Positions 1-64,000 of a stretch of 64,000 nt of DNA are shown here, one piece after another. Numbering within the stretch: the first letter of the stretch is position 1; the number at the start of each line of letters is the position of its first letter. Source of the stretch: Haloarcula sp. H-GB4 (GTDB taxonomy: Archaea > Halobacteriota > Halobacteria > Halobacteriales > Haloarculaceae). Under the pieces are notes generated by a model that saw only the letters and a list, made by a program, of their open reading frames with translations, was not told the DNA's origin and searched no databases. Made by a program: the position numbers and the translations under genes. Location: positions 62,001 to 126,000 of the forward strand of contig NZ_JAVDDX010000003.1 of NCBI RefSeq assembly GCF_030848575.1. Direction: 5' to 3'.

Positions 1-1396
1 CGCTCCGGCTTCCACTTCGAACGATGACAGCCAGCGCGACGGTGCCGATGACAGCGATAATCGCTCGGCCGCCGAGTCCCAGCGACATCCCGGCGAGCGA
101 CGCGAGCGTGTTTGTCAACAGGAACAGCACGACGACGGGGAGAACCCAGCTAACGGTCAGAAGCCACGGCTTTGCTACCCATTCGAAACGGTCAGTTCCA
201 GCGCGAAACTCGGCCAGCGCTTCCCCACGCAGCAGCCAGCCGACGATGACAGTGAACGCGAACAGCCCGACGGTCAACATCAGGTCTGCGAGCGTGCCGG
301 AGACGAACTGGAACACCGAGCTTGTGAGTGCCAGCCCGCTCCCAGTGGCCGCAAGCAGGACCGAGACCAGCACTGTGGCCCGACGTCGTGGGACGCCGAA
401 GCTGTCGACGAGCGTTGCCACCGGCGTCTCAAGCAGGCTGATACCGCTGGTCACCGCAGCCATCAGCACGGTTGCGAAGAACGCAGTCGCGACGAGTTCA
501 CCGCCCGGGAGCGTCGCAAATGCCGTCGCGAGCGCGACGAACAGCGCACCGGGGCCGCCCTGTCCGGGGTCGACACCCTGAGAAAACAGCAGCGGAATGA
601 CGACCAGTCCAGCGAGGACACCGATGAACGTGTTCGAGACTGCGATGACAAGTGTATCCCGCGGGAGCGATGCGTTGTCGTCGAGGTACGAGGCGTACGT
701 CAGCATGACTCCGGCGCCGAGCGAGAGGGTGAACAGTGCCTGTCCCGCCGCTGGCCCGATGACGCTCAGGAAGTTCGCGGCGAGGTATTCGGCGTCGAAA
801 CTGAGATAGAACGCGTAGCCGGCGGCCGTCCCCGGTTGGGTGGCCGTCCACACGGCGAGGCCGAGCAGGATAATCACGACACCGGGGAGCATCACCTTCG
901 AGACGCGTTCGATACCGTTGCTGATGCCGAAAAAGACGATGGCGGCAACGATACCGAGGAACAGCAGGTGAAAGGCGACCGCTTCGAGGCCGAAGCTCAT
1001 TGCCCCGAAGTACTGCTGGGGCTGCGCGAAGTACGTCCCAACCGGCGAGACCAGTGTGTATCGGAGAATCCACCCGCCGACGACAGAGTAGAACGAGAGG
1101 ATGACCAAGGTCGTCAGGACGTTGAACGCGCCCAGCCACGACCCCCAGCGGGAGCCGGTGAGCGAGCGCAACGCCGCGGTTGGTGTCTGCCGGCCACAGC
1201 GTCCGAGGACGAACTCAGCGAGCAGTCCCGGGACGCCGATGCCGACGACGACAAGCAGGTAGACGATGAGGAACGCGCTGCCACCGTTTCCGGCGGTCAG
1301 CCACGGGAACCGCCAGATGTTCCCCAGACCCGCCGCACCGCCGACGGCGGCAAGCACGAAACCGAGGTTCGATATCCATGAGTCACGATCGGACAT
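1..1396 (-). CDS. Sodium-dependent symporter, NSS/SNF family (3' end beyond window)
   Basis: The minus-strand frame opens with ATG at 1394-1396 and stays open to base 1, so it is cut by the window edge after about 465 residues. The N-terminus (MSDRDSWISNLGFVLAAVGG, then AAGLGNIWRFPWLTAGNGG) is the hallmark TM1 of neurotransmitter:sodium symporters, including the GxxGxGNxWRFP sequence that lines the Na+ and substrate sites. The visible C-terminus is another hydrophobic helix followed by a short Arg/Ser-rich tail, so only a few residues are probably missing. The family imports amino acids or related amines with Na+; the substrate cannot be told from sequence. It lies upstream of the urt genes on the same strand, about 180 bp from urtE, with no sign of co-transcription. 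Confidence 0.88.
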   Translation of the reverse strand, partial: MSDRDSWISNLGFVLAAVGGAAGLGNIWRFPWLTAGNGGSAFLIVYLLVVVGIGVPGLLAEFVLGRCGRQTPTAALRSLTGSRWGSWLGAFNVLTTLVILSFYSVVGGWILRYTLVSPVGTYFAQPQQYFGAMSFGLEAVAFHLLFLGIVAAIVFFGISNGIERVSKVMLPGVVIILLGLAVWTATQPGTAAGYAFYLSFDAEYLAANFLSVIGPAAGQALFTLSLGAGVMLTYASYLDDNASLPRDTLVIAVSNTFIGVLAGLVVIPLLFSQGVDPGQGGPGALFVALATAFATLPGGELVATAFFATVLMAAVTSGISLLETPVATLVDSFGVPRRRATVLVSVLLAATGSGLALTSSVFQFVSGTLADLMLTVGLFAFTVIVGWLLRGEALAEFRAGTDRFEWVAKPWLLTVSWVLPVVVLFLLTNTLASLAGMSLGLGGRAIIAVIGTVALAVIVRSGSRS

Positions 1397-1572
1397 TCGT
1401 GTACAGGTCTGTTCAGTGGGTACTCAAGTTCCTGTTGATTCGGTTGCTTGCGTGTAATCAGGAAGGAATTAGGTAGCCGACAGTCCAGCCCGCGTCCGAA
1501 CTGCCGTCCGTCGTTCCACAGGCGACCGCCCGCAGGTGGGTGCCAGAGACGCGATACAGCTGAGAGTCCGTC

Positions 1573-2271
1573 TCAGACCGCGAGGTACTCCGCGATCGCG
1601 TCCTCGTCGGCAATCGTGGACGGGCCGAGTTCATCGACGACCGTGCCCCGCTCCATCGCGTAACAGCGGTCGGCCATCTCACGGATGACTCCGAGGTTCT
1701 GTTCGACGAACAGAATCGTTGTCCCGAGGTCATCGTTGATCGTCTGCATATCCTGGCTGATCTGGTCAACGATCGAGGGCTGGATGCCCTCGGACGGTTC
1801 ATCGAGCAAGAGCAGATCGGGGTTCGACACCAGTGCGCGGCCGATGGCAAGCATCTGCTGTTGCCCGCCTGAGAGCGTCCCGGCCTCTTGACTGGCTCGT
1901 TCTTCAAGCACGGGGAAGTAGTCGTATATCTGGTCGTACAGCGTTTCGTCGCTGTCCGACCGGATGGTCTCGCCCATCTTGATGTTCTGTTCGACGGTTA
2001 GCTTGGGGAACACGTCCCGACCCTGCGGGATGTAGCCGATGCCGGCCCGGGCGCGTTCGTCGGCACTCGCGTGGGTCACGTCAGTGCCGTCGTAGCTGAT
2101 AGTTCCCTCGCTTGGTTCCAGCAGTCCCATCACCGTTTTCAGGAGCGTCGTCTTGCCGACGCCGTTTTTCCCCATCACGCCGACGATTTCCCCCTCCTCG
2201 ACGGAGAGATCCACGTCCCGCAGTATCGGTGTCGTGTCGTAGGCAGCGGAAACGTTGTCGAGTTCAAGCAT
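1573..2271 (-). CDS. urtE: Urea/branched-chain-type ABC transporter ATP-binding protein UrtE
   Basis: Second ATPase of a HAAT-family importer, about 232 residues, cytoplasmic. Walker A is GKNGVGKTT near residue 35, the signature LSGGQQQ near 134 and Walker B LLLLDEP near 154. The sequence after Walker B (SEGIQPSIV) is typical of LivF/UrtE ATPases. The start is ATG at 2271, overlapping the urtD stop (TGATG); a GTG three bases upstream is also possible. It is the last gene of urtABCDE. Naming it for urea rather than branched-chain amino acids is inferred from the adjacent urease operon. Confidence 0.85.
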   Translation of the reverse strand: MLELDNVSAAYDTTPILRDVDLSVEEGEIVGVMGKNGVGKTTLLKTVMGLLEPSEGTISYDGTDVTHASADERARAGIGYIPQGRDVFPKLTVEQNIKMGETIRSDSDETLYDQIYDYFPVLEERASQEAGTLSGGQQQMLAIGRALVSNPDLLLLDEPSEGIQPSIVDQISQDMQTINDDLGTTILFVEQNLGVIREMADRCYAMERGTVVDELGPSTIADEDAIAEYLAV

Positions 2272-3077
2272 CACGACTCACCTCCCAGATATATCCGCTG
2301 GACCGCCGGGTCGGATTCGATCTCTTCAATCGGCCCCTCGCGGAACACCTCGCCGTTGTGCAAGACGGTCACTTCTTCGGCGATGCTTGCGACGAAGTCG
2401 GTGTCGTGTTCGATGACGATGAAGGCAATCCCTTCCTCCTCGTTGAGCCGCCTGATCCGCTCAGCGATAGCTTCGCGCTCGGCCACGTCAAGTCCGGCAA
2501 CCGGCTCGTCCAGCAGGAGCAGATCGGGTTCGAGCGCGGCGGCCATCCCGATTTCCAGCTGCTGTTGTTGGCCGTGTGAGAGCTGCGACGCAGCAACGTC
2601 CTCATAGCCGGTAAGGCCCGCAGCCTCAATGGCCTCGGCGACCAGCCGCCGTCGCTTCTCCCCGTCAGCGAACTGCTGGACGGGGAGCCTGACGTTCTCT
2701 CTGACACTCAGGTCACCGTATACGGACGGAACCTGAAATTTCATACTGATACCACGGGAGACCCGCTCGTGTGGGTCGAGGTCGGTGATGTCGTGGCCGT
2801 TGTAGTAGATACTGCCGTCACTCGCCTCGTAGGACCCGGTAATCAGGTTCAGCAGCGTCGACTTGCCTGCACCGTTTGGCCCGATGAGACAGCGGAGCTC
2901 TCCCTCGGCGACCGAGAAGTCCACGTCGTCGGTGGCAGTGAATCCGCCGAACTGCTTGACGAGCCCGTCGGTCTGTAGCAGTGTGTCGGTTCTGTCACCT
3001 GTTGCCAGTTCCGCGGCAGTCTGTCGAACATTCGGTCCGAGAGAGTCGATGTCGGATTCAGTTTCAGTATCACTCAT
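2271..3077 (-). CDS. urtD: Urea/branched-chain-type ABC transporter ATP-binding protein UrtD
   Basis: LivG/UrtD-type ATPase of 268 residues. It has a hydrophilic N-terminal extension of about 35 residues, then Walker A GPNGAGKST near 66, signature LSHGQQQ near 166 and Walker B LLLLDEP near 187, followed by VAGLDVAEREAI. It should pair with UrtE as the heterodimeric motor driving the UrtB/UrtC channel. Its first base is the last base of the urtC stop codon, so translation is probably coupled. Assignment to urea rests on context. Confidence 0.86.
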   Translation of the reverse strand: MSDTETESDIDSLGPNVRQTAAELATGDRTDTLLQTDGLVKQFGGFTATDDVDFSVAEGELRCLIGPNGAGKSTLLNLITGSYEASDGSIYYNGHDITDLDPHERVSRGISMKFQVPSVYGDLSVRENVRLPVQQFADGEKRRRLVAEAIEAAGLTGYEDVAASQLSHGQQQQLEIGMAAALEPDLLLLDEPVAGLDVAEREAIAERIRRLNEEEGIAFIVIEHDTDFVASIAEEVTVLHNGEVFREGPIEEIESDPAVQRIYLGGES

Positions 3078-4231
3078 TAGTCACTCACCTCACTCGGCGC
3101 GTCGGGTGCGTCGGCTCCGCTGGCTTCACCCGGGCTGAGTCGAGTTTCGACAATCTGATCGTGGAGCCACGGAACGAAGCCGCTCGGAAGGACCAGAATC
3201 GTCACCAGCAACAGAGTGCCAAGCAGGACCAGCGCCAGCTCTCCCGCCATCGAAATGCGGAGGTATTCGATGGCGAGCGTTGCGACGACGGCCCCAAGCA
3301 GGCTCTTTCGACCGCCGATACTCACCCAGATGACCGGCAGCGTCGCGAACAGCAGCGAAAACACGGTCGGGTCGATGTAGACGTTCCGTGCGGCGTACAG
3401 TACGCCGGACAGACCCGCCAGCGCTCCGCCGAGCGTGAACACGACGAACTTGACGCGGGTCACGTTGTAGCCGAACATCTCGGTGCGGTCCTCGTCCTCT
3501 CGGACGGCGACCATCACGCGCCCGTAGTCCGAGTTGACGAGGACCCGCAACCCGAGGTACGTCCCGACCAGCAGGAGGAGGACGAGGTAGTAGAACGGGC
3601 TGATCTCGAACGATCCGATTCCGATAACCCGCATCGGGAACGGGTTGTACATGAACTGGTAGGAAGCCCCCTCGACGCCAAGCGTCAACACCGGAATGTC
3701 CGGCATTCCGTTGAAGCCGCCAAGCGCCGCCTCGCCGATAGCCCACTCGGACCCGGCGGTCTGGGCCATGAACGTGTGCATGACTATCGTCGAGACGAGC
3801 GTGATGATAGTCACGTAGACATCCCGCACCCCGCCGTAGAACATGAAGTAGCCCAGTATCGCCGCGCTGAGGCCACCGCCGACGATACCGGCGACGACAG
3901 CGGCCGTGATACCGCCCGGAGTCGCATAGTTGATCGAGACGACACCGAACGTGTAGGCCCCGATGCCGAAGAATACGACCTGCCCGAAGCTCAGCACGCC
4001 CGAGTAGCCCCAGACGACTGACAGGGAAAGCCCCAGCAGCGCCAGCACCATGAACAGCGACAGCTGTGAGCCGTCACCGAAGGCCGGGTAGACGACAAGG
4101 GCCGCGACGGCGACGGCGAAGCCGACCCAGAACCCACGCGATTCCCCGATAGTGTTTGGCCCCTCGAACCGGCTGCGAAACCGACCCGGGAGCGACCTGT
4201 TCTCCTCGCCGTTTGCACTGTTTTTCGACAT
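3077..4231 (-). CDS. urtC: Urea/branched-chain-type ABC transporter permease UrtC
   Basis: LivM/UrtC-type inner-membrane permease of 384 residues with about ten hydrophobic helices. The diagnostic loop GYSGVLSFGQVVFFGIGAY lies near residue 75. A charged cytosolic N-terminus of about 30 residues precedes TM1, and an acidic C-terminal tail follows the last helix. It pairs with UrtB to form the translocation path. It starts directly after the urtB stop codon, consistent with one transcript for urtABCDE. Confidence 0.86.
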   Translation of the reverse strand: MSKNSANGEENRSLPGRFRSRFEGPNTIGESRGFWVGFAVAVAALVVYPAFGDGSQLSLFMVLALLGLSLSVVWGYSGVLSFGQVVFFGIGAYTFGVVSINYATPGGITAAVVAGIVGGGLSAAILGYFMFYGGVRDVYVTIITLVSTIVMHTFMAQTAGSEWAIGEAALGGFNGMPDIPVLTLGVEGASYQFMYNPFPMRVIGIGSFEISPFYYLVLLLLVGTYLGLRVLVNSDYGRVMVAVREDEDRTEMFGYNVTRVKFVVFTLGGALAGLSGVLYAARNVYIDPTVFSLLFATLPVIWVSIGGRKSLLGAVVATLAIEYLRISMAGELALVLLGTLLLVTILVLPSGFVPWLHDQIVETRLSPGEASGADAPDAPSEVSD

Positions 4232-5170
4232 CTAGTCGCTCTCCTGTCTCCGTTTCCGCAGTTGTTCGATGAACCCGGTGATGCCGTCGGGGAGGAACCG
4301 GAGGGCGATGAGCGCAGCGACGAGCAACGCGATACGGCCGATGAACGTCCCGTAGAGGTTCGAGAACGTGGCCAGAATCGCCCCAAGAACGCCCCCCGAC
4401 AGCGCGGTCCCGAGGACGACGCTCGGCCCCCCGACAACGACGGCGACGAACGCCTCAACTAGGAACTGGTCGCCCAGCGTCGGCTGCATCGTGATGACTG
4501 GTGCGAACAGCGCGCCCGTCAGCCCGGCCAACGCCGATCCGAACCCGAATGTTAGCATATACATCCGGTCGGTGTTGACGCCCATGGCCTGTGCCGTTTC
4601 CTTGTCCTGTATCGTCGCCCGGGCGCGCATCCCGAAGTCCGTCCGGGTGAACAGGTAGTAGGTAGCCAGGAGCAGCCCGATGCTGACGCCGGCCAGGACG
4701 ATCCGGTACGTCGAGTACGAGAACGCCCCGTACGAGATTGCGCCGAACGGCGTCGCTATCTGGTCGATTGAGTTGCCAAAGCGAATTCGGGCCCCCTGGG
4801 TCAGTATCAGGCTGAGCCCGAACGTGGCGACCATCGAATCGGCCAGTCGGTCGTACAGCGGTTCGATGATATCGCGGCCCAGCGTCTGTTGACTGATGTA
4901 ATTAGGCCAAGCTCCGGAGATAATCACCCGCTCGGTCAGAATCCCGAAGAGGCCGGTGACCAGACCGCCAACGAGCATCGCCACGACGAGCGGGAGGCCG
5001 AGTTGCGTCACGGCCAGCGTCGCGGTGTAGGCACCGATGAGGATGAACTCCCCATGTGCCAGATTAATGACGCCCATAATCCCGAAGATGATGGCCAACC
5101 CCGCCGCGGCAAGCACGATGAACGCGAAGCTATCGAGGAACTGAAGCGCGAGGTTGATCCCGTTTACCAT
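4232..5170 (-). CDS. urtB: Urea/branched-chain-type ABC transporter permease UrtB
   Basis: LivH/UrtB-type permease of 312 residues. The family signature IMGVINLAHGEFILIGAYTA is near residue 30, and there are eight or more hydrophobic segments. The region MRARATIQDKETAQAMGVNT near residue 180 corresponds to the ABC-interacting cytoplasmic loop of the family. It is separated by two bases from urtA and abuts urtC. It is shorter than many bacterial UrtB proteins, which carry an extra N-terminal region, so distinguishing it from LivH depends on the urease context. Confidence 0.86.
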   Translation of the reverse strand: MVNGINLALQFLDSFAFIVLAAAGLAIIFGIMGVINLAHGEFILIGAYTATLAVTQLGLPLVVAMLVGGLVTGLFGILTERVIISGAWPNYISQQTLGRDIIEPLYDRLADSMVATFGLSLILTQGARIRFGNSIDQIATPFGAISYGAFSYSTYRIVLAGVSIGLLLATYYLFTRTDFGMRARATIQDKETAQAMGVNTDRMYMLTFGFGSALAGLTGALFAPVITMQPTLGDQFLVEAFVAVVVGGPSVVLGTALSGGVLGAILATFSNLYGTFIGRIALLVAALIALRFLPDGITGFIEQLRKRRQESD

Positions 5171-5172
5171 CC

Positions 5173-6480
5173 CTACTCGGCCTCCTCGTAGTAGTCCACC
5201 GGGGTGTACTGGGTCTGCTCCGGGTTCTCGGGGAGGTTACAGCCGGCCGTCTCCGAGAGGAACGTTTCGGGAATCTGGCGGTTTTCGACGGCTTCGACGT
5301 TGTGCTCGTCGTCGGCGCGCATAATCCACATGTGGTGGTCGACGTGGTGGGTTGCACCGTCAAGGCGGATCGTCTCACCTTCCGGTGCTTCGGGTGCCTC
5401 CTCGGTGCCGAGTTCGATGCCCGACTCCAAGGCGTCGACGACTTCCGGCTGTTCGGTGGTCCCGGCCTGCTCGACGGCTTTCTTGTACATGTACGTCGAG
5501 AAGTAGTTGGTCTCAGCTTCCTCGTTGAGGTAGGGCGCGTCGGGGTACATCTCGAAGTACCGGTCGACGAAGCCGCCGTCGCCCGTGTTGCTGTCGGTCG
5601 GCACCTCCTCCATGTAGTTGACACCCGCGTAGATGTTGGCCATCGCCGGGGCGTCGAGCCGTCGGTGCTCATATCCCTGTGCCATCGCCGTCGAGGTGCC
5701 GATTGGCACGTCGAGGCCGGCCGAGGCCTTCTGTTCGTAGAACGACGTGTGGTTCGCCCCGACGAGCATCGACATGACGAAGTCCGGGTCGGCCTCCTGA
5801 ATTCGGTTGATCGTCGAGCCGAAAGAGGATTCGCTGAGCGGGATGAACTCCTCACCAAGGACGTTTGCGTCGTTTTCGTTTGCCAGCACCTTCACCCAGT
5901 CCGCGGAGAGCTGGCCGAAGTTGTAGTCGGCCGCGATGGTGTAGATGTCCGGGCCGAACTCCTCGACCAGATACGGGAGGACGATACCGAGCTGTTGGCG
6001 GGCGGTCGGCCCGACCGCGAAGGTGAATTCGTCACAGACGCCGCCCTCGTACTGCGTGGTGTAGAAGTAGAGCTGTTCGTTGCGGTCGATTATCGGACGT
6101 ATCGCCTCCCGGGTTGCCGAGGAGTAGCCGGCCCACAGCGCGTCAACGTTCTCCTCGTTGATCGCCGTGCGAGTCAGCTCCTGATAGCGCTGATTGTCAG
6201 ACTGGGGGTCACGCTGGAACGTCTCAATCTGCTTCCCGTCGATACCGCCGTTGGCGTTGATTTCCTCAATGGCGAGCATCGACGCCTTTGCCTTCGGGTC
6301 GCCGACGAGAGCGAAGTTCCCAGACTGGTCCTCTAAAACCCCAATTTTGAGCGTATCAGTACTGCTCGCGGTGTCCGTCGAGGTGCCGCCTTCGCCGGCG
6401 GAACAGCCGGCGAGGCCGGTGGCGAGTGCGGCCCCGCTCGCGCCGAGGAATTGCCGGCGACTGAGGGGGGACCGGCTCAT
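5173..6480 (-). CDS. urtA: Urea/short-chain-amide ABC transporter substrate-binding lipoprotein UrtA
   Basis: Extracytoplasmic binding protein of 435 residues. The N-terminus is a twin-arginine lipoprotein signal: RR at 8-9 and LAGC with the lipidated Cys at 26. The mature part begins with the type I periplasmic-binding fold (LKIGVLEDQSGNFALVGDP). Its sequence resembles UrtA/AmiC/FmdD proteins more than LivJ, for example the region around YFYTTQYEGGVCDEFTF. A strong Shine-Dalgarno (GGAGGTG on the minus strand, about 6487-6493) fixes the ATG at 6480, so the mRNA is leadered. It is the first gene of the urt operon, divergent from ureB. Short-chain amides remain an alternative ligand. Confidence 0.85.
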   Translation of the reverse strand: MSRSPLSRRQFLGASGAALATGLAGCSAGEGGTSTDTASSTDTLKIGVLEDQSGNFALVGDPKAKASMLAIEEINANGGIDGKQIETFQRDPQSDNQRYQELTRTAINEENVDALWAGYSSATREAIRPIIDRNEQLYFYTTQYEGGVCDEFTFAVGPTARQQLGIVLPYLVEEFGPDIYTIAADYNFGQLSADWVKVLANENDANVLGEEFIPLSESSFGSTINRIQEADPDFVMSMLVGANHTSFYEQKASAGLDVPIGTSTAMAQGYEHRRLDAPAMANIYAGVNYMEEVPTDSNTGDGGFVDRYFEMYPDAPYLNEEAETNYFSTYMYKKAVEQAGTTEQPEVVDALESGIELGTEEAPEAPEGETIRLDGATHHVDHHMWIMRADDEHNVEAVENRQIPETFLSETAGCNLPENPEQTQYTPVDYYEEAE

Positions 6481-7112
6481 GCTTCCACCTCCGATACTAG
6501 GTTTTTGTTAGGATTGATATTTCCATCATCTTTGGTCATCTCTCGTTCTTTACTCACGATATCCGAACGTTCGTCCATGATGTCGTTCACAGTGTTGCCG
6601 TCTGGGAGGTGGCAAATAAGGTTTACCACTCTTATCTTATATTGTCCATCACACAGTCTTGATAGTATAAGGTCATCAAAGGATATGACGAATAGTCAGC
6701 CAAAGCAGTAGTACTGCTGGTGAAATTTGAACTATTCCGCTATTTTGTGTCGCTCTCGGTCAATGGGACAAAAGAACAAACTGCCGGCGTTGTTCCGGTG
6801 CAGTGACCTGTACAGCCGCTGTCAGTCAAATCTGGCTTCTGCGGCCCGAAATCACCCGTTCTATGCTCGCCCGCGCTGTCAGTGTCGCCGGTCATCGAGA
6901 CCGCCGGCAGACTGGACGTGAGTCGTGTTGACTCCCGGAAGTAGGACAGTTCGATAGTCGAACCCCTTTATGTAGGTCTGAAACTTTAGCATTTAATCCG
7001 GTTCTCGATATAGAGGCGTCACTTGCGCAGAGAGCAATCATTTTAGTATGTGTATTCAAAGAGACGGGCAGATGATAGACAAACAGTCAGAAATACTCGG
7101 GGCGGTGGCGCG
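6481..7112. promoter_or_regulatory. Divergent urtA / ureB control region
   Basis: This 632-bp gene-free spacer is clearly AT-richer than its neighbours. On the minus strand a TATA-like stretch (ATATAAGATAAG, about 6630-6643) lies about 150 bp from urtA. On the plus strand, TTTAATCC near 6992 and TTTTAGTATG near 7041 are possible TATA elements for ureB. It also contains the palindromes CGAACGTTCG (about 6566-6575) and AGCAGTAGTACTGCT (6704-6718). Short frames crossing it have no coding character. The promoters are inferred from sequence only. Confidence 0.5.
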
Positions 7113-7529
7113 ATGAGTGATAGACTCGTGCCCGGCGAGGTCATCCCGGGCGAAGGGACAGTGACGCTGAACGAAGGCCGGGAGACGACGGAAGTGACTG
7201 TCGGGAACACCGGCGACAGACCCTCGCAAGTCGGGTCGCATTTCCATTTCTTCGAGGCCAATGCGGCCCTAGAGTTCGACCGCGAAGCGGCCATGGGGAT
7301 GCGGCTGAATATTCCTGCCGGCACGGCCGTCCGGTTCGAACCCGGCGACGAGCAGACGGTCGAACTCGTCGAAATCGGTGGGAAGCGACGCGCCCACGGG
7401 ATGAACGGACTGGTCAACGGGAGCGTCGACGGCGACACGAGCGACGCAGTCGAGCGGATGCGGGCGGCAGGGTTCGGGGACACGGCCGAGACCGCAACGG
7501 ACGACGGCGACGCGGAGTCCGACCGATGA
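7113..7529 (+). CDS. ureB: Urease subunit beta
   Basis: Structural subunit of the nickel urease, about 138 residues. The family core is clear: [18 protein letters not shown] at the start, [18 protein letters not shown] in the middle and [16 protein letters not shown] after it. The C-terminal tail is Asp/Glu-rich, as usual in halophiles. I chose ATG 7113 because GGTGG stands just upstream and homology begins here; the 21 residues encoded further upstream do not look like urease. Its stop overlaps the ureC start by four bases (ATGA). It is the first gene of ureBCAGDEF. Confidence 0.93.
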
Positions 7530-9232
7530 CACGCGACATCGACCGCGAGAACTACGCCGAACTGTACGGGCCGACGACGGGAGACAAAGTCCGGCTGGGT
7601 GATACGGAGCTGTTCGCCAAGGTCGAAGAGGACCTGCGGACCCACGGCGACGAGGCGGTGTTCGGCGGCGGGAAGACGCTCCGAGACGGGCTGGGAATGG
7701 CTCCCGGCGTCACACAGGCAGAGGGCGCGCTCGACTGGGTGCTGACGAACGCGACGATTATCGACCCGATACTGGGTATCGTCGCCGCCGACATCGGGAT
7801 TCGCAACGGGGAAATCGCCGGTATCGGGAAGGCCGGCAACCCCGACACGATGGACGGCGTCGACATGGTCGTCGGCCCGTCGACGGACGTCTATCCGGCC
7901 GAAGGGAAGATAGCGACCGCCGGCGGCCTCGACATCCACGTCCACTTCAATTCTGCACAGCTTCACGAACACGCGCTGTCGGGCGGTATCACGACGATGT
8001 TCGGCGGCGGGTACGGCGGCGGCGCAACCACCTGCACGACCGGGCCAGAGAACGTCAAGCGGTTCTTGCAGGCCGCCGAGGCGTGGCCGGTCAACGTCGG
8101 TTTCTACGGGAAGGGTAACGCCTCCGACCCCGGCCCGCTCCGCGAGCAGGTCAGGGCCGGTGCCTGCGGGCTGAAACTGCACGAGGACTGGGGGTCGACG
8201 CCAGAGACAATCGACACCTGCCTCAACGTCGCTGAGGACGAGGACGTGCAGGTGTGTATGCACACGGACACGCTGAACGAAGCCGGATTCCTCGAAAACA
8301 CCTTCGGGGCTGTCGACGGCCGGACCATGCATCTGTTCCACATCGAGGGTGCGGGCGGGGGCCACGCGCCGGACATCATGGAGATGGTCGGCGAACCGAA
8401 CATGCTGCCGTCGTCGACAAACCCGTCGATGCCGTATACCGATAACACGTTCGACGAGCATCTGGACATGGTGATGGTGTGTCACCACCTCAACCCTGAC
8501 GTGCCGGAGGACGTGGCTTTCGCCGAATCCCGCGTTCGCGCGGAGACCATCGCCGCCGAGGACGTGCTCCACGACATGGGCGCAATCTCAATGATGACCT
8601 CGGACTCCCAGGCGATGGGCCGGATGGCCGAAGTCATCCCGCGGACATGGCAGACGGCCTCGAAGATGAAATCCCAGCGTGGCCCGCTGCCCGAGGACGA
8701 AGGGACCGGCGCGGACAACCACCGTATCAAGCGCTATATCGCCAAATACACCGTCAACCCCGCTATCAGCGCCGGCATCGAAGAGCACGTCGGGACACTC
8801 GAACCCGGCAAGCTTGCCGATATCTGCCTGTGGGACCCCGCCTTCTTCGGCGTCAAGCCGGCGATGACGTTCAAGGGTGGGTTCCCGGTCCACTCGGAGA
8901 TGGGCGAAGCCAACGGGTCACTGATGACCTGCGAACCGATTCTTCAGCGCGAACGCGCCGGTGCGGTCGGCAAGGCCAAACACGCCCTTTCGCTGTCGTT
9001 CGTCTCTCCGGCGGCCGCCGAAGCCGGCATCGACGAGAAGTACGGGCTCGACTCCCGTGTCGTCCCGATTGAGGGCGCACGCACGCCCGGCAAGGACGAC
9101 ATGGTGCACAACAGCTACTGTCCGGACGACATCGAGGTCGACCCGGAGACCTTCGAGGTCCGGGTTGACGGCGACCACGTCACCTGCGAACCGTCTTCAG
9201 AACTCCCACTCGCGCAGCGATACCTGCTATGA
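7526..9232 (+). CDS. ureC: Urease subunit alpha (catalytic)
   Basis: Catalytic subunit, 568 residues, hydrolysing urea to ammonia and carbamate with a di-nickel centre. All key residues are present: H138 and H140 (HVH), the carbamylated lysine K217 in [10 protein letters not shown]219, H246, H272, the mobile-flap C319/H320 in MVCHHL, and D360. From K217 on, numbering matches the Klebsiella enzyme; a four-residue gain before the HVH motif is balanced by a four-residue loss after it. Overlapping ATGA junctions on both sides show tight coupling with ureB and ureA. Confidence 0.97.
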
Positions 9233-9615
9233 AACTCACAGCCAAAGAACAGGAGCGACTCACGGTCTTTACCGCCGCAGAGGTCGCGCGACGCCGCAAG
9301 GAACGCGGTGTCCCGCTGAACCACCCCGAAGCTGTCGCCTACATCAGTGACTGGTGCATCGAGCGGGGCCGGGACGGTCAGTCGGTCGCCGAAATCCGCT
9401 CCGGCGCGTCGAAACTGCTCGGCCGCGAGGATGTGATGGACGGCGTCCCGGAGATGATAGATATGATCCAGGTCGAGCCAGTGTTTCCCGACGGGACGAA
9501 ACTGGTCACGGTTCACGACCCGATTCGCTCCGACAGCGTCGGGTCGGCCGACGACGAACCGACGGAATCGGAGGCGGCGACTGACGGCGGAGACTCAGCG
9601 GGGACAGACGAGTGA
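9229..9615 (+). CDS. ureA: Urease subunit gamma
   Basis: Small structural subunit, 128 residues. The first 100 residues are canonical ([69 protein letters not shown]). A C-terminal extension of about 28 acidic residues is typical of halophilic versions. Placement after ureC (order B-C-A) differs from the bacterial A-B-C order. It overlaps ureC by ATGA and the ureG start by GTGA. Confidence 0.94.
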
Positions 9616-10235
9616 GTCTCACACACCGCGACGTGGCGACGGTCGGTATCGGCGGTCCGGTCGGTTCCGGGAAAACCTCACTGTTGACCGCGCTTGTTCC
9701 CGAACTGCGCGACCAGGGGCTTGATGTGGGTGTCATCGCCAACGACATCCTCACACAGGAGGATGCCGATGTGCTCCGCGAGCGCTTCGCCGGCGTCGTG
9801 CCCGAGGACCTCGTCGCCGGCGTCGAAACCGGGGCGTGTCCGCACACGGGCATCCGCGAGGACCCGTCGATGAACCTCCAGCAGATCGATTCGTTCCTGG
9901 CCGACCACCCGGAACTGGACCTGGTGTTGGTCGAGAGCGGCGGCGACAACCTCGCGGCGACGTTCAACCCCGAACTCGCCGATTACTCGCTGTACGTCAT
10001 CTCGGTCGCGGAAGGGGAAGACATCCCTCGCAAACGCGGGCCGGGGGTCGTCGACTGTGACCTGCTCGTCATCAACAAGACTGACCTCGCGCCCCACGTC
10101 GGCGTCGACCTCGACGTGATGGAACGGGACGCTACCGAGGTTCGGGACGGCCCCGTCGTCTTCACCAACTGCAAAGAGGAGACGAATATCGACGAGGTGC
10201 TGACACACGTCCGCGACGGGGTGCTGTTCGCCTGA
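9612..10235 (+). CDS. ureG: Urease accessory GTPase UreG
   Basis: SIMIBI-class GTPase of 207 residues that drives nickel delivery to apo-urease with UreD, UreF and UreE. It has a P-loop [12 protein letters not shown] near residues 15-26, the metal-binding CPH motif in [13 protein letters not shown] near 75, the [11 protein letters not shown] region, and NKTD for guanine recognition. The start is a GTG overlapping the ureA stop. Its stop shares a base with the ureD start (TGATG). Confidence 0.95.
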
Positions 10236-11134
10236 TGGCCGCCGACGCGCCCCATCCGGCGTTCGAGGGGTATGCGACCGAGGCCGTGCCACAGGCCGCT
10301 GTGGGCTCCCCCGGGAAAGACGGCGTGCTCGAACTGACCTTCGAGCGGACGGCTGAGGGAACGACCCTGGTTCACGACTACGCGACGGTCCCATTCCACA
10401 TCTCGGGAACGCTGGGCTACGACCCACTCCCCGAGGCCGACACCGTCTTCATCCAGTCGCCGACCGGCGGCGTCGCCCAGGGTGACCGCCACGACGTGTC
10501 GATAACCGTCGGGGACGAGGCCGTCGCGCACGTCTCGACCCAGAGTTCGACGAAGGTCCAGACGATGACGTGTAACTACGCGGCCGCCGACACGACCCTC
10601 AGCGTCGGCGCTGGCGGCCACCTTGATTACGTGCCCGAGCCGACGATACTCCACGCCGATTCCCGCTACCTGCAGGAGCTTTCGGTCGATCTGGGCCCAA
10701 GTGCGACTGCTGTGGTCAGCGACGTGGTCGTCCCGGGTCGTCTTGCCAGAGGCGAGCGCTTCGAGTTTGAACGATACCTCTCCCGGGTACGCGGGACCGG
10801 CCCCGATGGGCTCCTGTTCGAGGACGCGACACATCTGCGGCCAGAGGAAGAGGATCCCACGGCACCCGGCGTTCTCGGCGAGTTCACCGTCTACGGGATG
10901 ACGTTCGTTCTCGCACCGGACCGTGACGAGGCCGAACTGAGCGACGCACTCCACGCAGTCGTCGCCGACGGTGAGGCGCGAGCCGGTGCGACAGCGTTGC
11001 CGAACGGTGCCGGGGTCGCGGTCCGTGCCCTTGGCGACCGCGCCGAGACCGTCCAGTCGACGCTCCATGCGGCCTGGGACCACGCACGCATCGAGCTACT
11101 GGACGCGCCTGCGCCATCCGGGAGGAAGTACTGA
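10235..11134 (+). CDS. ureD: Urease accessory protein UreD (UreH)
   Basis: Maturation scaffold of 299 residues that forms the UreD-UreF-UreG complex on apo-urease. Recognisable family stretches are the central VHDYATVPFHISGTLGYDPL and SPTGGVAQGDRHDVSITVGDEA. Like other UreD proteins it is a beta-rich cytosolic protein without cofactor motifs. Position between ureG and ureE, with one-base overlaps on both sides, supports the call. Confidence 0.9.
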   Translation: MAADAPHPAFEGYATEAVPQAAVGSPGKDGVLELTFERTAEGTTLVHDYATVPFHISGTLGYDPLPEADTVFIQSPTGGVAQGDRHDVSITVGDEAVAHVSTQSSTKVQTMTCNYAAADTTLSVGAGGHLDYVPEPTILHADSRYLQELSVDLGPSATAVVSDVVVPGRLARGERFEFERYLSRVRGTGPDGLLFEDATHLRPEEEDPTAPGVLGEFTVYGMTFVLAPDRDEAELSDALHAVVADGEARAGATALPNGAGVAVRALGDRAETVQSTLHAAWDHARIELLDAPAPSGRKY

Positions 11135-11718
11135 TGCTGGTCGCAGACACCTATCTCGGCCACCGCGACGACGATGCTGTCGCCGAGGCCGTCGATGCAT
11201 CGGACTACGCCACTGTCGTGCTCTCGGACACCGAACGCCAGCGCTCGCGGGTCCGGACTGAAACGACAGCCGGCCGGGACCTCGGTATCGTGGTTGCCCG
11301 TGACCTCGCGGACGGCGACGTACTTGAAGCTGAGGACGGCACTCTCGTCGTTGTCGAACTCGCCGAAATCGAGGCCCTCGTGCTCGATTTCGCCGACAGA
11401 GATATCTCACCAGCCACGGCGCTGGAGCTCGGCCACGCGGTGGGGAACAAACACTGGAACCTCGCGGTCCGCGAGCAAGAAGCCCTGTTCCCTGTGACCG
11501 ACTCGAAGGAACGGATGGAAGCCACGGTCGCCGACCTGCTCCCTGCAGACGTGCCGACGCGGTACGAGCACGTGCCGCCGACCACGTTCGACGATGGCGG
11601 GGTCGATCACACCCACGGTGACGGTACCGACACACATGATGACGGTGACCACAGTCACGGCGGCGCTGGCCACGCCCACAACCACGGCGTCCGTACTATC
11701 GACGGAGGGGACCAGTGA
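11134..11718 (+). CDS. ureE: Urease accessory nickel metallochaperone UreE
   Basis: Nickel chaperone of 194 residues. An N-terminal peptide-binding-like domain is followed by the metal-binding domain with the conserved ATALELGHAVGNKHWNLAV near residues 90-108, whose His residues bind nickel. The last ~40 residues are a His/Asp-rich tail with eight histidines (DHTHGDGTDTHDDGDHSHGG and on), the classic nickel-storage extension. Its stop overlaps the ureF GTG start. Confidence 0.94.
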   Translation: MLVADTYLGHRDDDAVAEAVDASDYATVVLSDTERQRSRVRTETTAGRDLGIVVARDLADGDVLEAEDGTLVVVELAEIEALVLDFADRDISPATALELGHAVGNKHWNLAVREQEALFPVTDSKERMEATVADLLPADVPTRYEHVPPTTFDDGGVDHTHGDGTDTHDDGDHSHGGAGHAHNHGVRTIDGGDQ

Positions 11719-12404
11719 GCGACACTGCAACGCTTGAATCGTTCCGGCTCGCAGATTCGTTCCTGCCGGTCGGGACCTACACCGTCTCCTACGGGCTGGA
11801 ACAGTTCATTCAGGACGACCGAGTCGAAGATGCGGCAGACCTCGAAGCGCTCCTGTCGACGTATCTCCGACGGCAAATCGGCCCCGCCGAACTCGTCGCG
11901 CTCCGGGCCGCACACGCCGCCGCGACCGACGGTGATATCGACGCGATCTGCCATGCCGACCAGCGCCTGTCGGCCGTGACGCTGGCCGCAGAGTTCCGCG
12001 AGAGCGCCCAGCAGTCCGGCGACCGGCTGCTCTCGCTCCAGACCGAACTACGTGACGAGGCGCTCCTGAACCGCTACGCGGAGCGCGTCGACGCCGACGA
12101 AGCACCCGGAAACTACGCCGTCGTACTCGGCGTTACGACGGCGCTGGCGGACGTGGCCGTCCGCGAGGCTTGTTTGCTGTGCTGTCACGGCTTCGTCACC
12201 GGACTCCTGGGCGCAGCCCAGCGTCTCCTGTCGCTCGGCCACACGGATGCCCAGCGAATTCTGGACGAACTACAGCCGGTGATGGCGGCCGCAGTCGACG
12301 ATAGCGCGGGCCAAGGAGTAGATGAGATGACTCCGTTCGCCCCACTGGTTGACGTATTGGCCACCGAGCACGAACGGGCGGAGCGACGGCTGTTCGCCAG
12401 TTAA
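11715..12404 (+). CDS. ureF: Urease accessory protein UreF
   Basis: All-helical maturation factor of 229 residues that couples UreG GTPase activity to urease activation. The family N-terminus is evident (LESFRLADSFLPVGTYTVSYG, then LEQFIQ). The later segment EACLLCCHGFVTGLLGAAQRLL is also typical. The GTG start overlaps the ureE stop. It is the last gene of the operon; the next gene is convergent 92 bp away. Confidence 0.92.
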   Translation: MSDTATLESFRLADSFLPVGTYTVSYGLEQFIQDDRVEDAADLEALLSTYLRRQIGPAELVALRAAHAAATDGDIDAICHADQRLSAVTLAAEFRESAQQSGDRLLSLQTELRDEALLNRYAERVDADEAPGNYAVVLGVTTALADVAVREACLLCCHGFVTGLLGAAQRLLSLGHTDAQRILDELQPVMAAAVDDSAGQGVDEMTPFAPLVDVLATEHERAERRLFAS

Positions 12405-12496
12405 CGCCAAGCACGTTTGAGAGCAGAGTAGGGCACTCCTGTTCTCGGACCGACTCTCGGAGAAACGGAGCGTGTCCAGTGGTCAATGCTGACCCG

Positions 12497-13057
12497 TTAT
12501 TCAGCACTCACGACGAGCAGAAACGTCTCCGGTCGCACAGCCTCGAACTCAACCGTGAACCCGTGCTGGCGGAGCGCGTCCGTCGCCTCATCAGCCGAAA
12601 ACCGTTCATCGACGGGCGGGCCGTTGCGACCGCTTCCAGAAGCCGCCCAATCGGCGATGGCGAACGTCCCACCGGACTTGAGCACCCGTGCAACCTCGCT
12701 CAGCGCCCCGTCGCTAGCGAACTCGTGGTATGTCATCGTCGAGAACGCCGCGTCGAGACTGCTGGTATCGAACGGGAGGTCGTCGACCGCACTCGTCACG
12801 AGGTCGACGTTGTCGGGGACACCTTTCTCCCGGTAGTAGTCGTGCATCACCTCCTGCACATCCACAGCGTACACGTGGTCGACGGCCGGTGCAACGTCGT
12901 CGGTGTAGAAGCCGGTCCCACTCCCGAGATCCGCGACCGTCTCGTCACGACTGGCCGACAGCGCCCAGCGGAGTTCTTCCGCAGAGAGAGAACGGTACCG
13001 TTGCTGTGCATCTTCGAGCTTGTCGGCCCGGCCGGCATCAAAGGTGTGATAGCCCAT
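12497..13057 (-). CDS. Class I SAM-dependent methyltransferase
   Basis: A UbiE/Methyltransf_11-type enzyme of 186 residues. Motif I ADLGSGTGFYTDD, the acidic AVDV after strand 2, DDLPFDTSSLDAAFSTMTYH (motif post-I/II) and VLKSGGTFAIADW (motif III) are all in order. The start is ATG 13057, two bases before the stop of the upstream DUF302 gene region; a longer frame running further upstream merely reads through that gene in another frame. The substrate is unknown. It forms a two-gene unit with the DUF302 gene. Confidence 0.85.
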   Translation of the reverse strand: MGYHTFDAGRADKLEDAQQRYRSLSAEELRWALSASRDETVADLGSGTGFYTDDVAPAVDHVYAVDVQEVMHDYYREKGVPDNVDLVTSAVDDLPFDTSSLDAAFSTMTYHEFASDGALSEVARVLKSGGTFAIADWAASGSGRNGPPVDERFSADEATDALRQHGFTVEFEAVRPETFLLVVSAE

Positions 13058-13058
13058 G

Positions 13059-13499
13059 TTAGAGGTTCTGGAACGCCTCGTCAACGATTTCACCGGTGTC
13101 GGCGACGATATCTGCCATCTCCTCGTTGTCGGGTGCCATCCCGACGAGGCGAGCGATACGCATAATCGAGACGTGATAGACACGCTGTTGCCCGGGCTCT
13201 TCTTCCCAGATGACGACGTTGCAGGCCATGAGCGCACCGAGTCTGTTGTCCGTCGCATCGAGGGCACGGTCGGCAACTTCGGGATTACAGGCCCCCAGCA
13301 CGTAGTACGGGTCACGGTCCGCGTCGATCTTCTCGTTGAGCATTTCGGAGGGCGAGAACTCGACGGGGACACCGAATCCGGCGTCAGTGAACACGTCCCG
13401 GACGTGTTCGATCGCGTCCTCGTGGCTCATTTCGAGCGTCGCCTGTTGTTCGCCGATGTCTTCAGGATCAATCTGACTCGGGTCGATTGGGAGCGTCAT
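13059..13499 (-). CDS. DUF302 domain protein
   Basis: A 146-residue cytosolic protein with a DUF302 fold. The features seen are a repeated helix followed by YYVLGACNPEVADRALDATD and LGALMACNVVIWEE, where the conserved Cys-containing turns lie. The function of DUF302 is not established. The next gene downstream, a methyltransferase, starts after one base, so the two are probably co-transcribed. Confidence 0.82.
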   Translation of the reverse strand: MTLPIDPSQIDPEDIGEQQATLEMSHEDAIEHVRDVFTDAGFGVPVEFSPSEMLNEKIDADRDPYYVLGACNPEVADRALDATDNRLGALMACNVVIWEEEPGQQRVYHVSIMRIARLVGMAPDNEEMADIVADTGEIVDEAFQNL

Positions 13500-14090
13500 T
13501 CGTGTATTATATTGTGCCTACAGAGCAAAGTCTCTTCGGATATGCTGTTGGTAGCGTGACGCAATCTCGCAAATCCTGAATCTAACAGAAAACCCGCTAA
13601 GCGTTGAGGATGTAGCTGTAGCCTGTGGGCTGAATATGGACTATTGCCCAGCCCTCAGGAGCGCTGCAGGTATAGACTGGTACGGAAACGACGCTGTTAG
13701 CGAGCGCTTTCATGGGTACTGAGCCAGGTCTGTCCGTGGAACCCCGCACACTTCCGTAGTTGCTTACATCGGACTGGATATCTCATTCAGCGTTCGAGGA
13801 GTTCACGCTCGTGACGCCGAGGCCGGGAGTCCGCGGTCAAAGGCGCTTCGCTCTCGAACCCCAAGCTAACTCTTTCAATGTAACCCAATAGTGTGAATAA
13901 TGTGCAAAAGTATCGGGTCCCTGAGTAACGCCGGAGATACGGTTACGTGACGCCGTTGAAACCCTCCAGAGCTGATAGGAATGGCGTGGTGAATACAGGC
14001 CGCATAGTCACCAATCTTCAGGTGCGGTCAGGTGAGGGTGGTGATTATTCAACACGGAGAGGACATAGGTCGCTCTACGGGAGAAGACAC
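13500..14090. other. Gene-poor spacer with a possible ORF remnant
   Basis: No complete gene is seen in these ~590 bp. One plus-strand frame (13555-13719) reads like protein (NLTENPLSVEDVAVACGLN, then a tail ending SERFHGY and stop) but has no start codon and an in-frame stop just upstream. It could be a decayed gene fragment. The rest is mixed composition with no clear terminator or RNA gene. Confidence 0.35.
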
Positions 14091-14678
14091 TCATCCGTTC
14101 TCGCGTCGAACAAGGTTCCCGAGAAGGACGTCGCCGAAGACGAGAACGAGAACTGCGCCGACAAGATCTGAGACGAGGTCGAGCAGCGTGTCAGTCTTTC
14201 CGTAGGAGACGAGTATCGGTTCGAGACCGAGTCGTCGCGACGAGGCGTGAATGATGTACTCCATGAATTCCCAGAGGATGCCCATGGTGGCGACACCGGT
14301 AATGACCCGCTGCTCCGGGTCTACGCCCAACCGCCGCGAGAGTACGTGAATCAGCCCACCAAGAACCGTCGCCGAGTGAATATGGGTCAGATTGTCCCAC
14401 CACCAGATATCGTCGTACGGGCCGAGCATCCCGACAGCGTGTGTCAGCATCGCTGTCTCTACATAGATCCGCTGCCACGGCCGAAATTCAACGGCACAAC
14501 GCCGTTCCAAGATGTCTGGCAGAGACGCTCCTCCGAAGGCGATGAGTGCGTTCACAACCGCCCCAGGGCTCCGCCTTCTGATCCCCTCGGCGAAGCATAC
14601 AGCGATACCTGTGCGGATCGCACTCTTGAGTAACCCTGTGACGTCCGGAAAAGGCGTCCCAGGTTCAGAACGACTCAT
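14091..14678 (-). CDS. DUF2238/YjdF-like membrane protein
   Basis: A 195-residue integral membrane protein with about five hydrophobic segments. The central YDDIWWWDNLTHIHSATVLG and the later GILWEFMEYIIH match the conserved W-DN-TH and WE-E patterns of the DUF2238 (YjdF) family, whose function is unknown. It stands alone, with ~590 bp downstream and ~380 bp upstream free of genes. Confidence 0.72.
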   Translation of the reverse strand: MSRSEPGTPFPDVTGLLKSAIRTGIAVCFAEGIRRRSPGAVVNALIAFGGASLPDILERRCAVEFRPWQRIYVETAMLTHAVGMLGPYDDIWWWDNLTHIHSATVLGGLIHVLSRRLGVDPEQRVITGVATMGILWEFMEYIIHASSRRLGLEPILVSYGKTDTLLDLVSDLVGAVLVLVFGDVLLGNLVRRENG

Positions 14679-15061
14679 ACCTCATTGGGCCGCGTGTGTT
14701 GCGTGGCTGCCAAAGCAGTGTCCTGATCAGATATCATTTCCGAGAGCCTCGTTTTCTATTTCTGTCAGGGAGGATGTAGCTACCGTAGAAATACTTTATG
14801 TTGCTCGTGCTATAGACAGCCAAAACTTCCAGCGAACGGCTCGCTGGCTTTGAGCGGCGGGGTGAGCAACAACGGAGGCATGGAGGTCGAGAGGTGAGAT
14901 GTACGCTACAACCGCGACGAGTAGAGACTACCCGGACGATGGGGCCGTGTCGGTTGGGTCATGAAACCATGCCCGCCCGTTAGCTGGCAGCTTTTGCGTG
15001 CAGTTGTGCGAACCGTACACAAGTCTTATAACTGCGTAGCGGGTACAAAAAGGTGATAACG
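14679..15061. promoter_or_regulatory. Intergenic region with promoter of the HTH gene
   Basis: These ~380 bp contain no convincing gene. Near the right end, TCTTATAA (15024-15031) is a good TATA box, and AGGTGA (15051-15056) is a Shine-Dalgarno five bases before the ATG at 15062. I see nothing else beyond mixed-composition DNA. Confidence 0.5.
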
Positions 15062-15466
15062 ATGCCAGATTCGATGTCTGAACAGCTCCGTCGGGACATG
15101 CAGTGTGAGGGTCTGTTAGAATGTTTCCACGGGCTCAAGGAACTCGACAAGGAATGCTTTCGAGCGCTTGTCGAAGCCGAGGAACCACTGACCGTCGACG
15201 AACTCGCCGATGCAGTCGATCGTGAGCGCTCAACCGCGTACCGCGCCGTCCAGCGGCTCCTCCAAACGGGCTTTATCGAGAAGGATCAGATCAACTACGA
15301 TCAGGGCGGCTACTACCACGTCTACTCGCCGACGGACCCGTCACAGATTGCAGACGAGATGCAGCGGATGCTTAACGACTGGTACGCGAAAATGGGCCAG
15401 CTCATTCAGGAGTTCGAGAATAAGTACGAACAGTCCGAGTCTGCAGCCCCGACCGTCGAAAGCTAA
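15062..15466 (+). CDS. TrmB/MarR-like winged-helix regulator
   Basis: A 134-residue DNA-binding protein. An N-terminal helix bearing two Cys (MQCEGLLECFHGLKELDKEC gives C and C-H) precedes a winged HTH at about 45-85 (LTVDELADAVDRERSTAYRA, VQRLLQTGFIEK). The C-terminal half is a long helix that may form a dimerising coiled coil. ATG 15062 is preferred over an upstream GTG because AGGTGA is placed correctly. The cysteine-rich N-terminus and the thioredoxin gene just downstream suggest redox or metal sensing, which is inference. Confidence 0.75.
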   Translation: MPDSMSEQLRRDMQCEGLLECFHGLKELDKECFRALVEAEEPLTVDELADAVDRERSTAYRAVQRLLQTGFIEKDQINYDQGGYYHVYSPTDPSQIADEMQRMLNDWYAKMGQLIQEFENKYEQSESAAPTVES

Positions 15467-15626
15467 CGCCGCGTCTTTCTCTCTATCATACTCTGTCGCT
15501 TCCGAGCCGAGCAGATTTCTCCCCGTGAAGCGGTAACCATCTACTATCTCTACCAGCCGCCAGTATTTCATAGTATTGTGTATTGTGGGCAAAACCTTAT
15601 TTGTCGCTGCCGCGTACATTTTGGTG

Positions 15627-15986
15627 ATGGCAACTGATACTGCATCCGACGCCGGAACCACCGCAACAAACGAACCACTTCACATCGACGGCGCAGACCA
15701 GCTTGATGATGTCGTCAGTAAGTACGATGTCGTCCTGACGGACTTCTATGCCGACTGGTGTGGCCCGTGCCAGATGCTCGAACCGATCGTCGAGACGCTG
15801 GCCGCAGAGACCGCCGCGACCGTCGCCAAAGTCGATGTCGACGCCAACCAGCAACTCGCACAGTCGTACGGCGTCCGTGGCGTGCCGACGCTCATCCTGT
15901 TCGCCGATGGTGAGCAGGTCGAAGAAGTCGTCGGCGTCAAAGGCGAGGCAGACCTCCGGACACTCATCGAATCCTACGCCGAGTAA
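15627..15986 (+). CDS. trxA: Thioredoxin
   Basis: A 119-residue thioredoxin with the redox pair C45/C48 in DFYADWCGPCQMLEP, the cis-Pro loop GVRGVPTLILF and the usual C-terminal helix. It would reduce protein disulfides in the cytosol. ATG 15627 is chosen because a TATA-like CCTTATTT (about 15596-15603) lies ~25 bp upstream, implying a nearly leaderless transcript; the longer frame begins upstream of that box. A thiol-type flavoprotein follows downstream. Confidence 0.93.
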   Translation: MATDTASDAGTTATNEPLHIDGADQLDDVVSKYDVVLTDFYADWCGPCQMLEPIVETLAAETAATVAKVDVDANQQLAQSYGVRGVPTLILFADGEQVEEVVGVKGEADLRTLIESYAE

Positions 15987-16213
15987 GGGCCCGAGACGCA
16001 CAGGGTCTTGTCATCGCCGGCTCTAGGATCGCGTGAGAGTTGGAAGCACCTCCCAGTCCCATTCAGTCGTGACAACTGGAGAAAGGCAGTTTTTGGGGGG
16101 TGAGAGGGCGACGAACAGCGTCGAATCTGTGTCGGGCACAGTCAATAGCTACGGCGGCACGGGGTACCCACATCTCACTCAATCATTAGTACCATAGCGA
16201 GACGAGAGTCTGT

Positions 16214-17638
16214 ATGACGGACCCGTTCGCAGTCATCGGCGGTGACGCAGCCGGGCTAAGCGCTGCAAGCAAGTTCGCCCGCGAGGCACCGGACCGTGAC
16301 GTGATTGTCTTCGAAAGAGGCGAGTGGGTCTCCTATGCCCACTGCGGGACGCCGTATTACGTGAAGGGAACTGTCGAGCGGCTGACGGACCTCCTCTCGC
16401 TGTCGCCCGAGCAGGCGGTCGAACGGGGGATCGACCTCCGCCGGAACCACGAGGTCGTCGGCGTCGACACCGACGCAGAAGCGATCACCGTAGCCCACGA
16501 CGGCGAGACGTTCAGCCAGCCATACGGCGACCTGCTGGTCGCGACGGGCGCACACGCGGTGACCGGGCCGATACCGGGGGCGGAACACGACGGCGCGTTC
16601 ACGATGCACGGGCTTGATTCGGCTGCCGCGGTCCGCGCAGCGCTGTCCGATGCGGGTGACTCGGCCGTCGACACGGGCATCGAATACGTCGATACGACGC
16701 TCGTCGAGAAGTACGCCAACTGGGAGCCACCGGAGCGAGTCGCTATCGTCGGCGGCGGCTACGTCGGCGTGGAAATGGCCGAAGCGTTCCGGGCGCACGA
16801 TGTCGAAACGCACCTCTTCCAGCGGTCGGGCCACCTCCTGCCGCCGTTCGGGGAAGCAGTGGGCGAGCGCGTTGCCGACCACCTCCGGAAACAGGGCGTG
16901 ACGCTACATCTGAATACCGCCGTCGAGGAACTCGTCGGCAACGAGAGCGGGTACGTCGCATCGGTCGCTCACGACAGCGGTATCATCGACGTAGACCTCG
17001 CGCTGGTCGGTATCGGCATCCGGCCGAACACAACCCTCGTCGAAGACACACCGGTCGACCTCGGGGTCTCCGGAGCGATAGCAGTCGACGAGTACGGGGC
17101 GACAAGCGTCGACGGAGTCTACGCCGCTGGAGACTGTGCCGAAGACCGCCACGCCGTGACCGGCGATCCTGACTGGGTTCCTCTTGGACTGACCGCGAAC
17201 CGGGCCGGTCGCGCGATCGGGCAGACCGTCGCTGGCGACCCCTCGCCCGTCGGAAACATCGCCGGGACAGCCGTCGTGAAGGCGTTCGACCTCGAATGCG
17301 GTCGCGTCGGCCTCCTCGACCACGAGCAGGCCAGCGCTAACGGCTTCGACCCGGTGTCGAAGACAGTCACGGCCGGCTCCCGGTCAGGGTACTACCCCGG
17401 CGGTGACGACACCGACGTGACGCTGGTCGCAGACCAGAAGAGTGGTCGCCTGCTGGGCGGCGCAATCGTTGGGGCAGACCGGGCGGCGATACGTATCGAC
17501 ACGCTCGCGACGGCCATCGAAGCGGGCATGACCATCGATGAACTCGAACGGCTGGACCTGGCGTACGCACCACCATTCAGCCCCGTCTGGGACCCGGTGC
17601 TGGTCGCCGCGAAAGTGCTCAACGGACAGCTGGAATAA
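16214..17638 (+). CDS. FAD/NAD(P)-dependent disulfide oxidoreductase (CoA-disulfide reductase/Nox type)
   Basis: A 474-residue flavoprotein of the pyridine nucleotide-disulfide family. The FAD-binding motif is VIGGDAAGLSAAS near 8. The single active-site cysteine C44 lies in SYAHCGTPYYV, as in CoA-disulfide reductase and NADH oxidase. The NAD(P) motif is VAIVGGGYVGVEMAE near 180, and VYAAGDCAED closes the second FAD segment. A dimerisation domain occupies the last ~120 residues. The substrate (CoA disulfide, polysulfide or O2) cannot be settled from sequence. Confidence 0.87.
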   Translation: MTDPFAVIGGDAAGLSAASKFAREAPDRDVIVFERGEWVSYAHCGTPYYVKGTVERLTDLLSLSPEQAVERGIDLRRNHEVVGVDTDAEAITVAHDGETFSQPYGDLLVATGAHAVTGPIPGAEHDGAFTMHGLDSAAAVRAALSDAGDSAVDTGIEYVDTTLVEKYANWEPPERVAIVGGGYVGVEMAEAFRAHDVETHLFQRSGHLLPPFGEAVGERVADHLRKQGVTLHLNTAVEELVGNESGYVASVAHDSGIIDVDLALVGIGIRPNTTLVEDTPVDLGVSGAIAVDEYGATSVDGVYAAGDCAEDRHAVTGDPDWVPLGLTANRAGRAIGQTVAGDPSPVGNIAGTAVVKAFDLECGRVGLLDHEQASANGFDPVSKTVTAGSRSGYYPGGDDTDVTLVADQKSGRLLGGAIVGADRAAIRIDTLATAIEAGMTIDELERLDLAYAPPFSPVWDPVLVAAKVLNGQLE

Positions 17639-17653
17639 GGGCGGTCCGAAGCG

Positions 17654-20236
17654 TCACAATCGCTTCACCCCGCTGGCAACAGCGAGATACAGCGGTAAGG
17701 CGAGTAAGAGGACGCCACCGAGCAATCCCCAGTCGGAGAGTCCGAGTGGGACCGTCCCGAAGTAGATGTTGAGGGGGCTGTACAGAACGGCGAGTTGCAG
17801 GAGTATCGACCCACCCACTGCGGACGCCAGCCAGCGATTGGATAGCGTCGGTGTCTCCCGGAGCCAGCGGATCACGTACAGCTTTTCGAATTCGAGGAAC
17901 ACGAACCCGGTGAATACCATCGTCATCGCGTAGGGCGTGACTGCGGGTGCGCCGGCAAGCGTGACCAGTAGCAGGCCGAGCATTACCATTGTTGAGATGA
18001 CCCCTGTTCCCCCGATGAGCGCGAGCATATCGTGGTCAACGATACCGCGATCCGGATCTCTGGGCGGTCGCTGCATCACGTCATCGCTTTTCGGGTCGGC
18101 TCCGAGTGCCAGTGCTGGCAGCCCATCCGTCAGGAGATTGATCCACAGCAACTGGACTGCCGGCAGGACGAGGTAGCCAAAGAGCGAGGCGATAAAGACG
18201 ATGGCGACTTCGGCCACATTGGCACTCAGCAGGTAGCCGACGAACTTCCAGACGTTATCGAAGATGGCTCGCCCGCGCTCGATGGCCCGCTCGATTGTCG
18301 CGTAGTTATCGTCCAGCAAAATAACGTCGCTGGCCTGTTTGGCCACGTCAGTCCCACGGGCGCCCATCGCGACGCCGATGTCGGCGTTTTTCAGCGCCGG
18401 TGCGTCGTTGACCCCGTCGCCTGTCATTGCGACAGTGTGACCGTTCGCCTGCAGTGCTTGCAGAATCCGGACTTTGTGCTCCGGAGACGTGCGTGCGAAC
18501 ACGTCCACAGACTCGACACGGTCGCGGAGCGTGTCCTCGGAACAATCCTCGACATCACCACCTTCCATCACGCGCTGGCCCAGACCGAGTTCGCTGGCGA
18601 TGGCTGCGGCGGTCCGAACATTGTCACCGGTTACCATCTTCACGCCAACGCCTGCACGCTCAGTTGCCGCGATCGCGTCGGCGACTTCCTTTCGGGCCGG
18701 ATCCATCATACCGACCAGCCCGGCGAAGATCAGGTCGTCACTGACATCGTCGGCTTCGCCAGTGTCATCGCGTTCCACCACGTCGACATCCTCTGTGTAC
18801 GCCACTGCGAGCACCCTAAGCGCGTCGTCAGCGAACGCGCCGACCTGTTCCCTGATCTGCTCGGCTTTGTCGGGCGTCAGGTCAGTCGGACCGGTATCGG
18901 TAAGAACGCGGGCACACTTCGAGAGGATGACTTCAGGCGCGCCTTTCACGTAGACCGTGTCATCGTGAACGGTGCCCATCCACTTGCGCTCCGACGAGAA
19001 CGGAATCTCGTCCGTTCTCGGGTGCTCTTCACGGAGGCGTTCGACGTCGATTCCAGACTCGGCAGCCGCCATGACGATGGCCTGCTCTGTCGGGTCGCCC
19101 GCTTCGAGCGTCGCATCGCTACACAGTGTCCCTGCGCGGAGCACCGTGGCAACGCGGTTAGGCAGGGCTTCTCCGTCCATTTCGTCACTGTCGACAACAG
19201 CGTCGTTGACCCAGATCTGACTGACTGACATCCGCCCCTCGGTCAGCGTTCCGGTCTTGTCCGTACAGATGACATCGACGGAGCCCAGCGCCTCGACGGC
19301 AGGCAAGCGCCGCACGAGCGCGTTCTCATCAGCCATTTTCCGGACACCGAGGGCCAGCGTTAGCGTCACAACCGCTGGTAGTCCCTCGGGAACCGCGGCC
19401 ACAGCGAGGGAGATTGCGGTGAGTGCCGCCTGAACCAGTTCGGTCCCCTGGAAGACGAGGAGTGGAACCACAAACGCAGCAAGCACCATCACGCCGACAC
19501 CGAGCGTCCGCCCGAGCGTGTCGAGTTCCGTCTGCAGCGGTGTGTCTGTTTCCTCCGTGCTCGCGAGTTGGCGAGCGATGGCCCCGACCTCGGTATCCAT
19601 CCCGGTGGCCGTGAGGACGGCAACGCCCGAACCACGCGTGACATTCGTCCCCTTGTACACCATCGATTTGCGCTCCGCAAGCGGTGCATCAGGATCCACC
19701 GGTTCAGTTTCCTTCGCGACCGGAGTACTCTCACCAGTGAGCGCTGCTTCGTCGACTTCCAGAGACTGACAGTCAATTAGCCGACCGTCCGCTGGAACGA
19801 CATCGCCGCTCTCCAGTTCGACAACGTCGCCCGGGACGAGTTCGGTCGCGTCGACCGCAACAGACTGTCCGTCGCGTCTGACTGTCGCTGTCGGTGCGGT
19901 CAGTTCTCGCAGTGATTCGAGCGTGTCCTCTGCACGGTAGTCCTGAACGAAGCCGAACAGTCCGTTCCCGACCACAATGACGGCTATCAGCACTGCGTCA
20001 ACAGCGTTGCCCGCCCACACGGACAGTATCGCAGCCGCAACAAGAACCCAGATAAGAGCGCTATCGAACTGGGCGACAGCGATGTCGAGTGGTGTCCGTT
20101 TGCTCCCCTGCGTTATTTCGTTCTCGCCGTGCCTGCTGAGCCGATTTCGGGCTTCCGATGCCGACAGCCCATCAGACTCGCTGTCAAGCCCCGAAAGAAC
20201 GTCGGTAGTTGGTTGCGTGTGGGCGGCCTCGGACAT
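17654..20236 (-). CDS. P-type Ca2+-transporting ATPase (P2A)
   Basis: Cation pump of about 860 residues. It has an N-terminal cation-ATPase domain, actuator TGES, M4 motif [15 protein letters not shown], the phosphorylated aspartate D326 in DKTGTLTEG, a MVTGDN segment and the hinge [10 protein letters not shown]. The M5 SANVAEV and M6 [13 protein letters not shown] carry the Asn, Glu, Thr and Asp that form Ca2+ site II in SERCA-type pumps, favouring calcium export over H+ or Na+. ATG 20236 is chosen over a 15-residue longer start because homology begins there. It is convergent with the flavoprotein, 15 bp apart. Confidence 0.9.
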
Positions 20237-20421
20237 GGAAGTCTGATCTACCGCAGTGTTGATATGTGTTTGCCTCCACACTACGGCGGTTCTTCTTTGA
20301 GACGCTGGTTTCGACGGTGGAACGGTCGTGTCTGACTCGTGACAATCGCAACCAAATGAGCATATAAAACGAGGTTCGAGACACCGGCGTGAGCGGTGAT
20401 TCCGAAATCGTGTAATGGAGC

Positions 20422-20475
20422 CTCGAGTGGTGTTGTAAGGGACCGTCTCGAGTGGTGTTGTAAGGGACCGTCTCG
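20422..20475. repeat. 25-bp tandem direct repeat, two copies plus 4 bp
   Basis: The unit CTCGAGTGGTGTTGTAAGGG plus ACCGT occurs at 20422-20446 and again, identically, at 20447-20471. The first four bases of a third copy follow. It lies just downstream of the PPOX gene stop and ~190 bp from the ATPase start. It may be replication slippage or a protein-binding array. Confidence 0.9.
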
Positions 20476-20477
20476 CT

Positions 20478-20912
20478 CTAAGGTTCAGTTCGGCCCGTTA
20501 GGTCATCCGGCACGAGGCGGTAGAATTCGAAGGTCACTTCGCGGAGTGGGCGTTCAAAGATGTCAATCAACGGAATTTCGACGTGCTCAAGCCCCGCTAG
20601 CGTTTCAGTCTCGATTCCCTCCCGTTCGACGTCTTCAAGTCGACCGCTGGCGACCACACTCTGCCATCCGGTCTCCGTCTCGTGATAGGTCACGAACGTA
20701 GCCGGGCGGTCGCTGAGTTCGCCTTTCGACTTCTCAGTGCCGACAGCCAGACGGAAATAGAAGGTGGTGGTCGGCGCGTCGTACCCATACGAAACCGGAA
20801 CTGAGTGTGGCGGCGCGTCGCCGGCGGCAAGTGAGAGGACGCCCGTCCCCCCGTTGTCCAGAAGCGCGTCCCGTTCCTCGTCGGTCATCGTAACCGGGTT
20901 TTCCGCGGACAT
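20478..20912 (-). CDS. Pyridoxamine 5'-phosphate oxidase-family flavin-binding protein
   Basis: A 144-residue split-barrel FMN-binding protein. GTGVLSLAAGDAPPHSVPVS, YGYDAPTTTFYFRLA and SVVASGRLEDV are the usual barrel strands. ATG 20912 gives a normal N-terminus; a GTG four codons earlier is possible. Members of the family bind flavin, F420 or haem, and the precise role here is unknown. A homologue lies at 22225. Confidence 0.8.
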   Translation of the reverse strand: MSAENPVTMTDEERDALLDNGGTGVLSLAAGDAPPHSVPVSYGYDAPTTTFYFRLAVGTEKSKGELSDRPATFVTYHETETGWQSVVASGRLEDVEREGIETETLAGLEHVEIPLIDIFERPLREVTFEFYRLVPDDLTGRTEP

Positions 20913-21038
20913 AGTTATTGTCACGACAGGAACAACAATAAGTGCATGGTCGGGTCGTATCTGCCTGCCACTTCGCTGGGCACATGGCGGACGCCGTACG
21001 CAGCCGGAGGCTGACAGACAGGAACGCGTGTCCCTGTT

Positions 21039-21941
21039 TCAGCCCTCGTTGGCATGCTGATCCCGGGCGTTGACTGCCAGCACAGGCATATCGGCGTGTC
21101 TGATGAGCCGCTCTGTCGTGCTTCCCATAATGAACCGATTGAGCCCGGTTCGGCCGGCCGTCCCCATGACGATCAGATCGATGTCGTTCTCCTCGGCGTA
21201 ATCGAGGATATCTGCCGCCGGGAATCCATCGATGACCTGTGTGACAGTCTCGACGCCGGCTTCGCGGGCTCGCGCTGCAATCCGCTCGGTGACTTTCTCA
21301 CCCTGTGATTCCAGGGTGTCGATCAGGTCTTTCGGCAGCGTGTATTCCGCTCCGGTCGAAATATCGCCGAGATTGACGATGTTCAGAGCGTGAACGCGGG
21401 AATCGAACTTCGCCGCAATCTCGCAGGCCGGTTCGACAGCGGCCGTTGCGGACGTGCTTCCGTCCGTAGGAACGAGAATATCGTCGTAGGAGTCAGTCTC
21501 TCGACTCTGTTCGGTGGCACGGACAGTGAAGACAGGGACATCGGCCTGCCGGACAACGCTCTCTGTCACGCTCCCGGCGAGATATCGCCCGACACCTGTG
21601 CGACCGTGCGTTCCCATTGCGATCAGGTCTATCTCGTTGTCGTCACGGTATGCACATATCTCCGCTGCTGGATTGCCCGTGCGGATAGTCGTCTGTATCG
21701 CTCCAGCGGCGTCTACCGCATCTGTGATAGCTGTGACGGTTTCTTCGGCGTCAGCCGTCATGCGGTCGGGTGTCTCGTCGTCGAGATCACCACTGCTGAA
21801 TGGCCCGCCTGCCGTTCGCGTATCGATGACAGCCATGACGTGCAGGCTCGCGCTGAACGCACGCGCAAGCGCTGCCCCGTGTTCAGCGGCCCGGGTCGCG
21901 TGTTCGCTACCGTCAGTCGGGATCAGAATGGAATCGAGCAT
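21039..21941 (-). CDS. Tandem universal stress protein (UspA x2)
   Basis: A 300-residue protein made of two complete Usp domains (about 1-145 and 150-295). Each has the ATP-binding signature near its end: MGTHGRTGVGRYLAGSVTE and MGTAGRTGLNRFIMGSTTE. Both domains begin with ILIPTDGS or ILVPTDGS. Tandem Usp proteins act in stress and low-oxygen responses in many organisms. Its clustering with PPOX and single-domain Usp genes is noteworthy. Confidence 0.92.
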   Translation of the reverse strand: MLDSILIPTDGSEHATRAAEHGAALARAFSASLHVMAVIDTRTAGGPFSSGDLDDETPDRMTADAEETVTAITDAVDAAGAIQTTIRTGNPAAEICAYRDDNEIDLIAMGTHGRTGVGRYLAGSVTESVVRQADVPVFTVRATEQSRETDSYDDILVPTDGSTSATAAVEPACEIAAKFDSRVHALNIVNLGDISTGAEYTLPKDLIDTLESQGEKVTERIAARAREAGVETVTQVIDGFPAADILDYAEENDIDLIVMGTAGRTGLNRFIMGSTTERLIRHADMPVLAVNARDQHANEG

Positions 21942-22224
21942 TGTTGTGTTTACAACTCGTTGTTGTCAGTAAATAAACGGCAGTCGCGATTCTCACGCTA
22001 TTAGAAATCCGGCGGTTGAGAGCGACGGCGCAAATATTTTGACCGAGTTGCCAGCAGTTCTCGGTGGCAGATATCCTACAGTATGTGATGAGTACCAAGT
22101 TTGTTCGGAGATGAGCCCGTATCTGTTCGTACTCGAAACGGCTGCTTGCCCTGAGAAGCCCGCTCTACCTTTTTTACTGTGGGGTTACATTCATGATACG
22201 TAACTGGATGATCAGACGCGACCT

Positions 22225-22704
22225 ATGACAGTTGATCAACTAGAGGAGTACGGACTCGAACAGATGGATGACGAAGAGATTCAGGACTTTCTCTCCGCAC
22301 ACTCGACCGGCGTTCTGGGGCTTCCGACGACAGATGTTCCGTATCTGCTGCCGCTATCGTACGGCTTTGACGGCGGGGCGTGCCTCTATTTCACCTACCT
22401 GCTGGGCGAATCGAGTCAGAAAGCGGAACTAACTGAGCGAGCCGGTCGTGGCCGGTTTCTCGTCTACGACATCGAAACCGCGTTTGAGTGGCAGAGCGTG
22501 ATGCTTGCTGGCGATATCAGCAATGTGCCGGAAGACGAATGGTCGGAGATCACGGCGATGACACAGAACGCCTGGCGACCCAACACGCTCCAGACGGCCA
22601 CCACCTCCGGCGGAGTCGCACTCTACGAGTTCGAGATAACGGAGCTTGCCGGTATCCGGCAAACCGGATTAGCACCCGACTTTCGGGAAAACATCGAGCC
22701 GTGA
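22225..22704 (+). CDS. Pyridoxamine 5'-phosphate oxidase-family protein
   Basis: A 159-residue split-barrel protein with an N-terminal helix (EEIQDFLSAHSTGVLGLPTT), strand VPYLLPLSYGFDGG, and WQSVMLAGDISNVPEDEW. It is related to the product at 20478-20912 but diverged. A TATA-like TTTTTTACTG near 22169 may serve it. The cofactor is not determinable from sequence. Confidence 0.8.
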   Translation: MTVDQLEEYGLEQMDDEEIQDFLSAHSTGVLGLPTTDVPYLLPLSYGFDGGACLYFTYLLGESSQKAELTERAGRGRFLVYDIETAFEWQSVMLAGDISNVPEDEWSEITAMTQNAWRPNTLQTATTSGGVALYEFEITELAGIRQTGLAPDFRENIEP

Positions 22705-22875
22705 CTTCGCTTGCTTGTGGCAAGGAAAGCTGGTTACGCCCGTGAAAGCTCGATTGACGATATCCTATCAAAGTCTGTCCGTTTGATCTGTGGACGACCA
22801 CAGTATGTGATAACAGATTACTATCATTTGAGAATGGTCAGCGGATTGAAATAGGATGGCGTCCCCTATTCTAGC

Positions 22876-23298
22876 ATGTACGACACAATTGTGGTTGCGA
22901 CCGACGGGAGCGCTGACGCGAACCGCGCAGCGACACACGCGCTTGAACAGGCTGAGCAACACGGTGCCGAGCTTCACGCCGTCTTCGTTGTCAATACAGA
23001 CCGACACGCGGAGCCGGCCCTGAGCAGTATGGAACTGGAAACCATCGAGGTTGAGGAATGGGGGGACGATGAACTCGCAGAAGTCGCCGAGAGAGGCGAC
23101 GCAGTTGACGTCGAGGTCACCACCCGATGCTGCCACGGGAAACCGTACGTGGAGATTATCAGCTATGCCGACGAGGTCGACGCCGACCTGATCGTGCTCG
23201 GATACCACGGGCATTCCCACAGCGAAGGCGACCAGATCGGAAGTGTGACCGACCGGGTCGTCCAGAACGCGGGCCGACCGGTTCTGGTGGCTACCTGA
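22876..23298 (+). CDS. Universal stress protein (single UspA domain)
   Basis: A 140-residue Usp domain beginning YDTIVVATDGSADANRAATH. The nucleotide-binding loop LGYHGHSHSEGDQIGSVTDR has the final GS(V)T but replaces the usual G-R-x-G with histidine-rich sequence, so ATP binding is uncertain. It lies in a same-strand run ending with nosL and its regulator. Confidence 0.88.
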   Translation: MYDTIVVATDGSADANRAATHALEQAEQHGAELHAVFVVNTDRHAEPALSSMELETIEVEEWGDDELAEVAERGDAVDVEVTTRCCHGKPYVEIISYADEVDADLIVLGYHGHSHSEGDQIGSVTDRVVQNAGRPVLVAT

Positions 23299-23437
23299 GA
23301 GGGTCACATACCCGTTCGAACAGATGTTCACTGGCGAAGCGGTATTCGGGTATACACCTCGGACTGAGATGCGGGCGCGACAGCGACTGCGACCGAAACC
23401 GATTCCAGTGCGACCACTCGAAACACAAGCCTGAGAG

Positions 23438-23758
23438 ATGCTCCAACCGACGGCTGATTGGATCGGTCCCGGTCAAACGGCACTGTTGATCGCCGTGCTG
23501 GGCCTCTCCGCGCTTGGAACGCTGGCGCTGTTTTCCGTCGCAGCGGTCAGTACATACCGCCGCCGGTCACGGCCGTACGTGCTGTTGACCGTCGCTATCG
23601 GGTTGCTGGTATTTCGGTCCGTGGTCGGCATCGGGACCGTCCTCGGTGCTGTCCCAATGGTCGTACACCATCTCACTGAACACGGGTTCGACTTCCTCAT
23701 CGCGCTGCTGGTATTGAGTGCGATCTATTCAGTCGCGCCGCCAAGTGTCCCTGACTGA
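23438..23758 (+). CDS. Small three-helix membrane protein (DUF7521-like)
   Basis: A 106-residue protein with three hydrophobic helices (about 14-40, 48-72 and 82-100) and a YRRRSRPY loop after the first. It matches the pattern of small haloarchaeal membrane proteins found next to winged-HTH regulators. No function is known. It ends 58 bp before the nosL start. Confidence 0.68.
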   Translation: MLQPTADWIGPGQTALLIAVLGLSALGTLALFSVAAVSTYRRRSRPYVLLTVAIGLLVFRSVVGIGTVLGAVPMVVHHLTEHGFDFLIALLVLSAIYSVAPPSVPD

Positions 23759-23816
23759 CCGGCGTTTCGACGGTCGCACCATGAACCATTTGGTGTCGTT
23801 CAGCGTAGCATCTAGT

Positions 23817-24383
23817 ATGTCTGAACATGCAACAGGCCTCACACGACGATGCTTCCTAGCCGGGACTGGGACTGTGGCAGTCGTGTCACTCTCTGGATGC
23901 CTGGGGAACGGTGAAGAAATCGACCCGGTCAGCATCGAAAGCGGCCAGAGCTGCGACCAGTGTGGGATGGTCATCGACCAGCACCCGGGTCCGGTCGGCC
24001 AGACGTACTACCAAGATAACACGCCCGAGGGGCACGACTCACCGGCACGGTTCTGCAGTACGACCTGCACGTATCGCCACCGATTCGCCAAGGAGCAAGC
24101 GGGGTGGACCCCCGCGGAGACGTTCCTGACCGACTACAGCACAACCGATTACGAGATTCGGACCGACGGGGGCAAGACAATTATCTCCCGGCATCTGGAG
24201 GCCGAGGCGTTCGCGCCGGTGGGGCAACTCACCGTCGCTGCGAACTCCGACGTGGAGGGCGCGATGGGGACGGCTATCGTTCCGTTTAGCGACAGCGCGG
24301 ACGCCGAGTCGTTTGCCGAAGAGTACGGCGGCCAGACCCTCCCCGCGGAGGACATATCGAGAGAACTGGTTGGCGGGATGTAG
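23817..24383 (+). CDS. nosL: NosL-family copper-binding lipoprotein
   Basis: A 188-residue exported lipoprotein. The signal has RR at 10-11 and the lipobox ending SLSGC, with C28 lipidated. The mature domain carries the Cu(I) motif C46-x2-C49-G-M51 (SCDQCGMVID) and the NosL pattern GTAIVPFSDSADAESFAEEY. NosL delivers copper to nitrous oxide reductase. ATG 23817 gives the proper signal peptide; a longer frame adds 33 unlikely residues. The nosDFY genes lie close by on the other strand. Confidence 0.88.
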   Translation: MSEHATGLTRRCFLAGTGTVAVVSLSGCLGNGEEIDPVSIESGQSCDQCGMVIDQHPGPVGQTYYQDNTPEGHDSPARFCSTTCTYRHRFAKEQAGWTPAETFLTDYSTTDYEIRTDGGKTIISRHLEAEAFAPVGQLTVAANSDVEGAMGTAIVPFSDSADAESFAEEYGGQTLPAEDISRELVGGM

Positions 24384-24453
24384 ACGAGTTCCCACGCAGT
24401 GAGAACGCTCGATACCCTGTTGTCTTGGTAGGTGGAAGGCTGTTCTGAAGACC

Positions 24454-24981
24454 ATGTCCACGGTTACTGAGCAAGTGCGTTCCCATGTCGAGTCCAAACC
24501 GGGAGTCCATTTCAACGCGCTTGCGGCAGACCTCGATATCGCGACCGGACAGGCACAGTATCACCTGCGGAAACTGCGCCGTGCCGGCGATATCGTTGGT
24601 GAAGAGATTCAGGGCAAAACGCACTATTATAGTCAGGAGTACGGCCCCTGGGAACGACGTGTACTCGCCTTTGCCCGGCGAGAGACTGCGCGGACGATTC
24701 TCCTGCATCTGCTGGAAGCTGAGTCCCTGTCAGCAGACGAACTGGGCGCCCGACTGGACATCGCCCGGAGTACAGTCTCCTGGCACGTTTCGGCACTGGC
24801 CGACGCAGAGATACTTGAGAAGTCGTACGGCGAGCGGGGGCGTGTCGTCGTGGCGCTGAGCGATCCGGACGCAACACAGCGACTGCTCGCGGCGGTCCGG
24901 CCATCGCTTACGGACCGTCTCATCGACCGGTTCACACGGCTGGTCGACGAAGGGCTCGCGGCCGCGGCGGACGACGACTGA
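24454..24981 (+). CDS. Double winged-HTH transcription regulator
   Basis: A 175-residue regulator with two winged-HTH domains. One is at about 5-60 (VHFNALAADLDIATGQAQYH) and one at about 75-130 (LSADELGARLDIARSTVSWH). No metal or ligand site is obvious. It lies 70 bp after nosL on the same strand and is convergent with nosY, so control of the nos genes is a reasonable inference. Confidence 0.82.
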   Translation: MSTVTEQVRSHVESKPGVHFNALAADLDIATGQAQYHLRKLRRAGDIVGEEIQGKTHYYSQEYGPWERRVLAFARRETARTILLHLLEAESLSADELGARLDIARSTVSWHVSALADAEILEKSYGERGRVVVALSDPDATQRLLAAVRPSLTDRLIDRFTRLVDEGLAAAADDD

Positions 24982-25056
24982 GGAGATATTGTCGGCTGTA
25001 CCTATTGTAAGATATTCGGGATAGAATGATTCTGAGCGGGCTTACAGCCGGCAGTA

Positions 25057-25869
25057 TCAGGCCGCATCCGTCGCAAGCATCGCCCCCACAAACGTGAGTC
25101 CCCACCAGAACAGGAGCGAGAGGCCGGCGACCCACGTCGGGACGAACGCTGACCGGCCCGGAACAGCGACGTACAGGACCTTATCGAACACGAGGCCGCG
25201 GTACGCCCCGGCCGGCGTCATGGCGAGCGCGCCGCCAAGTGTGCCCGTGGTGACGCCGGTGTCAAGCGCTGCGAACACCGCGAGGTCACTTCCGACAGTG
25301 AGGACCAGCAGCCCGGCAAGTGCGAGCACGAGCGCTCGGCCCCGGCTGCCGGCGAGCGCTGACAGCAGGAACGCGATAGTCAGCGACGAGAGCGCGTACA
25401 GGACGGTCAGCGCGATGAATCGGATGAACAGGAACGGCGAGTCGACGCCACGGTGACTCGCAAACACCGTCGTCTCCGGTCCTGCGGTCGTCGCCACGTT
25501 GATGCCCAGCGCCAGCAACGGGACGACAACGATAGTGAGCAACAGCAGGGCACGTCCCGCGTACACCCCGCCGACGTACGACCACGTCGAGAGTGGGTAG
25601 GTGTCAAGTATGTCGAGTTCTCCCCGGACAGCGGGGTCGGCAATCGCGCGATAGCCAACGGCGAAGGCAAGCGTCGGCACGAGGACTTCGACGGCGACGA
25701 GCGTATCGACGACGGTCGGAACGTAACCGCCGGCGGGGCCGCCACCGGCATGGGCGAGGCCGAACAGGACAATTCCCGTGACCAGTCCGAGCGCGAGATA
25801 GGTTCGTGTCCTGACCGCACTACGGACCTCCCGCACGAAAACTGTCCAGAAACCGGTACCGTCTATCAT
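25057..25869 (-). CDS. nosY: ABC transporter permease NosY
   Basis: A 270-residue membrane protein with six hydrophobic segments and the ABC-2 permease pattern (VREVRSAVRTRTYLALGLV at the start; YRAIADPAVRGELDILDTYP in the first loop). NosY works with NosF and NosD to mature the copper sites of nitrous oxide reductase. It overlaps nosF by four bases. Confidence 0.85.
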   Translation of the reverse strand: MIDGTGFWTVFVREVRSAVRTRTYLALGLVTGIVLFGLAHAGGGPAGGYVPTVVDTLVAVEVLVPTLAFAVGYRAIADPAVRGELDILDTYPLSTWSYVGGVYAGRALLLLTIVVVPLLALGINVATTAGPETTVFASHRGVDSPFLFIRFIALTVLYALSSLTIAFLLSALAGSRGRALVLALAGLLVLTVGSDLAVFAALDTGVTTGTLGGALAMTPAGAYRGLVFDKVLYVAVPGRSAFVPTWVAGLSLLFWWGLTFVGAMLATDAA

Positions 25870-26591
25870 GGCTGTGTCCCCTCTGGTGCAGCGATAGTGG
25901 CTCTGTCCTGTTCCAGAAGCGCTGTGAACGTCTCGTGAAGCGGCCCGCCGGTCTGTTCCCGAAGCGATTCTACCGACCCGGTCCGCACGAGGCGGCCGGA
26001 TTCGAGTACTACCAGTCGGTCAGCCGTCGCCTCGACGAGTGGCAGTTCGTGCGAGCAAAGAACCACGGCACGGCCGGCGTCGGCAATCGATTCGACGATG
26101 TCGAATATCAGTCGACTCATCGCCGGGTCAAGCCCGCTTGCCGGTTCGTCGAGCATCACAATCGGCGGGTCGCCGGCCAGTGCCTGTGCGATTCCCAGAA
26201 GGCGCGTCATTCCCCCGGACAGCCCTGACACGGGACGGCTGGCCACTTCTTCGAGGCCGACACGTTCAAGCAGTCGAGCCGGGTCGTCGTCAACGAGGTC
26301 CGCGTAGAACGCAGCAGTCTCCCGGACGCTGAACCCCGGCCGGAAGGTCGGCCGCTGTGGCAGGTAGCCCAGCTGGCGTTTGGCCTCAGGCCCACCGTAT
26401 GAGACAGTCCCGCTGGTGGGTCGCTCGATGCCCAGAAGCATGCGCAGGAGCGTCGTTTTCCCGGACCCGTTCGGGCCGATGAACCCGGTCACGGCGTCGG
26501 ACGGCACGTCGAGTGACACCTCCGAGACGGCTGTCACATCACCGTATTGTTTCGTGATTTCGTCCGCCGTGAGGTACGTCTCGCCAGTCAT
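25866..26591 (-). CDS. nosF: ABC transporter ATP-binding protein NosF
   Basis: A 241-residue ATPase with Walker A GPNGSGKTT near 38, signature LSGGMTRLLGIAQAL near 122, Walker B IVMLDEPASGLDP near 142 and an H-loop CSHELPLVE. It is the motor for NosY. ATGA overlaps on both sides show translational coupling with nosD and nosY. Confidence 0.88.
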   Translation of the reverse strand: MTGETYLTADEITKQYGDVTAVSEVSLDVPSDAVTGFIGPNGSGKTTLLRMLLGIERPTSGTVSYGGPEAKRQLGYLPQRPTFRPGFSVRETAAFYADLVDDDPARLLERVGLEEVASRPVSGLSGGMTRLLGIAQALAGDPPIVMLDEPASGLDPAMSRLIFDIVESIADAGRAVVLCSHELPLVEATADRLVVLESGRLVRTGSVESLREQTGGPLHETFTALLEQDRATIAAPEGTQP

Positions 26592-28501
26592 GCTGCCCCC
26601 TCCATCGATGTCTCGTTTCGAAGACGCCTGACGGTCTCGGGATTCGCAGGGTCTGTCAGGGGTGCCCTGTCGACAATGCTTCCCCGGCGGAATCCAGGCG
26701 TGGTGCCGCGAAGCGCCCGGAGGCCACGGACGCTCGGTGCCGACCTAAGGACGACCGCAGCGTCGGTCTGATGGAGACGGCGGTCGACAGAATCGGTGGG
26801 TGAGTAGGAGTTGGCCAACACCGGGCCAGTCCTGCCAGTGAGGTCGTACGCGCCGCTCCAGTAGTTCCCCCTGCCGTCGTGCGTGTACACGCGTAGCGGC
26901 CCCGGTCCCGAGATGGCGTGGCGGTCGTTCGCGATGAAATCGTTCTCGGTGACGATGTTCGACGGGACGACGGTCGAGGCCCGCACACCGATGTCATTCC
27001 CGTAGAGTACGTTGTGCTCGTACAGGGACCGGTCGGCGTTTGTGGACATCGCCTGCGTAGTGTCGACTACCACGTTGTGTGCAATATAGCTCCGGGAGCC
27101 GGCTAACATGACGCCGCTCCCGGAGTGGCGCACGTCGTTCCCGACGATGGCATTCGCCACGGGATTCGTCATGACAACGACGCCAGCGTACTCCTGTCCC
27201 CTGGCGACGTTGTCCGCAACGAGCGACCGAGAGGTGTACATCAGGTGGACGCCGAAGCGGTTGTCCCGGAACGTGTTGTTCCGGACAGCGGTCCCGTCGG
27301 CCCGGTGGAGGTACACGCTGTCACGCCCGCCGTTGAACACCGAGTCCTGCACGACAACCGACCCGTGCATCCCGATAACGCCCATGAACCCATCTTGCCA
27401 GTCTGCCGTCCCGTTGACCGTGACGTTCTCGACGACTGCGCCGGGTGTCCGCCGCAGAACGACGCCGCTGGCGGGCGTCTCGACGCTGAGGTTCGCAACG
27501 TACAGTCCGGACGCGTTCCGACCGGTCACGGCGGCGTCGCTGTTGCCATAGGCGGTCGTGACGGTGGCGTCCCAAGCGCTATCGTTGCTCTGCGTCGGGT
27601 CGCCGACCGTCGTGTTGCCGACGCCGACAATTTCGAACCCGGTGACACCGACGCGGTCGGCAGTCACTGTCACGACAGTGCCGTTCCCTCCACCGTCAAG
27701 CGTCGCTCCGGGGCCACTGAGGGTGAGTGGCTTGTCTATCGTCACCTGCTCGTCGTACGTACCGGCCGGAACAACGACCGTCGTGTTCGGTGGTGCCGCA
27801 TCGACGGCCGCCTGAACCGTCGGGGCATCAGTTCCGACTTTGACCGAGACGGGCCGATTTCGACGCTGGCGAGCCGCCTGTACGGTGGCGTTCGCATCGG
27901 TTCGTCGCGGGCCGACCTGTTCTCGGACTGCCGCCGCCTGTTCGAGGGCGAACGATCTGGATCTGAGCGCGTCCCAGTCGATGATTTGCCCGCCGCACGT
28001 CTCGGCGAACGCCGCGGCGTCGTCCCGGTCGGCAAAGGGCACAACCGCCGGCCCGGACGGGACCCGCGCCGAGCCATCGACGACGTAGTGGGCCTGATTG
28101 GCTTCGACCCAGTCGGGCGGTGTGGCGGTCCGGAGAGAGCCGTCGTCGCCGCACCTGACCGGCCGGTCACTGTAGTCGGAAACGTACACCACGAGTGGAT
28201 ACCCGAACTGCTGCTCGTGTCCCGGCTCGGTGAGCGCTGTCACAGCCTGACCGATGCCGACGTAGCCGACGACGTAGCGGTACTGTGAGTAGAAGACTTG
28301 CGCGCGCGGGACGCTGATACTCCGATTCCGGGCGATCTGTTCGTCGGCCGCCGTAACACCGCGTTGCACAGTGGTATCGAACACCACCGGTTCGGGGCGG
28401 GCGCTGGTGGTGTCGACGGCAAACGACGCGGCGAAGACCAGTGTGCTGAGAACTACCGCCAGTAGCGTAAAGACTTGTACAGTCGTCAGAGCTGGTCGCA
28501 T
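26588..28501 (-). CDS. nosD: NosL-like/NosD fusion protein (copper-site maturation)
   Basis: A 637-residue exported protein. An N-terminal membrane anchor (VQVFTLLAVVLSTLVFAASF) is followed by a domain of about 160 residues whose end, GPAVVPFADRDDAAAFAETC plus GG, closely resembles the C-terminus of NosL. That domain lacks a CxxCGM motif. Residues ~215-545 form the right-handed parallel beta-helix of NosD, with repeated N-x-F/V and G-V turns. NosD supports CuZ assembly in nitrous oxide reductase. It is the first gene of nosDFY, divergent from the formate-dehydrogenase-like gene. Confidence 0.88.
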   Translation of the reverse strand: MRPALTTVQVFTLLAVVLSTLVFAASFAVDTTSARPEPVVFDTTVQRGVTAADEQIARNRSISVPRAQVFYSQYRYVVGYVGIGQAVTALTEPGHEQQFGYPLVVYVSDYSDRPVRCGDDGSLRTATPPDWVEANQAHYVVDGSARVPSGPAVVPFADRDDAAAFAETCGGQIIDWDALRSRSFALEQAAAVREQVGPRRTDANATVQAARQRRNRPVSVKVGTDAPTVQAAVDAAPPNTTVVVPAGTYDEQVTIDKPLTLSGPGATLDGGGNGTVVTVTADRVGVTGFEIVGVGNTTVGDPTQSNDSAWDATVTTAYGNSDAAVTGRNASGLYVANLSVETPASGVVLRRTPGAVVENVTVNGTADWQDGFMGVIGMHGSVVVQDSVFNGGRDSVYLHRADGTAVRNNTFRDNRFGVHLMYTSRSLVADNVARGQEYAGVVVMTNPVANAIVGNDVRHSGSGVMLAGSRSYIAHNVVVDTTQAMSTNADRSLYEHNVLYGNDIGVRASTVVPSNIVTENDFIANDRHAISGPGPLRVYTHDGRGNYWSGAYDLTGRTGPVLANSYSPTDSVDRRLHQTDAAVVLRSAPSVRGLRALRGTTPGFRRGSIVDRAPLTDPANPETVRRLRNETSMEGAA

Positions 28502-28706
28502 CTACCGGCACTACGAGCGATGTCCCATTACAGTATGTGGTGTGGCTCTCGAAACTGGCGGCGCACCCGCACGCGGGGCCAACGACATCAGTCCGCAACC
28601 CACCTCTGGCACCGTTCGAATAGCGCCAGTATCCTCACGCTGATAAACCCGCCTACGTTTTACCGATGGGCTACTTGTAGCTGCGTTCCTATCATCCAAT
28701 GTACAG

Positions 28707-30767
28707 ATGGGCACCAATCAGGACCGAAACCCCCGGGCCGAGCAGACAGTCTGTCCGTACTGTGGCGTCGGCTGTACGATAGAGTACGCGGGCAACGGGA
28801 AGGCAACCGGCACAGCGGGGCCAGTGAACACGAAGGGAGAGATCTGTCCCAAGGGAGGGGCCGCATTCGACGTTGTCGAACACGAGGACCGGCTGACCGA
28901 GCCACTCGTCCGGGAGGGCAGTCGCTTCGTCACCGCATCCTGGGAGGCTGCCCTAGCTCGCGTGACCGACCGACTCACCGAAATCATCGACCAGCACGGG
29001 CCGAACGCCGTCGAGTTCTTTGCCTCGTCGAACTGTACGAACGAGGAGAATTACGTCTTTCAGAAGATTGCGCGGATGCTCGGCACCAACAACGTCGACA
29101 ACTGCGCCCGCCTCTGTCATTCGTCGACCGTGGCCGCGATGAGCGAGCGCCTCGGTGCCGGGGCGATGACGAACACGCTCGATGACCTCGCCGAAACCGA
29201 CTGTCTGCTCGTCACCGGCGCAAATCCGGCCGAACAGCATCCAGTCATTTTCCGTTCGTACTTCTTACCGGCAATTCGCAACGGTGGCACGCTCATTCAT
29301 ATTGACCCGCGCGAGACAGACACGACCGATGCCGCCGACATCCACCTCGACGTTCGCCCCGGATACGATATCCAGCTCCTCAATTCGATGGCGAAAGTCA
29401 TCCTCGATGAGGAACTCGTCGACGAGTCCTTTGTTGAGGAACGGACGACCGGCTACGCGGACCTGACAGCACACCTTGACGATGTCGACGTCGGGTCGGG
29501 TGCCGACGTGGCCGGCGTCGACGCGGAAACCGTTCGGGACGCAGCCCGGGCGTACGCTGAGGCCGATAGTGCGGCGATTGTCACCGGAATGGGGATGAGC
29601 CAGCACACGTCCGGGACCGACAACGTACACGCGCTGTTGAACCTCGCACTGCTGACCGGCAACGTCGGTCGCCCGGGGACCGGCGTGAACCCGCTCCGTG
29701 GCCAGAACAACGTGCAGGGGGCCGGCGACGTCGGAGCGCTTCCCAGCGTGCTTCCCGGCTACGAACCCGTCACGGACCCGGATGCCCGACAGCGAGTCGC
29801 AGACGAGTGGGGCGTCGAGCCGCCGAGCGAACCCGGCCTGACAGAGACGACTGCGACACACCAGTTCGGTGACACGGTCAAAGCTGCAGTCGTCTTCGGT
29901 GAGAACCCCGCTGTCACGGAACCAAACGCCAGTTCTGTCCGGTCCAGTTTCGACGACCTCGATTTCTGCGTCGTCATCGACCTCTTCGAGACTGCAACCG
30001 TCGACCACGCCGATGTGGTGCTCCCGGGAAGCAGTTGGGGGGAGAAAGCGGGAACAGTGACCAACACTGACCGGCGGGTGATGCGGATGCGGCCGAACGC
30101 TGACCTGCCCGGGAACGCTCGCCGTGACCTTGATATCCTCACTGACCTCGGTCAGCGGCTGGTCAACCAGTCAGACGCGTTCGACTACGACGGCCCGGAA
30201 GCGGTGTTCGAGGAGCTAACGCGAGTCAATCCGCTGTACGCCGGCATGAGTTACGACGGCATCGGTGAGAGCTACCAGCGGTGGCCGTTCCCGGCAGACG
30301 CCGATTCCGGAACCGACGTGCTCCATACGGAGACGTTCGCTTCGGGCCAGCAAACCGCTCCGCTTCGCCCGGTCTTGCCGACGCCGCCAGCCGATGCCGT
30401 CTCTGGGGAGCAACTCGTTCTCACGACAGGGCGCGCGCTCCAGCACTTCAACAGCGGCGCACTCACTCGCCGGTCGGAGACGCTCATGCGAATGCGCGGA
30501 GAGGACGTCCTCGAGATCCACCCGGACGACGCTGCCGCTCGGGGCATCGAGGACGGCGATACCGTCGTCGTCGAGAACGACCGAGACAGCGTGACGGTGT
30601 CGGCGGCTGTGACGGCGGCTATTCGGTCCGGAGTCGTGTTCTGCACGTTCCACTATCTGGACCCGCTCGCAAATGCCCTGACCGGCGATGCTCTCGACCC
30701 GGTCGCCAAGATTCCCGAGTACAAGCATTCGGCGGTGCAGGTACGGAAGTCATCGGCGACCACATAG
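28707..30767 (+). CDS. Formate-dehydrogenase-type molybdopterin oxidoreductase
   Basis: A 686-residue catalytic subunit. The [4Fe-4S] ligands are C16, C19, C23 and C47 (CPYCGVGC and ICPKG), with K49 in the electron path. The Mo ligand is C137 next to H138 in NCARLCHSSTVAAM, the Arg-(Sec/Cys)-His arrangement of formate dehydrogenases, here with Cys in place of Sec. A molydopterin dinucleotide-binding domain closes the protein. There is no Tat signal, so it is cytosolic. No electron-transfer subunit is adjacent. Assimilatory nitrate reductase is an alternative, but the C-H motif argues for formate. Confidence 0.84.
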   Translation: MGTNQDRNPRAEQTVCPYCGVGCTIEYAGNGKATGTAGPVNTKGEICPKGGAAFDVVEHEDRLTEPLVREGSRFVTASWEAALARVTDRLTEIIDQHGPNAVEFFASSNCTNEENYVFQKIARMLGTNNVDNCARLCHSSTVAAMSERLGAGAMTNTLDDLAETDCLLVTGANPAEQHPVIFRSYFLPAIRNGGTLIHIDPRETDTTDAADIHLDVRPGYDIQLLNSMAKVILDEELVDESFVEERTTGYADLTAHLDDVDVGSGADVAGVDAETVRDAARAYAEADSAAIVTGMGMSQHTSGTDNVHALLNLALLTGNVGRPGTGVNPLRGQNNVQGAGDVGALPSVLPGYEPVTDPDARQRVADEWGVEPPSEPGLTETTATHQFGDTVKAAVVFGENPAVTEPNASSVRSSFDDLDFCVVIDLFETATVDHADVVLPGSSWGEKAGTVTNTDRRVMRMRPNADLPGNARRDLDILTDLGQRLVNQSDAFDYDGPEAVFEELTRVNPLYAGMSYDGIGESYQRWPFPADADSGTDVLHTETFASGQQTAPLRPVLPTPPADAVSGEQLVLTTGRALQHFNSGALTRRSETLMRMRGEDVLEIHPDDAAARGIEDGDTVVVENDRDSVTVSAAVTAAIRSGVVFCTFHYLDPLANALTGDALDPVAKIPEYKHSAVQVRKSSATT

Positions 30768-31099
30768 ATAGAAAGCGAGTCCGGAGACGCTCTGGAAATA
30801 GTTGAGCGGATCGGATGCGTAGGTCTTGCGAGCGGTGTGCAACCCAGAGAGTGACGACGGTGTGGTTTCATCCTGATTGCTGTGACTGTGTACCAGTACG
30901 ACTGCACGACATGGTGCGGTCGATGCCGAAATGACCTACAGCAGTCACTATGAGATGGCTATCGGTAGACGTAGAGATAGCCTGCAGATTACCAGAACTA
31001 TCGACTCGCTGTAAGGGAGAATAAAACAGTTTCTACGTTTCTCACGGCAGTGGATTAGGCACAATGGTAATCCCACTTGCAACTATAGTTATACGTATG
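30768..31099. other. Intergenic spacer without a recognised gene
   Basis: Roughly 330 bp between the molybdoenzyme gene and a small ORF. The right part is AT-rich (AATAAAACAGTTTCTACG near 31019, CTATAGTTATACG near 31083), which may be the promoter of the next gene. I see no RNA gene or repeat. Confidence 0.4.
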
Positions 31100-31375
31100 A
31101 TGGGCAGTCAAAAGAACCGGAAACTCAGTGCGGCAGTGGTACTCGTTCAGGGCGCCGTAACTGCGCTCTTCCCACAGATCAGTGTCAAACTTATCAAGCG
31201 TATGATCGGGAAGAACTTCGAGAACGCGTCCCAGCTCACGGTGAAGCCAGCGTATCGCCGACAATTACGTGCAGTTGGTGTCGGGATGGTCGCCGCAGCC
31301 GGGACCGATCTTCTGTTGCAGAGCGCTGCGGAGACGGACGAAGGCCCGGTGGCAATTGATGGAGACAGCGAGTAA
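31100..31375 (+). CDS. Small hypothetical protein with hydrophobic segments
   Basis: About 91 residues from ATG 31100 (ATG 31097 is equally possible). The protein is basic and amphipathic, with hydrophobic stretches LSAAVVLVQGAVTALF and AVGVGMVAAAGTDLLL, and an acidic tail. TATA-like sequence stands right before it, suggesting a short leader. I do not recognise the family; a small membrane-associated protein is the best description. Confidence 0.55.
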   Translation: MGSQKNRKLSAAVVLVQGAVTALFPQISVKLIKRMIGKNFENASQLTVKPAYRRQLRAVGVGMVAAAGTDLLLQSAAETDEGPVAIDGDSE

Positions 31376-31435
31376 CGACGGCGGCTACACCGATGGTGGT
31401 GAGTAGGCGCGCTTCTGGAACAGCCTGCAACCAAT

Positions 31436-32545
31436 TCAGTCGTCGCTGTCGACTGTCGCTTCGGTGCCGGCGTCGCGGACCTGTGTCGCTTCGCTCTCCA
31501 CGTTGACGCCTTCCCAGTCGTGGTCCGTGTGGAACCCTTCGCGTTCCTTCGCACTCTGTGCGACACGGATGAACTCTGCTTTGTCGCGGGCCGTATCGAT
31601 GGTATGCCCGCCACAGTAGGAAAGTCCGGAGCGGATGCCAGCACAGAACTCCTCAGCCACGGCGGCGACTGAGCCTTTGTACGGGGTCAGTGCTTCGACC
31701 CCCTCGTCGGCGCTGACGTTGTTCTGCTTGTCATCTCGGTCCTCGGCCGCCGCAGTGGTTGCCATTCCGCGTGAGCGCTTGTAGTGTGTCCCATCGACTT
31801 CGACGACTGCCCCCGGGGCCTCCTCTGTGCCGGCAAAGAGGCTCCCGAGCATCACGGTGTCTGCCCCGGCCATGAGGGCCTTCACTGCATCACCGGACGT
31901 GCGGATTCCGCCGTCCGCGCAGATGGTGACATCCAGATCTTCGGCGGCTGTCGCACAGTCATCGACAGCGGTCAGCTGGGGGACGCCGGCACCCGCGACC
32001 TTCCGGGTGGTACAGTGGGACCCGGGTCCAATACCGACTTTGACACAGTCGGCCCCGGCGGCGGCGAGGTCTTTGACACCCGCGGGTGTCGCGACGTTGC
32101 CGGCGATGATATCAGTGTCAGGAAATTCGTCTGCAAGGGTTTCAACAGCGTCGAGTGCCCGGTCGAGGTGGCCGTGGGCCACATCAACGACGAGCGCATC
32201 GACACCGGCGGCAGTCACGGCCGCGCTCCGTGCGACGTAGTCCTCGTTGATACCGACTGCTGCGCCGATCTGTTCACCCGCTTCTTTCACCTGCTCGACC
32301 TGCTCGGCCTGTTCCTCGGGCGTCAGGAACCGGTGTAGCACCCCGAACCCACCAGACCGTCCAAGCTCGATTGCCAGTTCTGCCTCGGTAACGGTGTCCA
32401 TCGCAGCGGAGACGAGTGGCGTGTCCAGTTCGACGGTCGGAGTAAGCGGCGTCGAAAGGTCGATGTCGCTCCGACTGTCAACCGGTGATCGTTTCGGGAC
32501 GAGAAGAACGTCGCCATAACTCAATCCAGTGCGTAACTCGTTCAT
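31436..32545 (-). CDS. IMP dehydrogenase / GMP reductase family enzyme without CBS domains
   Basis: A 369-residue TIM-barrel enzyme. The catalytic loop [20 protein letters not shown] holds the nucleophilic cysteine, and [20 protein letters not shown] and [14 protein letters not shown] bind the phosphate. CBS domains are absent, which is the length of a GMP reductase, and CTTRK is GMP-reductase-like. The LAGTEEAPG-type loop is IMP-dehydrogenase-like, so I leave both activities open. A C-terminal extension of ~40 acidic residues is present. Confidence 0.85.
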
Positions 32546-32647
32546 ACCCCGCTAATGGAACCCCTCCTAGCACAAAAGTATCTCGGATTAGAGATGCCCC
32601 GCTCGTCCCGGCAACCGCAACTCGTTTCGCATGGCTGGGCTGCCTCA

Positions 32648-32667
32648 TTTTTAGGCCTGGCTAAAAA
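32648..32667. promoter_or_regulatory. Iron-box-like palindrome, distal site
   Basis: TTTTTAG-GCCTGG-CTAAAAA has 7-bp perfect arms around a 6-bp centre. It resembles DtxR/SirR/Idr-type iron-repressor sites (TTAGGC...CTAA). It lies 39-58 bp upstream of the binding-protein ATG. Confidence 0.7.
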
Positions 32668-32682
32668 TCGAAGGATACTTGT

Positions 32683-32704
32683 AATTTTAGGCTGGGCTAA
32701 AATT
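32683..32704. promoter_or_regulatory. Iron-box-like palindrome, proximal site
   Basis: AATTTTAG-GCTGGG-CTAAAATT has 8-bp perfect arms with a 6-bp centre. It ends one base before the ATG at 32706. Its centre is 36 bp from that of the distal site, so the two bracket the expected TATA position and a bound repressor would block initiation. Confidence 0.75.
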
Positions 32705-32705
32705 C

Positions 32706-33968
32706 ATGCTGGAGACTAATCAGGACAAAACGTGGTCGACGCGGAGAGAGTGTGTAAAGTACGGGACCGCGCTGCTGACCACTGGCTCGCTCGCAGGTTG
32801 TACTGGGCTTTCGAGTGGGGGCACCGAATCGGACGAGACCCAAACACAGACTGACCGATCCTATTCAGGGACGATGGCGCCGGTCGGCGACCTCAGACTT
32901 GAATCGAGTCCGGAGACTATTGTCGGCGGGTGGGGGTTTGAGGAGGACATCCTGACTGCACTGGGAGAGGCCGACAAGCTCGTCGCCGCCGAGGGCAACC
33001 AGTTCTGGTTCACCGGCTTCTACGACCAGCTTCCCGGCGTAGACGTCCCTAATCCCGAGTCACTGGAGTTGGTCCGGACAGACGACTGGTCGCTCAGAAC
33101 GGAGGTTCTCTACGAACTCGACCCGGACCTATTCGCTACCGACCCGAACCGGTTCATTTCGTACTACGGTGCTGACGAGGGCGATATCTCCGAGATCAAC
33201 GATTCGATTGGGCCCTTCTTTGGGAACGCCAGCCGCCGCAGACGCGGCGACGACTGGCCCACTTGGCCCGGTGATAAGTCCTACCCCTACTACGATATCC
33301 CCGAATTCGTCAGCAGATACGGAGCACTGCTCGGAAAGTCCGAGACAGCCGCTGCTATCAACACCCTCTACGAGCAGGCGCTACAGGAGATGCGGTCGCG
33401 CGTTCCACCGGCGTCCGACCGGCCGAGCGTCGGATTGCTCAACGCGCAAATAAACCCCGACAACGAGGGGTTCTTCCGTGCCTACAACCCCAGAACTGAG
33501 ATCGACAAGGCATACGGGAAAAAACAGTACCGAGATCTCGGCACTGTCGACGCGTTCGAGGGCGAGTACGATGGCCAGTCCGGGATCCAAGTCGACTACG
33601 AGGCACTACTGGAGGTCGATCCCGACGTGCTCGTGTTCCACTTCGGCGTCAATTACCGCGACTGGAACGGCGAGGATGCGCTCCGAAAGACAGTTGAAGG
33701 GATGCGAGACAGTTCGCTGGGGCAGGAACTCACCGCCGTTCAGGAGGACAACCTCTACGTCGGCGGGTCAGCCTATCAGGGCCCGATCATCAATCTCTTC
33801 CAGACAGAGATGCTTGGAAAACAGCTCTATCCAGACGAATTCGGTGAGTGGCCGGGCGAGATTACCGCTGGCGAGCTTCCGGAAATTCCCGAGAGCGAAC
33901 AGCTATTCGACCGCGAGGAACTCGCGGATATCGTCAGTGAAACGAACAGAGCTGCCGACTCACAGTAA
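32706..33968 (+). CDS. Iron/siderophore-type ABC transporter substrate-binding lipoprotein
   Basis: A 420-residue exported lipoprotein with a Tat-type signal (RR at 13-14) and lipobox SLAGC with C32 lipidated. The mature part has the two-lobed class III binding-protein character (VLYELDPDLFATDPN and YEALLEVDPDVLVFHFG are the usual strand-helix units). Two iron-box-like palindromes directly upstream point to ferric-siderophore or haem uptake repressed by iron. No permease or ATPase gene is adjacent, so it is an orphan that must share a transporter. Cobalamin is an alternative ligand. Confidence 0.84.
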   Translation: MLETNQDKTWSTRRECVKYGTALLTTGSLAGCTGLSSGGTESDETQTQTDRSYSGTMAPVGDLRLESSPETIVGGWGFEEDILTALGEADKLVAAEGNQFWFTGFYDQLPGVDVPNPESLELVRTDDWSLRTEVLYELDPDLFATDPNRFISYYGADEGDISEINDSIGPFFGNASRRRRGDDWPTWPGDKSYPYYDIPEFVSRYGALLGKSETAAAINTLYEQALQEMRSRVPPASDRPSVGLLNAQINPDNEGFFRAYNPRTEIDKAYGKKQYRDLGTVDAFEGEYDGQSGIQVDYEALLEVDPDVLVFHFGVNYRDWNGEDALRKTVEGMRDSSLGQELTAVQEDNLYVGGSAYQGPIINLFQTEMLGKQLYPDEFGEWPGEITAGELPEIPESEQLFDREELADIVSETNRAADSQ

Positions 33969-34029
33969 CAGCAGTTCCCCTCAAAAGCAGGGATAGCAAG
34001 TTTTGCACGCCTGCGCGAAAGCGGATGAC

Positions 34030-34157
34030 GGGTGGCGATGGGCACCGTGGTGTGCCACCCACTGCAGTCAGAGGCACGGATGGGTTCTGGACCCAAGACA
34101 TGGGGTGGGGCGAGTGGGCGCAAAGTAGGAAGCGGCCCAAAGCGGGGACCAGAACCC
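34030..34157 (+). ncRNA. Candidate structured RNA/DNA unit A
   Basis: Hairpin A1 pairs GGGTGGC (34030-34036) with GCCACCC (34054-34060). Long arms GGGTTCTGGACCC (34082-34094) and GGGACCAGAACCC (34145-34157) pair with one mismatch across a G-rich 50-nt insert. The strand is inferred from G-tract direction. An RNA role is not proven. Confidence 0.4.
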
Positions 34158-34280
34158 GTGTAGATGTAATGCACCGTTTGTGATATGCCTTATGCCAACT
34201 CCTAACATAGTTGTAATTTCACGCAATGACTCAGTGCAGTCATCCCCGGAACGCACGGCGTCACCGGTCACAGAAAGGGA

Positions 34281-34414
34281 TGGGACGTTGCTGTGGGGGT
34301 GGGAGAGATGGGGTGCAACGTACCATCGGAAGTCGTCGGTTTCGACGACGGATTCCAGCCCGGAGCAATCGTGTGGGTGAATCCAGCGCGATTGGGCAGG
34401 GCGCAGAACCCACC
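34281..34414 (+). ncRNA. Candidate structured RNA/DNA unit B
   Basis: Hairpin B1 pairs TGGGACGTTGC (34281-34291) with GCAACGTACCA (34315-34325), one mismatch, loop rich in G. GTCGTCG-GTTT-CGACGAC (34332-34349) is a perfect tetraloop hairpin. GTGGGT (34373-34378) can pair with ACCCAC (34408-34413), keeping the position of the long arms of units A and C. A TATA box follows at 34432. Confidence 0.38.
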
Positions 34415-34431
34415 TAGGCCCGATACGAGTG

Positions 34432-34439
34432 TATATAAA
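34432..34439 (+). promoter_or_regulatory. TATA box between units B and C
   Basis: TATATAAA in an otherwise GC-rich stretch matches the archaeal TATA consensus. Transcription would start near 34460 and run into unit C. No gene start follows for more than 2 kb on this strand. Confidence 0.5.
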
Positions 34440-34550
34440 ATGCTTGTGATATCCCCACGCCGTCTGTTGGTTTGATCGCAAACTATTCAATTCTCACCAG
34501 CGTGAGTCCCATCTGATAACGTGAGAAGTACATCCCATTCAACAGCAAAG

Positions 34551-34683
34551 GAATGGTGGGCAGCCGGGGGTGGTGTACACCGCACCATTCAAACTCCGCA
34601 TCCACGACGAGGGGTTCTGGACCCTGATCCTTTGATGAACATGATCGGATTCAGTGGGGGGAGGTGGCGCGGGACCAGAACCC
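34551..34683 (+). ncRNA. Candidate structured RNA/DNA unit C
   Basis: Hairpin C1 pairs GAATGGTG (34551-34558) with CACCATTC (34583-34590); its loop holds GGGGGTGGTGTACACC. Long arms GGGTTCTGGACCC (34612-34624) and GGGACCAGAACCC (34671-34683) repeat those of unit A exactly, while the sequence between them differs. Confidence 0.4.
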
Positions 34684-34812
34684 TATCAAATAATTCATAG
34701 TTGGTATGAAATAACAATTATGACGTTTTGGCCCATTTTATTGGCTCTGCGATCGCTGAGCGTCCGTAATCGCGGCAACGGCGTGGGGGATGACAGCACA
34801 GTAAATAGTGAG

Positions 34813-36768
34813 TTATTCCACGACTTCGAGACCGGTGATCTCAAACCGTGTCCCACCCATCGAGCTCTCAGTTGCGCGAATATCCCAGCCATGGGCGTCA
34901 GCGACTCGTTTGACGATGTTGAGGCCCAGCCCAGTTCCGGATTCGGAAGTCGAGTAGCCAGCCTCGAACACCTTTTCGCGGTCCTCAACGGGGATTCCAG
35001 GGCCGTCGTCTTCGATATAGAATGCGTTGGTGTCTTCAAAAATCCCTCCGACAACGACAGTGACATCTAGGCCTGCGTGATCAATCGTGTTCCTGAACAG
35101 ATTTTCGAGCAGATGCCGAAATTGATCGGTATCAGCTTTGACCAGTGGCTGGGTCTCGGCCTCGTAATCGCAGTATAGTTCGGCCTCGTCTGCAGGGTCA
35201 GATACGAGGTTCCACGCAGCCTCAGCGGTTGCGTCGATCGAAACAGGTTCCAGCGACCCGATCTCTTGTTGCTCCCGTGCTAGCCAGAGAAGGTCCTCAA
35301 CAATGCGTTCCATCCGTGCGGTCGCTGTCTCGATCACAGCAAGGTGATCGCTCGAATGTTCGGCCTGGACGAGCTCCAGCCGACCTTGTATGACAGTTAG
35401 CGGGTTCCGCAGGTCGTGGCTGACAGTTGCAGCAAACTGCTCTAGCTGTTCTTTTTGATCCTGCAGTTCACGTTCACGTCTTGTACGTTCGGAGATGTTT
35501 CGACCAGTGCCGACAAGCCCTATCAAGTCACCGTTCTGATCAGTTAACCGGTCAGCAGTGAACTCATGGGGAACACGCTTCCCTTCTGTGGTACGGAACT
35601 CCGCTTCGATGGTCGAATGCCCAGTTGAAAGTGCTTCCTCTATTGCCCCGGCGACTGCGTCCTGTTCGTCGTCCGGAAAAAGACTGACTGCGTCAAGATT
35701 CGCGAGTTGCTCATCAGTGTACCCGGCCAGCGTTGCGAATTGTTCATTACAGCGCTGGACGTTGCCCGCAGAATCGATGACGTAGAATATGTCCGCGAGT
35801 GAATCGAGTGCCTGGTTGATAAAGCTCCGCTCTGTGCGCAGTTCGTCTCGGATCTTCAGCGAGTGCATGGCGTGCGAGATACTGTTCCCGAGTTCGCCGA
35901 GTAATGCCTGTTCGTCCTCAGCAAAGGCAAACGGACGGGACGAATAAACGCACAGGAGACCGTACAGGGTGCCATCGTATTCTAGCGGAACCGCAGCAGT
36001 GCTTCGATAGCCACGGTCGAGTGCTTCCTCTCGCCAGACCTCGAACGCCGGGTCGTCTTGAATATTCTGTGACGTCGCAATACGTCGTTCCCGGACGGCA
36101 GTGCCTGCAGGACCTCGTCCAGTCGGGGAGTTGTCCGCAGTGACAACAATAGTATCGAGATACGTGTCCTCGGCGCCGGCCCAGGCCTGTGGCTCGATTT
36201 GGTCTGTCTCAGAATTACGCTCACCGATCCATGCGAAACGGTAGGGCTCAGAATTGCTAATGATCTCACAGACACGTGTTTTGATTTCCGATAGCGAGGT
36301 CGCCCGGATGAGAGCCTGGTCAATGTTGCTGACCAGCGCTCGCACTCGTTCAAGTTCGGTAGCGCGCTGATTGGTGCGGTACTGTTCGACGGCGTTTTCG
36401 ATACGATTCGCGAGGAGTTCGTATCGTTCCGTTCCGTGCCCTTTCCGGAGATAGTCGGTTGCACCGGCCGCAATAGCGTCGCTGGCGACCGTTTCGCTTC
36501 CCTCACCGGTGAATAGAATAAACGGTAGATCAGGGTATTCCGCACGGACAGCTTTGAGGAGTTCGATGCCGTCCTTCTCAGGCATCCGGTAGTCGCTGAT
36601 AATACAGTCAACAGAACATGTAGCAAGTCTGTCGAGCCCTTTAGCAGCACTCGCCGCGGTTATGACGTTGAGTTGATCGGATTGCTGTGCAAGTAGTTCC
36701 GATGCCACATCTAAAAAATCCGGTTCATCATCAATATGAAGCACAACGATATTCGACAGCTCTGACAC
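34813..36768 (-). CDS. Hybrid sensor histidine kinase: REC-GAF-PAS-HisKA-HATPase
   Basis: About 651 residues from GTG 36768; a TTG start at 36813 gives 666. The GTG is preferred because TATATATT near 36823-36830 puts the transcript start downstream of the TTG. Domains, numbered in the longer form, are: receiver 22-140 with acceptor D74 (IISDYRMP) and K124; GAF ~165-320; PAS ~330-445; HisKA with H466 in VSHDLRNPL; HATPase ~560-660 with N575, DDGPG and GTGLGL. No membrane segment is seen, so it senses inside the cell. The stimulus is unknown. Confidence 0.88.
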   Translation of the reverse strand: MSELSNIVVLHIDDEPDFLDVASELLAQQSDQLNVITAASAAKGLDRLATCSVDCIISDYRMPEKDGIELLKAVRAEYPDLPFILFTGEGSETVASDAIAAGATDYLRKGHGTERYELLANRIENAVEQYRTNQRATELERVRALVSNIDQALIRATSLSEIKTRVCEIISNSEPYRFAWIGERNSETDQIEPQAWAGAEDTYLDTIVVTADNSPTGRGPAGTAVRERRIATSQNIQDDPAFEVWREEALDRGYRSTAAVPLEYDGTLYGLLCVYSSRPFAFAEDEQALLGELGNSISHAMHSLKIRDELRTERSFINQALDSLADIFYVIDSAGNVQRCNEQFATLAGYTDEQLANLDAVSLFPDDEQDAVAGAIEEALSTGHSTIEAEFRTTEGKRVPHEFTADRLTDQNGDLIGLVGTGRNISERTRRERELQDQKEQLEQFAATVSHDLRNPLTVIQGRLELVQAEHSSDHLAVIETATARMERIVEDLLWLAREQQEIGSLEPVSIDATAEAAWNLVSDPADEAELYCDYEAETQPLVKADTDQFRHLLENLFRNTIDHAGLDVTVVVGGIFEDTNAFYIEDDGPGIPVEDREKVFEAGYSTSESGTGLGLNIVKRVADAHGWDIRATESSMGGTRFEITGLEVVE

Positions 36769-36999
36769 AATATCGATTGTACCTAACTTCGAACCATAAA
36801 GTTGCTGACCCAAGTATCAGAATATATACTCCGATAGGGCCGTCATTTATTTGTTGAATTTCGGCACTATCCGAATGAGTGCGTACAGGCCGCTTGAGAC
36901 GTAGTTAGGTTGGCTGGCACAGATATTATTGCCTATTATAATATCACATATAAGAACTGGCGCAGTGGATTCATAAAAGCTCGATACATAGTTGTGGCA

Positions 37000-39900
37000 A
37001 TGGCCTATGCAGGTGGCGGGACTCCCGATTCCATTCAGGTTTTGTATGTAAACGATGATGGTGACTTTGCTGAATTAGCGCAGACGAAGCTCCTGAGTAT
37101 CTCATCTAGCTTTGACGTCACAACAGTCGGGAGTATCGAGGCTGCTCTCGACTCGCTTGCAACTTCGGCTATCGATTGCGTGGTCACATCGTACTCATTG
37201 CCGGGCGGGACGGGAATCGACCTCCTAGATCGGTTACGAACGGAGCAGTACGAACTACCGACGATCTTGTTTACCGGCCGAGGGAGCGAGCAAATTGCAA
37301 GCGAAGCGACACAGGCGGGGGTCTCCGATTACGTTCCGGTCCACGCGGGCCAGAACAGTTTCGAGTTGCTCGCGAGCCGCATCCAGACGCTCACCGAGGC
37401 CGCCCACAAACAAGCGGCCGCCGAGCGACTGTCCGACCGCTTCCAACGAACGCTGGAGCGGGCAACTGACGGGATTTATGCCGTCGATAGCGAGTGGCGG
37501 ATCGAATATATAAACGAGAAGATGGCAAAGCGCGTCGACCGCGAACCGGAAACTATCGTCGGGACGATTATCTGGGAAGAGTTCCCCTCGATAGTTGGAA
37601 CGGAACTCGAAGAGAAATACCGAACCGCGATGGAGACCGGCGACCCGGTGTCGTTCGAACAGTACCTTGGCGAACCGTTGGATTACTGGGTCGAAATACG
37701 AGTCTTTCCCGACGATGACGGTCTGACCGTCTTTTCACGGGAAACCACGGCAGAGCGGGAGCGAGAACTGGAGTTAGAGCGCAGTGAAGCGATCCTCGAA
37801 AACATCCACGACGTTGTATTTGTTCTCGATGATGAAGGGACAATCGAGTTCGCGAACACCGCTTCGAGACGACTCGTGACCGGGAAAGAATCGACCAAGA
37901 TAACGGGACAGCAGTTGGAAGCAGTCGTGGGAGACCGGATGTCCAAGTCCGATGCCGAGCGGTTCACAGCGGCGGTCGAATCGACAGTCACTGATATCGA
38001 GAGCGACGGTGGCGTTACAGGGTTGTACGACGCAGACCTGCAAATCGATGTGACGACCGGCGGTGGCGAGCGGACGTTAGACGTCCGCGTCACACCGTTC
38101 CGGGGCGACGATGATCGGCAGGTGCTCGTCGTTGCCCGTGACATCACCGAACAGAGCATGGCAAAGCGACAGTTAGAGCAGGAGCGGGATGCACTTCGGG
38201 AACTCCAGACTGTCATGGCAAAGGGTGATATCGCTGCTGAGGCGCGCCTCGAAGAATTGCTCGAACTTGGCTGCCAGACGCTCGGGCTCGACATCGGAAT
38301 CGTCTCACACGTTCAGGGCAATGATTACACGGTCAGGGCAGTACACGCCCCGGATACGGAAATCGAATCCGGGGACCTGTTCGACCTCGAATCGACGTAC
38401 TGCGCGGAGGTGGTCGGGACAGATGCAGTCTGCTCGTTCGCAGATGCTGTCGCTGATGGCAAAGAAACCCACCCTGCGTATCGTGAGTTGGAGCTGGAAT
38501 CGTATATCGGGGTGCCACTCATCGTCGATGGAGTCAGGTACGGGACGGTCAATTTTTCGAGTCCGACAACGCGAGTCGCGCCCTTCGGAGCGCTTGAGCA
38601 AACGTTCGTGGAGCTACTCTCGGAGCTCGTGAGCGCCGAAATATCGCGGATGCAGGACCAGACTGACCTCAAGCGCCAGGAATTCCTGTTCGAGCGGGTA
38701 CAGAATATCGCAGATATCGGTGTGTGGGAGTATTTCCCGTCGATAGACAGCCTCGACTGGTCTGACGGCGTTCGTCGGATTCACGGCGTTGACGACGAGT
38801 ATGACCCGTCACTCGATGACGCGCTTGGTTTTTATCACCCTGACGACCGAGAAAAGATTTCGCAGGCAGTCGAGCAGACGATTGCGGACCGAGAACCGTA
38901 CGACATCGATCTCCGGATTGTGCGCACTGATGGCGACGTGCGCGACGTTCGGGCGTGGGGAGAACGCGTCGACGACCCACAGGACGATGAGCCCGTGCTT
39001 CGAGGCGTTTTTCAGGATATCACGGAGCGAAAAGCCCAGGAACGAGCGCATCAGGAACTTGCTGAGGAGTACGAGGCACTGCTCAATAGTTCAGGTGACG
39101 CCATATTCATGCTCGATGTCGATACGACTGGTAACGATCCAGTGTTCGAGTTTGCGCGACTCAGCCCCGGCTACGAGTCACAGACAGGTCTCACGACTGA
39201 CGAGGTTCGAGGGGAAACACCACGGGAGATCTTCGGTGACGAGCGTGGTGCCGAACTCGCGGCGAACTACACTCGTTGTTTCGAGGAGCGTGCGCCGATC
39301 TCGTATCGGGAAGAGCTGGACATCGCTGACGACGCGCGGTTCTGGGACACGAGCCTCGCACCAGTTATGCTCGGCGATGAGATCGTCCGGATCGTCGGTA
39401 TCGCCCGCAACGTAACCGAACAGGTCGACCGACAACGCAAACTCGAAACGACGAACCAGCGACTTGAATCACTCATCGAAGCGACACCGCTCACTGTCAT
39501 GGAAATCGACACAGACGGGACGGTCATCCGCTGGAACGATGGGGCCGAGAATATGTTCGGCTGGTCACGGGCGGAGGTGCTTGGCGAGGGCAATCCGATG
39601 GTCCCGGATGAGCAGCAGGCTGAATTTGAGTCCCACCGACAGCGCGTTTTGAGCGGCGATCAAATCAGGGGGAAGGAAGTACAACGGAAGACGAAGGCGG
39701 GTGAGGAACTAGAGTTGCTCCTGTCGGCTGCACCAATCACCGCTCCCGACGGAGAGATAACGAGCGTACTGGCTGTTCTAGAGGATATCACTGAACAGAA
39801 GCAGTTAGAGTCGAAGCTCCGCTCACTGCAGGAAACAGCACAGCGGCTCAGTGGCGCACAGTCGAGTGCCGAAATCGGCGACATCGCTATTGAGGCTGCT

Positions 39901-40899
39901 GTCGAAATTCTTGGGTTCGAACTCACCAGTATCTGGGAGTACACCGACCAGACAGACGAGCTTGTTCCACTGACGACGAGTGCGGCCACAAGGGAACTGC
40001 TCGGTGAACTACCACGGTTGCAGTCCGATGAGTCGCTTGCCTGGGAGGCGTTTAAAACATCAGAAGTGCGTCGATACGACGACATCAAATCCGTGACATC
40101 GCTCGGCGAAGCCGACACGAATCTCAGAAGCGGTCTGTTCGTGCCACTGGGGGAGTTCGGGCTTATGGGTGTCGGAACGCCACAGGAACAGACCTTCTCT
40201 GAAGCAGACGTGGATCTGTTCCAGATACTGGGCGCAACCGTCAAGGCGGCATTCACCCGTGCAAGCCGGGAAACCGAACTCCAGCGACAGAATGAGCGGC
40301 TCGATGAGTTTGCCAGTGTTGTCGCCCACGACCTCCGGAACCCGCTGTCCATCGCTATCGGCTTTCTCGACATCGTCGAAGAGACAGGTGACCTCAGTCA
40401 CGTGGACCGAATCGAATCGGCACATGGCCGTATGGAGCGGTTGATCGACGACCTCCTGACGCTGGCGCGCGGTGAGACCACAGTTACGGATACGAAACAG
40501 ATCGATCTTGCGGCCGTGACGACGGAAGCCTGGGGATACGTCGACACCGCTGAAGCAACGCTGACGGTTGCTGACACGGTCCCGACAGTGGCTGGTGACG
40601 CCAGCCGGTTGACACAACTGTTCGAGAACCTCTTCAGAAACGCTATCGAGCATGGCGGGGACGCCGTCACGGTAACCGTCGGGCAGTTAGAGGGCGGTGA
40701 CGGGTTCTACGTCGTGGATGACGGCGATGGGATTCCATCAGCAAAGCGTGGGGAAGTACTGGAACACGGCGTTACGTCTACCAAGGGAGGCACTGGCTTC
40801 GGGCTCTCCATCGTGGAGGACATCGCCAAAGCACACGGCTGGACTGTCCGTGTGACGGAAGGCGCTGCTGGCGGGGCACGGTTCGAGTTTTGCTACTGA
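37000..40899 (+). CDS. Large multi-PAS/GAF histidine kinase with degenerate receiver domain
   Basis: A 1299-residue cytosolic sensor. ATG 37000 is chosen because an AT-rich promoter element (TATTATAATA, ~36931-36940) lies between it and the earlier TTG. Domains in order: receiver-like 11-130, PAS ~145-255, PAS ~265-385, GAF ~400-550, PAS/PAC ~570-685, PAS ~690-815, PAS ~820-940, GAF ~955-1100, HisKA with H1110 (VAHDLRNPL), HATPase to the end. The receiver lacks the acceptor Asp (S64 in VVTSYSLP) and the switch Lys (V114). It is divergent from the neighbouring kinase gene. Confidence 0.88.
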   Translation: MAYAGGGTPDSIQVLYVNDDGDFAELAQTKLLSISSSFDVTTVGSIEAALDSLATSAIDCVVTSYSLPGGTGIDLLDRLRTEQYELPTILFTGRGSEQIASEATQAGVSDYVPVHAGQNSFELLASRIQTLTEAAHKQAAAERLSDRFQRTLERATDGIYAVDSEWRIEYINEKMAKRVDREPETIVGTIIWEEFPSIVGTELEEKYRTAMETGDPVSFEQYLGEPLDYWVEIRVFPDDDGLTVFSRETTAERERELELERSEAILENIHDVVFVLDDEGTIEFANTASRRLVTGKESTKITGQQLEAVVGDRMSKSDAERFTAAVESTVTDIESDGGVTGLYDADLQIDVTTGGGERTLDVRVTPFRGDDDRQVLVVARDITEQSMAKRQLEQERDALRELQTVMAKGDIAAEARLEELLELGCQTLGLDIGIVSHVQGNDYTVRAVHAPDTEIESGDLFDLESTYCAEVVGTDAVCSFADAVADGKETHPAYRELELESYIGVPLIVDGVRYGTVNFSSPTTRVAPFGALEQTFVELLSELVSAEISRMQDQTDLKRQEFLFERVQNIADIGVWEYFPSIDSLDWSDGVRRIHGVDDEYDPSLDDALGFYHPDDREKISQAVEQTIADREPYDIDLRIVRTDGDVRDVRAWGERVDDPQDDEPVLRGVFQDITERKAQERAHQELAEEYEALLNSSGDAIFMLDVDTTGNDPVFEFARLSPGYESQTGLTTDEVRGETPREIFGDERGAELAANYTRCFEERAPISYREELDIADDARFWDTSLAPVMLGDEIVRIVGIARNVTEQVDRQRKLETTNQRLESLIEATPLTVMEIDTDGTVIRWNDGAENMFGWSRAEVLGEGNPMVPDEQQAEFESHRQRVLSGDQIRGKEVQRKTKAGEELELLLSAAPITAPDGEITSVLAVLEDITEQKQLESKLRSLQETAQRLSGAQSSAEIGDIAIEAAVEILGFELTSIWEYTDQTDELVPLTTSAATRELLGELPRLQSDESLAWEAFKTSEVRRYDDIKSVTSLGEADTNLRSGLFVPLGEFGLMGVGTPQEQTFSEADVDLFQILGATVKAAFTRASRETELQRQNERLDEFASVVAHDLRNPLSIAIGFLDIVEETGDLSHVDRIESAHGRMERLIDDLLTLARGETTVTDTKQIDLAAVTTEAWGYVDTAEATLTVADTVPTVAGDASRLTQLFENLFRNAIEHGGDAVTVTVGQLEGGDGFYVVDDGDGIPSAKRGEVLEHGVTSTKGGTGFGLSIVEDIAKAHGWTVRVTEGAAGGARFEFCY

Positions 40900-40975
40900 G
40901 GGCAGCGTTAGCAGCGGTTTCTTGGTACCGACAGCGACAGTTGTGGGTCCCGTTATGAAATCTGCAACGCCGGTG

Positions 40976-42271
40976 CTACGGCCAGAGCCCCCGTGCTTCG
41001 TGAGCCTCCGCGATACGGGACAGGGCGACGACATACGCCGCATCGCGCCACGTGATGTCGCGGTTTTCGAACTCCGTTCGGACTGCGTCCCAGGCCGCTC
41101 GCATCTCTTCGTCGAGTTCGTCGTTCACTCGCTCGAGTGACCACGACCGACGGTTGATGTCCTGTAGCCACTCGAAGTAGCTCACCGTGACGCCGCCGGC
41201 GTTCGCCAGAATGTCCGGAATCACAACGACATCCCGGTCAGCGAGGATGGAGTCAGCAGTGGACGTCGTCGGGCCGTTTGCCCCTTCGACGACATAATCC
41301 GCAGCGATGTCGTCCGCGTTCGCTTCGGTAATGACGTTTCCGAGCGCTGCCGGAATGAGGACATCGACATCCAGCGTCAGCAGTTCATCGTTCGAAATCA
41401 CGGTGTCGGCGTACTCGGTGACCGCTTCCGGTTCCTCGTCGTGTGACGGGACTGTCGCCGTATTGATTCCGTCGGGGTCGTACATTGCCCCGTTCACGTC
41501 GCTGATCGCGACAACAGTCGCGCCCTGTTCGTCAAGCAACCGTGCTGCGTTCGCACCGACACTGCCGTAGCCCTGTACTGCGACCGTGGTCTCCGACAGT
41601 GGCTGGTCGTAGTACTCACAGACCAACTGTGTGATAATCGCGACACTCCGGCCGGGCGCGTCTTCACGCCCCTCGCTCCCACCGACAATCGGCGGCTTCC
41701 CGGTGACAACACCCGGAATCGTCTCGCCCTCTTGCATGGAGTAGGCGTCCATCAGCCAGGCCATCGTCTGTGGGTCCGTTCCCATGTCCGGGGCTGGTAT
41801 GTCCCGGTTTGGCCCGATGACCTCGCGGAGTTCCTGCGCGAACCGGCGGGTGAGCCGTTCTTTTTCGTCTCGGCTCAGCGTTTTCGGATTGACCGCGATA
41901 CCCCCTTTTGCGCCGCCGAAGGGGAGGTCCATCACCGCGCATTTCCAGGTCATCCAGATTCCAAGCCCGACACATTCGTCCCTGGTCACGTCAGGGTGAT
42001 AGCGAAGCCCGCCTTTGTACGGTCCCCTGACGCTATCGTGCTGGGCCCGATACCCGGTGAACACTTCCACTGTGCCATCGTCCCGCTCAATCGGGACGGT
42101 AACCTCATGGACGTTTTGCGGATGATTGAGTCGTGCGACAATGTTCGGGTCGATATCGAGGTGGTCCGCAGCCCTGTGGAGTTGCAAACGGGCTGTTTCG
42201 AGCGCGGATTCCGGTTCGGACGACGTCGACGAGTCTCCCGATGGAGAAGTGGAGCTCAGTTCCGGTCCCAT
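40976..42271 (-). CDS. gdhB: Glutamate dehydrogenase
   Basis: A 431-residue Glu/Leu/Phe/Val dehydrogenase family enzyme interconverting glutamate and 2-oxoglutarate plus ammonium. It has [10 protein letters not shown] and the catalytic-lysine segment [22 protein letters not shown], then the NAD(P) fold [17 protein letters not shown]. The first ~25 residues are a Ser/Glu-rich extension. A 47-residue zinc-ribbon gene ends two bases upstream. A paralogue lies at 46169. The B symbol is tentative. Confidence 0.92.
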
Positions 42272-42273
42272 CG

Positions 42274-42417
42274 TTATTCCAGCGGAGTGAGTCGGTTGCG
42301 CATTTCACCGCCGCAGTCCTGACAGTTCTCCGGTTGGCTCACTGCAGTGATGACTTTGCCACATGCAAAGCACTCGTACGGTGTCTTCTCGTCGTGGTCT
42401 TGCTCTACATCTCTCAT
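42274..42417 (-). CDS. Short zinc-ribbon (rubrerythrin-like) protein
   Basis: A 47-residue protein read on the minus strand. It starts [20 protein letters not shown] and ends NRLTPLE. Two CxxC knuckles (CFAC and CQDC), about 20 residues apart, form a probable Zn- or Fe-binding ribbon like those of short haloarchaeal rubrerythrin-like proteins. Its stop lies two bases before the glutamate dehydrogenase ATG, so the two are likely one transcript. The cargo or partner is unknown. Confidence 0.75.
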
Positions 42418-42544
42418 GTGTATTCACGAGTGACGGTTTCCGACCGCCAGTACTCGATTAAGGAATAGAAGGACATCAAAGGAATATTCAGAGGTTAAAC
42501 AAAGAGGCAGGGGTGGATTTGGTTGTTTATTATTGAACCCCATC

Positions 42545-45412
42545 TTACGCCTCCCGACTCGAAACGCTCCGGTCTTCGAACAATGCTGTGAACAGTTTCC
42601 GCTGGACTGTCCGCACGTGCTGATAGAACGCTGGTGGCGAAATCTCGAGCATCGTTGCGATGTCTTCGCCGGACTTTGTGCGCGGTGACTCGAAGTAGCC
42701 GCTGTAGTAGGCGGTCTGAATCACTTCGAGCTGTCGCTCCGTGAGGTCCCTGAGGAACTCCGAACTGCGATCCTGCTCGATACCCCGCTCAAGCGTTTCT
42801 TTGCGCTTGAGTTCGACGCCGGAAAACGTACTGTCGACCAACTGTGCGATGTTTCGAACGTCGACGCTCTGTGGTACATCGACGATGAGTGTCGTTCCCT
42901 CCGGGTCTGCGGTCGCTTCCCGGAAGATAGCGCCGTGGTCAGCAAGTTCCAGCGCGAGGAACGGCTGTGACAGCTCCAGCCGCAGGACACCGCTGTCAGT
43001 GTCGTCATCACTTATCTGTGTCACGTCGTCGATCGTCGTCATGTCAGCCGCAGCCGCCGCGACCGTTTGCACGTCAGCGTCTTCGACCGCCACAAACACG
43101 CTGTTACCGGCCGGCGCGTGCTGAATGCCACCTTCGTAGGAAATGGTACACCCAGTCGACCGAGCGAGTCGCGACAAGAGGAACCGCTCGTCATCGATGA
43201 CGAACTCAACGCGGGTTACCGACGACGTGAGCAACGCATGTTTCCGTTCGATAGCGCTGAGTGCCGAGGCGATCGTCTCGCCAAGTTCACGCAACACGGT
43301 GCGCGTTGTCTCATCGAACGCGTCTTTCGTGTCGGCATAGATGGTGAGGATTCCATGCCTGAGGTCGTTGTACACCAGTGGGATACTCAGCACAGAGAGG
43401 AAGTCACGCGTGAGCGCGTCCGACCGCCATGGCGCGTTCCGGAGATCAGCGGCGACATTTGGGATCATCGTCACGTCGCCGGTCGCAGCCGTCTGGCCCG
43501 CGGGCTCAGTCTCGGAGGCCGCAACGGCGATTGATTGACTGTCGAGATACCCCTGGTCAGTGCCGGCCCAGGCTCGCGGTTCGACGGTAGTACCGCCCGG
43601 GTCGACGCTCCCGATCCATGCGAACTTGAATCGGTCCGTGTCAGTCAGCCGTTCGCAGACGGTATGAGTGATCTCCTCCTGTGTTTCCGCACTGACGATC
43701 GTCTGGTCTATCTCCCGAATCGTGTTGTTGATCTGATTCAGAGCAGTCAGTTGCTCGTTTTGCCGCTGGAGTTCACGGTCCTGTTCCCGAAGCTGGGATT
43801 CCCGGACGACTCGGTCGAGAGCAGCCTCGGCAGTTGCTGCGAGCAGGTCGGTGAGTTCCTGTGTCAGGTCGTCGAACACTCCGACAGCCGTCGACCCGGT
43901 GACGAACACGCCGTGGGTGCCGAGCGGAATGAACATAACACTCCGGAGGTCAGTTGCCCGGTTTTCCAATCGATCCGACGTGTGAACATCGTCGAACACG
44001 AGTGTCTCGTCGTTGACGAAACTGTAGCTCGGAAGCGTGTCATCGTTCGTGCGGACAGCCGGAAGCGGTCCGTGGTGTTCGGTCATCGCCCGTGACTGTG
44101 CAACAGGGAGGAGTTCGTTCGTCTCGGCGTCGTGCAGATAGATTGCGCTCGCGGAGACGTCGAACACACTGAGCACGTCATCGACGATGTGTTGGGCGAT
44201 TTCCTGATTGGTCTCCGTGTAGAGGAACTTCCGTGCGGTCTCCTGCAGCGTCGTCAGCGCTTCCTCGCGCTGTTTCCGTTTCGTGATATCCCGGCAGCTA
44301 TACAGCAGTGTGCCGTCCTGAATTGAGACTTCGCGGACGTTGACCAGCAACGTGTGCTCGTGACCAGCTTTGTCGGTGACTGTACACTCGATGTTCTTCA
44401 GAACGCCCTTCTCAGCGAGTTCCGCCCGGTCGAACAGGTCCTCGCCAAGGAGCGTGTCGATCGTTTCCTGCTCGCAAATCTCGTCGTCAGTGTAGCCAAA
44501 AATGAAGTGGACGTTCGGGCAGACGTAGGTGTATTCCCCGCCCTCGTTCGTCATGAGGACGGTGTCGGTCATATTGCTGAGCGTGACCCGGTGAAGTTCC
44601 TCAGATTGACGGAGGTCACGATCGAGGGTGACCTGCTCCGTGATGTCGATCCCTTCGATCACGATCGAGGTGACATCGCCGAAGTCGTTCTCGACCGGAC
44701 GAACTGACAGCTCGATAACGCGGTCCGTGGCCGTGGACGGCTGATGAACGACGACGTTGCCGAATTGCCCGTCGCGTGCAGCCTCGACAAGTTGCCGGAT
44801 GTCGCGTTCTGTCGCATCGGACTGTGACCACCACGGCAGCGTCCAGAACAGGTCACCGATGGCCGTGTCCACGTCCTCGTCAATCATTGCTCGTCCTGTC
44901 TGATTCACACGGACGAGCGAGCCATCCGGGTCGAGGACCCACGTGGCCGTCTGTGTGTCGTGAAAGACGGCGTCGAACTGCCGTGCCCGTTCGCGCTGTG
45001 TGATCGTTCGCCGGGCGGACTGGAGCGTCTTCTCGGTTCGCTCAATTACCTCGTCTATCCGCAGGCCGTCTGTCCCTGCGAGGGGTACGTAGTCGGAAAC
45101 GCCGGCCTCGATTGCCTCACTCGCCAGGGCTTCGCTTCCGTCCGTAGTCCCGAGGATGACAGGGAGATCCGGGGCCAAGTCTCGGAGCTGTCGGGTCAGT
45201 TCAATGCCACTCCCGTCATCGAGTGTCTTTCTCGTGACAATACAGTCGACCGAGCGCTTCCGAACCGTCTCGAGGGCGTCCGATATCGTCTCAGCAGCGA
45301 GGATAGTAGCCTCTGTGCTCGCTCTAAGCGCTTCTGAGAGCGGCTCGGTCCAGCCTGTAGAACCAACAACGAGAACCTGAGCCGTGTCGAATGGGCTCCC
45401 GGCGTCTCTCAT
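42545..45412 (-). CDS. Bat-like (bacterio-opsin activator) multi-sensor HTH regulator
   Basis: A 955-residue transcription regulator. Domains: a receiver-like fold 1-125, PAS ~140-255, PAS ~265-385, GAF ~390-545, GAF ~560-730, the Bat GAF/HTH-associated domain ~735-890, and an HTH_10 domain at ~895-950 (LTERQLEVIQTAYYSGYFES; SGEDIATMLEISPPAFYQHV). The receiver fold has R61 instead of the acceptor Asp and lacks the acidic pair. Placement between two glutamate dehydrogenases suggests, but does not prove, control of them. Confidence 0.87.
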   Translation of the reverse strand: MRDAGSPFDTAQVLVVGSTGWTEPLSEALRASTEATILAAETISDALETVRKRSVDCIVTRKTLDDGSGIELTRQLRDLAPDLPVILGTTDGSEALASEAIEAGVSDYVPLAGTDGLRIDEVIERTEKTLQSARRTITQRERARQFDAVFHDTQTATWVLDPDGSLVRVNQTGRAMIDEDVDTAIGDLFWTLPWWSQSDATERDIRQLVEAARDGQFGNVVVHQPSTATDRVIELSVRPVENDFGDVTSIVIEGIDITEQVTLDRDLRQSEELHRVTLSNMTDTVLMTNEGGEYTYVCPNVHFIFGYTDDEICEQETIDTLLGEDLFDRAELAEKGVLKNIECTVTDKAGHEHTLLVNVREVSIQDGTLLYSCRDITKRKQREEALTTLQETARKFLYTETNQEIAQHIVDDVLSVFDVSASAIYLHDAETNELLPVAQSRAMTEHHGPLPAVRTNDDTLPSYSFVNDETLVFDDVHTSDRLENRATDLRSVMFIPLGTHGVFVTGSTAVGVFDDLTQELTDLLAATAEAALDRVVRESQLREQDRELQRQNEQLTALNQINNTIREIDQTIVSAETQEEITHTVCERLTDTDRFKFAWIGSVDPGGTTVEPRAWAGTDQGYLDSQSIAVAASETEPAGQTAATGDVTMIPNVAADLRNAPWRSDALTRDFLSVLSIPLVYNDLRHGILTIYADTKDAFDETTRTVLRELGETIASALSAIERKHALLTSSVTRVEFVIDDERFLLSRLARSTGCTISYEGGIQHAPAGNSVFVAVEDADVQTVAAAAADMTTIDDVTQISDDDTDSGVLRLELSQPFLALELADHGAIFREATADPEGTTLIVDVPQSVDVRNIAQLVDSTFSGVELKRKETLERGIEQDRSSEFLRDLTERQLEVIQTAYYSGYFESPRTKSGEDIATMLEISPPAFYQHVRTVQRKLFTALFEDRSVSSREA

Positions 45413-45742
45413 CTGCTGCTCCCGGGCACGAAGTGATCACTGAGAACACTGGCGCGATACGTGGACACTCGTTCGAGTTGTCGCCATCTACCGTGAACGG
45501 AGTGGTTCAGTTGCCGTGTTTTCGATGGAGGGTTCAATAATAAACACCTGCGTTCAAAATACTTCGTTGCTAAACAGTTTAGTATTTCCTCATTCCTGCG
45601 GTTATTTCGGCAGAGTGCCATCGGTCGACGGCCGGTACTCGCGAAGACACATGACGGACATCACACAGACGCCGACACGGTCGGTCCCTGCCCGTCGTTC
45701 AGATAGTCGCGAGCCAATAGCTCCTGCCGATTCTGCACAGCT
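45413..45742. other. Intergenic region upstream of Bat-like gene
   Basis: These 330 bp hold no recognised gene. A locally AT-rich part (about 45535-45600, with TTCAATAATAAACACC and CTAAACAGTTTAGTATTT) includes the palindrome CTAAACAGTTTAG near 45573, a possible operator. The remainder is ordinary composition. Confidence 0.4.
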
Positions 45743-46048
45743 ATGATGGACGTACAACGTCGCTTGACGGAGAAGAGAGCTATCAGGCACGTCGAAGCGC
45801 CGGCGTCGATGCCAGTGTTCCGAGCTGTGACGCGGGTCTGGCATTTTCCCAGCGGAGATGCCTTGCTCGAACGTGACGGGTATCGTGACTGTCTGATCCC
45901 GGACGTCGACCGGATCGACGTGCCAGTCAATGGAACGGAACAGGTTGCGGACGCTGTGGCACTCGATACGGATACCACTGTTCGGGTGACGGACAATACA
46001 GGAAGCGTAGTTATGTCAGAATTCGACAAAAATGTGAAGATAGGATAA
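45743..46048 (+). CDS. Hypothetical protein, 101 residues
   Basis: Starts with two adjacent Met codons (45743 or 45746). Codon use is GC-rich at third positions in the second half and the product is acidic there (LIPDVDRIDVPVNGTEQVAD), which supports coding. I do not recognise a domain. It precedes the gdhA paralogue by ~120 bp on the same strand. Confidence 0.45.
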   Translation: MMDVQRRLTEKRAIRHVEAPASMPVFRAVTRVWHFPSGDALLERDGYRDCLIPDVDRIDVPVNGTEQVADAVALDTDTTVRVTDNTGSVVMSEFDKNVKIG

Positions 46049-46168
46049 ACGATTCGGACCCATTCGCGGTTGTAAGCCCCTCATCTAGCCTCTTCTATAT
46101 CGAATGATATAGTAATTTTCCTGGTAGAAATGGGTAGCTTTTGGTATCTCGATGAATCCCGTCGATAT

Positions 46169-47422
46169 ATGTCTGATGTAAATCCGTACCAAAGCCTGCG
46201 GACGCAAATCGACGCAGCAGCACAATACTTAGACATCTCAGAGGGACAACTGGAACGGCTGAAAACCCCTGAGCGGATACTGGAAACGAATCTGTCTGTT
46301 GAGATGGACGATGGGTCGGTGGAGGTATTCCGTGCGTATCGGTCACAGTTCAACGGCGACCGTGGCCCGTACAAGGGCGGAATCCGCTATCATCCACAGG
46401 TAGACCGCGACGAGGTCAAGGCGCTCTCCGGGTGGATGGTCTACAAGACGGCGGCGAGCGATATCCCGCTCGGCGGTGGCAAAGGCGGAATCGTCATCGA
46501 CCCGAGGAACTATTCCGAGAGCGAACTGGAGCGGGTCACACGCTCATTTGCGAAGGAACTGACGCCACTGATTGGGGCCGACCGTGACGTGCCCGCACCT
46601 GACGTCAACACGGGCCAGCGCGAGATGAACTGGATCAAAGACACCTACGAGACACTCGAAAACACGACAGAGCCCGGCGTGATAACCGGGAAGGACCTCG
46701 CAAGCGGTGGCAGTGAAGGCCGCGTCGAAGCGACCGGGCGTTCGACGGTCGTCGCAGCACGTGAAGCCTTCGAGTATCTTGACAAGGACATCGAAGGCGC
46801 GACGGTCGCGGTTCAGGGCTACGGGAACGCCGGCTGGATCGCAGCGAAACTCATTCACGAAATGGGGGCCAACGTCGTCGCCGTGTCCGATTCGAGCGGC
46901 GCGATATACAGCGACGCGTCGTTCGACCCCGTCGCAGTCAAGGACTACAAACGCGAAACCGGGAGCGTCGTCGGATATACCGACGCGGCGGAGGAACTCA
47001 CGAATGATGAACTGCTCACGCTCGACGTCGACCTGTTGATCCCGGCCGCACTCGAAAACGCCATCGATGAGTCGCTGGCACATGACATCTCTGCCGATGT
47101 CATCTCTGAGGCTGCGAACGGACCGATTACTCCCGCAGCAGACGACGTTCTCAGCGACCGCGAGACGCTGGTCATTCCGGATATCCTCGCGAACGCGGGC
47201 GGCGTCATCGTGTCGTACTTCGAGTGGGTCCAGAACAGGCAGCGCTTCTACTGGTCCGGAGAGCGTGTGAACGAGGAACTGGATTCGATTATCGTCGAGC
47301 AGTTCGGGAACCTCGTCGACGCCTACGAGGAGCGAAACCTCTCCTCGCTCCGAACCGCCGCATACGTCGTTGCACTCCAGCGGGTGATGAACGCCGGCGA
47401 GCAGAGCGGCACTTGGCCGTAA
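46169..47422 (+). CDS. gdhA: Glutamate dehydrogenase (second paralogue)
   Basis: A 417-residue enzyme clearly homologous to the product of 40976-42271. It has [33 protein letters not shown] with the catalytic lysine, DVPAPDVNT and [20 protein letters not shown] 46169 ([10 protein letters not shown]) is preferred over a longer frame because the extra 13 residues lie in AT-rich leader sequence. An RHH regulator gene follows 100 bp downstream. The letter A is tentative. Confidence 0.92.
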
Positions 47423-47522
47423 CGGGTTCTGAACCACATCGGCCGCCGTTCTCGCTGCCATGTTGAGAGCCCTCTGTCACCAAACGACACGATATTAAGA
47501 CCATCCAGTGAGCAGAGGCACT

Positions 47523-48068
47523 ATGCCAACCGACCGCGTCACCGTCTCTCTCGACGAGGAGACCAAGGAGACGTTAGAAGGGCTAACCGACCGAACTGGG
47601 GAAAGCCAGAGCCAGTTGATCCGCGAGGCAATCGCGTTCTACGCGGCAAACTTCGACTCGGCGCACGCAAGTGATAGCGATCACCTCCAGACGTACTACG
47701 AAATGCTCTCGACGGGCGAACACGTCCTGCTGGACATCGACCTGCTGCACGCACTCCTGCGTCAGTTTACTGACCCGGATGAGCGGGACGAGGAGGTTCT
47801 CAATATGATCGATCAGGTGGCACAGTACCACGCTCAAGAGTATGCCGAGCGGTTCGATTCGCTCGAAGATGTTCTCGAATGGCTCTCACTGTGTGGGTTC
47901 CTGACCGTTCGGCGGGACGAAAAGGGGAGTTTCCACGTGGTGTTCCCATCCGAATCGGTGCGGTGGTTGATGATTCGGTTCATCCGCGGTAGCATCGCCG
48001 ACCTTCCGTTCGAAATTGAAATCGAAGAGAGTGTTTCGAAAGTACTATTAAGAGAACGAGAACCGTGA
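47523..48068 (+). CDS. Ribbon-helix-helix (CopG-like) transcription regulator
   Basis: A 181-residue protein. Residues 1-45 (DRVTVSLDEETKETLEGL, then SQSQLIREAIAFY) form the RHH DNA-binding fold. The C-terminal ~130 residues are helical with a Leu/His-rich part (GEHVLLDIDLLHALLRQF) and probably a ligand or dimer domain. It stands between gdhA and the transporter/oxoprolinase operon, so it may regulate either. Confidence 0.8.
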   Translation: MPTDRVTVSLDEETKETLEGLTDRTGESQSQLIREAIAFYAANFDSAHASDSDHLQTYYEMLSTGEHVLLDIDLLHALLRQFTDPDERDEEVLNMIDQVAQYHAQEYAERFDSLEDVLEWLSLCGFLTVRRDEKGSFHVVFPSESVRWLMIRFIRGSIADLPFEIEIEESVSKVLLREREP

Positions 48069-48248
48069 ATACCTCTGCACGGAACGCAAACCGACTCGAA
48101 TCTGGGGGTTGGGTATTTCTTACTATTTCACACACTTGGTGACGTATACACAGGGTTCATACGACCGATGTTCCGGCCACACACAGGTCTTAACAATGTT
48201 TTTCCTTACCTGCCGGGACCGTGACAGTGGCTATCAAAACCAACAATC

Positions 48249-49457
48249 ATGAGCATTACAGAACGACTCAAAGCCGTCGGCCCGGGGGCGATGGTCGCCG
48301 CCGCGTTTATCGGTCCTGGCACGGTCACGACTGCGAGCGTCACCGGAGCGGAGTTTGGCTACGCGCTTCTGTGGACCATGGTCTTCTCGATTGTGGCAAC
48401 GATCGTTCTCCAAGAGATGAGTGCGCGGCTTGGCCTTGTCTCGGGGGAGGGGCTCGGGGAAGCACTTCGAGAACGGTTCGACAATCAAATCGTCGAGTAC
48501 GTGAGTATATTCCTCGTTGTCGGCGCGATCGGCGTCGGGACCGCCGCCTATGAGGCTGGGAATATCCTCGGCGGTGCCGCAGGGCTCGCGACGATCACGG
48601 GTATCGACTCAACGGTGTGGGGGGTCGTGATGGGACTCGTCGCCGGACTCCTGCTCTACACTGGGCGCTACAAGTTGATCGAACGAGCGCTCATTGGTCT
48701 GGTCGCCGTGATGGCGTTCTCGTTCGTAGCATCGGCGGTGCTTATCGGTCCCGACCCCAGTGCGATTGCGATGGGGTTCGTCCCCGGTATCCCCTCGGGG
48801 TCGCTGTACCTCATCACCGGCCTCATCGGAACGACCATCGTCGGGTATAATCTGTTCCTGCACGCGAGTAACGTCCAAGAGCGGTGGAGCGGTCCCGACG
48901 ATATCGGCCACTCCCGTATCGACACGGTGGTGTCGATCGTTGCGGGCGGCATTATTACGATTACGATCATGGTGACCGCGGCCGCAGCATTCGAGCCCGG
49001 AACGCAGATCAGCGATATCGGTCGGATGGCCGAACAGCTGCGCCCCATCGCGGGTCCGTACGCCGAACTGTTCTTCAGCATCGGCATCTTCGCCGCCGGA
49101 TTCACGAGTGCCACGACAGCACCGCTCGCGGGCGCGTGGGCGACAACAGGTGCACTCGGCTGGGATTCGGATATGCAGAGCACACAGTTCCGTGCCGTCT
49201 GGGGGACCATCCTCGGCGTCGGGGTTCTCTCGGTGTTGCTGGGTGGCAGTCCCGTCCAGATCATCGTGTTCGCACAGGTGGTCAACGGGATTTTATTGCC
49301 GATCGTCGCGGTATTCCTGATATACGCGATGAACCAGCGGGACCTCCTCGGCGAGTACACGAACGGGTCGATAGCGAACGCCCTCGGCGCGATTGTGACG
49401 CTTATCGTCGTGTGGCTCGGGGTTCGGACGCTACTCAGCGTCGCGGGGGTGCTGTAG
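48249..49457 (+). CDS. NRAMP-fold transporter lacking the metal-binding motifs
   Basis: A 402-residue membrane protein with 11 predicted helices and clear NRAMP ancestry (PGAMVAAAFIGPGTVTTASV in TM1, YNLFLHASNVQ in TM6). The canonical TM1 DPGN is GPGT (G22-T25), and the TM6 MPH is VGY (198-200), so three metal ligands or gating residues are gone. Its stop adjoins hyuA with no gap. B. subtilis YcsG, an NRAMP relative in the 5-oxoprolinase operon, is a precedent. Transport of pyroglutamate or a related compound is inferred. Confidence 0.85.
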   Translation: MSITERLKAVGPGAMVAAAFIGPGTVTTASVTGAEFGYALLWTMVFSIVATIVLQEMSARLGLVSGEGLGEALRERFDNQIVEYVSIFLVVGAIGVGTAAYEAGNILGGAAGLATITGIDSTVWGVVMGLVAGLLLYTGRYKLIERALIGLVAVMAFSFVASAVLIGPDPSAIAMGFVPGIPSGSLYLITGLIGTTIVGYNLFLHASNVQERWSGPDDIGHSRIDTVVSIVAGGIITITIMVTAAAAFEPGTQISDIGRMAEQLRPIAGPYAELFFSIGIFAAGFTSATTAPLAGAWATTGALGWDSDMQSTQFRAVWGTILGVGVLSVLLGGSPVQIIVFAQVVNGILLPIVAVFLIYAMNQRDLLGEYTNGSIANALGAIVTLIVVWLGVRTLLSVAGVL

Positions 49458-51452
49458 ATGGGCGGCCGGCGGGTCGGTGTCGACGTCGGTGGAACCTTCA
49501 CTGACGTGACGCTGTCGCTCGATGGGGAGCTCGTGACCGCGAAAGTCCCGAGCACTGAAGACCAGAGCGAGGGCGTTATCGCCGGGATCGAGAAGGCCTG
49601 CGAAGCGGCTGATATCGACCCTGAGACCGTGAGCGAGTTCTCTCATGCGATGACCGTCTCGGTCAACGCACTGCTCGAAGAGGACGGCGCAAAGACCGCA
49701 CTCGTCACGACAGACGGGTTCCGGGACGTTCTGGAGATCGGTCGGCAGGACCGCCCGTCGCTGTACGACCTGTCGGCCGAAAAGCCGACACCGTTGGTTC
49801 CCCGCCGCCGCCGCTTCGAAGTGTCCGAACGGACGATCACCGACGGTATCGAACAGCCCGTCGACGAGGACGAAGTCCGGGCAATCGCCGAGCAGCTACG
49901 CGAGATGGATGTCGAGTCTGTCGCCGTCTCGCTCTTGCACGCGTACGCACACCCCGAAAATGAAACACGCGTCGCAGACATCCTGCGGGATGAACTCGAC
50001 GTGCCCGTCTCGGCCTCGCACGAAGTCCTCGCCGAGTTCCGCGAGTACGAACGAACGTCGACGACAGCCGTCGACGCCTACGTACGGCCGGCGATTGACC
50101 ACTACGTCAGCCGTCTGACCGACCGTGCGCGGGACCTCGGCGTTCCACAGCCCCGAATTATGCAGGCGAACGGCGGTATCACCGACACTGCTACCGTCAG
50201 ACGGAACGCCGTGACAACCGTCCTTTCGGGCCCTGCCGCCGGGGTCGTTGGGGCAGGGTCGATGGCGTCTGAGGAACAGGACGGGCTAGTCACGTTCGAT
50301 ATGGGTGGGACCTCTAGTGACGTTAGTCTCGTCCGCGACGGTGAAGCGGAACGGACGACAGAGGGCGTCATCAACGAGCGGCCGATCAAGACACCGATGG
50401 TCGACGTCGAAACAGTCGGTGCAGGTGGCGGGTCCATCGCCTGGGTCGACGCCGGGGGCGCACTCCGAATCGGCCCGCGTTCCGCCGGAGCTACCCCCGG
50501 TCCAGCCTGCTACGGGGAAGGCGGAACTGAGCCGACCGTCACTGACGCGAATCTCGTGCTGGGCTATATCGGCGAAAGCACAAGTCTGGGTGGTGAACTC
50601 TCACTCGATGCGGATGCCGCCTACGACGCGCTTGCGGACCTCGCCGACGAGGCGGGTCTCGGTGGGCCTCTGGAAGCCGCCCGTGGCGTCTACCGCGTCG
50701 CGAACGCGAACATGACCAGAGCCATTCGCTCCGTGACCGTCGAGCGTGGGTACGACCCGCGGAAGTTCGGGCTCGCCGCGTTCGGGGGTGCCGGGCCAAT
50801 GCACGCGGCGGCAATCGCGGACAGCCTCGATATCGATCGAGTGGTGATTCCGCGCGCTTCAGGCGTGCTGTCGGCATACGGTTTGCTCGCAGCTGACGAG
50901 AAGCGCGACGCAGTACGGACGTATCAGCGCTCGCTCGACGCGGTCGACCCCGACGAGGTCGACACAGTCTACGAGGAGTTGTCCGAAGAACTTCTGGCTG
51001 AGGTTAGCGACCGCGAGGCAGCGACAGTGCGACACTCAGCCGACCTCCGGTACGCCGGCCAGAGTTTCGAACTTACCGTAGACGTCGACCGGCCGTTCGA
51101 CACCGCGGACGCCCGCGAGCGTTTCGGGTCAGCCCACGAGTCCGCGTACGGCTATCGAGCGGACGAGTCGGTCGACCTGGTGAACTGTCGCGTGACGACG
51201 ACCGTCGAACGGAGCGCGCCGCCGGTCAAGTACACTGCCGAAGGCGACCCACAGAAGGGCTCTCGGGAGGCGGTGTTCGCCGACGAGGTCCGCGAAACCC
51301 CGGTCTACGAGCGAGCGAAACTGCAACCACAGAATAGCATCGACGGCCCCGCGATTGTCGAGGGCGATGAGAGCACAATCGTCATCCCACCGACGTGGAA
51401 CGTCCAGGTGCGCGATGACGGGACACTGACAGCGGCGGTGAGCGACACATGA
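49458..51452 (+). CDS. hyuA: Hydantoinase/5-oxoprolinase subunit A
   Basis: A 664-residue ATP-dependent amidohydrolase subunit. It opens with the ASKHA phosphate motif GVDVGGTFTDVTLS and carries the hydantoinase A core QANGGITDTATVRRNAVTTV, GGTSSDVSLV and KFGLAAFGGAGPMHAAAIA. With HyuB it cleaves 5-oxoproline or hydantoins with ATP; N-methylhydantoinase and acetone carboxylase are relatives. It starts directly after the transporter stop and overlaps hyuB by four bases. Confidence 0.9.
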   Translation: MGGRRVGVDVGGTFTDVTLSLDGELVTAKVPSTEDQSEGVIAGIEKACEAADIDPETVSEFSHAMTVSVNALLEEDGAKTALVTTDGFRDVLEIGRQDRPSLYDLSAEKPTPLVPRRRRFEVSERTITDGIEQPVDEDEVRAIAEQLREMDVESVAVSLLHAYAHPENETRVADILRDELDVPVSASHEVLAEFREYERTSTTAVDAYVRPAIDHYVSRLTDRARDLGVPQPRIMQANGGITDTATVRRNAVTTVLSGPAAGVVGAGSMASEEQDGLVTFDMGGTSSDVSLVRDGEAERTTEGVINERPIKTPMVDVETVGAGGGSIAWVDAGGALRIGPRSAGATPGPACYGEGGTEPTVTDANLVLGYIGESTSLGGELSLDADAAYDALADLADEAGLGGPLEAARGVYRVANANMTRAIRSVTVERGYDPRKFGLAAFGGAGPMHAAAIADSLDIDRVVIPRASGVLSAYGLLAADEKRDAVRTYQRSLDAVDPDEVDTVYEELSEELLAEVSDREAATVRHSADLRYAGQSFELTVDVDRPFDTADARERFGSAHESAYGYRADESVDLVNCRVTTTVERSAPPVKYTAEGDPQKGSREAVFADEVRETPVYERAKLQPQNSIDGPAIVEGDESTIVIPPTWNVQVRDDGTLTAAVSDT

Positions 51453-53077
51453 ACGACGAAGCTACGACATCGAGTGACGGACAGGAGACAATCGACCCTG
51501 TAACGCTGGAAATCCTCAGGAACCAGCTCGAGAGTGTCGCAACCGAGATGGGCCACGTGCTCATCCGGGGGGCGTACTCCCCGAACATCAAGGAGCGACA
51601 GGACTGTTCGACGGCGCTCTTCGACGCGTCGGGTCGGATGGTCGCACAGGCGGAACACATCCCGGTCCACCTCGGCGCGATGCCCGATGCAGTGGATGTT
51701 GTCCTCAAGAATGACCCGAAACCGGGCGACGTCTTCATCGTTAACGACCCGTTCGCGGGCGGGACACACCTCCCGGACATCACGCTCGTCTCGACCATCG
51801 CGCCTAACGACGAGATAGTCGGGTACGCCGTCTCGCGGGCCCATCACGCCGACGTGGGCGGGAGTTCGCCGGGAAGTATGCCACCGGGCGCACAGGAAAT
51901 TTACGAGGAGGGGCTCCGCCTGCCTGCTGTCCGACTCGTCGACGGTGGCGATCCCAATGAGGCGGTTCACGACCTCATCCGTGCCAACGTCCGGACGCCG
52001 GACGAGCGCGAGGCGGACCTTCGGGCCCAGCGCGCGGCAAACGAACGGGCCGAGGAACGCATCGGTGAACTCCTGTCGGAGCACGGGCCGACACTGCTCG
52101 AGGCGTTCGATGCCGTCATCGAGTACTCCCGCGAGCGGGTCGAGGCTGAACTCGACGCGCTCCCGGACGGAACGTATCGAGCGCAGGATATCCTCGAAGG
52201 CGACGGCGTGACCGATGCCGACATCCCGATTGAAGTGGCCGTCACCATCGATGGGGCCTCGATAGCCGTCGACTTTGCCGGGACTGCCGACCAGGTGGCG
52301 GGCAACCTGAACGCACCCCTGTCGGTCGCGAAGAGCGCGGTCTACTTCGTCGTTCGAGCGATCACCGATCCGGAAATACCCCCAAACCACGGCTGTTACG
52401 AGCCGGTATCCGTGTCCGCACCTGAAGGGTCAGTACTCAACCCGGACGCGCCGGCCGCAGTCGTCGGTGGCAACGTCGAGACGAGTCAACGCGTCATGGA
52501 CGTCACACTGGCAGCGCTCGCCGAAACAGTCCCCGATAGGGTTCCTGCCGGCGGACAGGGAACGATGAACAACCTCATCATCGGTGACCGGACCGGCGAT
52601 TTCACCTATTACGAGACTATCGGCGGCGGGTTCGGTGCCCGGCCCGGGAAAGACGGGATGGACGGCGTACAGGTCGGCATGACGAACACGCTCAACACGC
52701 CTGTCGAATCGATGGAGGCCGAGTATCCGCTCCGAGTCGAGCGGTACGCGCTGCGTCGGTCAAGCGGCGGCGACGGCCGATACCGCGGCGGACTGGGCCT
52801 CGAACGCACCGTTACCGTTGAGACCGACGCCACCGTGTCACTGCTGACTGAGCGGCGGCGGACGGCTCCTGCCGGAATCGATGGCGGCGAGGATGGCGCG
52901 AGAGGGGAGAATCTGGTCGACGGCGACCCCGTTCCTGCGAAGGCGTCCGTTGACATCGAGGCCGGGACGACCGTCTCCGTCCGAACGCCCGGTGGCGGCG
53001 GACACGGCGATCCGGCAGAGCGGGACCCGGAAGCAAGAGAGCGTGACCGACGCGATGGGAAGGTAGACGAGGTGTAG
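51449..53077 (+). CDS. hyuB: Hydantoinase/5-oxoprolinase subunit B
   Basis: A 542-residue subunit. The characteristic N-terminal block TLEILRNQLESVATEMGHVL is followed by VNDPFAGGTHLPDITLV and SRAHHADVGGSSPGSMPPGA. Near the C-terminus GGFGARPGKDGMDGVQVGMT and VRTPGGGGHGDP are typical. It forms the enzyme with HyuA. The ~20-residue charged tail is halophile-specific. It ends the three-gene operon. Confidence 0.9.
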   Translation: MNDEATTSSDGQETIDPVTLEILRNQLESVATEMGHVLIRGAYSPNIKERQDCSTALFDASGRMVAQAEHIPVHLGAMPDAVDVVLKNDPKPGDVFIVNDPFAGGTHLPDITLVSTIAPNDEIVGYAVSRAHHADVGGSSPGSMPPGAQEIYEEGLRLPAVRLVDGGDPNEAVHDLIRANVRTPDEREADLRAQRAANERAEERIGELLSEHGPTLLEAFDAVIEYSRERVEAELDALPDGTYRAQDILEGDGVTDADIPIEVAVTIDGASIAVDFAGTADQVAGNLNAPLSVAKSAVYFVVRAITDPEIPPNHGCYEPVSVSAPEGSVLNPDAPAAVVGGNVETSQRVMDVTLAALAETVPDRVPAGGQGTMNNLIIGDRTGDFTYYETIGGGFGARPGKDGMDGVQVGMTNTLNTPVESMEAEYPLRVERYALRRSSGGDGRYRGGLGLERTVTVETDATVSLLTERRRTAPAGIDGGEDGARGENLVDGDPVPAKASVDIEAGTTVSVRTPGGGGHGDPAERDPEARERDRRDGKVDEV

Positions 53078-53139
53078 CGTCTCGGTTCGGTTGTCAGTCG
53101 AATAGACGTAGCCGGCCACCACAGTGGTGCCACCCGTAG

Positions 53140-53700
53140 TCAGCTGTTCGGCGTATCGATAGCCTCCTGCACACCGAGCCAGTTCGTGATAGAGCCGTCG
53201 GGGCCAGTAAGTGGCACTATCGTCACTCGGTTTTTGAAGTGTGTCCCGTCCGCTCGGTAGTTCCACAGTTCGACGGTCCGCTGTTCCCAGATATCGATCC
53301 CTTCCTGGAGCGTTGCGATTGCATCGGAGTCAGTTGCTGGTCCCTGCAGCAATCGAAGGTTCTCGCCGCGAAGCGCGGCTAGCGAGTACCCGGTCATCTC
53401 CTGGAACGTCTGTGTCGCATATCGGACTGGATTGTCCTGATACGCCGGGCCAGTGAGCGTCAGGCCCAGAGGGATCGTCCCAAGTCGCACCATTTTCGCG
53501 ATATATTCTCGCTCAAAACCCGTTACCGAGGTAGGCTCGAATCCCTTGAAATCCTGAAGGAGAGCGGCCGGTGACTCGTCAGCGGGTTCCGGGTCAACAC
53601 TCTGGAGGTTGTGTGTTTCGACGAGGTCCGGAAGCCGACGGCGAAACTGCTCCTCGTCGAGCAGCATGGTTTCGATAAGTACGTCCCTGAGTGAGGCCAT
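53140..53700 (-). CDS. Short LOV-type PAS protein without the photoactive cysteine
   Basis: A 186-residue protein from ATG 53700 (an upstream ATG at 53778 would add 26 residues). Residues ~75-183 are a LOV-like PAS domain: TGYSLAALRGENLRLLQGP, LWNYRADGTHFKNR and WLGVQEAI. The flavin-contacting Asn/Asn/Gln positions (N148, N157, Q178) are kept, but the adduct cysteine is L115. An N-terminal helical domain of ~60 residues precedes it. It may bind flavin without photochemistry or act as a plain PAS sensor. Confidence 0.78.
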   Translation of the reverse strand: MASLRDVLIETMLLDEEQFRRRLPDLVETHNLQSVDPEPADESPAALLQDFKGFEPTSVTGFEREYIAKMVRLGTIPLGLTLTGPAYQDNPVRYATQTFQEMTGYSLAALRGENLRLLQGPATDSDAIATLQEGIDIWEQRTVELWNYRADGTHFKNRVTIVPLTGPDGSITNWLGVQEAIDTPNS

Positions 53701-53829
53701 GTTCGCGGTCAGTTGATCTAGTCGGCGGTGACACAAACTCCCGTCGGTGTCCGGCCTGTGGCCGCTCAGCCGTGCCATTCATGCTGATACAGCACCTGTT
53801 ACAGGTACGCGCTCGTCCCTACGATACCA

Positions 53830-54234
53830 ATGTCTGAACGCGAGTATCCGGTGGCCGACCTTCCGACGCCTAATGAGACGTACAGCCCTGGCGACGCCGT
53901 TTCCCTCCAGCTTGCTGCGTTGGAAACGAACGACGACCCGTTTGAGAACGCGGGGATCATGACGGCGTACAATTTCGCCTCCCCGGCCAACCGCCGCTCG
54001 ACTGGCCCACTTGACCGATTTATAGCCATGGTCCAGTCACCGCAGTACCGCCCGATGATCAACTTCAGGGAGGCTGTGCGAGGCCCTGTAGAGCGGGATG
54101 AGAACTACGCTGAACAGCGGGTAACGATTACCGGGCCGGATAGACAGACAACCACGTACGAGTTCGGTCTGTCAGTGCAGTCCGTCGGCGAGTTTCGGGG
54201 CTGCTGGCAGACTGACCGTGTTGTGGTGGTCTGA
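53830..54234 (+). CDS. DUF4864 domain protein
   Basis: A 134-residue protein resembling DUF4864 (SNTF2-like fold). The stretch AYNFASPANRRSTGPLDRFI and RPMINFREA are the recognisable parts. Other members are small proteins of unknown role, common in haloarchaea and proteobacteria. It is divergent from the LOV-type gene across 129 bp. Confidence 0.75.
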   Translation: MSEREYPVADLPTPNETYSPGDAVSLQLAALETNDDPFENAGIMTAYNFASPANRRSTGPLDRFIAMVQSPQYRPMINFREAVRGPVERDENYAEQRVTITGPDRQTTTYEFGLSVQSVGEFRGCWQTDRVVVV

Positions 54235-55001
54235 ACGGGGGCAGTGCCAACCGAATTGGTGATTTGTGCCGTGTTGTGAACTAGGTTGCAATAGCTACTG
54301 CTAGTTCCATCCGCTCAGGTGCTACTGGCATCTCTCTCATGCGTTTTTACCCAGAGAACGCTCTACAGGTGTCGGCCCGCCAGCACAAGACAGTGGGATG
54401 AATAATACGAGAACGCTTCAATCAGAACGTCTCTTCCGCGATCGTGTAATATTCTAATATAAGAAGGATATATTACTATTTAGATGGTAGTTCAAGTCAT
54501 TTTGCCGTCTACGCTATTGCGGCGAGCCACTAACGCCAGATGCACTGCCCTAGCAGCAAAGAATGAGATCTCGCTGTTCAGTTTTTCAGTACCTCACTTG
54601 CCACTTTATACACAGATGAACAAAAAATGTAGTTTTCCACTATACCCGGTGAAACTAGATCTGTCGGTATGTTAAATTGGTTCTCTAAGCGTAAGAATCG
54701 CTGAATGTGGGTTTAAAGTGTTAAAGCGTGAGATGGTCCGGTTTTAATCTCCAGAAGACTAGCCTCTTTCATCAACAAGTCATGGAAACAGTTGTTACGT
54801 TCCCAAATAGATAAGATATCATACAATAGTTCATACATTCAATTCCTTCAATCATTGTTTCTCACGCGGCTGTGTCAGTTACTGTATTTCACTCACTGCT
54901 ACGCTGGACCCAGTAGGCAGCAGGTCACGAGAACGGAGGTGTGCTGTAGATTCAGAATTGGCTCCGGATTCTCACATGGTTACTCGTTTCGAGCGGTGCG
55001 C
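54235..55001. other. AT-rich gene-free region
   Basis: About 770 bp, much lower in GC than its neighbours, particularly 54440-54870 (ATATTCTAATATAAGAAGGA is typical). Short frames inside it show no codon bias. No IS ends, tRNA or CRISPR repeats are seen. Confidence 0.55.
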
Positions 55002-56468
55002 TCAGTCACTATCTGCCGGTGCAGCCACGTTACTCGTCATATGCTCGTCAGCCTCAGTCTCAGTATATGTGATCTGCCAGCCGGTAACTCCCATGAGAAT
55101 GAGGATGAGCGGCGAAAGGAAGCCCAGGAAGTAGTAGGGCGCATACTGGAACGTGCTGACGCCGAGCGTGCCAGCCATGAACACCGCGCCGCTGTTCCAT
55201 GGAATGAGCGCACTTGTGACAGTCCCGGAAGATTCAATCGCCCGCGAAAGGTTCTCCGTCTTGAGTCCCTTCTCTTCGTAGAGACTGCCCAGCGTCACGC
55301 CAGGAACAACGATACTGATGTACTGTTCTGCCGCAAGGACGTTCATCGAGACTGACGACAGAACCGTAATGCCGGTGAGACTTCCAACGCTCTTGCTGAG
55401 CCGGCCGAGATGATGAGCTAAGACAGCGATAATTCCAGTACACTCGAACAGGCCGCCCAGTGCGAGTGCGGCGATAGCAATTGTTACCGCCCATGCACCG
55501 CCAACCATGCCACCGCTTGCGAGGAGGCCGTTTACGAGTTCCATCCCCGTTTCCGGGCTTGTCCCACTCTGTGCAACGGTCCAGACAGACGTGAACGAGT
55601 TGCCCTGAAGCACGGCCGAGGTTATCGCGCCGGCAAAGACACCAGCACCGAGAGCTGGAATCGCGGAGATGCCGTAGATCGCCAGCCCGAATGTCACGAG
55701 AAGCGGGAAGAAGGCGAGCGGAGAGATCGTGAACGAACCCGTAAGTGCCGTCTGGATCTCAGCGATCCGATCAACAGGAATAGATCCTGACGCGCGAATA
55801 CCGAGACCGGCGTACAGGACGACAGCGATAGAGAAGGCAAGGAACGTCCCTGCCCGCATCGCATTGATATGATCGTACAGATCGGTGTTCGTCACCGCCG
55901 AAGCGAGGTTTGTTGTGTCCGAGAGCGGTGACTGCTTGTCACCCGTGTATGCGCCGGTGAGGATTGCACCTGCGGTCATCGGCTCAGGGAGCCCGAGTCC
56001 CGAACCGATTCCGATGAAGGCAACACCGAGCGTCCCCGCCGCGGTCCACGATGACCCGATGGCAAACGTTATCGCCGCAGTGATGATCGCTGTGAGCGGG
56101 AGGAACACTATCGGGTGCAGCAGGTCAAGGCCGTAGTACATGAGTGTCGGAATCGTTCCAGCATGTATCCAGGTCGAGATAAGCGCATAGACGATAAACA
56201 GGATGAATACGACCTGAATGCCCATCAGCAGCGTATGTGTGATTCCAGCATACATCTCGTCCCAAGAGATGTCGAATCGGTAGTAACTGAACAGTCCAGT
56301 GAAGGCAATGCCCCAGAGGAGAGGGAACTGCGGGTCAAGTCCGTAAATTCCGATTCCTATGCCCAGCGCGGTTAGCATCCCGATGATCGGTATCAGCGCC
56401 TCCCCCAGAGAGGGTCGGTCTTCGGGGTCAATGTCGTCGTACAGCTTGATGTCGAATTCAGAACTCAT
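55002..56468 (-). CDS. nhaC: Na+/H+ antiporter NhaC family
   Basis: A 488-residue membrane protein with about 11-12 helices. The conserved stretches AITFAIGSSWTAAGTLGVAF and GDKQSPLSDTTNLASA belong to NhaC. The central GLLASGGMVGGAWAVTIAIA is also typical. It would exchange Na+ for H+, or, in some family members, substrates such as malate and lactate. An IclR-type regulator is divergent upstream, which hints at a carboxylate-linked role. Confidence 0.9.
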   Translation of the reverse strand: MSSEFDIKLYDDIDPEDRPSLGEALIPIIGMLTALGIGIGIYGLDPQFPLLWGIAFTGLFSYYRFDISWDEMYAGITHTLLMGIQVVFILFIVYALISTWIHAGTIPTLMYYGLDLLHPIVFLPLTAIITAAITFAIGSSWTAAGTLGVAFIGIGSGLGLPEPMTAGAILTGAYTGDKQSPLSDTTNLASAVTNTDLYDHINAMRAGTFLAFSIAVVLYAGLGIRASGSIPVDRIAEIQTALTGSFTISPLAFFPLLVTFGLAIYGISAIPALGAGVFAGAITSAVLQGNSFTSVWTVAQSGTSPETGMELVNGLLASGGMVGGAWAVTIAIAALALGGLFECTGIIAVLAHHLGRLSKSVGSLTGITVLSSVSMNVLAAEQYISIVVPGVTLGSLYEEKGLKTENLSRAIESSGTVTSALIPWNSGAVFMAGTLGVSTFQYAPYYFLGFLSPLILILMGVTGWQITYTETEADEHMTSNVAAPADSD

Positions 56469-56836
56469 TCGTAGTAATTCAATTACGTATCGCGTTTCCG
56501 CTCGTTGCGCAGTGATCTATTTGCATCAGAGTCTGTTCTGACTGATGGGGTTCGGATCAGCTTTTCAGTCGCTATACCGGTAGTTTGGCGACTACACCGA
56601 CTGTGGCAACAGCGCATGTCGTTTGCTCCATCGACACCATCATTAATAAAAGTTCATGCAGAGGCGGGATGCTGACAGTCGATGAATCTGGCTCAGATTA
56701 AATTGTGCGTCGAAATCCAATGCACTGAGGCGGACCGTCCCAGTCTGGTCCGTATATAGTAGAGAAAGGGCTACAGCAACAGACTGTGCGTTCGATATAC
56801 CAAAATCATATAACCATGATAACCGAGGATCAGTAC
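56469..56836. promoter_or_regulatory. Divergent nhaC / iclR intergenic region
   Basis: These ~370 bp separate the antiporter and IclR genes. AT-rich segments occur near nhaC (AATTCAATTACG) and near iclR (CATTAATAAAAG at 56640; CCAAAATCATATAACC at 56801). The latter is a fair TATA candidate for iclR. I see no long palindrome. Confidence 0.4.
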
Positions 56837-57631
56837 ATGACTGAACGCGAGCCACCGTCCCGACGAATCAAGTCGATGCAGACTGCCAGTGAGGTCCTGC
56901 GTGAAATTCAGTCACAGTCTGAGGCGACGCTGTCCGATCTCTGTGAGGATATAGATGTTGCTAAAAGTACGCTACATACGTATCTACAGACACTCGTTGC
57001 TGAGGACTTTATCGATAAATCAGATGGCGTCTATCGATTAGGCCTGCGGTTCATACCGCTCGGTGAGAGCGTCCGGAATCGGGTTGACCTCTATCAGCAC
57101 GGCAAAGAGGAAGTAGAGCGCCTCGCCGAAGAGACAAACGAATGGGTCCATCTCACAGTTGCGTACCGGAACAGGGAGGTAACGCTGTACGAGCATAATG
57201 AGGGCGAAACTGTCGCCGTGGACTATCAACGGCGAACCAGAGAATCCCCACAGTATCTCCACTGTACTGCGACCGGAAAAGCGCTGCTGGCATATTTCGA
57301 TGACGATCAAATCACTGAAACAGTGGCTACTGAAGGACTTGTGCAGCAGACTGAGAAGACGATCACCGAACCCGACGAGCTGCGGGAAGAACTCGCAGAA
57401 ATTCAAAGCAGGGGGTACGCGGTAAACGATGAGGAAGAAATCCGGGGGATGCGATCCGTAGGCGCTCCGATACAGGACGTGGACGGCACGGTCTGTGGTG
57501 CGATCAGTGTGACCGCACCGAAAACGCGACTCTCCGGTGAATACCTCTGTAGTGACCTCCCGGAATTGGTGATGCAGGCAGCAAACATCATCGAGATCAA
57601 TTTGGAGTCCGCAGCCGCCAGCAGCGAGTAG
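56837..57631 (+). CDS. IclR-family transcription regulator
   Basis: About 264 residues from ATG 56837; ATG 56816 is an alternative. It has an N-terminal winged HTH (SDLCEDIDVAKSTLHTYLQTL at ~35-55), then an effector domain with LRFIPLGESVRNRVDLYQHG, YLHCTATGKALLAYF and GMRSVGAPIQDVDGTVCGAI, as in IclR proteins that bind small organic acids. Divergence from nhaC suggests control of that gene; the effector is unknown. Confidence 0.9.
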   Translation: MTEREPPSRRIKSMQTASEVLREIQSQSEATLSDLCEDIDVAKSTLHTYLQTLVAEDFIDKSDGVYRLGLRFIPLGESVRNRVDLYQHGKEEVERLAEETNEWVHLTVAYRNREVTLYEHNEGETVAVDYQRRTRESPQYLHCTATGKALLAYFDDDQITETVATEGLVQQTEKTITEPDELREELAEIQSRGYAVNDEEEIRGMRSVGAPIQDVDGTVCGAISVTAPKTRLSGEYLCSDLPELVMQAANIIEINLESAAASSE

Positions 57632-58742
57632 TATTCACGTATGTCAAATAATTACGGGTACTTAGCAGACCGGTACTACAGTTATTTGGCTCAGAGACAG
57701 CACAGGAGGCCCCGTGTAGAGTCGTATTTCAGACGCTCTCTATATGAGTTAACAGGTCGTAGCGAGTACTGTGAATCTTCCTGAAACCACGTCAAGCAGC
57801 TTGAATTTTAGCTGTCTTCGGTAATTCCGAACTGGGGTTGCGTGCTAACGCAGGGAACCCCAGTGCCGACAACGACACGTCTTGTGGGCCATAGAGGGGG
57901 CTCAGCCACACGTCAGCCAGCGCGTCAGGGACCGGAGCAACCGAGGTTTTGTTCGGTATAGTCATATACAGCAGAGGGCAGCGGGGAATCAGACCTTTGC
58001 TGGGTATATAGTGGGCAGCTTGTCCCCAATCCACTCGCCGCCACCAGTCGTGACCTGATCGGGCAGATACTACCCACAGACGACACCAGTGGCTTCTGTT
58101 CCGCTCGCCAGCAACTACATCTCTGACCCCTCAGTCGGTTCACGTGGTCAGATCGGAGGAGCGTGCTGTAGTGGGAACTAAGCGTTCGGAACCAGCGGGA
58201 TTGGTATGTCCGCAAGCCAATAACAGTGGTACATTCGTTATACTCTCGCACGGTACAATTTGAACGAAGATGGCAATTCGAAGTCCTTGCCACATTTCAA
58301 TATCGGTCGCTATATTCCAGGCAATGGCTGGAAGGTTAAAACTATACTTCTTCTCATATGACTATGTATAGGTATTCTGTTACCATATTTCGATTTTTTG
58401 TCTTTACTTTCGAAAATAGGTACATACATAGGACATTTAAGTCCATTTCTAGAGTCTTACAGGTAGAAAGAATGACTGTGTTTCTAATTCGATCTGCGGC
58501 TAAGCTTATTACAGGGTTTGTCAGACATCGACCAACGGGTTCCCCTTCATCACCCTAGCAGCCCTATTGGTAGATATCGAGTCTACAGTTCTAATACGCA
58601 GATAGTGCTGTCGAAGCCGGGGGTAACACGCGAGTACCGTTGTTCAACGGTCAGATCAGCCGCTCACGGAGTTCACAAAACGGCGCGAAATGCATGCGGG
58701 CAAGAGGGTATGTTTGAAATAGCTACCACCAAAGGAGACACT
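57632..58742. other. 1.1-kb gene-free region with a strong stem-loop
   Basis: No gene with haloarchaeal codon bias is found. The frames present change composition abruptly and have no homology I recognise. A perfect inverted repeat lies at 57831-57864. The right third (58290-58540) is AT-rich. Just before the next gene AAAGGAGACAC supplies a ribosome-binding site. Confidence 0.5.
57831..57864. repeat. Stem-loop ACTGGGGTT/AACCCCAGT
   Basis: Nine-base perfect arms (57831-57839 and 57856-57864) flank a 16-base centre that can extend with CGT/ACG pairing. It is not followed by a T-tract, so a simple terminator is unlikely. Confidence 0.6.
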
Positions 58743-59780
58743 ATGAGGGTTTCTATTGTCGGAGGGGGATTCGCCGGATTAGCGGCAGCACAACTGGCTG
58801 AAGAGGTAACGTCAGACGTGCAACTTTACGATAAGGGCGCATATACTGGTGACCGAAGAGGCGCTTGGGGGGAGATGGTTTGGGACTACTCACAAGTGCC
58901 ACTAGATCGGCACGTTCCGGGCTACGTCAGGGAAGCTACAACCGGGATATTTGTCGGTGCCGACGGGAAGACTGCGATAAATGTCCCTGATGGTGTGATA
59001 CTGAATAGAGGGGAATTAGAGAAACACTGGGCAGGCACACTCGAAGAAACAGAGATTGTAGAGGACGCAGAAGTCGACGAAGCGGAGTTTCGGCGGCTAT
59101 CTACGGAATCAGATCTGCTAATTGATGCTACCGGTCAGTTCCCGATTTCAAGCCGGTTCACGTCCCTGTCATATGACGTGGCATGTCCGACACTGAGCGG
59201 GAGAATAGAGGCCGACTTTTCACACCTGTATCCGGAGCCGAGAGCGCTTGCGTACGAGAATTACTTCCTCTGGATCGTCCCACAATCACCAGCGGAAGCA
59301 ACTGTCGGGCTCGGCTGCCGGGAGGACAAGTCTCCTGACGAACTGTACGAAGATATGCGACGATTACTTGCAGAAGTCGATATTGAGCCCCCCGAACGTG
59401 AGACCTTATACAGCGGAACCGACGTTTCAAACGGCCTGCGAAGTCTCTCAGACTGCTCGTACGAGCTAAACGACTGTGCAGTTCATATCGCTGGCGATGC
59501 TATCGGGCTGGCGAACCGCCTGACGGGCTTTGGGATGGTGCATGCGGCACAATCTGGCCGAGCTGCTGTGAGTTCCTTCGTGCAAGGAGAGTCGTATAAA
59601 CGCAGGTTACTGTGCCAGAACTTCTGGACAAAAGCGGTCACCAGTGCGGCGTCCCCCATCCATCACACCATCGGGTTAGACGGAATCGCTCGTCTGGCAA
59701 AGTCCGATATTGAGTATCAGGAGAGCTTCGAACCACAGCAGCCAACAGATATTCTGAGCGCTGTTCGGACCTTCGTCTAG
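58743..59780 (+). CDS. Geranylgeranyl-reductase-like FAD oxidoreductase
   Basis: A 345-residue flavoprotein. The dinucleotide motif is VSIVGGGFAGLAAAQLAEE at the start. YFLWIVPQSPAEATVGLGC and HIAGDAIGLANRLTGFGMVH match the substrate loop and FAD-ribityl motif of the geranylgeranyl reductase family. It is shorter than typical lipid-saturating members and less GC-rich than most genes here, which suggests transfer. ATG 58743 is set by the GGAG ribosome site just upstream. The substrate may be an isoprenoid, but this is not certain. Confidence 0.78.
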   Translation: MRVSIVGGGFAGLAAAQLAEEVTSDVQLYDKGAYTGDRRGAWGEMVWDYSQVPLDRHVPGYVREATTGIFVGADGKTAINVPDGVILNRGELEKHWAGTLEETEIVEDAEVDEAEFRRLSTESDLLIDATGQFPISSRFTSLSYDVACPTLSGRIEADFSHLYPEPRALAYENYFLWIVPQSPAEATVGLGCREDKSPDELYEDMRRLLAEVDIEPPERETLYSGTDVSNGLRSLSDCSYELNDCAVHIAGDAIGLANRLTGFGMVHAAQSGRAAVSSFVQGESYKRRLLCQNFWTKAVTSAASPIHHTIGLDGIARLAKSDIEYQESFEPQQPTDILSAVRTFV

Positions 59781-60301
59781 CGTCTCCAATCAGATTAGAC
59801 ACTCGGTTGGCCAGAGACAGGTGTACGGTCAGGAGCCGTGGATACAGAATTCGACATATTGTGGGTTACTTTACCAGGGAGTCGATACCCGCTACCAGTA
59901 GTCTGCACTTGCATCGACAATTGGCGCAACCTGCTTCAGCCTGTCGGCAGCAACCGTCTGAGTAGTTGGGTGGTTCGGATAGGGATTATTTGTATTAGCT
60001 CGCCGTAACACCTACAAGGGCTAATAAAGCCCTTCAGCTATTAGATTTGACTTGTCTCCATAGCCATAAAGAATAGCTAAGTAGAATAGCTATTTAGTAT
60101 GTCTAGACAGTATAGCTAGCCATTGTAGCTAGAACAAGTAGCCGAATGGTCCAGCGGCCAAGAGCAGTCAGTGGACACAACTATCAATTCCAGTTCTGTT
60201 CGGCAACCTAGTGAATCATCGGTACAGGCACACCAGACAGAACCATTAGCGGAACACGAAGGAAGGACCTCGTCAACAGCGACTCAGAAAGCAAAAAGAG
60301 C
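59781..60301. other. Gene-free region containing partition-site-like iterons
   Basis: About 520 bp between the flavoprotein and the ParA-partner gene. AAGGGCT-AATAA-AGCCCTT (60016-60034) is a perfect 7-bp stem with 5-nt loop, possibly a terminator. The 60033-60149 part consists of 13-bp TAGCTA iterons, listed separately. Confidence 0.55.
60033..60149. repeat. 13-bp TAGCTA iteron array, downstream of the par cassette
   Basis: The 8-mer WATAGCTA starts at 60072, 60085, 60111 and 60124. A degenerate TATGTCTA is at 60098, so spacing is exactly 13 bp over five units. Weaker units extend to both sides (TTCAGCTATTAGA at 60033; CATAGCC at 60059; AGTAGCC at 60137). The palindromic core TAGCTA with helical-turn-related phasing resembles centromere-type partition sites. 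Confidence 0.7.
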
Positions 60302-60682
60302 TTATGGAGAAGCGGTTGACTGCTCCCAGTCGTAGCCCCACTCGCGGAGCTTTTCCGCGACAAGGTCCGGATTGTCCATAGCGACGACGAGGGCAGCCTC
60401 CAGCGCGTCGGTCTTATACACGTCTTCACCGACTTCATCTTCCAAGTTACGGAGAAATGTAGACTCGCGCTCCTCAACTTCGGGCCGAATGAAAATTGGC
60501 CGTTGCTTGCGATTCTGTTTGACAGAGTCCCGACGAAATTTGTATGGGATATCGGGTTGGGTCGAAGTTTCTACGTCGGCGGATTCAGTTTCGACAGCCA
60601 TCTCATCCTGTTGGTCGTCCGGTTCTGGCTCTGGATCTGCATCCGTCTCTGCAAACGGATCGTCACCGGAGCCGGATTTCAT
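60302..60682 (-). CDS. Small acidic ParA-partner protein (putative ParB-like)
   Basis: A 126-residue protein overlapping the parA stop by four bases. The first ~55 residues are Asp/Glu/Pro-rich and probably disordered. The C-terminal part has basic stretch FRRDSVKQNRKQRPIFIRPE and then helices (TDALEAALVVAMDNPDLVAE). No classic ParB domain is visible. The position and DNA-binding-like basic region suggest the centromere-binding component, which is inference. Confidence 0.65.
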   Translation of the reverse strand: MKSGSGDDPFAETDADPEPEPDDQQDEMAVETESADVETSTQPDIPYKFRRDSVKQNRKQRPIFIRPEVEERESTFLRNLEDEVGEDVYKTDALEAALVVAMDNPDLVAEKLREWGYDWEQSTASP

Positions 60683-61524
60683 GCTGTTGCCTCCTGTTCG
60701 CGGGTCTGTCGGAGGTGTGCCGCCAATTCCTCGAACTGCTCCAGCGTTTCGATTTCGTAGTCACGTTCCCGACTCCGATGTTCTTCGATATATTTGAACG
60801 CCGAACACTGCTTGCGCCAACACCCTTCAAGCAAGGACGTTCGCTCACGGAACACCACCGGGATATCGTACGATTCCGCCTGAAGCCGTTTAAGCATCTC
60901 TTCCTGATCGTTCGTTCCTTTGAATCGGTTCGGTACTGCGGCTAACACGCCCACGTTGATGTCCAGTGTGTCTTCGAGGCCAGTAACGAGATCCGCAAGT
61001 CCCGCAACGGACTGCTGGCCCTTCCCGCTCGGCTCGAACGGGATGACGAGGTTTCGCGTCGCGTGCAACGCATTGTACAGTTTCACATCCGCGGTTGCCG
61101 GTGGATCGATAATGACAGTGTCATACTCGGACGGAACGCCCGCGTCTTTTAGCACACGCAAGAGCTGGACATTCGGGTTCCAATTCTCGCCGAAGTCCGC
61201 TGCTTCCTCCTCGCGGCGACGAAGGTGTTTCGAGAGCACTTCCAGAGAGTTGTGTGCGGGAAGGACATCGACACCTTCGGCGGTCTCAATGAGGTCGGCG
61301 AAAGGACCCCGTGGCCGCTCGACGAGATGTCGAACCAAACTATCGGCCTCTGAGTCAGTTCGGTGGTCCGCAACGTCAAACAGGAACGAGAGGCTCCCCT
61401 CCTGTGGGTCCATGTCGATTGCGAGTACGTCGTGACCAGCGCGGGCGTCGGCGACGGCGAGGTTCGCCGCCATCGTTGTCTTGCCGACACCGCCGGCCTC
61501 GCTGTACACGGTGTAGGTCAGCAT
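60679..61524 (-). CDS. parA: ParA/Soj-type partition ATPase
   Basis: A 281-residue ATPase of the ParA/MinD class. Walker A is EAGGVGKTTMAANLA (residues 9-23), then DMDPQEGSLSFLF and TVIIDPPATADVKLYNA. The usual signature lysine before GG is alanine (A10). A TATA box (TTATAT, minus strand, about 61546-61552) lies ~25 bp upstream, so the mRNA is nearly leaderless. 13-bp iterons stand just behind this promoter, which would allow autoregulation. Confidence 0.85.
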   Translation of the reverse strand: MLTYTVYSEAGGVGKTTMAANLAVADARAGHDVLAIDMDPQEGSLSFLFDVADHRTDSEADSLVRHLVERPRGPFADLIETAEGVDVLPAHNSLEVLSKHLRRREEEAADFGENWNPNVQLLRVLKDAGVPSEYDTVIIDPPATADVKLYNALHATRNLVIPFEPSGKGQQSVAGLADLVTGLEDTLDINVGVLAAVPNRFKGTNDQEEMLKRLQAESYDIPVVFRERTSLLEGCWRKQCSAFKYIEEHRSRERDYEIETLEQFEELAAHLRQTREQEATA

Positions 61525-61568
61525 ACTCTACCGAATACACTGCACAGATATAAGGATTAGTCAGACGG

Positions 61569-61615
61569 TATAGCTATACAGTATAGCCACATTATTTCAG
61601 CTAACTACGTAGCCC
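61569..61615. repeat. TAGCTA iterons upstream of parA
   Basis: TATAGCTA (61569-61576) and TATAGCCA (61582-61589) are 13 bp apart. CAGCTA (61598-61603) and GTAGCC (61609-61614) follow at 14 and 12 bp. The same motif forms the array downstream of the cassette, so the parA operon is bracketed by one site type. Confidence 0.62.
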
Positions 61616-61626
61616 GGCGAAGCCAG

Positions 61627-62862
61627 CTACTCGTCAAACAACCTTGCGAGCGTTTCCCGCATCTCTGCCCGGCGGTGCGACCGGGCCTCAGACTCCGAGA
61701 GGTAGTTATCAAGCACGACTTGCGCAGACGCTGATCCCTGCTCAGCTGCGACATCTTCAAACCGTTCCGCGACCCGCCTGACAGCAGCACCATACGTCGT
61801 ATACCAGAATCGGCGACCCGTCTTCGGCGTTGGTCTAGCATCATCAACGGTAACATCCGCGGTTTCGGCCACTGATTTGAACCGACGGCGAACGGTTTCA
61901 GCGGTCAGGTGGCCAGAGACTGCGGCCGAGGAAGGGAGCAGATAACCATTCCAATCCGGATCAGAGAGCCTTTCAATACGCTCAGAGACTGTTTCCAGAC
62001 CGGCCAGTAGAGCCACAGTCCCAGGGCCGTTTTTCCGCTCGCCATCGCCGAACTCTATATACGGATGGGAGTCATCATCCGGATCAAGATTGAGCTGTCG
62101 GACATGGAGCGATGCGACTTCGCTCGGTCGCAGTCCCCATCCACAACATGCGACCACGATGAATCGGTCGCGTAGCTCAGTCGCCGCTGCATAGAGGCGC
62201 TGGACGGCATCTCTGTCGAGTGCTTTGTTGTCCCAAGATGGAGTCTTATCCCACCCAAATCGAGTTTCAAGGTCGGCGAGTGGGTTGTACGCGGCATTAC
62301 CGAACATCACCAGGTGCTTGTAGAACTGCCGTGTGTCCTGAACGTATTTACGCCGGGACGCAAGCGTCGTCAGGGCCTCGTCCAACTGGTCAAGTGCGTC
62401 GAATGTCGCTGCAACCCGATCCATTTCTGCAACGCGTTCACTAGGCTTCTCCAGTGGTGCGAGCAAATCTTTTGTATCGTGGATATTGGTATATACTTTC
62501 GCGTAGCGTCGCAAAATCGACCGACGTGTGTCGATTGTCGCATCAGCACGCCCACGCCGGGTCGAAAGTTCGATGAGGTAATCCTCAATGGCGCGCTGCG
62601 TGTTATCAGAGAGGAAATCGAATGGCTCCGGTGTCTGCTTATCTTCTATCGCTTCGATCTCGTCGTAGAACTGCCCGGGGGACAGATCAAATCGCCGCTG
62701 GAGATGCTTGACGAATCCCGGAAACTGTCCGTTCAGCCACGCATATGTGGGGGTTTCAGTGGTTGGATTGAGGCCGTCGTCTTTCATCGCCGGCACAACG
62801 GTCTCATGGTAGAATGCTTTGCAGTCGGCCAAGTCCATCGTTGAGTAGCGGGTTTCAGTCAT
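61627..62862 (-). CDS. Tyrosine recombinase/integrase (diverged active site)
   Basis: A 411-residue phage-integrase-family protein. Residues ~80-190 form the SAM-like core-binding domain. The catalytic domain has the first Arg in CCGWGLRPSEVASL, a Lys in GERKNGPG, the second Arg in PKTGRRFWYTTYG and the probable nucleophile Y387 in VVLDNYLSES. The His of HxxR appears to be Lys, and the usual GHSS before the Tyr is GSAS. It may serve dimer resolution or element integration. It is next to parA on the same strand. Confidence 0.82.
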   Translation of the reverse strand: MTETRYSTMDLADCKAFYHETVVPAMKDDGLNPTTETPTYAWLNGQFPGFVKHLQRRFDLSPGQFYDEIEAIEDKQTPEPFDFLSDNTQRAIEDYLIELSTRRGRADATIDTRRSILRRYAKVYTNIHDTKDLLAPLEKPSERVAEMDRVAATFDALDQLDEALTTLASRRKYVQDTRQFYKHLVMFGNAAYNPLADLETRFGWDKTPSWDNKALDRDAVQRLYAAATELRDRFIVVACCGWGLRPSEVASLHVRQLNLDPDDDSHPYIEFGDGERKNGPGTVALLAGLETVSERIERLSDPDWNGYLLPSSAAVSGHLTAETVRRRFKSVAETADVTVDDARPTPKTGRRFWYTTYGAAVRRVAERFEDVAAEQGSASAQVVLDNYLSESEARSHRRAEMRETLARLFDE

Positions 62863-63402
62863 TGATCTGAGTATGTGGACAGCGTAACCGACGTACTGTC
62901 CTTACTGGTACTCTGAGTCTCCGGAATTTCGTATGTAGCGTGTTTCCGTCGTACCACTAATAATTTGTCTTGTATTGTTTTCTCATGCAGAAACCCACAA
63001 CAAGACAAGCACTGGTGGTTGTATTACCATAACACATAAACTGTATGTGGCTATATCAAAATCTCAGCGGAGCCAGTCCGGAGAAAGTCCGATTTTATGC
63101 GATATGGTTCATTTGCATGCAGATTCCGCATACCGTGCGAAGAGTCAGGCACTATCTCCCGACACACCCATGCTGAGGACAACCACTCTCCATCGTCTTT
63201 CACAGAGCACTGGTGGGCAGGAACCCGCAACAGTGATATCATATTCCGAGTACGCACAGTAGCTCCTGCGACTGCGACCGTCGTGAGTCCATGAGGAATT
63301 TCGCCACCCGGGATGGAAGTCTTATGCAGTGGCCACATCTAACAGCACAGAAGAGGATTCAGCAGTTCTGAAGGACGGATTTGCTTGGGACCCAGCCCGT
63401 TG
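62863..63402. other. Gene-free region after the integrase start
   Basis: About 540 bp. The frames in it have no coding bias. It is AT-rich around 62930-63060. No tRNA or direct repeat that could mark an attachment site was found within the window. Confidence 0.45.
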
Positions 63403-63840
63403 TCATTCACCGGGACCAAACTCTTGACAGCCGAACCGATCCCTGTTCTCTGGCTGTGCGCAGAGGTAATCAAGCCGTTTTTCCATTTCGGATCGCGACA
63501 TACCCGCTTGATCTTCTCGGGACTCTGCGAGCCGGGCTTGACTGGCGTTTAGCATCTTTTCTTTCGTTTCTAGTTCCGAAACAAGTGTGTCTACGTCCTC
63601 GTTACGGGTTTCTAACTGTCTGTTGAGCTCTTCAGCGCGGGCTTTTGCGGCTTGTTGGTCTTCCTGAGTCTCGTTCAGTTGTTCACGCAATTCCTCGTTT
63701 TCAGCGCGGAGGGCTTCGTTCTCTGTCTGTATGTCCTGTGCAGAATCCTGAAATGCAACCGTTGTCCCGACTGTCCCACTAGTAGCGACCACAGTGACGA
63801 TGAGTAGCCAGGAACTGATGTTACGTGCAAGAGTGCTCAC
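63403..63840 (-). CDS. Membrane-anchored coiled-coil protein
   Basis: A 145-residue protein. Residues 8-29 (ISSWLLIVTVVATSGTVGTT) form an N-terminal signal anchor. Residues ~35-110 are an almost unbroken coiled coil (NEALRAENEELREQLNETQE). The last ~30 residues hold two cysteines (YLCAQPENRDRFGCQEF), a possible disulfide outside the cell. I know no family for it. Confidence 0.7.
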   Translation of the reverse strand: MSTLARNISSWLLIVTVVATSGTVGTTVAFQDSAQDIQTENEALRAENEELREQLNETQEDQQAAKARAEELNRQLETRNEDVDTLVSELETKEKMLNASQARLAESREDQAGMSRSEMEKRLDYLCAQPENRDRFGCQEFGPGE

Positions 63841-64000
63841 CGGTGAGCCACCTCTGGCGTAGCCGGAGTACTGTACGGGTGTCTGCCCCGGTGCAGCAGA
63901 ATTGAGGGTTGAGTCATCATGTTCCAGCTTGATTGGTATGTGCTACTAATAGTAGTTTCCAGTTGATTACGTTTGAATAGCGATAGATATCTAATAGTAA

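Follow-up and report, generated by a model that had tools for sequence, protein, structure and literature searches.

Three tandem predicted small RNA genes in Haloarcula belong to an apparently new RNA family, one type of which is complementary to the rosR start codon

We found that an 844 bp intergenic gap of Haloarcula sp. H-GB4 (positions 33969-34812) holds three structured units, A, B, and C. Each is very probably a separate non-coding RNA gene of ~135-147 nt, encoded on the minus strand and preceded by its own predicted archaeal promoter. The array is best explained as a conserved, stand-alone member of an RNA family found in plasmid-like modules of relatives, and the three RNAs are probably base-pairing regulators. 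We put the probability of this whole reading, tandem minus-strand RNA genes whose products act by base-pairing in trans, at roughly 0.6. The family is apparently new, may link mobile replicons to RosR, and offers a testable case of archaeal post-transcriptional control; few archaeal small RNAs can be assigned a structure and a candidate target as well as a family. All coordinates refer to the 64,000 nt stretch analyzed here (the window), unless a locus label is given.

An intergenic array of three units

The array and its flanking genes are arranged as follows (P1, P2, and P3 are helices; R1 is a covariance model built from C-type units only).

32706-33968, plus strand: substrate-binding-protein gene, flanking the array
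34020-34164, minus strand: predicted RNA gene A (P1-P3); R1, with no A unit in it, matches at E 8e-6; P1 counted in 15 sequences
34271-34418, minus strand: predicted RNA gene B (P1-P2-P3); R1, with no B unit in it, matches at E 7.5e-11; P2 and P3 counts; P1 with 12 G-U and 0 A-C cells
34544-34690, minus strand: predicted RNA gene C (P1-P2-P3); R1, with this sequence inside the model, matches at E 9e-29; orthologues in nearly all arrays; covariation
34813-36813, minus strand: histidine-kinase gene, flanking the array

The initial annotation had described three hairpin units and favored tandem structured RNAs. We recovered the units at the same positions, spaced 254 and 272 nt apart, with the arms GGGTTCTGGACCC/GGGACCAGAACCC of A and C exact and with the short hairpins and G-rich loops it had named; the pairing GTGGGT/ACCCAC that it proposed for B is disrupted in most orthologues. 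Since the C-only model R1 also matches B and A, the three units are homologous.

A DNA search returned the array at 72-86% identity in at least 12 genomes of the genus, plus copies elsewhere. Across nine aligned orthologous arrays, mean column identity was 93%, 93%, and 90% for A, B, and C, versus 78%, 83%, and 84% for the intervening and following sequence. The occurrence of orthologous arrays in so many genomes, together with the higher conservation of units than of spacers, indicates that the units did not arise by chance. We observed no conserved reading frame and rejected protein-coding units, since the lengths of the units fall in all three phases and, of the 42 gaps in unit columns, 32 have a length not divisible by 3. 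What lies downstream of the minus-strand array is the 3' end of the plus-strand gene at 32706-33968, an arrangement that does not fit a cis-regulatory leader or riboswitch. At one orthologous locus (L033, G014:C48), the substrate-binding-protein gene and unit C have been lost, and A and B stay beside an IMP-dehydrogenase-like gene.

The units are very probably read from the minus strand

Wobble cells in the helices were strongly stranded, with 82 G-U on the minus strand versus 17 that are A-C there and G-U only on the plus strand (cells, here and below, are counts of sequences and not of independent events). P1 of B, hidden on the plus strand, is shared with A and C on the minus strand only, because A-C mismatches turn into G-U pairs there. 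Measured against shuffles, the folding z-scores of C, B, and A were -2.8, -4.6, and -2.0 on the minus strand versus -1.8, -2.2, and -1.4 on the plus strand. Wobble bias, z-scores, and promoter position (see below) led us to reject a plus-strand RNA, and the predicted RNA strand is the minus strand. The initial annotation had taken the plus strand; the hairpin with which it began each unit is, once read on the minus strand, the 3' hairpin with its C-rich loop.

The same evidence bears on a DNA-level feature, such as protein-binding inverted repeats or cruciforms, in place of an RNA. Inverted repeats exist on whichever strand is read, but a wobble bias of 82 to 17 and a promoter-like box ahead of each unit at a fixed spacing leave this explanation with a close to negligible probability.

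Conserved helices and covariation

The collected units could be sorted into three types, corresponding to A, B, and C. P1, a long hairpin with a variable insert, is common to all three types on the minus strand (GGGTTCTGG...CCAGAACCC); P2 (GTCGTC...GACGAC) is short and present in B and C; P3, the hairpin at the 3' end, has a C-rich loop and is found in all types. In A, the segment CGUGCCUCUGAC stands between P1 and P3. The predicted elements, all on the minus strand, are given below.

34671-34683, minus strand: P1 5' arm of C, pairing with 34612-34624
34612-34624, minus strand: P1 3' arm of C, pairing with 34671-34683
34583-34590, minus strand: P3 5' arm of C, pairing with 34551-34558 around the C-rich loop; A-U, G-U, and G-C are all present at two pairs
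34551-34558, minus strand: P3 3' arm of C, included in the C-type covariation counts
34399-34411, minus strand: P1 5' arm of B, pairing with 34350-34361
34350-34361, minus strand: P1 3' arm of B, pairing with 34399-34411
34332-34349, minus strand: P2 hairpin of B, from the B-type pairing counts
34279-34327, minus strand: P3 hairpin of B with C-rich loop; two pairs altered on both sides
34145-34157, minus strand: P1 5' arm of A, pairing with 34082-34094
34082-34094, minus strand: P1 3' arm of A, pairing with 34145-34157
34067-34078, minus strand: conserved CGUGCCUCUGAC of A, unpaired in the fold; it complements both the X RNAs and the start region of rosR (see below)
34030-34060, minus strand: P3 hairpin of A, with plus-strand arms GGGTGGC/GCCACCC

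A single RNAalifold alignment of all types together gave no consensus structure because the types align poorly, and the types were therefore treated apart. In C-type units, 96.8% of cells were paired; six pairs were altered on both sides, a count reached by 1 of 500 shuffles, and 14 cells were altered on both sides, a count reached by none of 500. Sliding the 3' partners out of register cut C-type pairing to 26-50%. Covariation in B-type units was modest (two pairs altered on both sides, six cells, 9 of 500 shuffles). Tandem structured RNAs are thus supported, with homologues in many Haloarcula genomes and significant covariation in the C-type.

Predicted promoters and termination

We aligned 58 units of all types at GGTTC and observed T at -30 to -27 (71-86%) and a BRE-like A at -35 (79%). 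These positions correspond to archaeal TATA and BRE spacing for a start at the foot of P1, with the predicted RNA start near GGGTTCTG.

34432-34440, minus strand: strong TATA box of B, TTTTATATA
34709-34714, minus strand: TATA-like box of C, TTATTT, at the matching position in the alignment
34183-34188, minus strand: weak TATA-like box of A, at the matching position in the alignment; A-type boxes are the weakest

The strong TATA box that had been noted at 34432, between B and C, is present, but it is best read as the promoter of B on the minus strand and not of C, since on that strand it occupies -30 to -27 relative to the 5' end of B. The units show features expected of independent small RNA genes, namely a predicted promoter for each at archaeal spacing, a conserved structure with covariation in the C-type and more weakly in the B-type, and no conserved frame. 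Termination is the least certain feature: TTT within 12 nt after P3 was moderately frequent in B (43%) and C (41%) and rare in A.

A family confined to part of one genus

A covariance search of 146 genomes of the family returned matches in 15, all in the genus of the window, with 1-19 copies each and ~120 copies in all. Among 391 genomes of the class, the only matches outside the genus were five at E 8e-4 to 8e-3, which we took as chance. The predicted RNA family is restricted to part of Haloarcula; a haloarchaeal scope, as first proposed, is too broad. The window's own genome carries one further C-type unit at another site. This second copy adjoins a broken remnant that resembles pieces of a nitrate-reductase/molybdopterin-type gene (L002:899-1374), beside a phosphonate transporter operon.

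Rfam 15 gave no match up to E 5 for window positions 30000-38000 and no gathering match in three further loci; a search of known RNA families in three module loci returned CRISPR repeats and one sub-threshold match only. Neither a report of the family nor a small RNA acting on rosR was found in the open-licence literature, and the family is unannotated on plasmids of Haloarcula marismortui and H. hispanica. In H. hispanica ATCC 33960, the orthologous array occupies ~50424-51193 of a 405,816 bp plasmid. The 400 kb contig that carries the window resembles H. marismortui plasmid pNG700, on which the array has similar neighboring genes and coincides with no annotated feature. The family had no match in phage records and the module protein p99 (see below) had none in phages or viral contigs, and a viral origin was rejected; by a rough count, three exact 17-mers in viral contigs were not above chance. 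Identical RNA match scores in two species (G030 and G014; L087/L090 and L088/L089) suggest recent transfer of arrays between species.

Complementarity of unit A to the rosR start codon

The A-type 12-mer CGUGCCUCUGAC was invariant in 14 of 15 units, and a chromosomal gene carries its exact complement at the start codon, ATG TCA GAG GCA CAA. The product of this gene is RosR, which matched solved RosR structures at E 2e-44 (PDB) and was present in 111 of 116 class genomes sampled. Published work connects RosR with the control of oxidative stress in Halobacterium and notes that species differ in the role it plays (PMC3443676, PMC5892119, PMC12482152). A units of the second array match rosR over 13 nt, and window A matches it over 11 nt. 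The start nucleotides ATGTCAGAGGCACAA were exact in 19 of 24 species from five families, one or two bases off in the others, and followed by codons that diverge; these 24 species were taken from the closest matches and so are biased towards similarity. This near-invariance across five haloarchaeal families can be seen, for example, at L200 (G000:C1:297750-298106, minus strand).

A rough count (4000 genes, 20 positions each) gives a chance of ~0.005 that a 12-mer meets some start region, and the rosR match is therefore suggestive and not proof. The AT-rich first codons of rosR could also be kept for translation alone. Furthermore, the sense 12-mer TGTCAGAGGCAC was strongly enriched in genomes of the family, with up to 20 occurrences versus 0 for a reversed control, so A may have other partners, or the motif may bind protein. 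The genomes concerned include G056, G055, G053, and G003 among other Haloarculaceae, and the copies often sit within intergenic hairpin loops. On balance, rosR is the leading candidate target of A, an assignment we make only tentatively.

We propose that the unpaired conserved segments of these RNAs would pair with other RNAs in trans. In this mechanism, A would pair with the start codon of the host rosR mRNA (AUGUCAGAGGCAC) and block its translation.

Plasmid-like modules in related genomes

At many other loci we observed a recurrent order: a 71-aa gene is followed by a 99-aa gene (p99), then by one to five RNA units oriented away from it, and finally by a PadR-type gene that faces the array; loci having the p99 and PadR proteins show this arrangement, with p99 and PadR on one strand and the RNAs on the other. 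The module PadR is a RosR-like paralogue (PDB match E 1e-18). Some module loci have Orc1/Cdc6 replication genes nearby, as well as cargo such as OLD/Gabija-like ATPases, and the module therefore looks plasmid-like and partly integrated. Several further genus members have PadR beside p99, separated by ~40-140 bp with no RNA array between them.

Haloarcula modules of ~5 kb each (L101, L091, L092, L093, L098, L105, and others) comprise 311-aa, 71-aa, and 99-aa genes, the RNA array, the RosR-like PadR, small winged-helix genes, and 98-aa and 83-aa genes; beyond these lies variable cargo including AAA/OLD-like ATPases, with Orc1/Cdc6 near some. On pNG400, a CRISPR array of ~25 repeats (L091:14013-15630) follows soon after an RNA module, and cas6 is annotated downstream.

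The window genome has no p99, and its array therefore stands alone; an RNA of mobile modules has apparently been retained by the host after loss of the module proteins. Could such an array be a mobile-element remnant, a plasmid module minus its protein genes and without present function? A protein-bearing module is indeed present elsewhere in the genus, and some loci have decayed (L148 has a broken PadR and L039 a p99 fragment). However, the array occupies the same site in at least 12 genomes with units more conserved than spacers, pairing is kept through sequence changes, and promoters are kept, and we consider a functionless remnant highly improbable.

Several modules also carry two additional structured elements, X and Y, that lie on the same strand; in both, the helices beside invariant segments vary with pairing kept. 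The invariant segments of X (UGUCAGAGGCA) and Y (UGCCUCUGAC) are mutually complementary. X and Y were found at L101:10622-10870, L122, L123, L128, L126, and L148:1462-1709, and also in genus members without A/B/C arrays. In the mechanism proposed above, the module X RNA, in which this rosR sequence recurs, could serve as a decoy. A fuller scheme would have a plasmid-borne system in which A and Y antisense RNAs shut off rosR, the X decoy relieves this, and the module RosR-like PadR takes over, with the window array as a host-domesticated copy kept after module loss; we regard this scheme as doubtful. Both the module context and the rosR complementarity are invisible from the window alone.

An antisense action against the p99 Shine-Dalgarno of incoming or resident modules, as a means of plasmid control or exclusion, was suggested by the strong GGGAGGTGG site of p99, by the CCA(C/U)(C/U)UCCC carried in the P1 insert, and by GCGCCACCUCCC of window C, a perfect 12 nt complement of one p99 leader (L098). 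C-rich sequence readily pairs with G-rich sequence, however, and against shuffled leaders the pairing reached 0.05 in only 2 of 10 loci. As a target of C, the p99 Shine-Dalgarno was striking by eye and not significant overall, failing in 8 of the 10, and we judge an antisense role against p99 improbable.

RNAs of the same structure and strand might instead work as a titration device or a scaffold, with their C-rich P3 loops and the 12-mer binding a protein, for example p99, PadR, or one of the host. The conserved loops vary little within each type, the 12-mer recurs in hairpin loops, and multi-copy arrays fit titration. The model of p99 is reminiscent of a small SH3/KOW-like barrel, although no structural match was significant, and p99 had no family match. 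We consider protein binding rather unlikely as the mode of action: the array is kept in a window genome that lacks p99, and the complementarity between X and Y, like that with the rosR start, would be left unexplained. Base-pairing in trans stays our preferred reading.

Relation to known RNA systems

Qrr and OmrA/B are tandem redundant bacterial small RNAs encoded by several related genes that adjoin one another and have individual promoters. The Haloarcula array shares this adjacency and its separate predicted promoters; unlike those systems, it is archaeal, its units are far more diverged, and it occurs both stand-alone and inside mobile modules. ToxIN, a type III toxin-antitoxin system, has tandem RNA units beside a small protein gene on mobile DNA, and the antitoxin array of this type consists of short near-identical tandem repeats plus a ToxN-like nuclease. 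Haloarcula modules likewise combine tandem RNA units with a neighboring small protein gene, but these units are long, diverged, and separately promoted, and p99 matched neither ToxN nor any family, so that the arrays do not conform to the type III pattern.

CreTA RNA toxin-antitoxin modules have been studied in Haloarcula hispanica (PMC8501985). They resemble the present case in genus, in involving small RNAs, and in the RNA-based regulation that we propose; unlike CreTA, the A/B/C-type arrays have no CRISPR-repeat-like element or cas gene within them. Trans-acting, intergenic, and independently transcribed small RNAs that act on regulator or transporter mRNAs are represented in archaea by sRNA132 of Haloferax volcanii and sRNA162 of Methanosarcina mazei (PMC6560208, PMC3510493). 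The units described here differ from both in being three structured tandem paralogues that are multi-copy and tied to a plasmid-like module, with no Rfam relation found and an action that is here only proposed. They are similar to sRNA132 and sRNA162 in that they are intergenic and have their own predicted promoters.

Follow-up and report, generated by a model that had tools for sequence, protein, structure and literature searches.

The stretch of Haloarcula sp. H-GB4 DNA analyzed here (the window, 64,000 nucleotides) contains an operon of a ribbon-helix-helix (RHH) regulator, an NRAMP-fold carrier, hyuA, and hyuB, which is likely to be a scavenging system for 5-oxoproline (pyroglutamate) with the carrier as its importer. 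The evidence consists of the fold, the motifs, the operon order, the clade, co-localization with two types of enzymes, and a partner exchange. The carrier most likely imports pyroglutamate rather than metal, since its relatives in both bacteria and archaea adjoin two unrelated kinds of pyroglutamate-opening enzymes. The database name of these carriers, "Nramp family divalent metal transporter," is in all likelihood wrong. The features of the locus are as follows.

47508..48068, + strand: ribbon-helix-helix (CopG-type) gene (PF01402 RHH_1, E 5.5e-11)
48069..48248, + strand: leader between the RHH gene and the carrier, presumed promoter/operator from its position only
48249..49457, + strand: NRAMP-fold carrier, 402 aa, proposed 5-oxoproline (pyroglutamate) importer (PF01566, AlphaFold2 model, clade and neighborhood evidence)
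48312..48323, + strand: TM1 motif GPGT, residues 22-25, at the DPGN position (alignment)
48549..48563, + strand: TM3 motif YEAGN, residues 101-105, with N105 where canonical and NRMT-type carriers have an invariant Glu
48840..48848, + strand: TM6 motif VGY, residues 198-200, at the MPH position (residue comparison across groups)
49275..49286, + strand: TM10 Q343 and N346, the latter also present in PxpT and replaced by Leu in canonical carriers
49458..51452, + strand: hyuA, ATP-using subunit of an ATP-dependent lactamase, probable 5-oxoprolinase judging by sequence (PF05378, PF01968, PF19278)
51449..53077, + strand: hyuB, metal-dependent ring-opening subunit (PF02538, 679 bits)

The ORF coordinates agree with the operon described in the initial annotation, in which the carrier gene abuts hyuA without a gap and hyuA overlaps hyuB: the hyuA start follows the carrier stop codon on the very next base, and the overlap is 4 bp. 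The RHH gene, for which a later start at about 47523 is possible, is probably the local regulator of the operon. Of the 57 haloarchaeal carrier loci having room for one, 51 had an RHH homologue upstream of the carrier and on its strand, and none of 20 haloarchaeal HyuAB loci lacking the carrier had one nearby. Among these 51 upstream regions, most shared no operator palindrome, and the best 6-mer arm pair occurred in only 7. Two glutamate dehydrogenase genes do lie near the operon (40976-42271, - strand; 46130-47422, + strand), as noted earlier, but their proposed use of the product was not borne out by a conserved neighborhood. In H. marismortui only gdhB is near the carrier, on the opposite strand and about 4 kb upstream, and no glutamate dehydrogenase was found within 6 kb of the carrier in Haloferax mediterranei and Natrononativus; this enzyme was rejected as a system component.

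The carrier matched PF01566 with 346 bits (cut-off 29.8), and the best PDB matches of its AlphaFold2 model (pLDDT 91.4) were NRAMP/MntH and NRMT structures (Z 48-51). The integrative YcsG model was also among the fold matches, while a search for the YcsG motif via the PDB sequence set gave no match. Alignment with the canonical MntH of Burkholderia placed GPGT on DPGN and VGY on MPH, confirming the motif assignments made earlier. Thus the carrier is devoid of the TM1 Asp and Asn and the TM6 Met and His, and Asn replaces the TM3 Glu. All sequences read from the window clade and from PxpT had Gly at position 22, where 79/79 canonical and 15/15 NRMT-type proteins had Asp. Position 105 was Asn in every PxpT sequence and in 96%–100% of the window clade, but Glu in 100% of canonical and NRMT-type proteins, and the Tyr at position 200, invariant in the window clade and PxpT, was His in canonical and Trp in NRMT-type carriers. 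These motifs are not due to chance, because GPGT recurs in 135 and VGY in 58 of 356 distinct PF01566 proteins. The earlier claim that the metal-binding and proton-relay residues are missing holds for the TM1 and TM6 sites, but polar residues E102 (TM3), H205 (TM6), and Q343 (TM10) are kept; the equivalent of E102 is Gln in 48% of haloarchaeal orthologues. Moreover, "missing" need not mean "lost," since TM1 Asp versus Gly represents one change on the tree; the preferred reading is that the metal branch gained the Asp once, or that a single change took place in either direction.

The link between motif loss and oxoprolinase neighbors, suggested in the initial annotation as a check, was surveyed in the 356 proteins, which were sorted by motif and searched for Hyu or Pxp genes within 1.5 kb. 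Such neighbors were found for 56 of the 58 haloarchaeal VGY carriers (every one HyuAB), leaving 2 without them, for 34 of 84 bacterial V[P/T]Y relatives (32 PxpABC and 2 Hyu), leaving 50, and for 21/23 proteins of the YcsG/PxpT class (18/20 if three fetched through pxpA are subtracted). Canonical NRAMP/MntH/SLC11 carriers share the fold (Z 50.6, rmsd 2.3 Å over 379 residues between the carrier model and DraNramp), but they differ in metal-site residues, form a separate clade, and had no Hyu/Pxp neighbors in the sample (0/79). NRMT Mg carriers likewise share the fold (Z 48.4 to EleNRMT) and the lack of the full canonical site, and about half of the NRMT-type proteins have N346, but they retain TM1 Asp and TM3 Glu, carry Trp in TM6, and had no lactam-enzyme neighbors (0/15). 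All other non-canonical motifs also gave no Hyu/Pxp neighbors (0/112), so motif loss in general is unlinked, and motif loss alone was rejected as a marker. The suggested link is strong, but it is tied to one combination, GPG[T/F] plus [V/G][P/G]Y.

A second sample consisted of 80 clade loci picked by sequence pattern alone. Pxp genes were present in 33 of them (all three genes in 32 and PxpA at a contig end in one) and Hyu genes in four. The 37 enzyme-linked loci belonged to Bacteroidota, Bacillota, Actinomycetota, Pseudomonadota, and Halobacteria; in 36 of them the carrier and enzyme genes shared a strand, usually at distances of up to 75 bp. The 43 enzyme-free loci had only lineage-bound neighbors and no other recurrent partners. 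Where pxp was not adjacent, PxpA was still encoded in 34 of the 37 genomes searched (raw count).

On the tree, the window clade (100/98, starred) lies outside the canonical clade (100/100, starred), and the carrier is not in the NRMT clade, which has Asp where the carrier has G22. The PxpT clade (100/100, starred) is placed elsewhere and does not include the carrier. The haloarchaeal VGY carriers are sister to a pxp-linked carrier of Natroniella (98/92, starred) and are grouped with Alkalihalobacillus. The haloarchaeal carrier thus falls within a set of Bacillota carriers linked to PxpABC, and its partner has been replaced by a non-homologous enzyme that opens cyclic amides as well. Two Bacteroidota Hyu-linked carriers sit inside a pxp-linked group (96/94, starred), which is a second exchange. 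The substrate that fits both partner enzymes is 5-oxoproline. The neighbor survey thus favors the earlier proposal, made from sequence, of a pyroglutamate or cyclic-amide carrier rather than one for Mn2+/Fe2+.

The domains and the catalytic and metal residues of ATP-dependent lactamases (5-oxoprolinase, HyuAB, CapAB) are conserved in the window enzyme. HyuA contains Hydant_A_N, Hydantoinase_A, and Hydant_A_C domains, and its D9 and D281 align with D11 and D295 of caprolactamase CapA. In HyuB, which has a Hydantoinase_B domain, the metal ligands of CapB are matched by D52, H107, D110, and H132. HyuAB is probably a 5-oxoprolinase. An unlikely alternative is that the haloarchaeal HyuAB differs in specificity and is supplied by the carrier with a different cyclic amide (hydantoin, N-methylhydantoin, dihydropyrimidine, or some other lactam), with 5-oxoproline being the substrate only in bacterial relatives. 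The best PDB scores do belong to N-methylhydantoinase (457 bits for HyuA and 276 for HyuB), and the best NCBIfam match is caprolactamase, although below both equivalog cut-offs (530.2/1000 and 251.7/1000 bits). The hydantoin carrier Mhp1, which has a LeuT fold, is among the fold matches, and VGY in haloarchaea versus VPY could shift specificity. However, PxpT likewise has Gly at that TM6 position, and the position of the haloarchaeal carriers within the PxpABC-linked ones suggests that the substrate has stayed the same. Furthermore, HyuB does not have the vicinal Cys pair of CapB in the alignment, and its motifs GGNVETSQR, QGTMNN, and YYET are common to the enzyme beside the Bacteroidota carriers, while GGNVxxSQR, QGTMNN, and YYET are not present in the two PDB enzymes compared. 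Among 30 loci, 21 had both motifs of the HyuB signature and nine had neither, probably because a longer antisense frame was taken in these nine. The Bacteroidota enzyme has its HyuA and HyuB parts fused (1252 aa), a build ascribed to oxoprolinases in the accessible part of one report (PMC8453981). No PF03746 protein was found in the Haloarcula sp. H-GB4 genome, where the carrier is linked to HyuAB and not to pxpABC.

YcsG, invoked earlier as a precedent, is indeed an oxoprolinase-linked PF01566 carrier, but it belongs to a different branch, has the unrelated PxpABC partner, and is of disputed function. PxpT is required for growth of C. glutamicum on 5-oxoproline, and 5-oxoproline uptake was claimed in the available text (PMC13274462); for YcsG, overexpression raised cellular Mn, the operon was bound by MntR, and Mn2+ import was claimed (PMC10448178). 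PxpT/YcsG (MntG)/PxpG resemble the carrier in the PF01566 fold, TM1 GPG, TM6 GY, the equivalents of N105 and N346, and an operon with an ATP-dependent lactam-opening enzyme. They differ in having only 20%–24% identity and being separated by starred branches, in TM1 GPGF and TM6 GGY, in Asn for E102 (TM3) and Gly for H205, and in being bacterial in the sample, with PxpABC instead of HyuAB as the partner. The presence of G22, N105, Y200, and N346 in both the carrier and PxpT despite this low identity was counted for the 5-oxoproline reading. Counted against it were the YcsG Mn data, the neighbor-free carriers, HyuA without a carrier, the lack of PxpA/carrier complementarity, and the use of hydantoins and caprolactam by the HyuAB family. 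A separate branch whose partner enzyme was swapped for a non-homologous one provides a kind of evidence absent from the accessible portions of both papers.

That the carrier still imports a divalent metal (Mn2+ or Mg2+) for the metal-dependent HyuB or PxpA of the neighboring enzyme appears quite improbable. HyuB retains its metal ligands, the MntR and Mn data on YcsG point in this direction (PMC10448178, in the part available), and NRMT moves a metal without the full canonical PF01566 site, according to the accessible text of PMC4072509. But YcsG is another branch, and with its exception TM1 Asp occurs in every known or claimed metal group sampled and never in the window clade. Although many enzymes have metal sites, the only recurrent neighbors of the clade are lactam-opening ATP enzymes. 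In addition, C. glutamicum without pxpT was normal on glucose and did not grow on 5-oxoproline (PMC13274462, accessible part).

For the pyroglutamate importer, we infer the substrate and how it is bound, the coupling ion, the direction of transport, and the action of HyuAB as follows. Within PF01566, the carrier would belong to a branch in which the metal site may never have existed or is not present, and would work as a secondary importer of the LeuT fold. The carboxylate and lactam of 5-oxoproline are probably held by the unwound TM1 (GPGT) and TM6 (VGY) along with N105 and N346, much as amino acid carriers bind their substrates, and uptake could be driven by Na+ or H+. HyuAB would then use ATP to open the lactam ring, yielding glutamate. 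Such a system would be a candidate pyroglutamate route in haloarchaea.

The Slc11 orphan outgroup of Cellier was described, in the accessible text, as nearest to Slc11 and without Mn and proton transport features (PMC9606685), with Y and N four apart in helix 3, V and Y in helix 6, and T for A228 as its substituents (PMC10606218, in part). Y101/N105, V198/Y200, and T195 of the carrier match these substituents, and the window clade is nearest to Slc11 on our tree too. As judged from the published substituents in the portions available, the window clade fits this outgroup and is separate from PxpT. The description, as far as it was accessible, gives no substrate or gene neighborhood; our data suggest a candidate function. 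Tentatively, the outgroup may represent widespread pyroglutamate carriers with two non-homologous ATP-dependent 5-oxoprolinase partners, sister to metal carriers that arose by conversion of the GPGT Gly of an organic-solute site to the DPGN Asp, with PxpT being a second, older or convergent pyroglutamate branch. With the window clade as sister to the metal carriers, the origin of SLC11 metal selectivity becomes testable via D/G22, E/N105, and H/Y200.

HyuA close to that of the window was found in 138 of 194 haloarchaeal genomes and the carrier in only 55; therefore, the enzyme does not need the carrier. No alternative recurrent transporter was obvious beside stand-alone HyuAB in 20 haloarchaeal loci. 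Haloarchaea are rich in glutamate, which cyclises, and HyuAB, being common without the carrier, may serve internal repair. These points would suit an exporter or overflow valve for internally made 5-oxoproline or glutamate, but such a role is highly improbable, as co-expression of an exporter with an enzyme removing the same solute would be wasteful, and PxpT acts in uptake (PMC13274462, accessible part). The idea that PxpABC and the HyuAB-carrier operon replace each other across Halobacteria was rejected, because among the 194 genomes the carrier occurs in 10 of the 23 with PxpA, against an expectation of about 6.5. A gene for D-glutamate cyclase, an enzyme whose product is 5-oxo-D-proline, lies between pxpA and the carrier in Natroniella, 33 bp from the latter, and was counted in favor of the 5-oxoproline reading.

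The gene order reported in the initial annotation was confirmed: hyuA, which together with hyuB encodes an ATP-dependent lactamase, follows the carrier gene with zero gap and overlaps hyuB by 4 bp.

47508-48068, + strand, RHH/CopG gene upstream of the carrier gene
48249-49457, + strand, carrier ORF (Pfam Nramp, 346 bits)
49458-51452, + strand, hyuA (Pfam Hydantoinase_A/N/C)
51449-53077, + strand, hyuB (Pfam Hydantoinase_B)

The carrier, with GPGT and VGY at the positions of the DPGN (TM1) and MPH (TM6) motifs of canonical metal carriers, scored above the cut-off of the broad NCBIfam model Nramp_1 (111 vs 50 bits) and below those of NCBIfam MntH (192 vs 430 bits) and TIGR01197 nramp (109 vs 272.5 bits); the enzyme was below the NCBIfam caprolactamase cut-offs. 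The genome, a haloarchaeal one whose closest named relatives are Haloarcula, encodes two HyuA and two PF01566 proteins, neither of the latter being a canonical NRAMP, and PxpA was not found in a whole-genome search. The second PF01566 protein (L002, C1:608683-609684), with GPAT in TM1 and HIT in TM6, also lacks metal ligands; this type recurs in Halobacteria, with no lactam-enzyme gene beside it. The RHH gene was found upstream in 51 of the 57 carrier loci with room for it and near 0 of 20 carrier-free HyuAB loci, and therefore goes with the carrier.

The objects for the motif survey were PF01566 proteins from 194 haloarchaeal genomes (all 55 orthologues and 35 other listed matches), 80 named window-clade loci picked by sequence pattern alone and 28 of their source genomes, even samples of Bacilli (61 genomes), Actinomycetes (60), Bacteroidia (60) and Gammaproteobacteria (56), together with E. 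coli and plasmid records; from the Bacilli, Actinomycetes and Bacteroidia, most of the listed matches were included. TM1 and TM6 were read by script in 390 NRAMP frames no shorter than 250 aa, 356 of them distinct, and Hyu or Pxp genes within 1.5 kb (tblastn E ≤ 1e-5) were recorded as neighbours. Such neighbours were present for 0 of 79 canonical DPGN/MPH carriers, 54 of 56 GPGT/VGY carriers (56 of 58, all Hyu, with two N-terminally incomplete VGY proteins, both positive), 34 of 84 carriers with GPGT or GPGS and VPY or VTY, 21 of 23 carriers of the PxpT type (GPGF or GPAF with GGY; all Pxp; 18 of 20 without three fetched through pxpA), and 0 of 112 with other motifs, although sequences within a class are related and the counts are not independent events, a limitation taken up by the phylogenetic trees. 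The 34 positives were all GPGT/VPY (n = 77; 32 Pxp, 2 Hyu), with none within 1.5 kb of GPGS/VPY (n = 6) or GPGT/VTY (n = 1). Therefore, the proposed link between motif loss and oxoprolinase genes holds for one site architecture and not for loss of DPGN in general.

Other PF01566 types were also seen. A Bacilli protein (L292, genome G259; GPGT, PPN) lies 211 bp from a D-glutamate cyclase gene, without pxp genes, and is perhaps another 5-oxoproline-linked type. A Neorhizobium protein (L036:6025-7209; GPGN, SIN), which has a LacI regulator and a gene of the dihydrodipicolinate synthase family as neighbours, is possibly another organic-solute NRAMP. A haloarchaeal type with GSGS and LWP (22 distinct proteins, e.g., L379 and L382) has no lactam-enzyme neighbour; its TM1 resembles that of amino-acid carriers.

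Among the 80 pattern-found loci, 32 had all three Pxp genes, one had PxpA at a contig end, four had Hyu, and 43 had neither. The enzyme was on the carrier's strand in 36 of the 37 positive loci, mostly less than 75 bp away, with pxpA, pxpB and pxpC usually at +1, +2 and +3. The genomes behind 37 of the 43 enzyme-free loci were searched for PxpA, which was encoded elsewhere in 34 of the 37 (a raw share). D-glutamate cyclase converts D-glutamate to 5-oxo-D-proline. Its gene (PF07286) was found 33 bp upstream of the carrier in Natroniella acetigena, adjoining pxpA, and within 4 kb of 11/23 PxpT-type, 2/84 VPY/VTY (including Natroniella), 0/58 VGY, 0/79 canonical and 1/112 other genes.

The window clade and the PxpT type are only 20–24% identical and share G22 (Asp in canonical and NRMT-type carriers), N105 (Glu in both), Y200 (His or Trp) and N346 (Leu in canonical carriers, Asn in about half of the NRMT-type). 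E102, the closest counterpart of the TM3 acid, is Gln in 48% of haloarchaeal orthologues and hence is not a fixed proton acceptor. By analogy, TM1 GPG could bind a carboxylate via backbone amides, like GxG in amino-acid carriers, and T286-S287 in TM8 may form part of an Na2-like site. The AlphaFold2 model (37 window and locus sequences; mean pLDDT 91.4) best matched DraNramp (Z 50.6, rmsd 2.3 Å, 379 residues), with NRMT and Bacteroides MntH also among the best matches, followed by the amino-acid carriers AdiC, ApcT and AgcS (Z about 28–32). A shared fold, as modeled here, proves no function. Metal import by the window carrier is improbable.

In a FastTree phylogeny of 127 rows, the window clade (37 rows, support 95), canonical carriers (32, 100) and PxpT (7, 100) were all separate. 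An unrooted IQ-TREE mixture-model tree of 46 of these rows showed a single change of the TM1 Asp and placed the Asp-bearing rows (100/99) sister to the window clade (96/91), with PxpT on the far side of that branch among other groups of the Gly type; several long branches lower the certainty of its deep placements. The window carrier probably resembles PxpT in how it works but lies outside the PxpT clade. In a within-clade tree of 50 rows, the pxp-linked Natroniella carrier was sister to the haloarchaeal carriers (98/92), with the likewise pxp-linked Alkalihalobacillus close by, and two Hyu-linked Bacteroidota carriers nested inside a pxp-linked group (96/94). Since Hyu-linked carriers are thus placed among pxp-linked ones, the same carrier swapped PxpABC for HyuAB at least twice. 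The two enzyme families have no sequence similarity, according to PMC8453981. The substrate known to be opened by both is 5-oxoproline. The window carrier is most likely a pyroglutamate importer, with import of another cyclic amide an unlikely alternative; the initial observation is confirmed, and its interpretation is partly supported and sharpened to one site architecture.

HyuA D9 and D281 align with D11 and D295 of the caprolactamase subunit CapA, and the metal ligands of CapB correspond to HyuB D52, H107, D110 and H132; the Cap residues are those named in PMC8453981. The vicinal cysteines of CapB are missing from HyuB. In two Bacteroidota MAGs the partner is a single 1252-aa protein in which HyuA and HyuB are fused, encoded right next to the carrier (L064:6422-10180 and L066:2229-5987); the start of its N-terminal domain is a poor match. 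PMC8453981 describes hydantoinases and caprolactamase as unfused and oxoprolinases as fused, so the fusion is suggestive of an oxoprolinase. It is no proof, because a PDB N-methylhydantoinase chain of 1288 aa matches both halves and is therefore fused too. The C-terminal half of the fused protein has 39% identity to window HyuB, and the two share GGNVxxSQR, QGTMNN and YYET, which N-methylhydantoinase and CapB lack at the corresponding positions. Close HyuA (E ≤ 1.7e-190) occurs in 138 of the 194 haloarchaeal genomes (hand count) and the carrier in 55. HyuAB would be an enzyme widespread among haloarchaea that may deal with internal 5-oxoproline, and the carrier would add uptake; an export role for the carrier is very improbable.

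C. glutamicum PxpT was required for growth on 5-oxoproline, its authors leaving metal transport possible (PMC13274462), and B. subtilis YcsG received the new name MntG on the basis of manganese and MntR data, its 5-oxoproline role being questioned with reference to polar effects (PMC10448178). The substituents of the orphan Slc11 outgroup described by Cellier match those of the window clade (PMC10606218, PMC9606685), Shin et al. regarded the Slc11 outgroup as linking metal carriers to non-metal ones (PMC4072509), and Bozzi et al. took sequences without DPGN/MPH out of their alignment (PMC6398981), which places the window clade outside it. Among the papers listed by searches of an open-licence library, none tied the window clade to HyuAB or pyroglutamate in its title or the opening of its abstract.

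Of two glutamate dehydrogenases in the window, one (40976-42271, − strand) exceeds the GdhB cut-off (792/620 bits), and the other (46130-47422, + strand) is below it (490/620 bits) and is missing at the corresponding place in Haloarcula marismortui. Downstream are a PAS protein (53140-53778, − strand), nearest to YtvA/LOV blue-light receptor models but under their cut-offs, and an ArcD arginine/ornithine antiporter (55002-56468, − strand; 805 bits against a cut-off of 650), with a divergently oriented IclR-type regulator (56786-57631, + strand).
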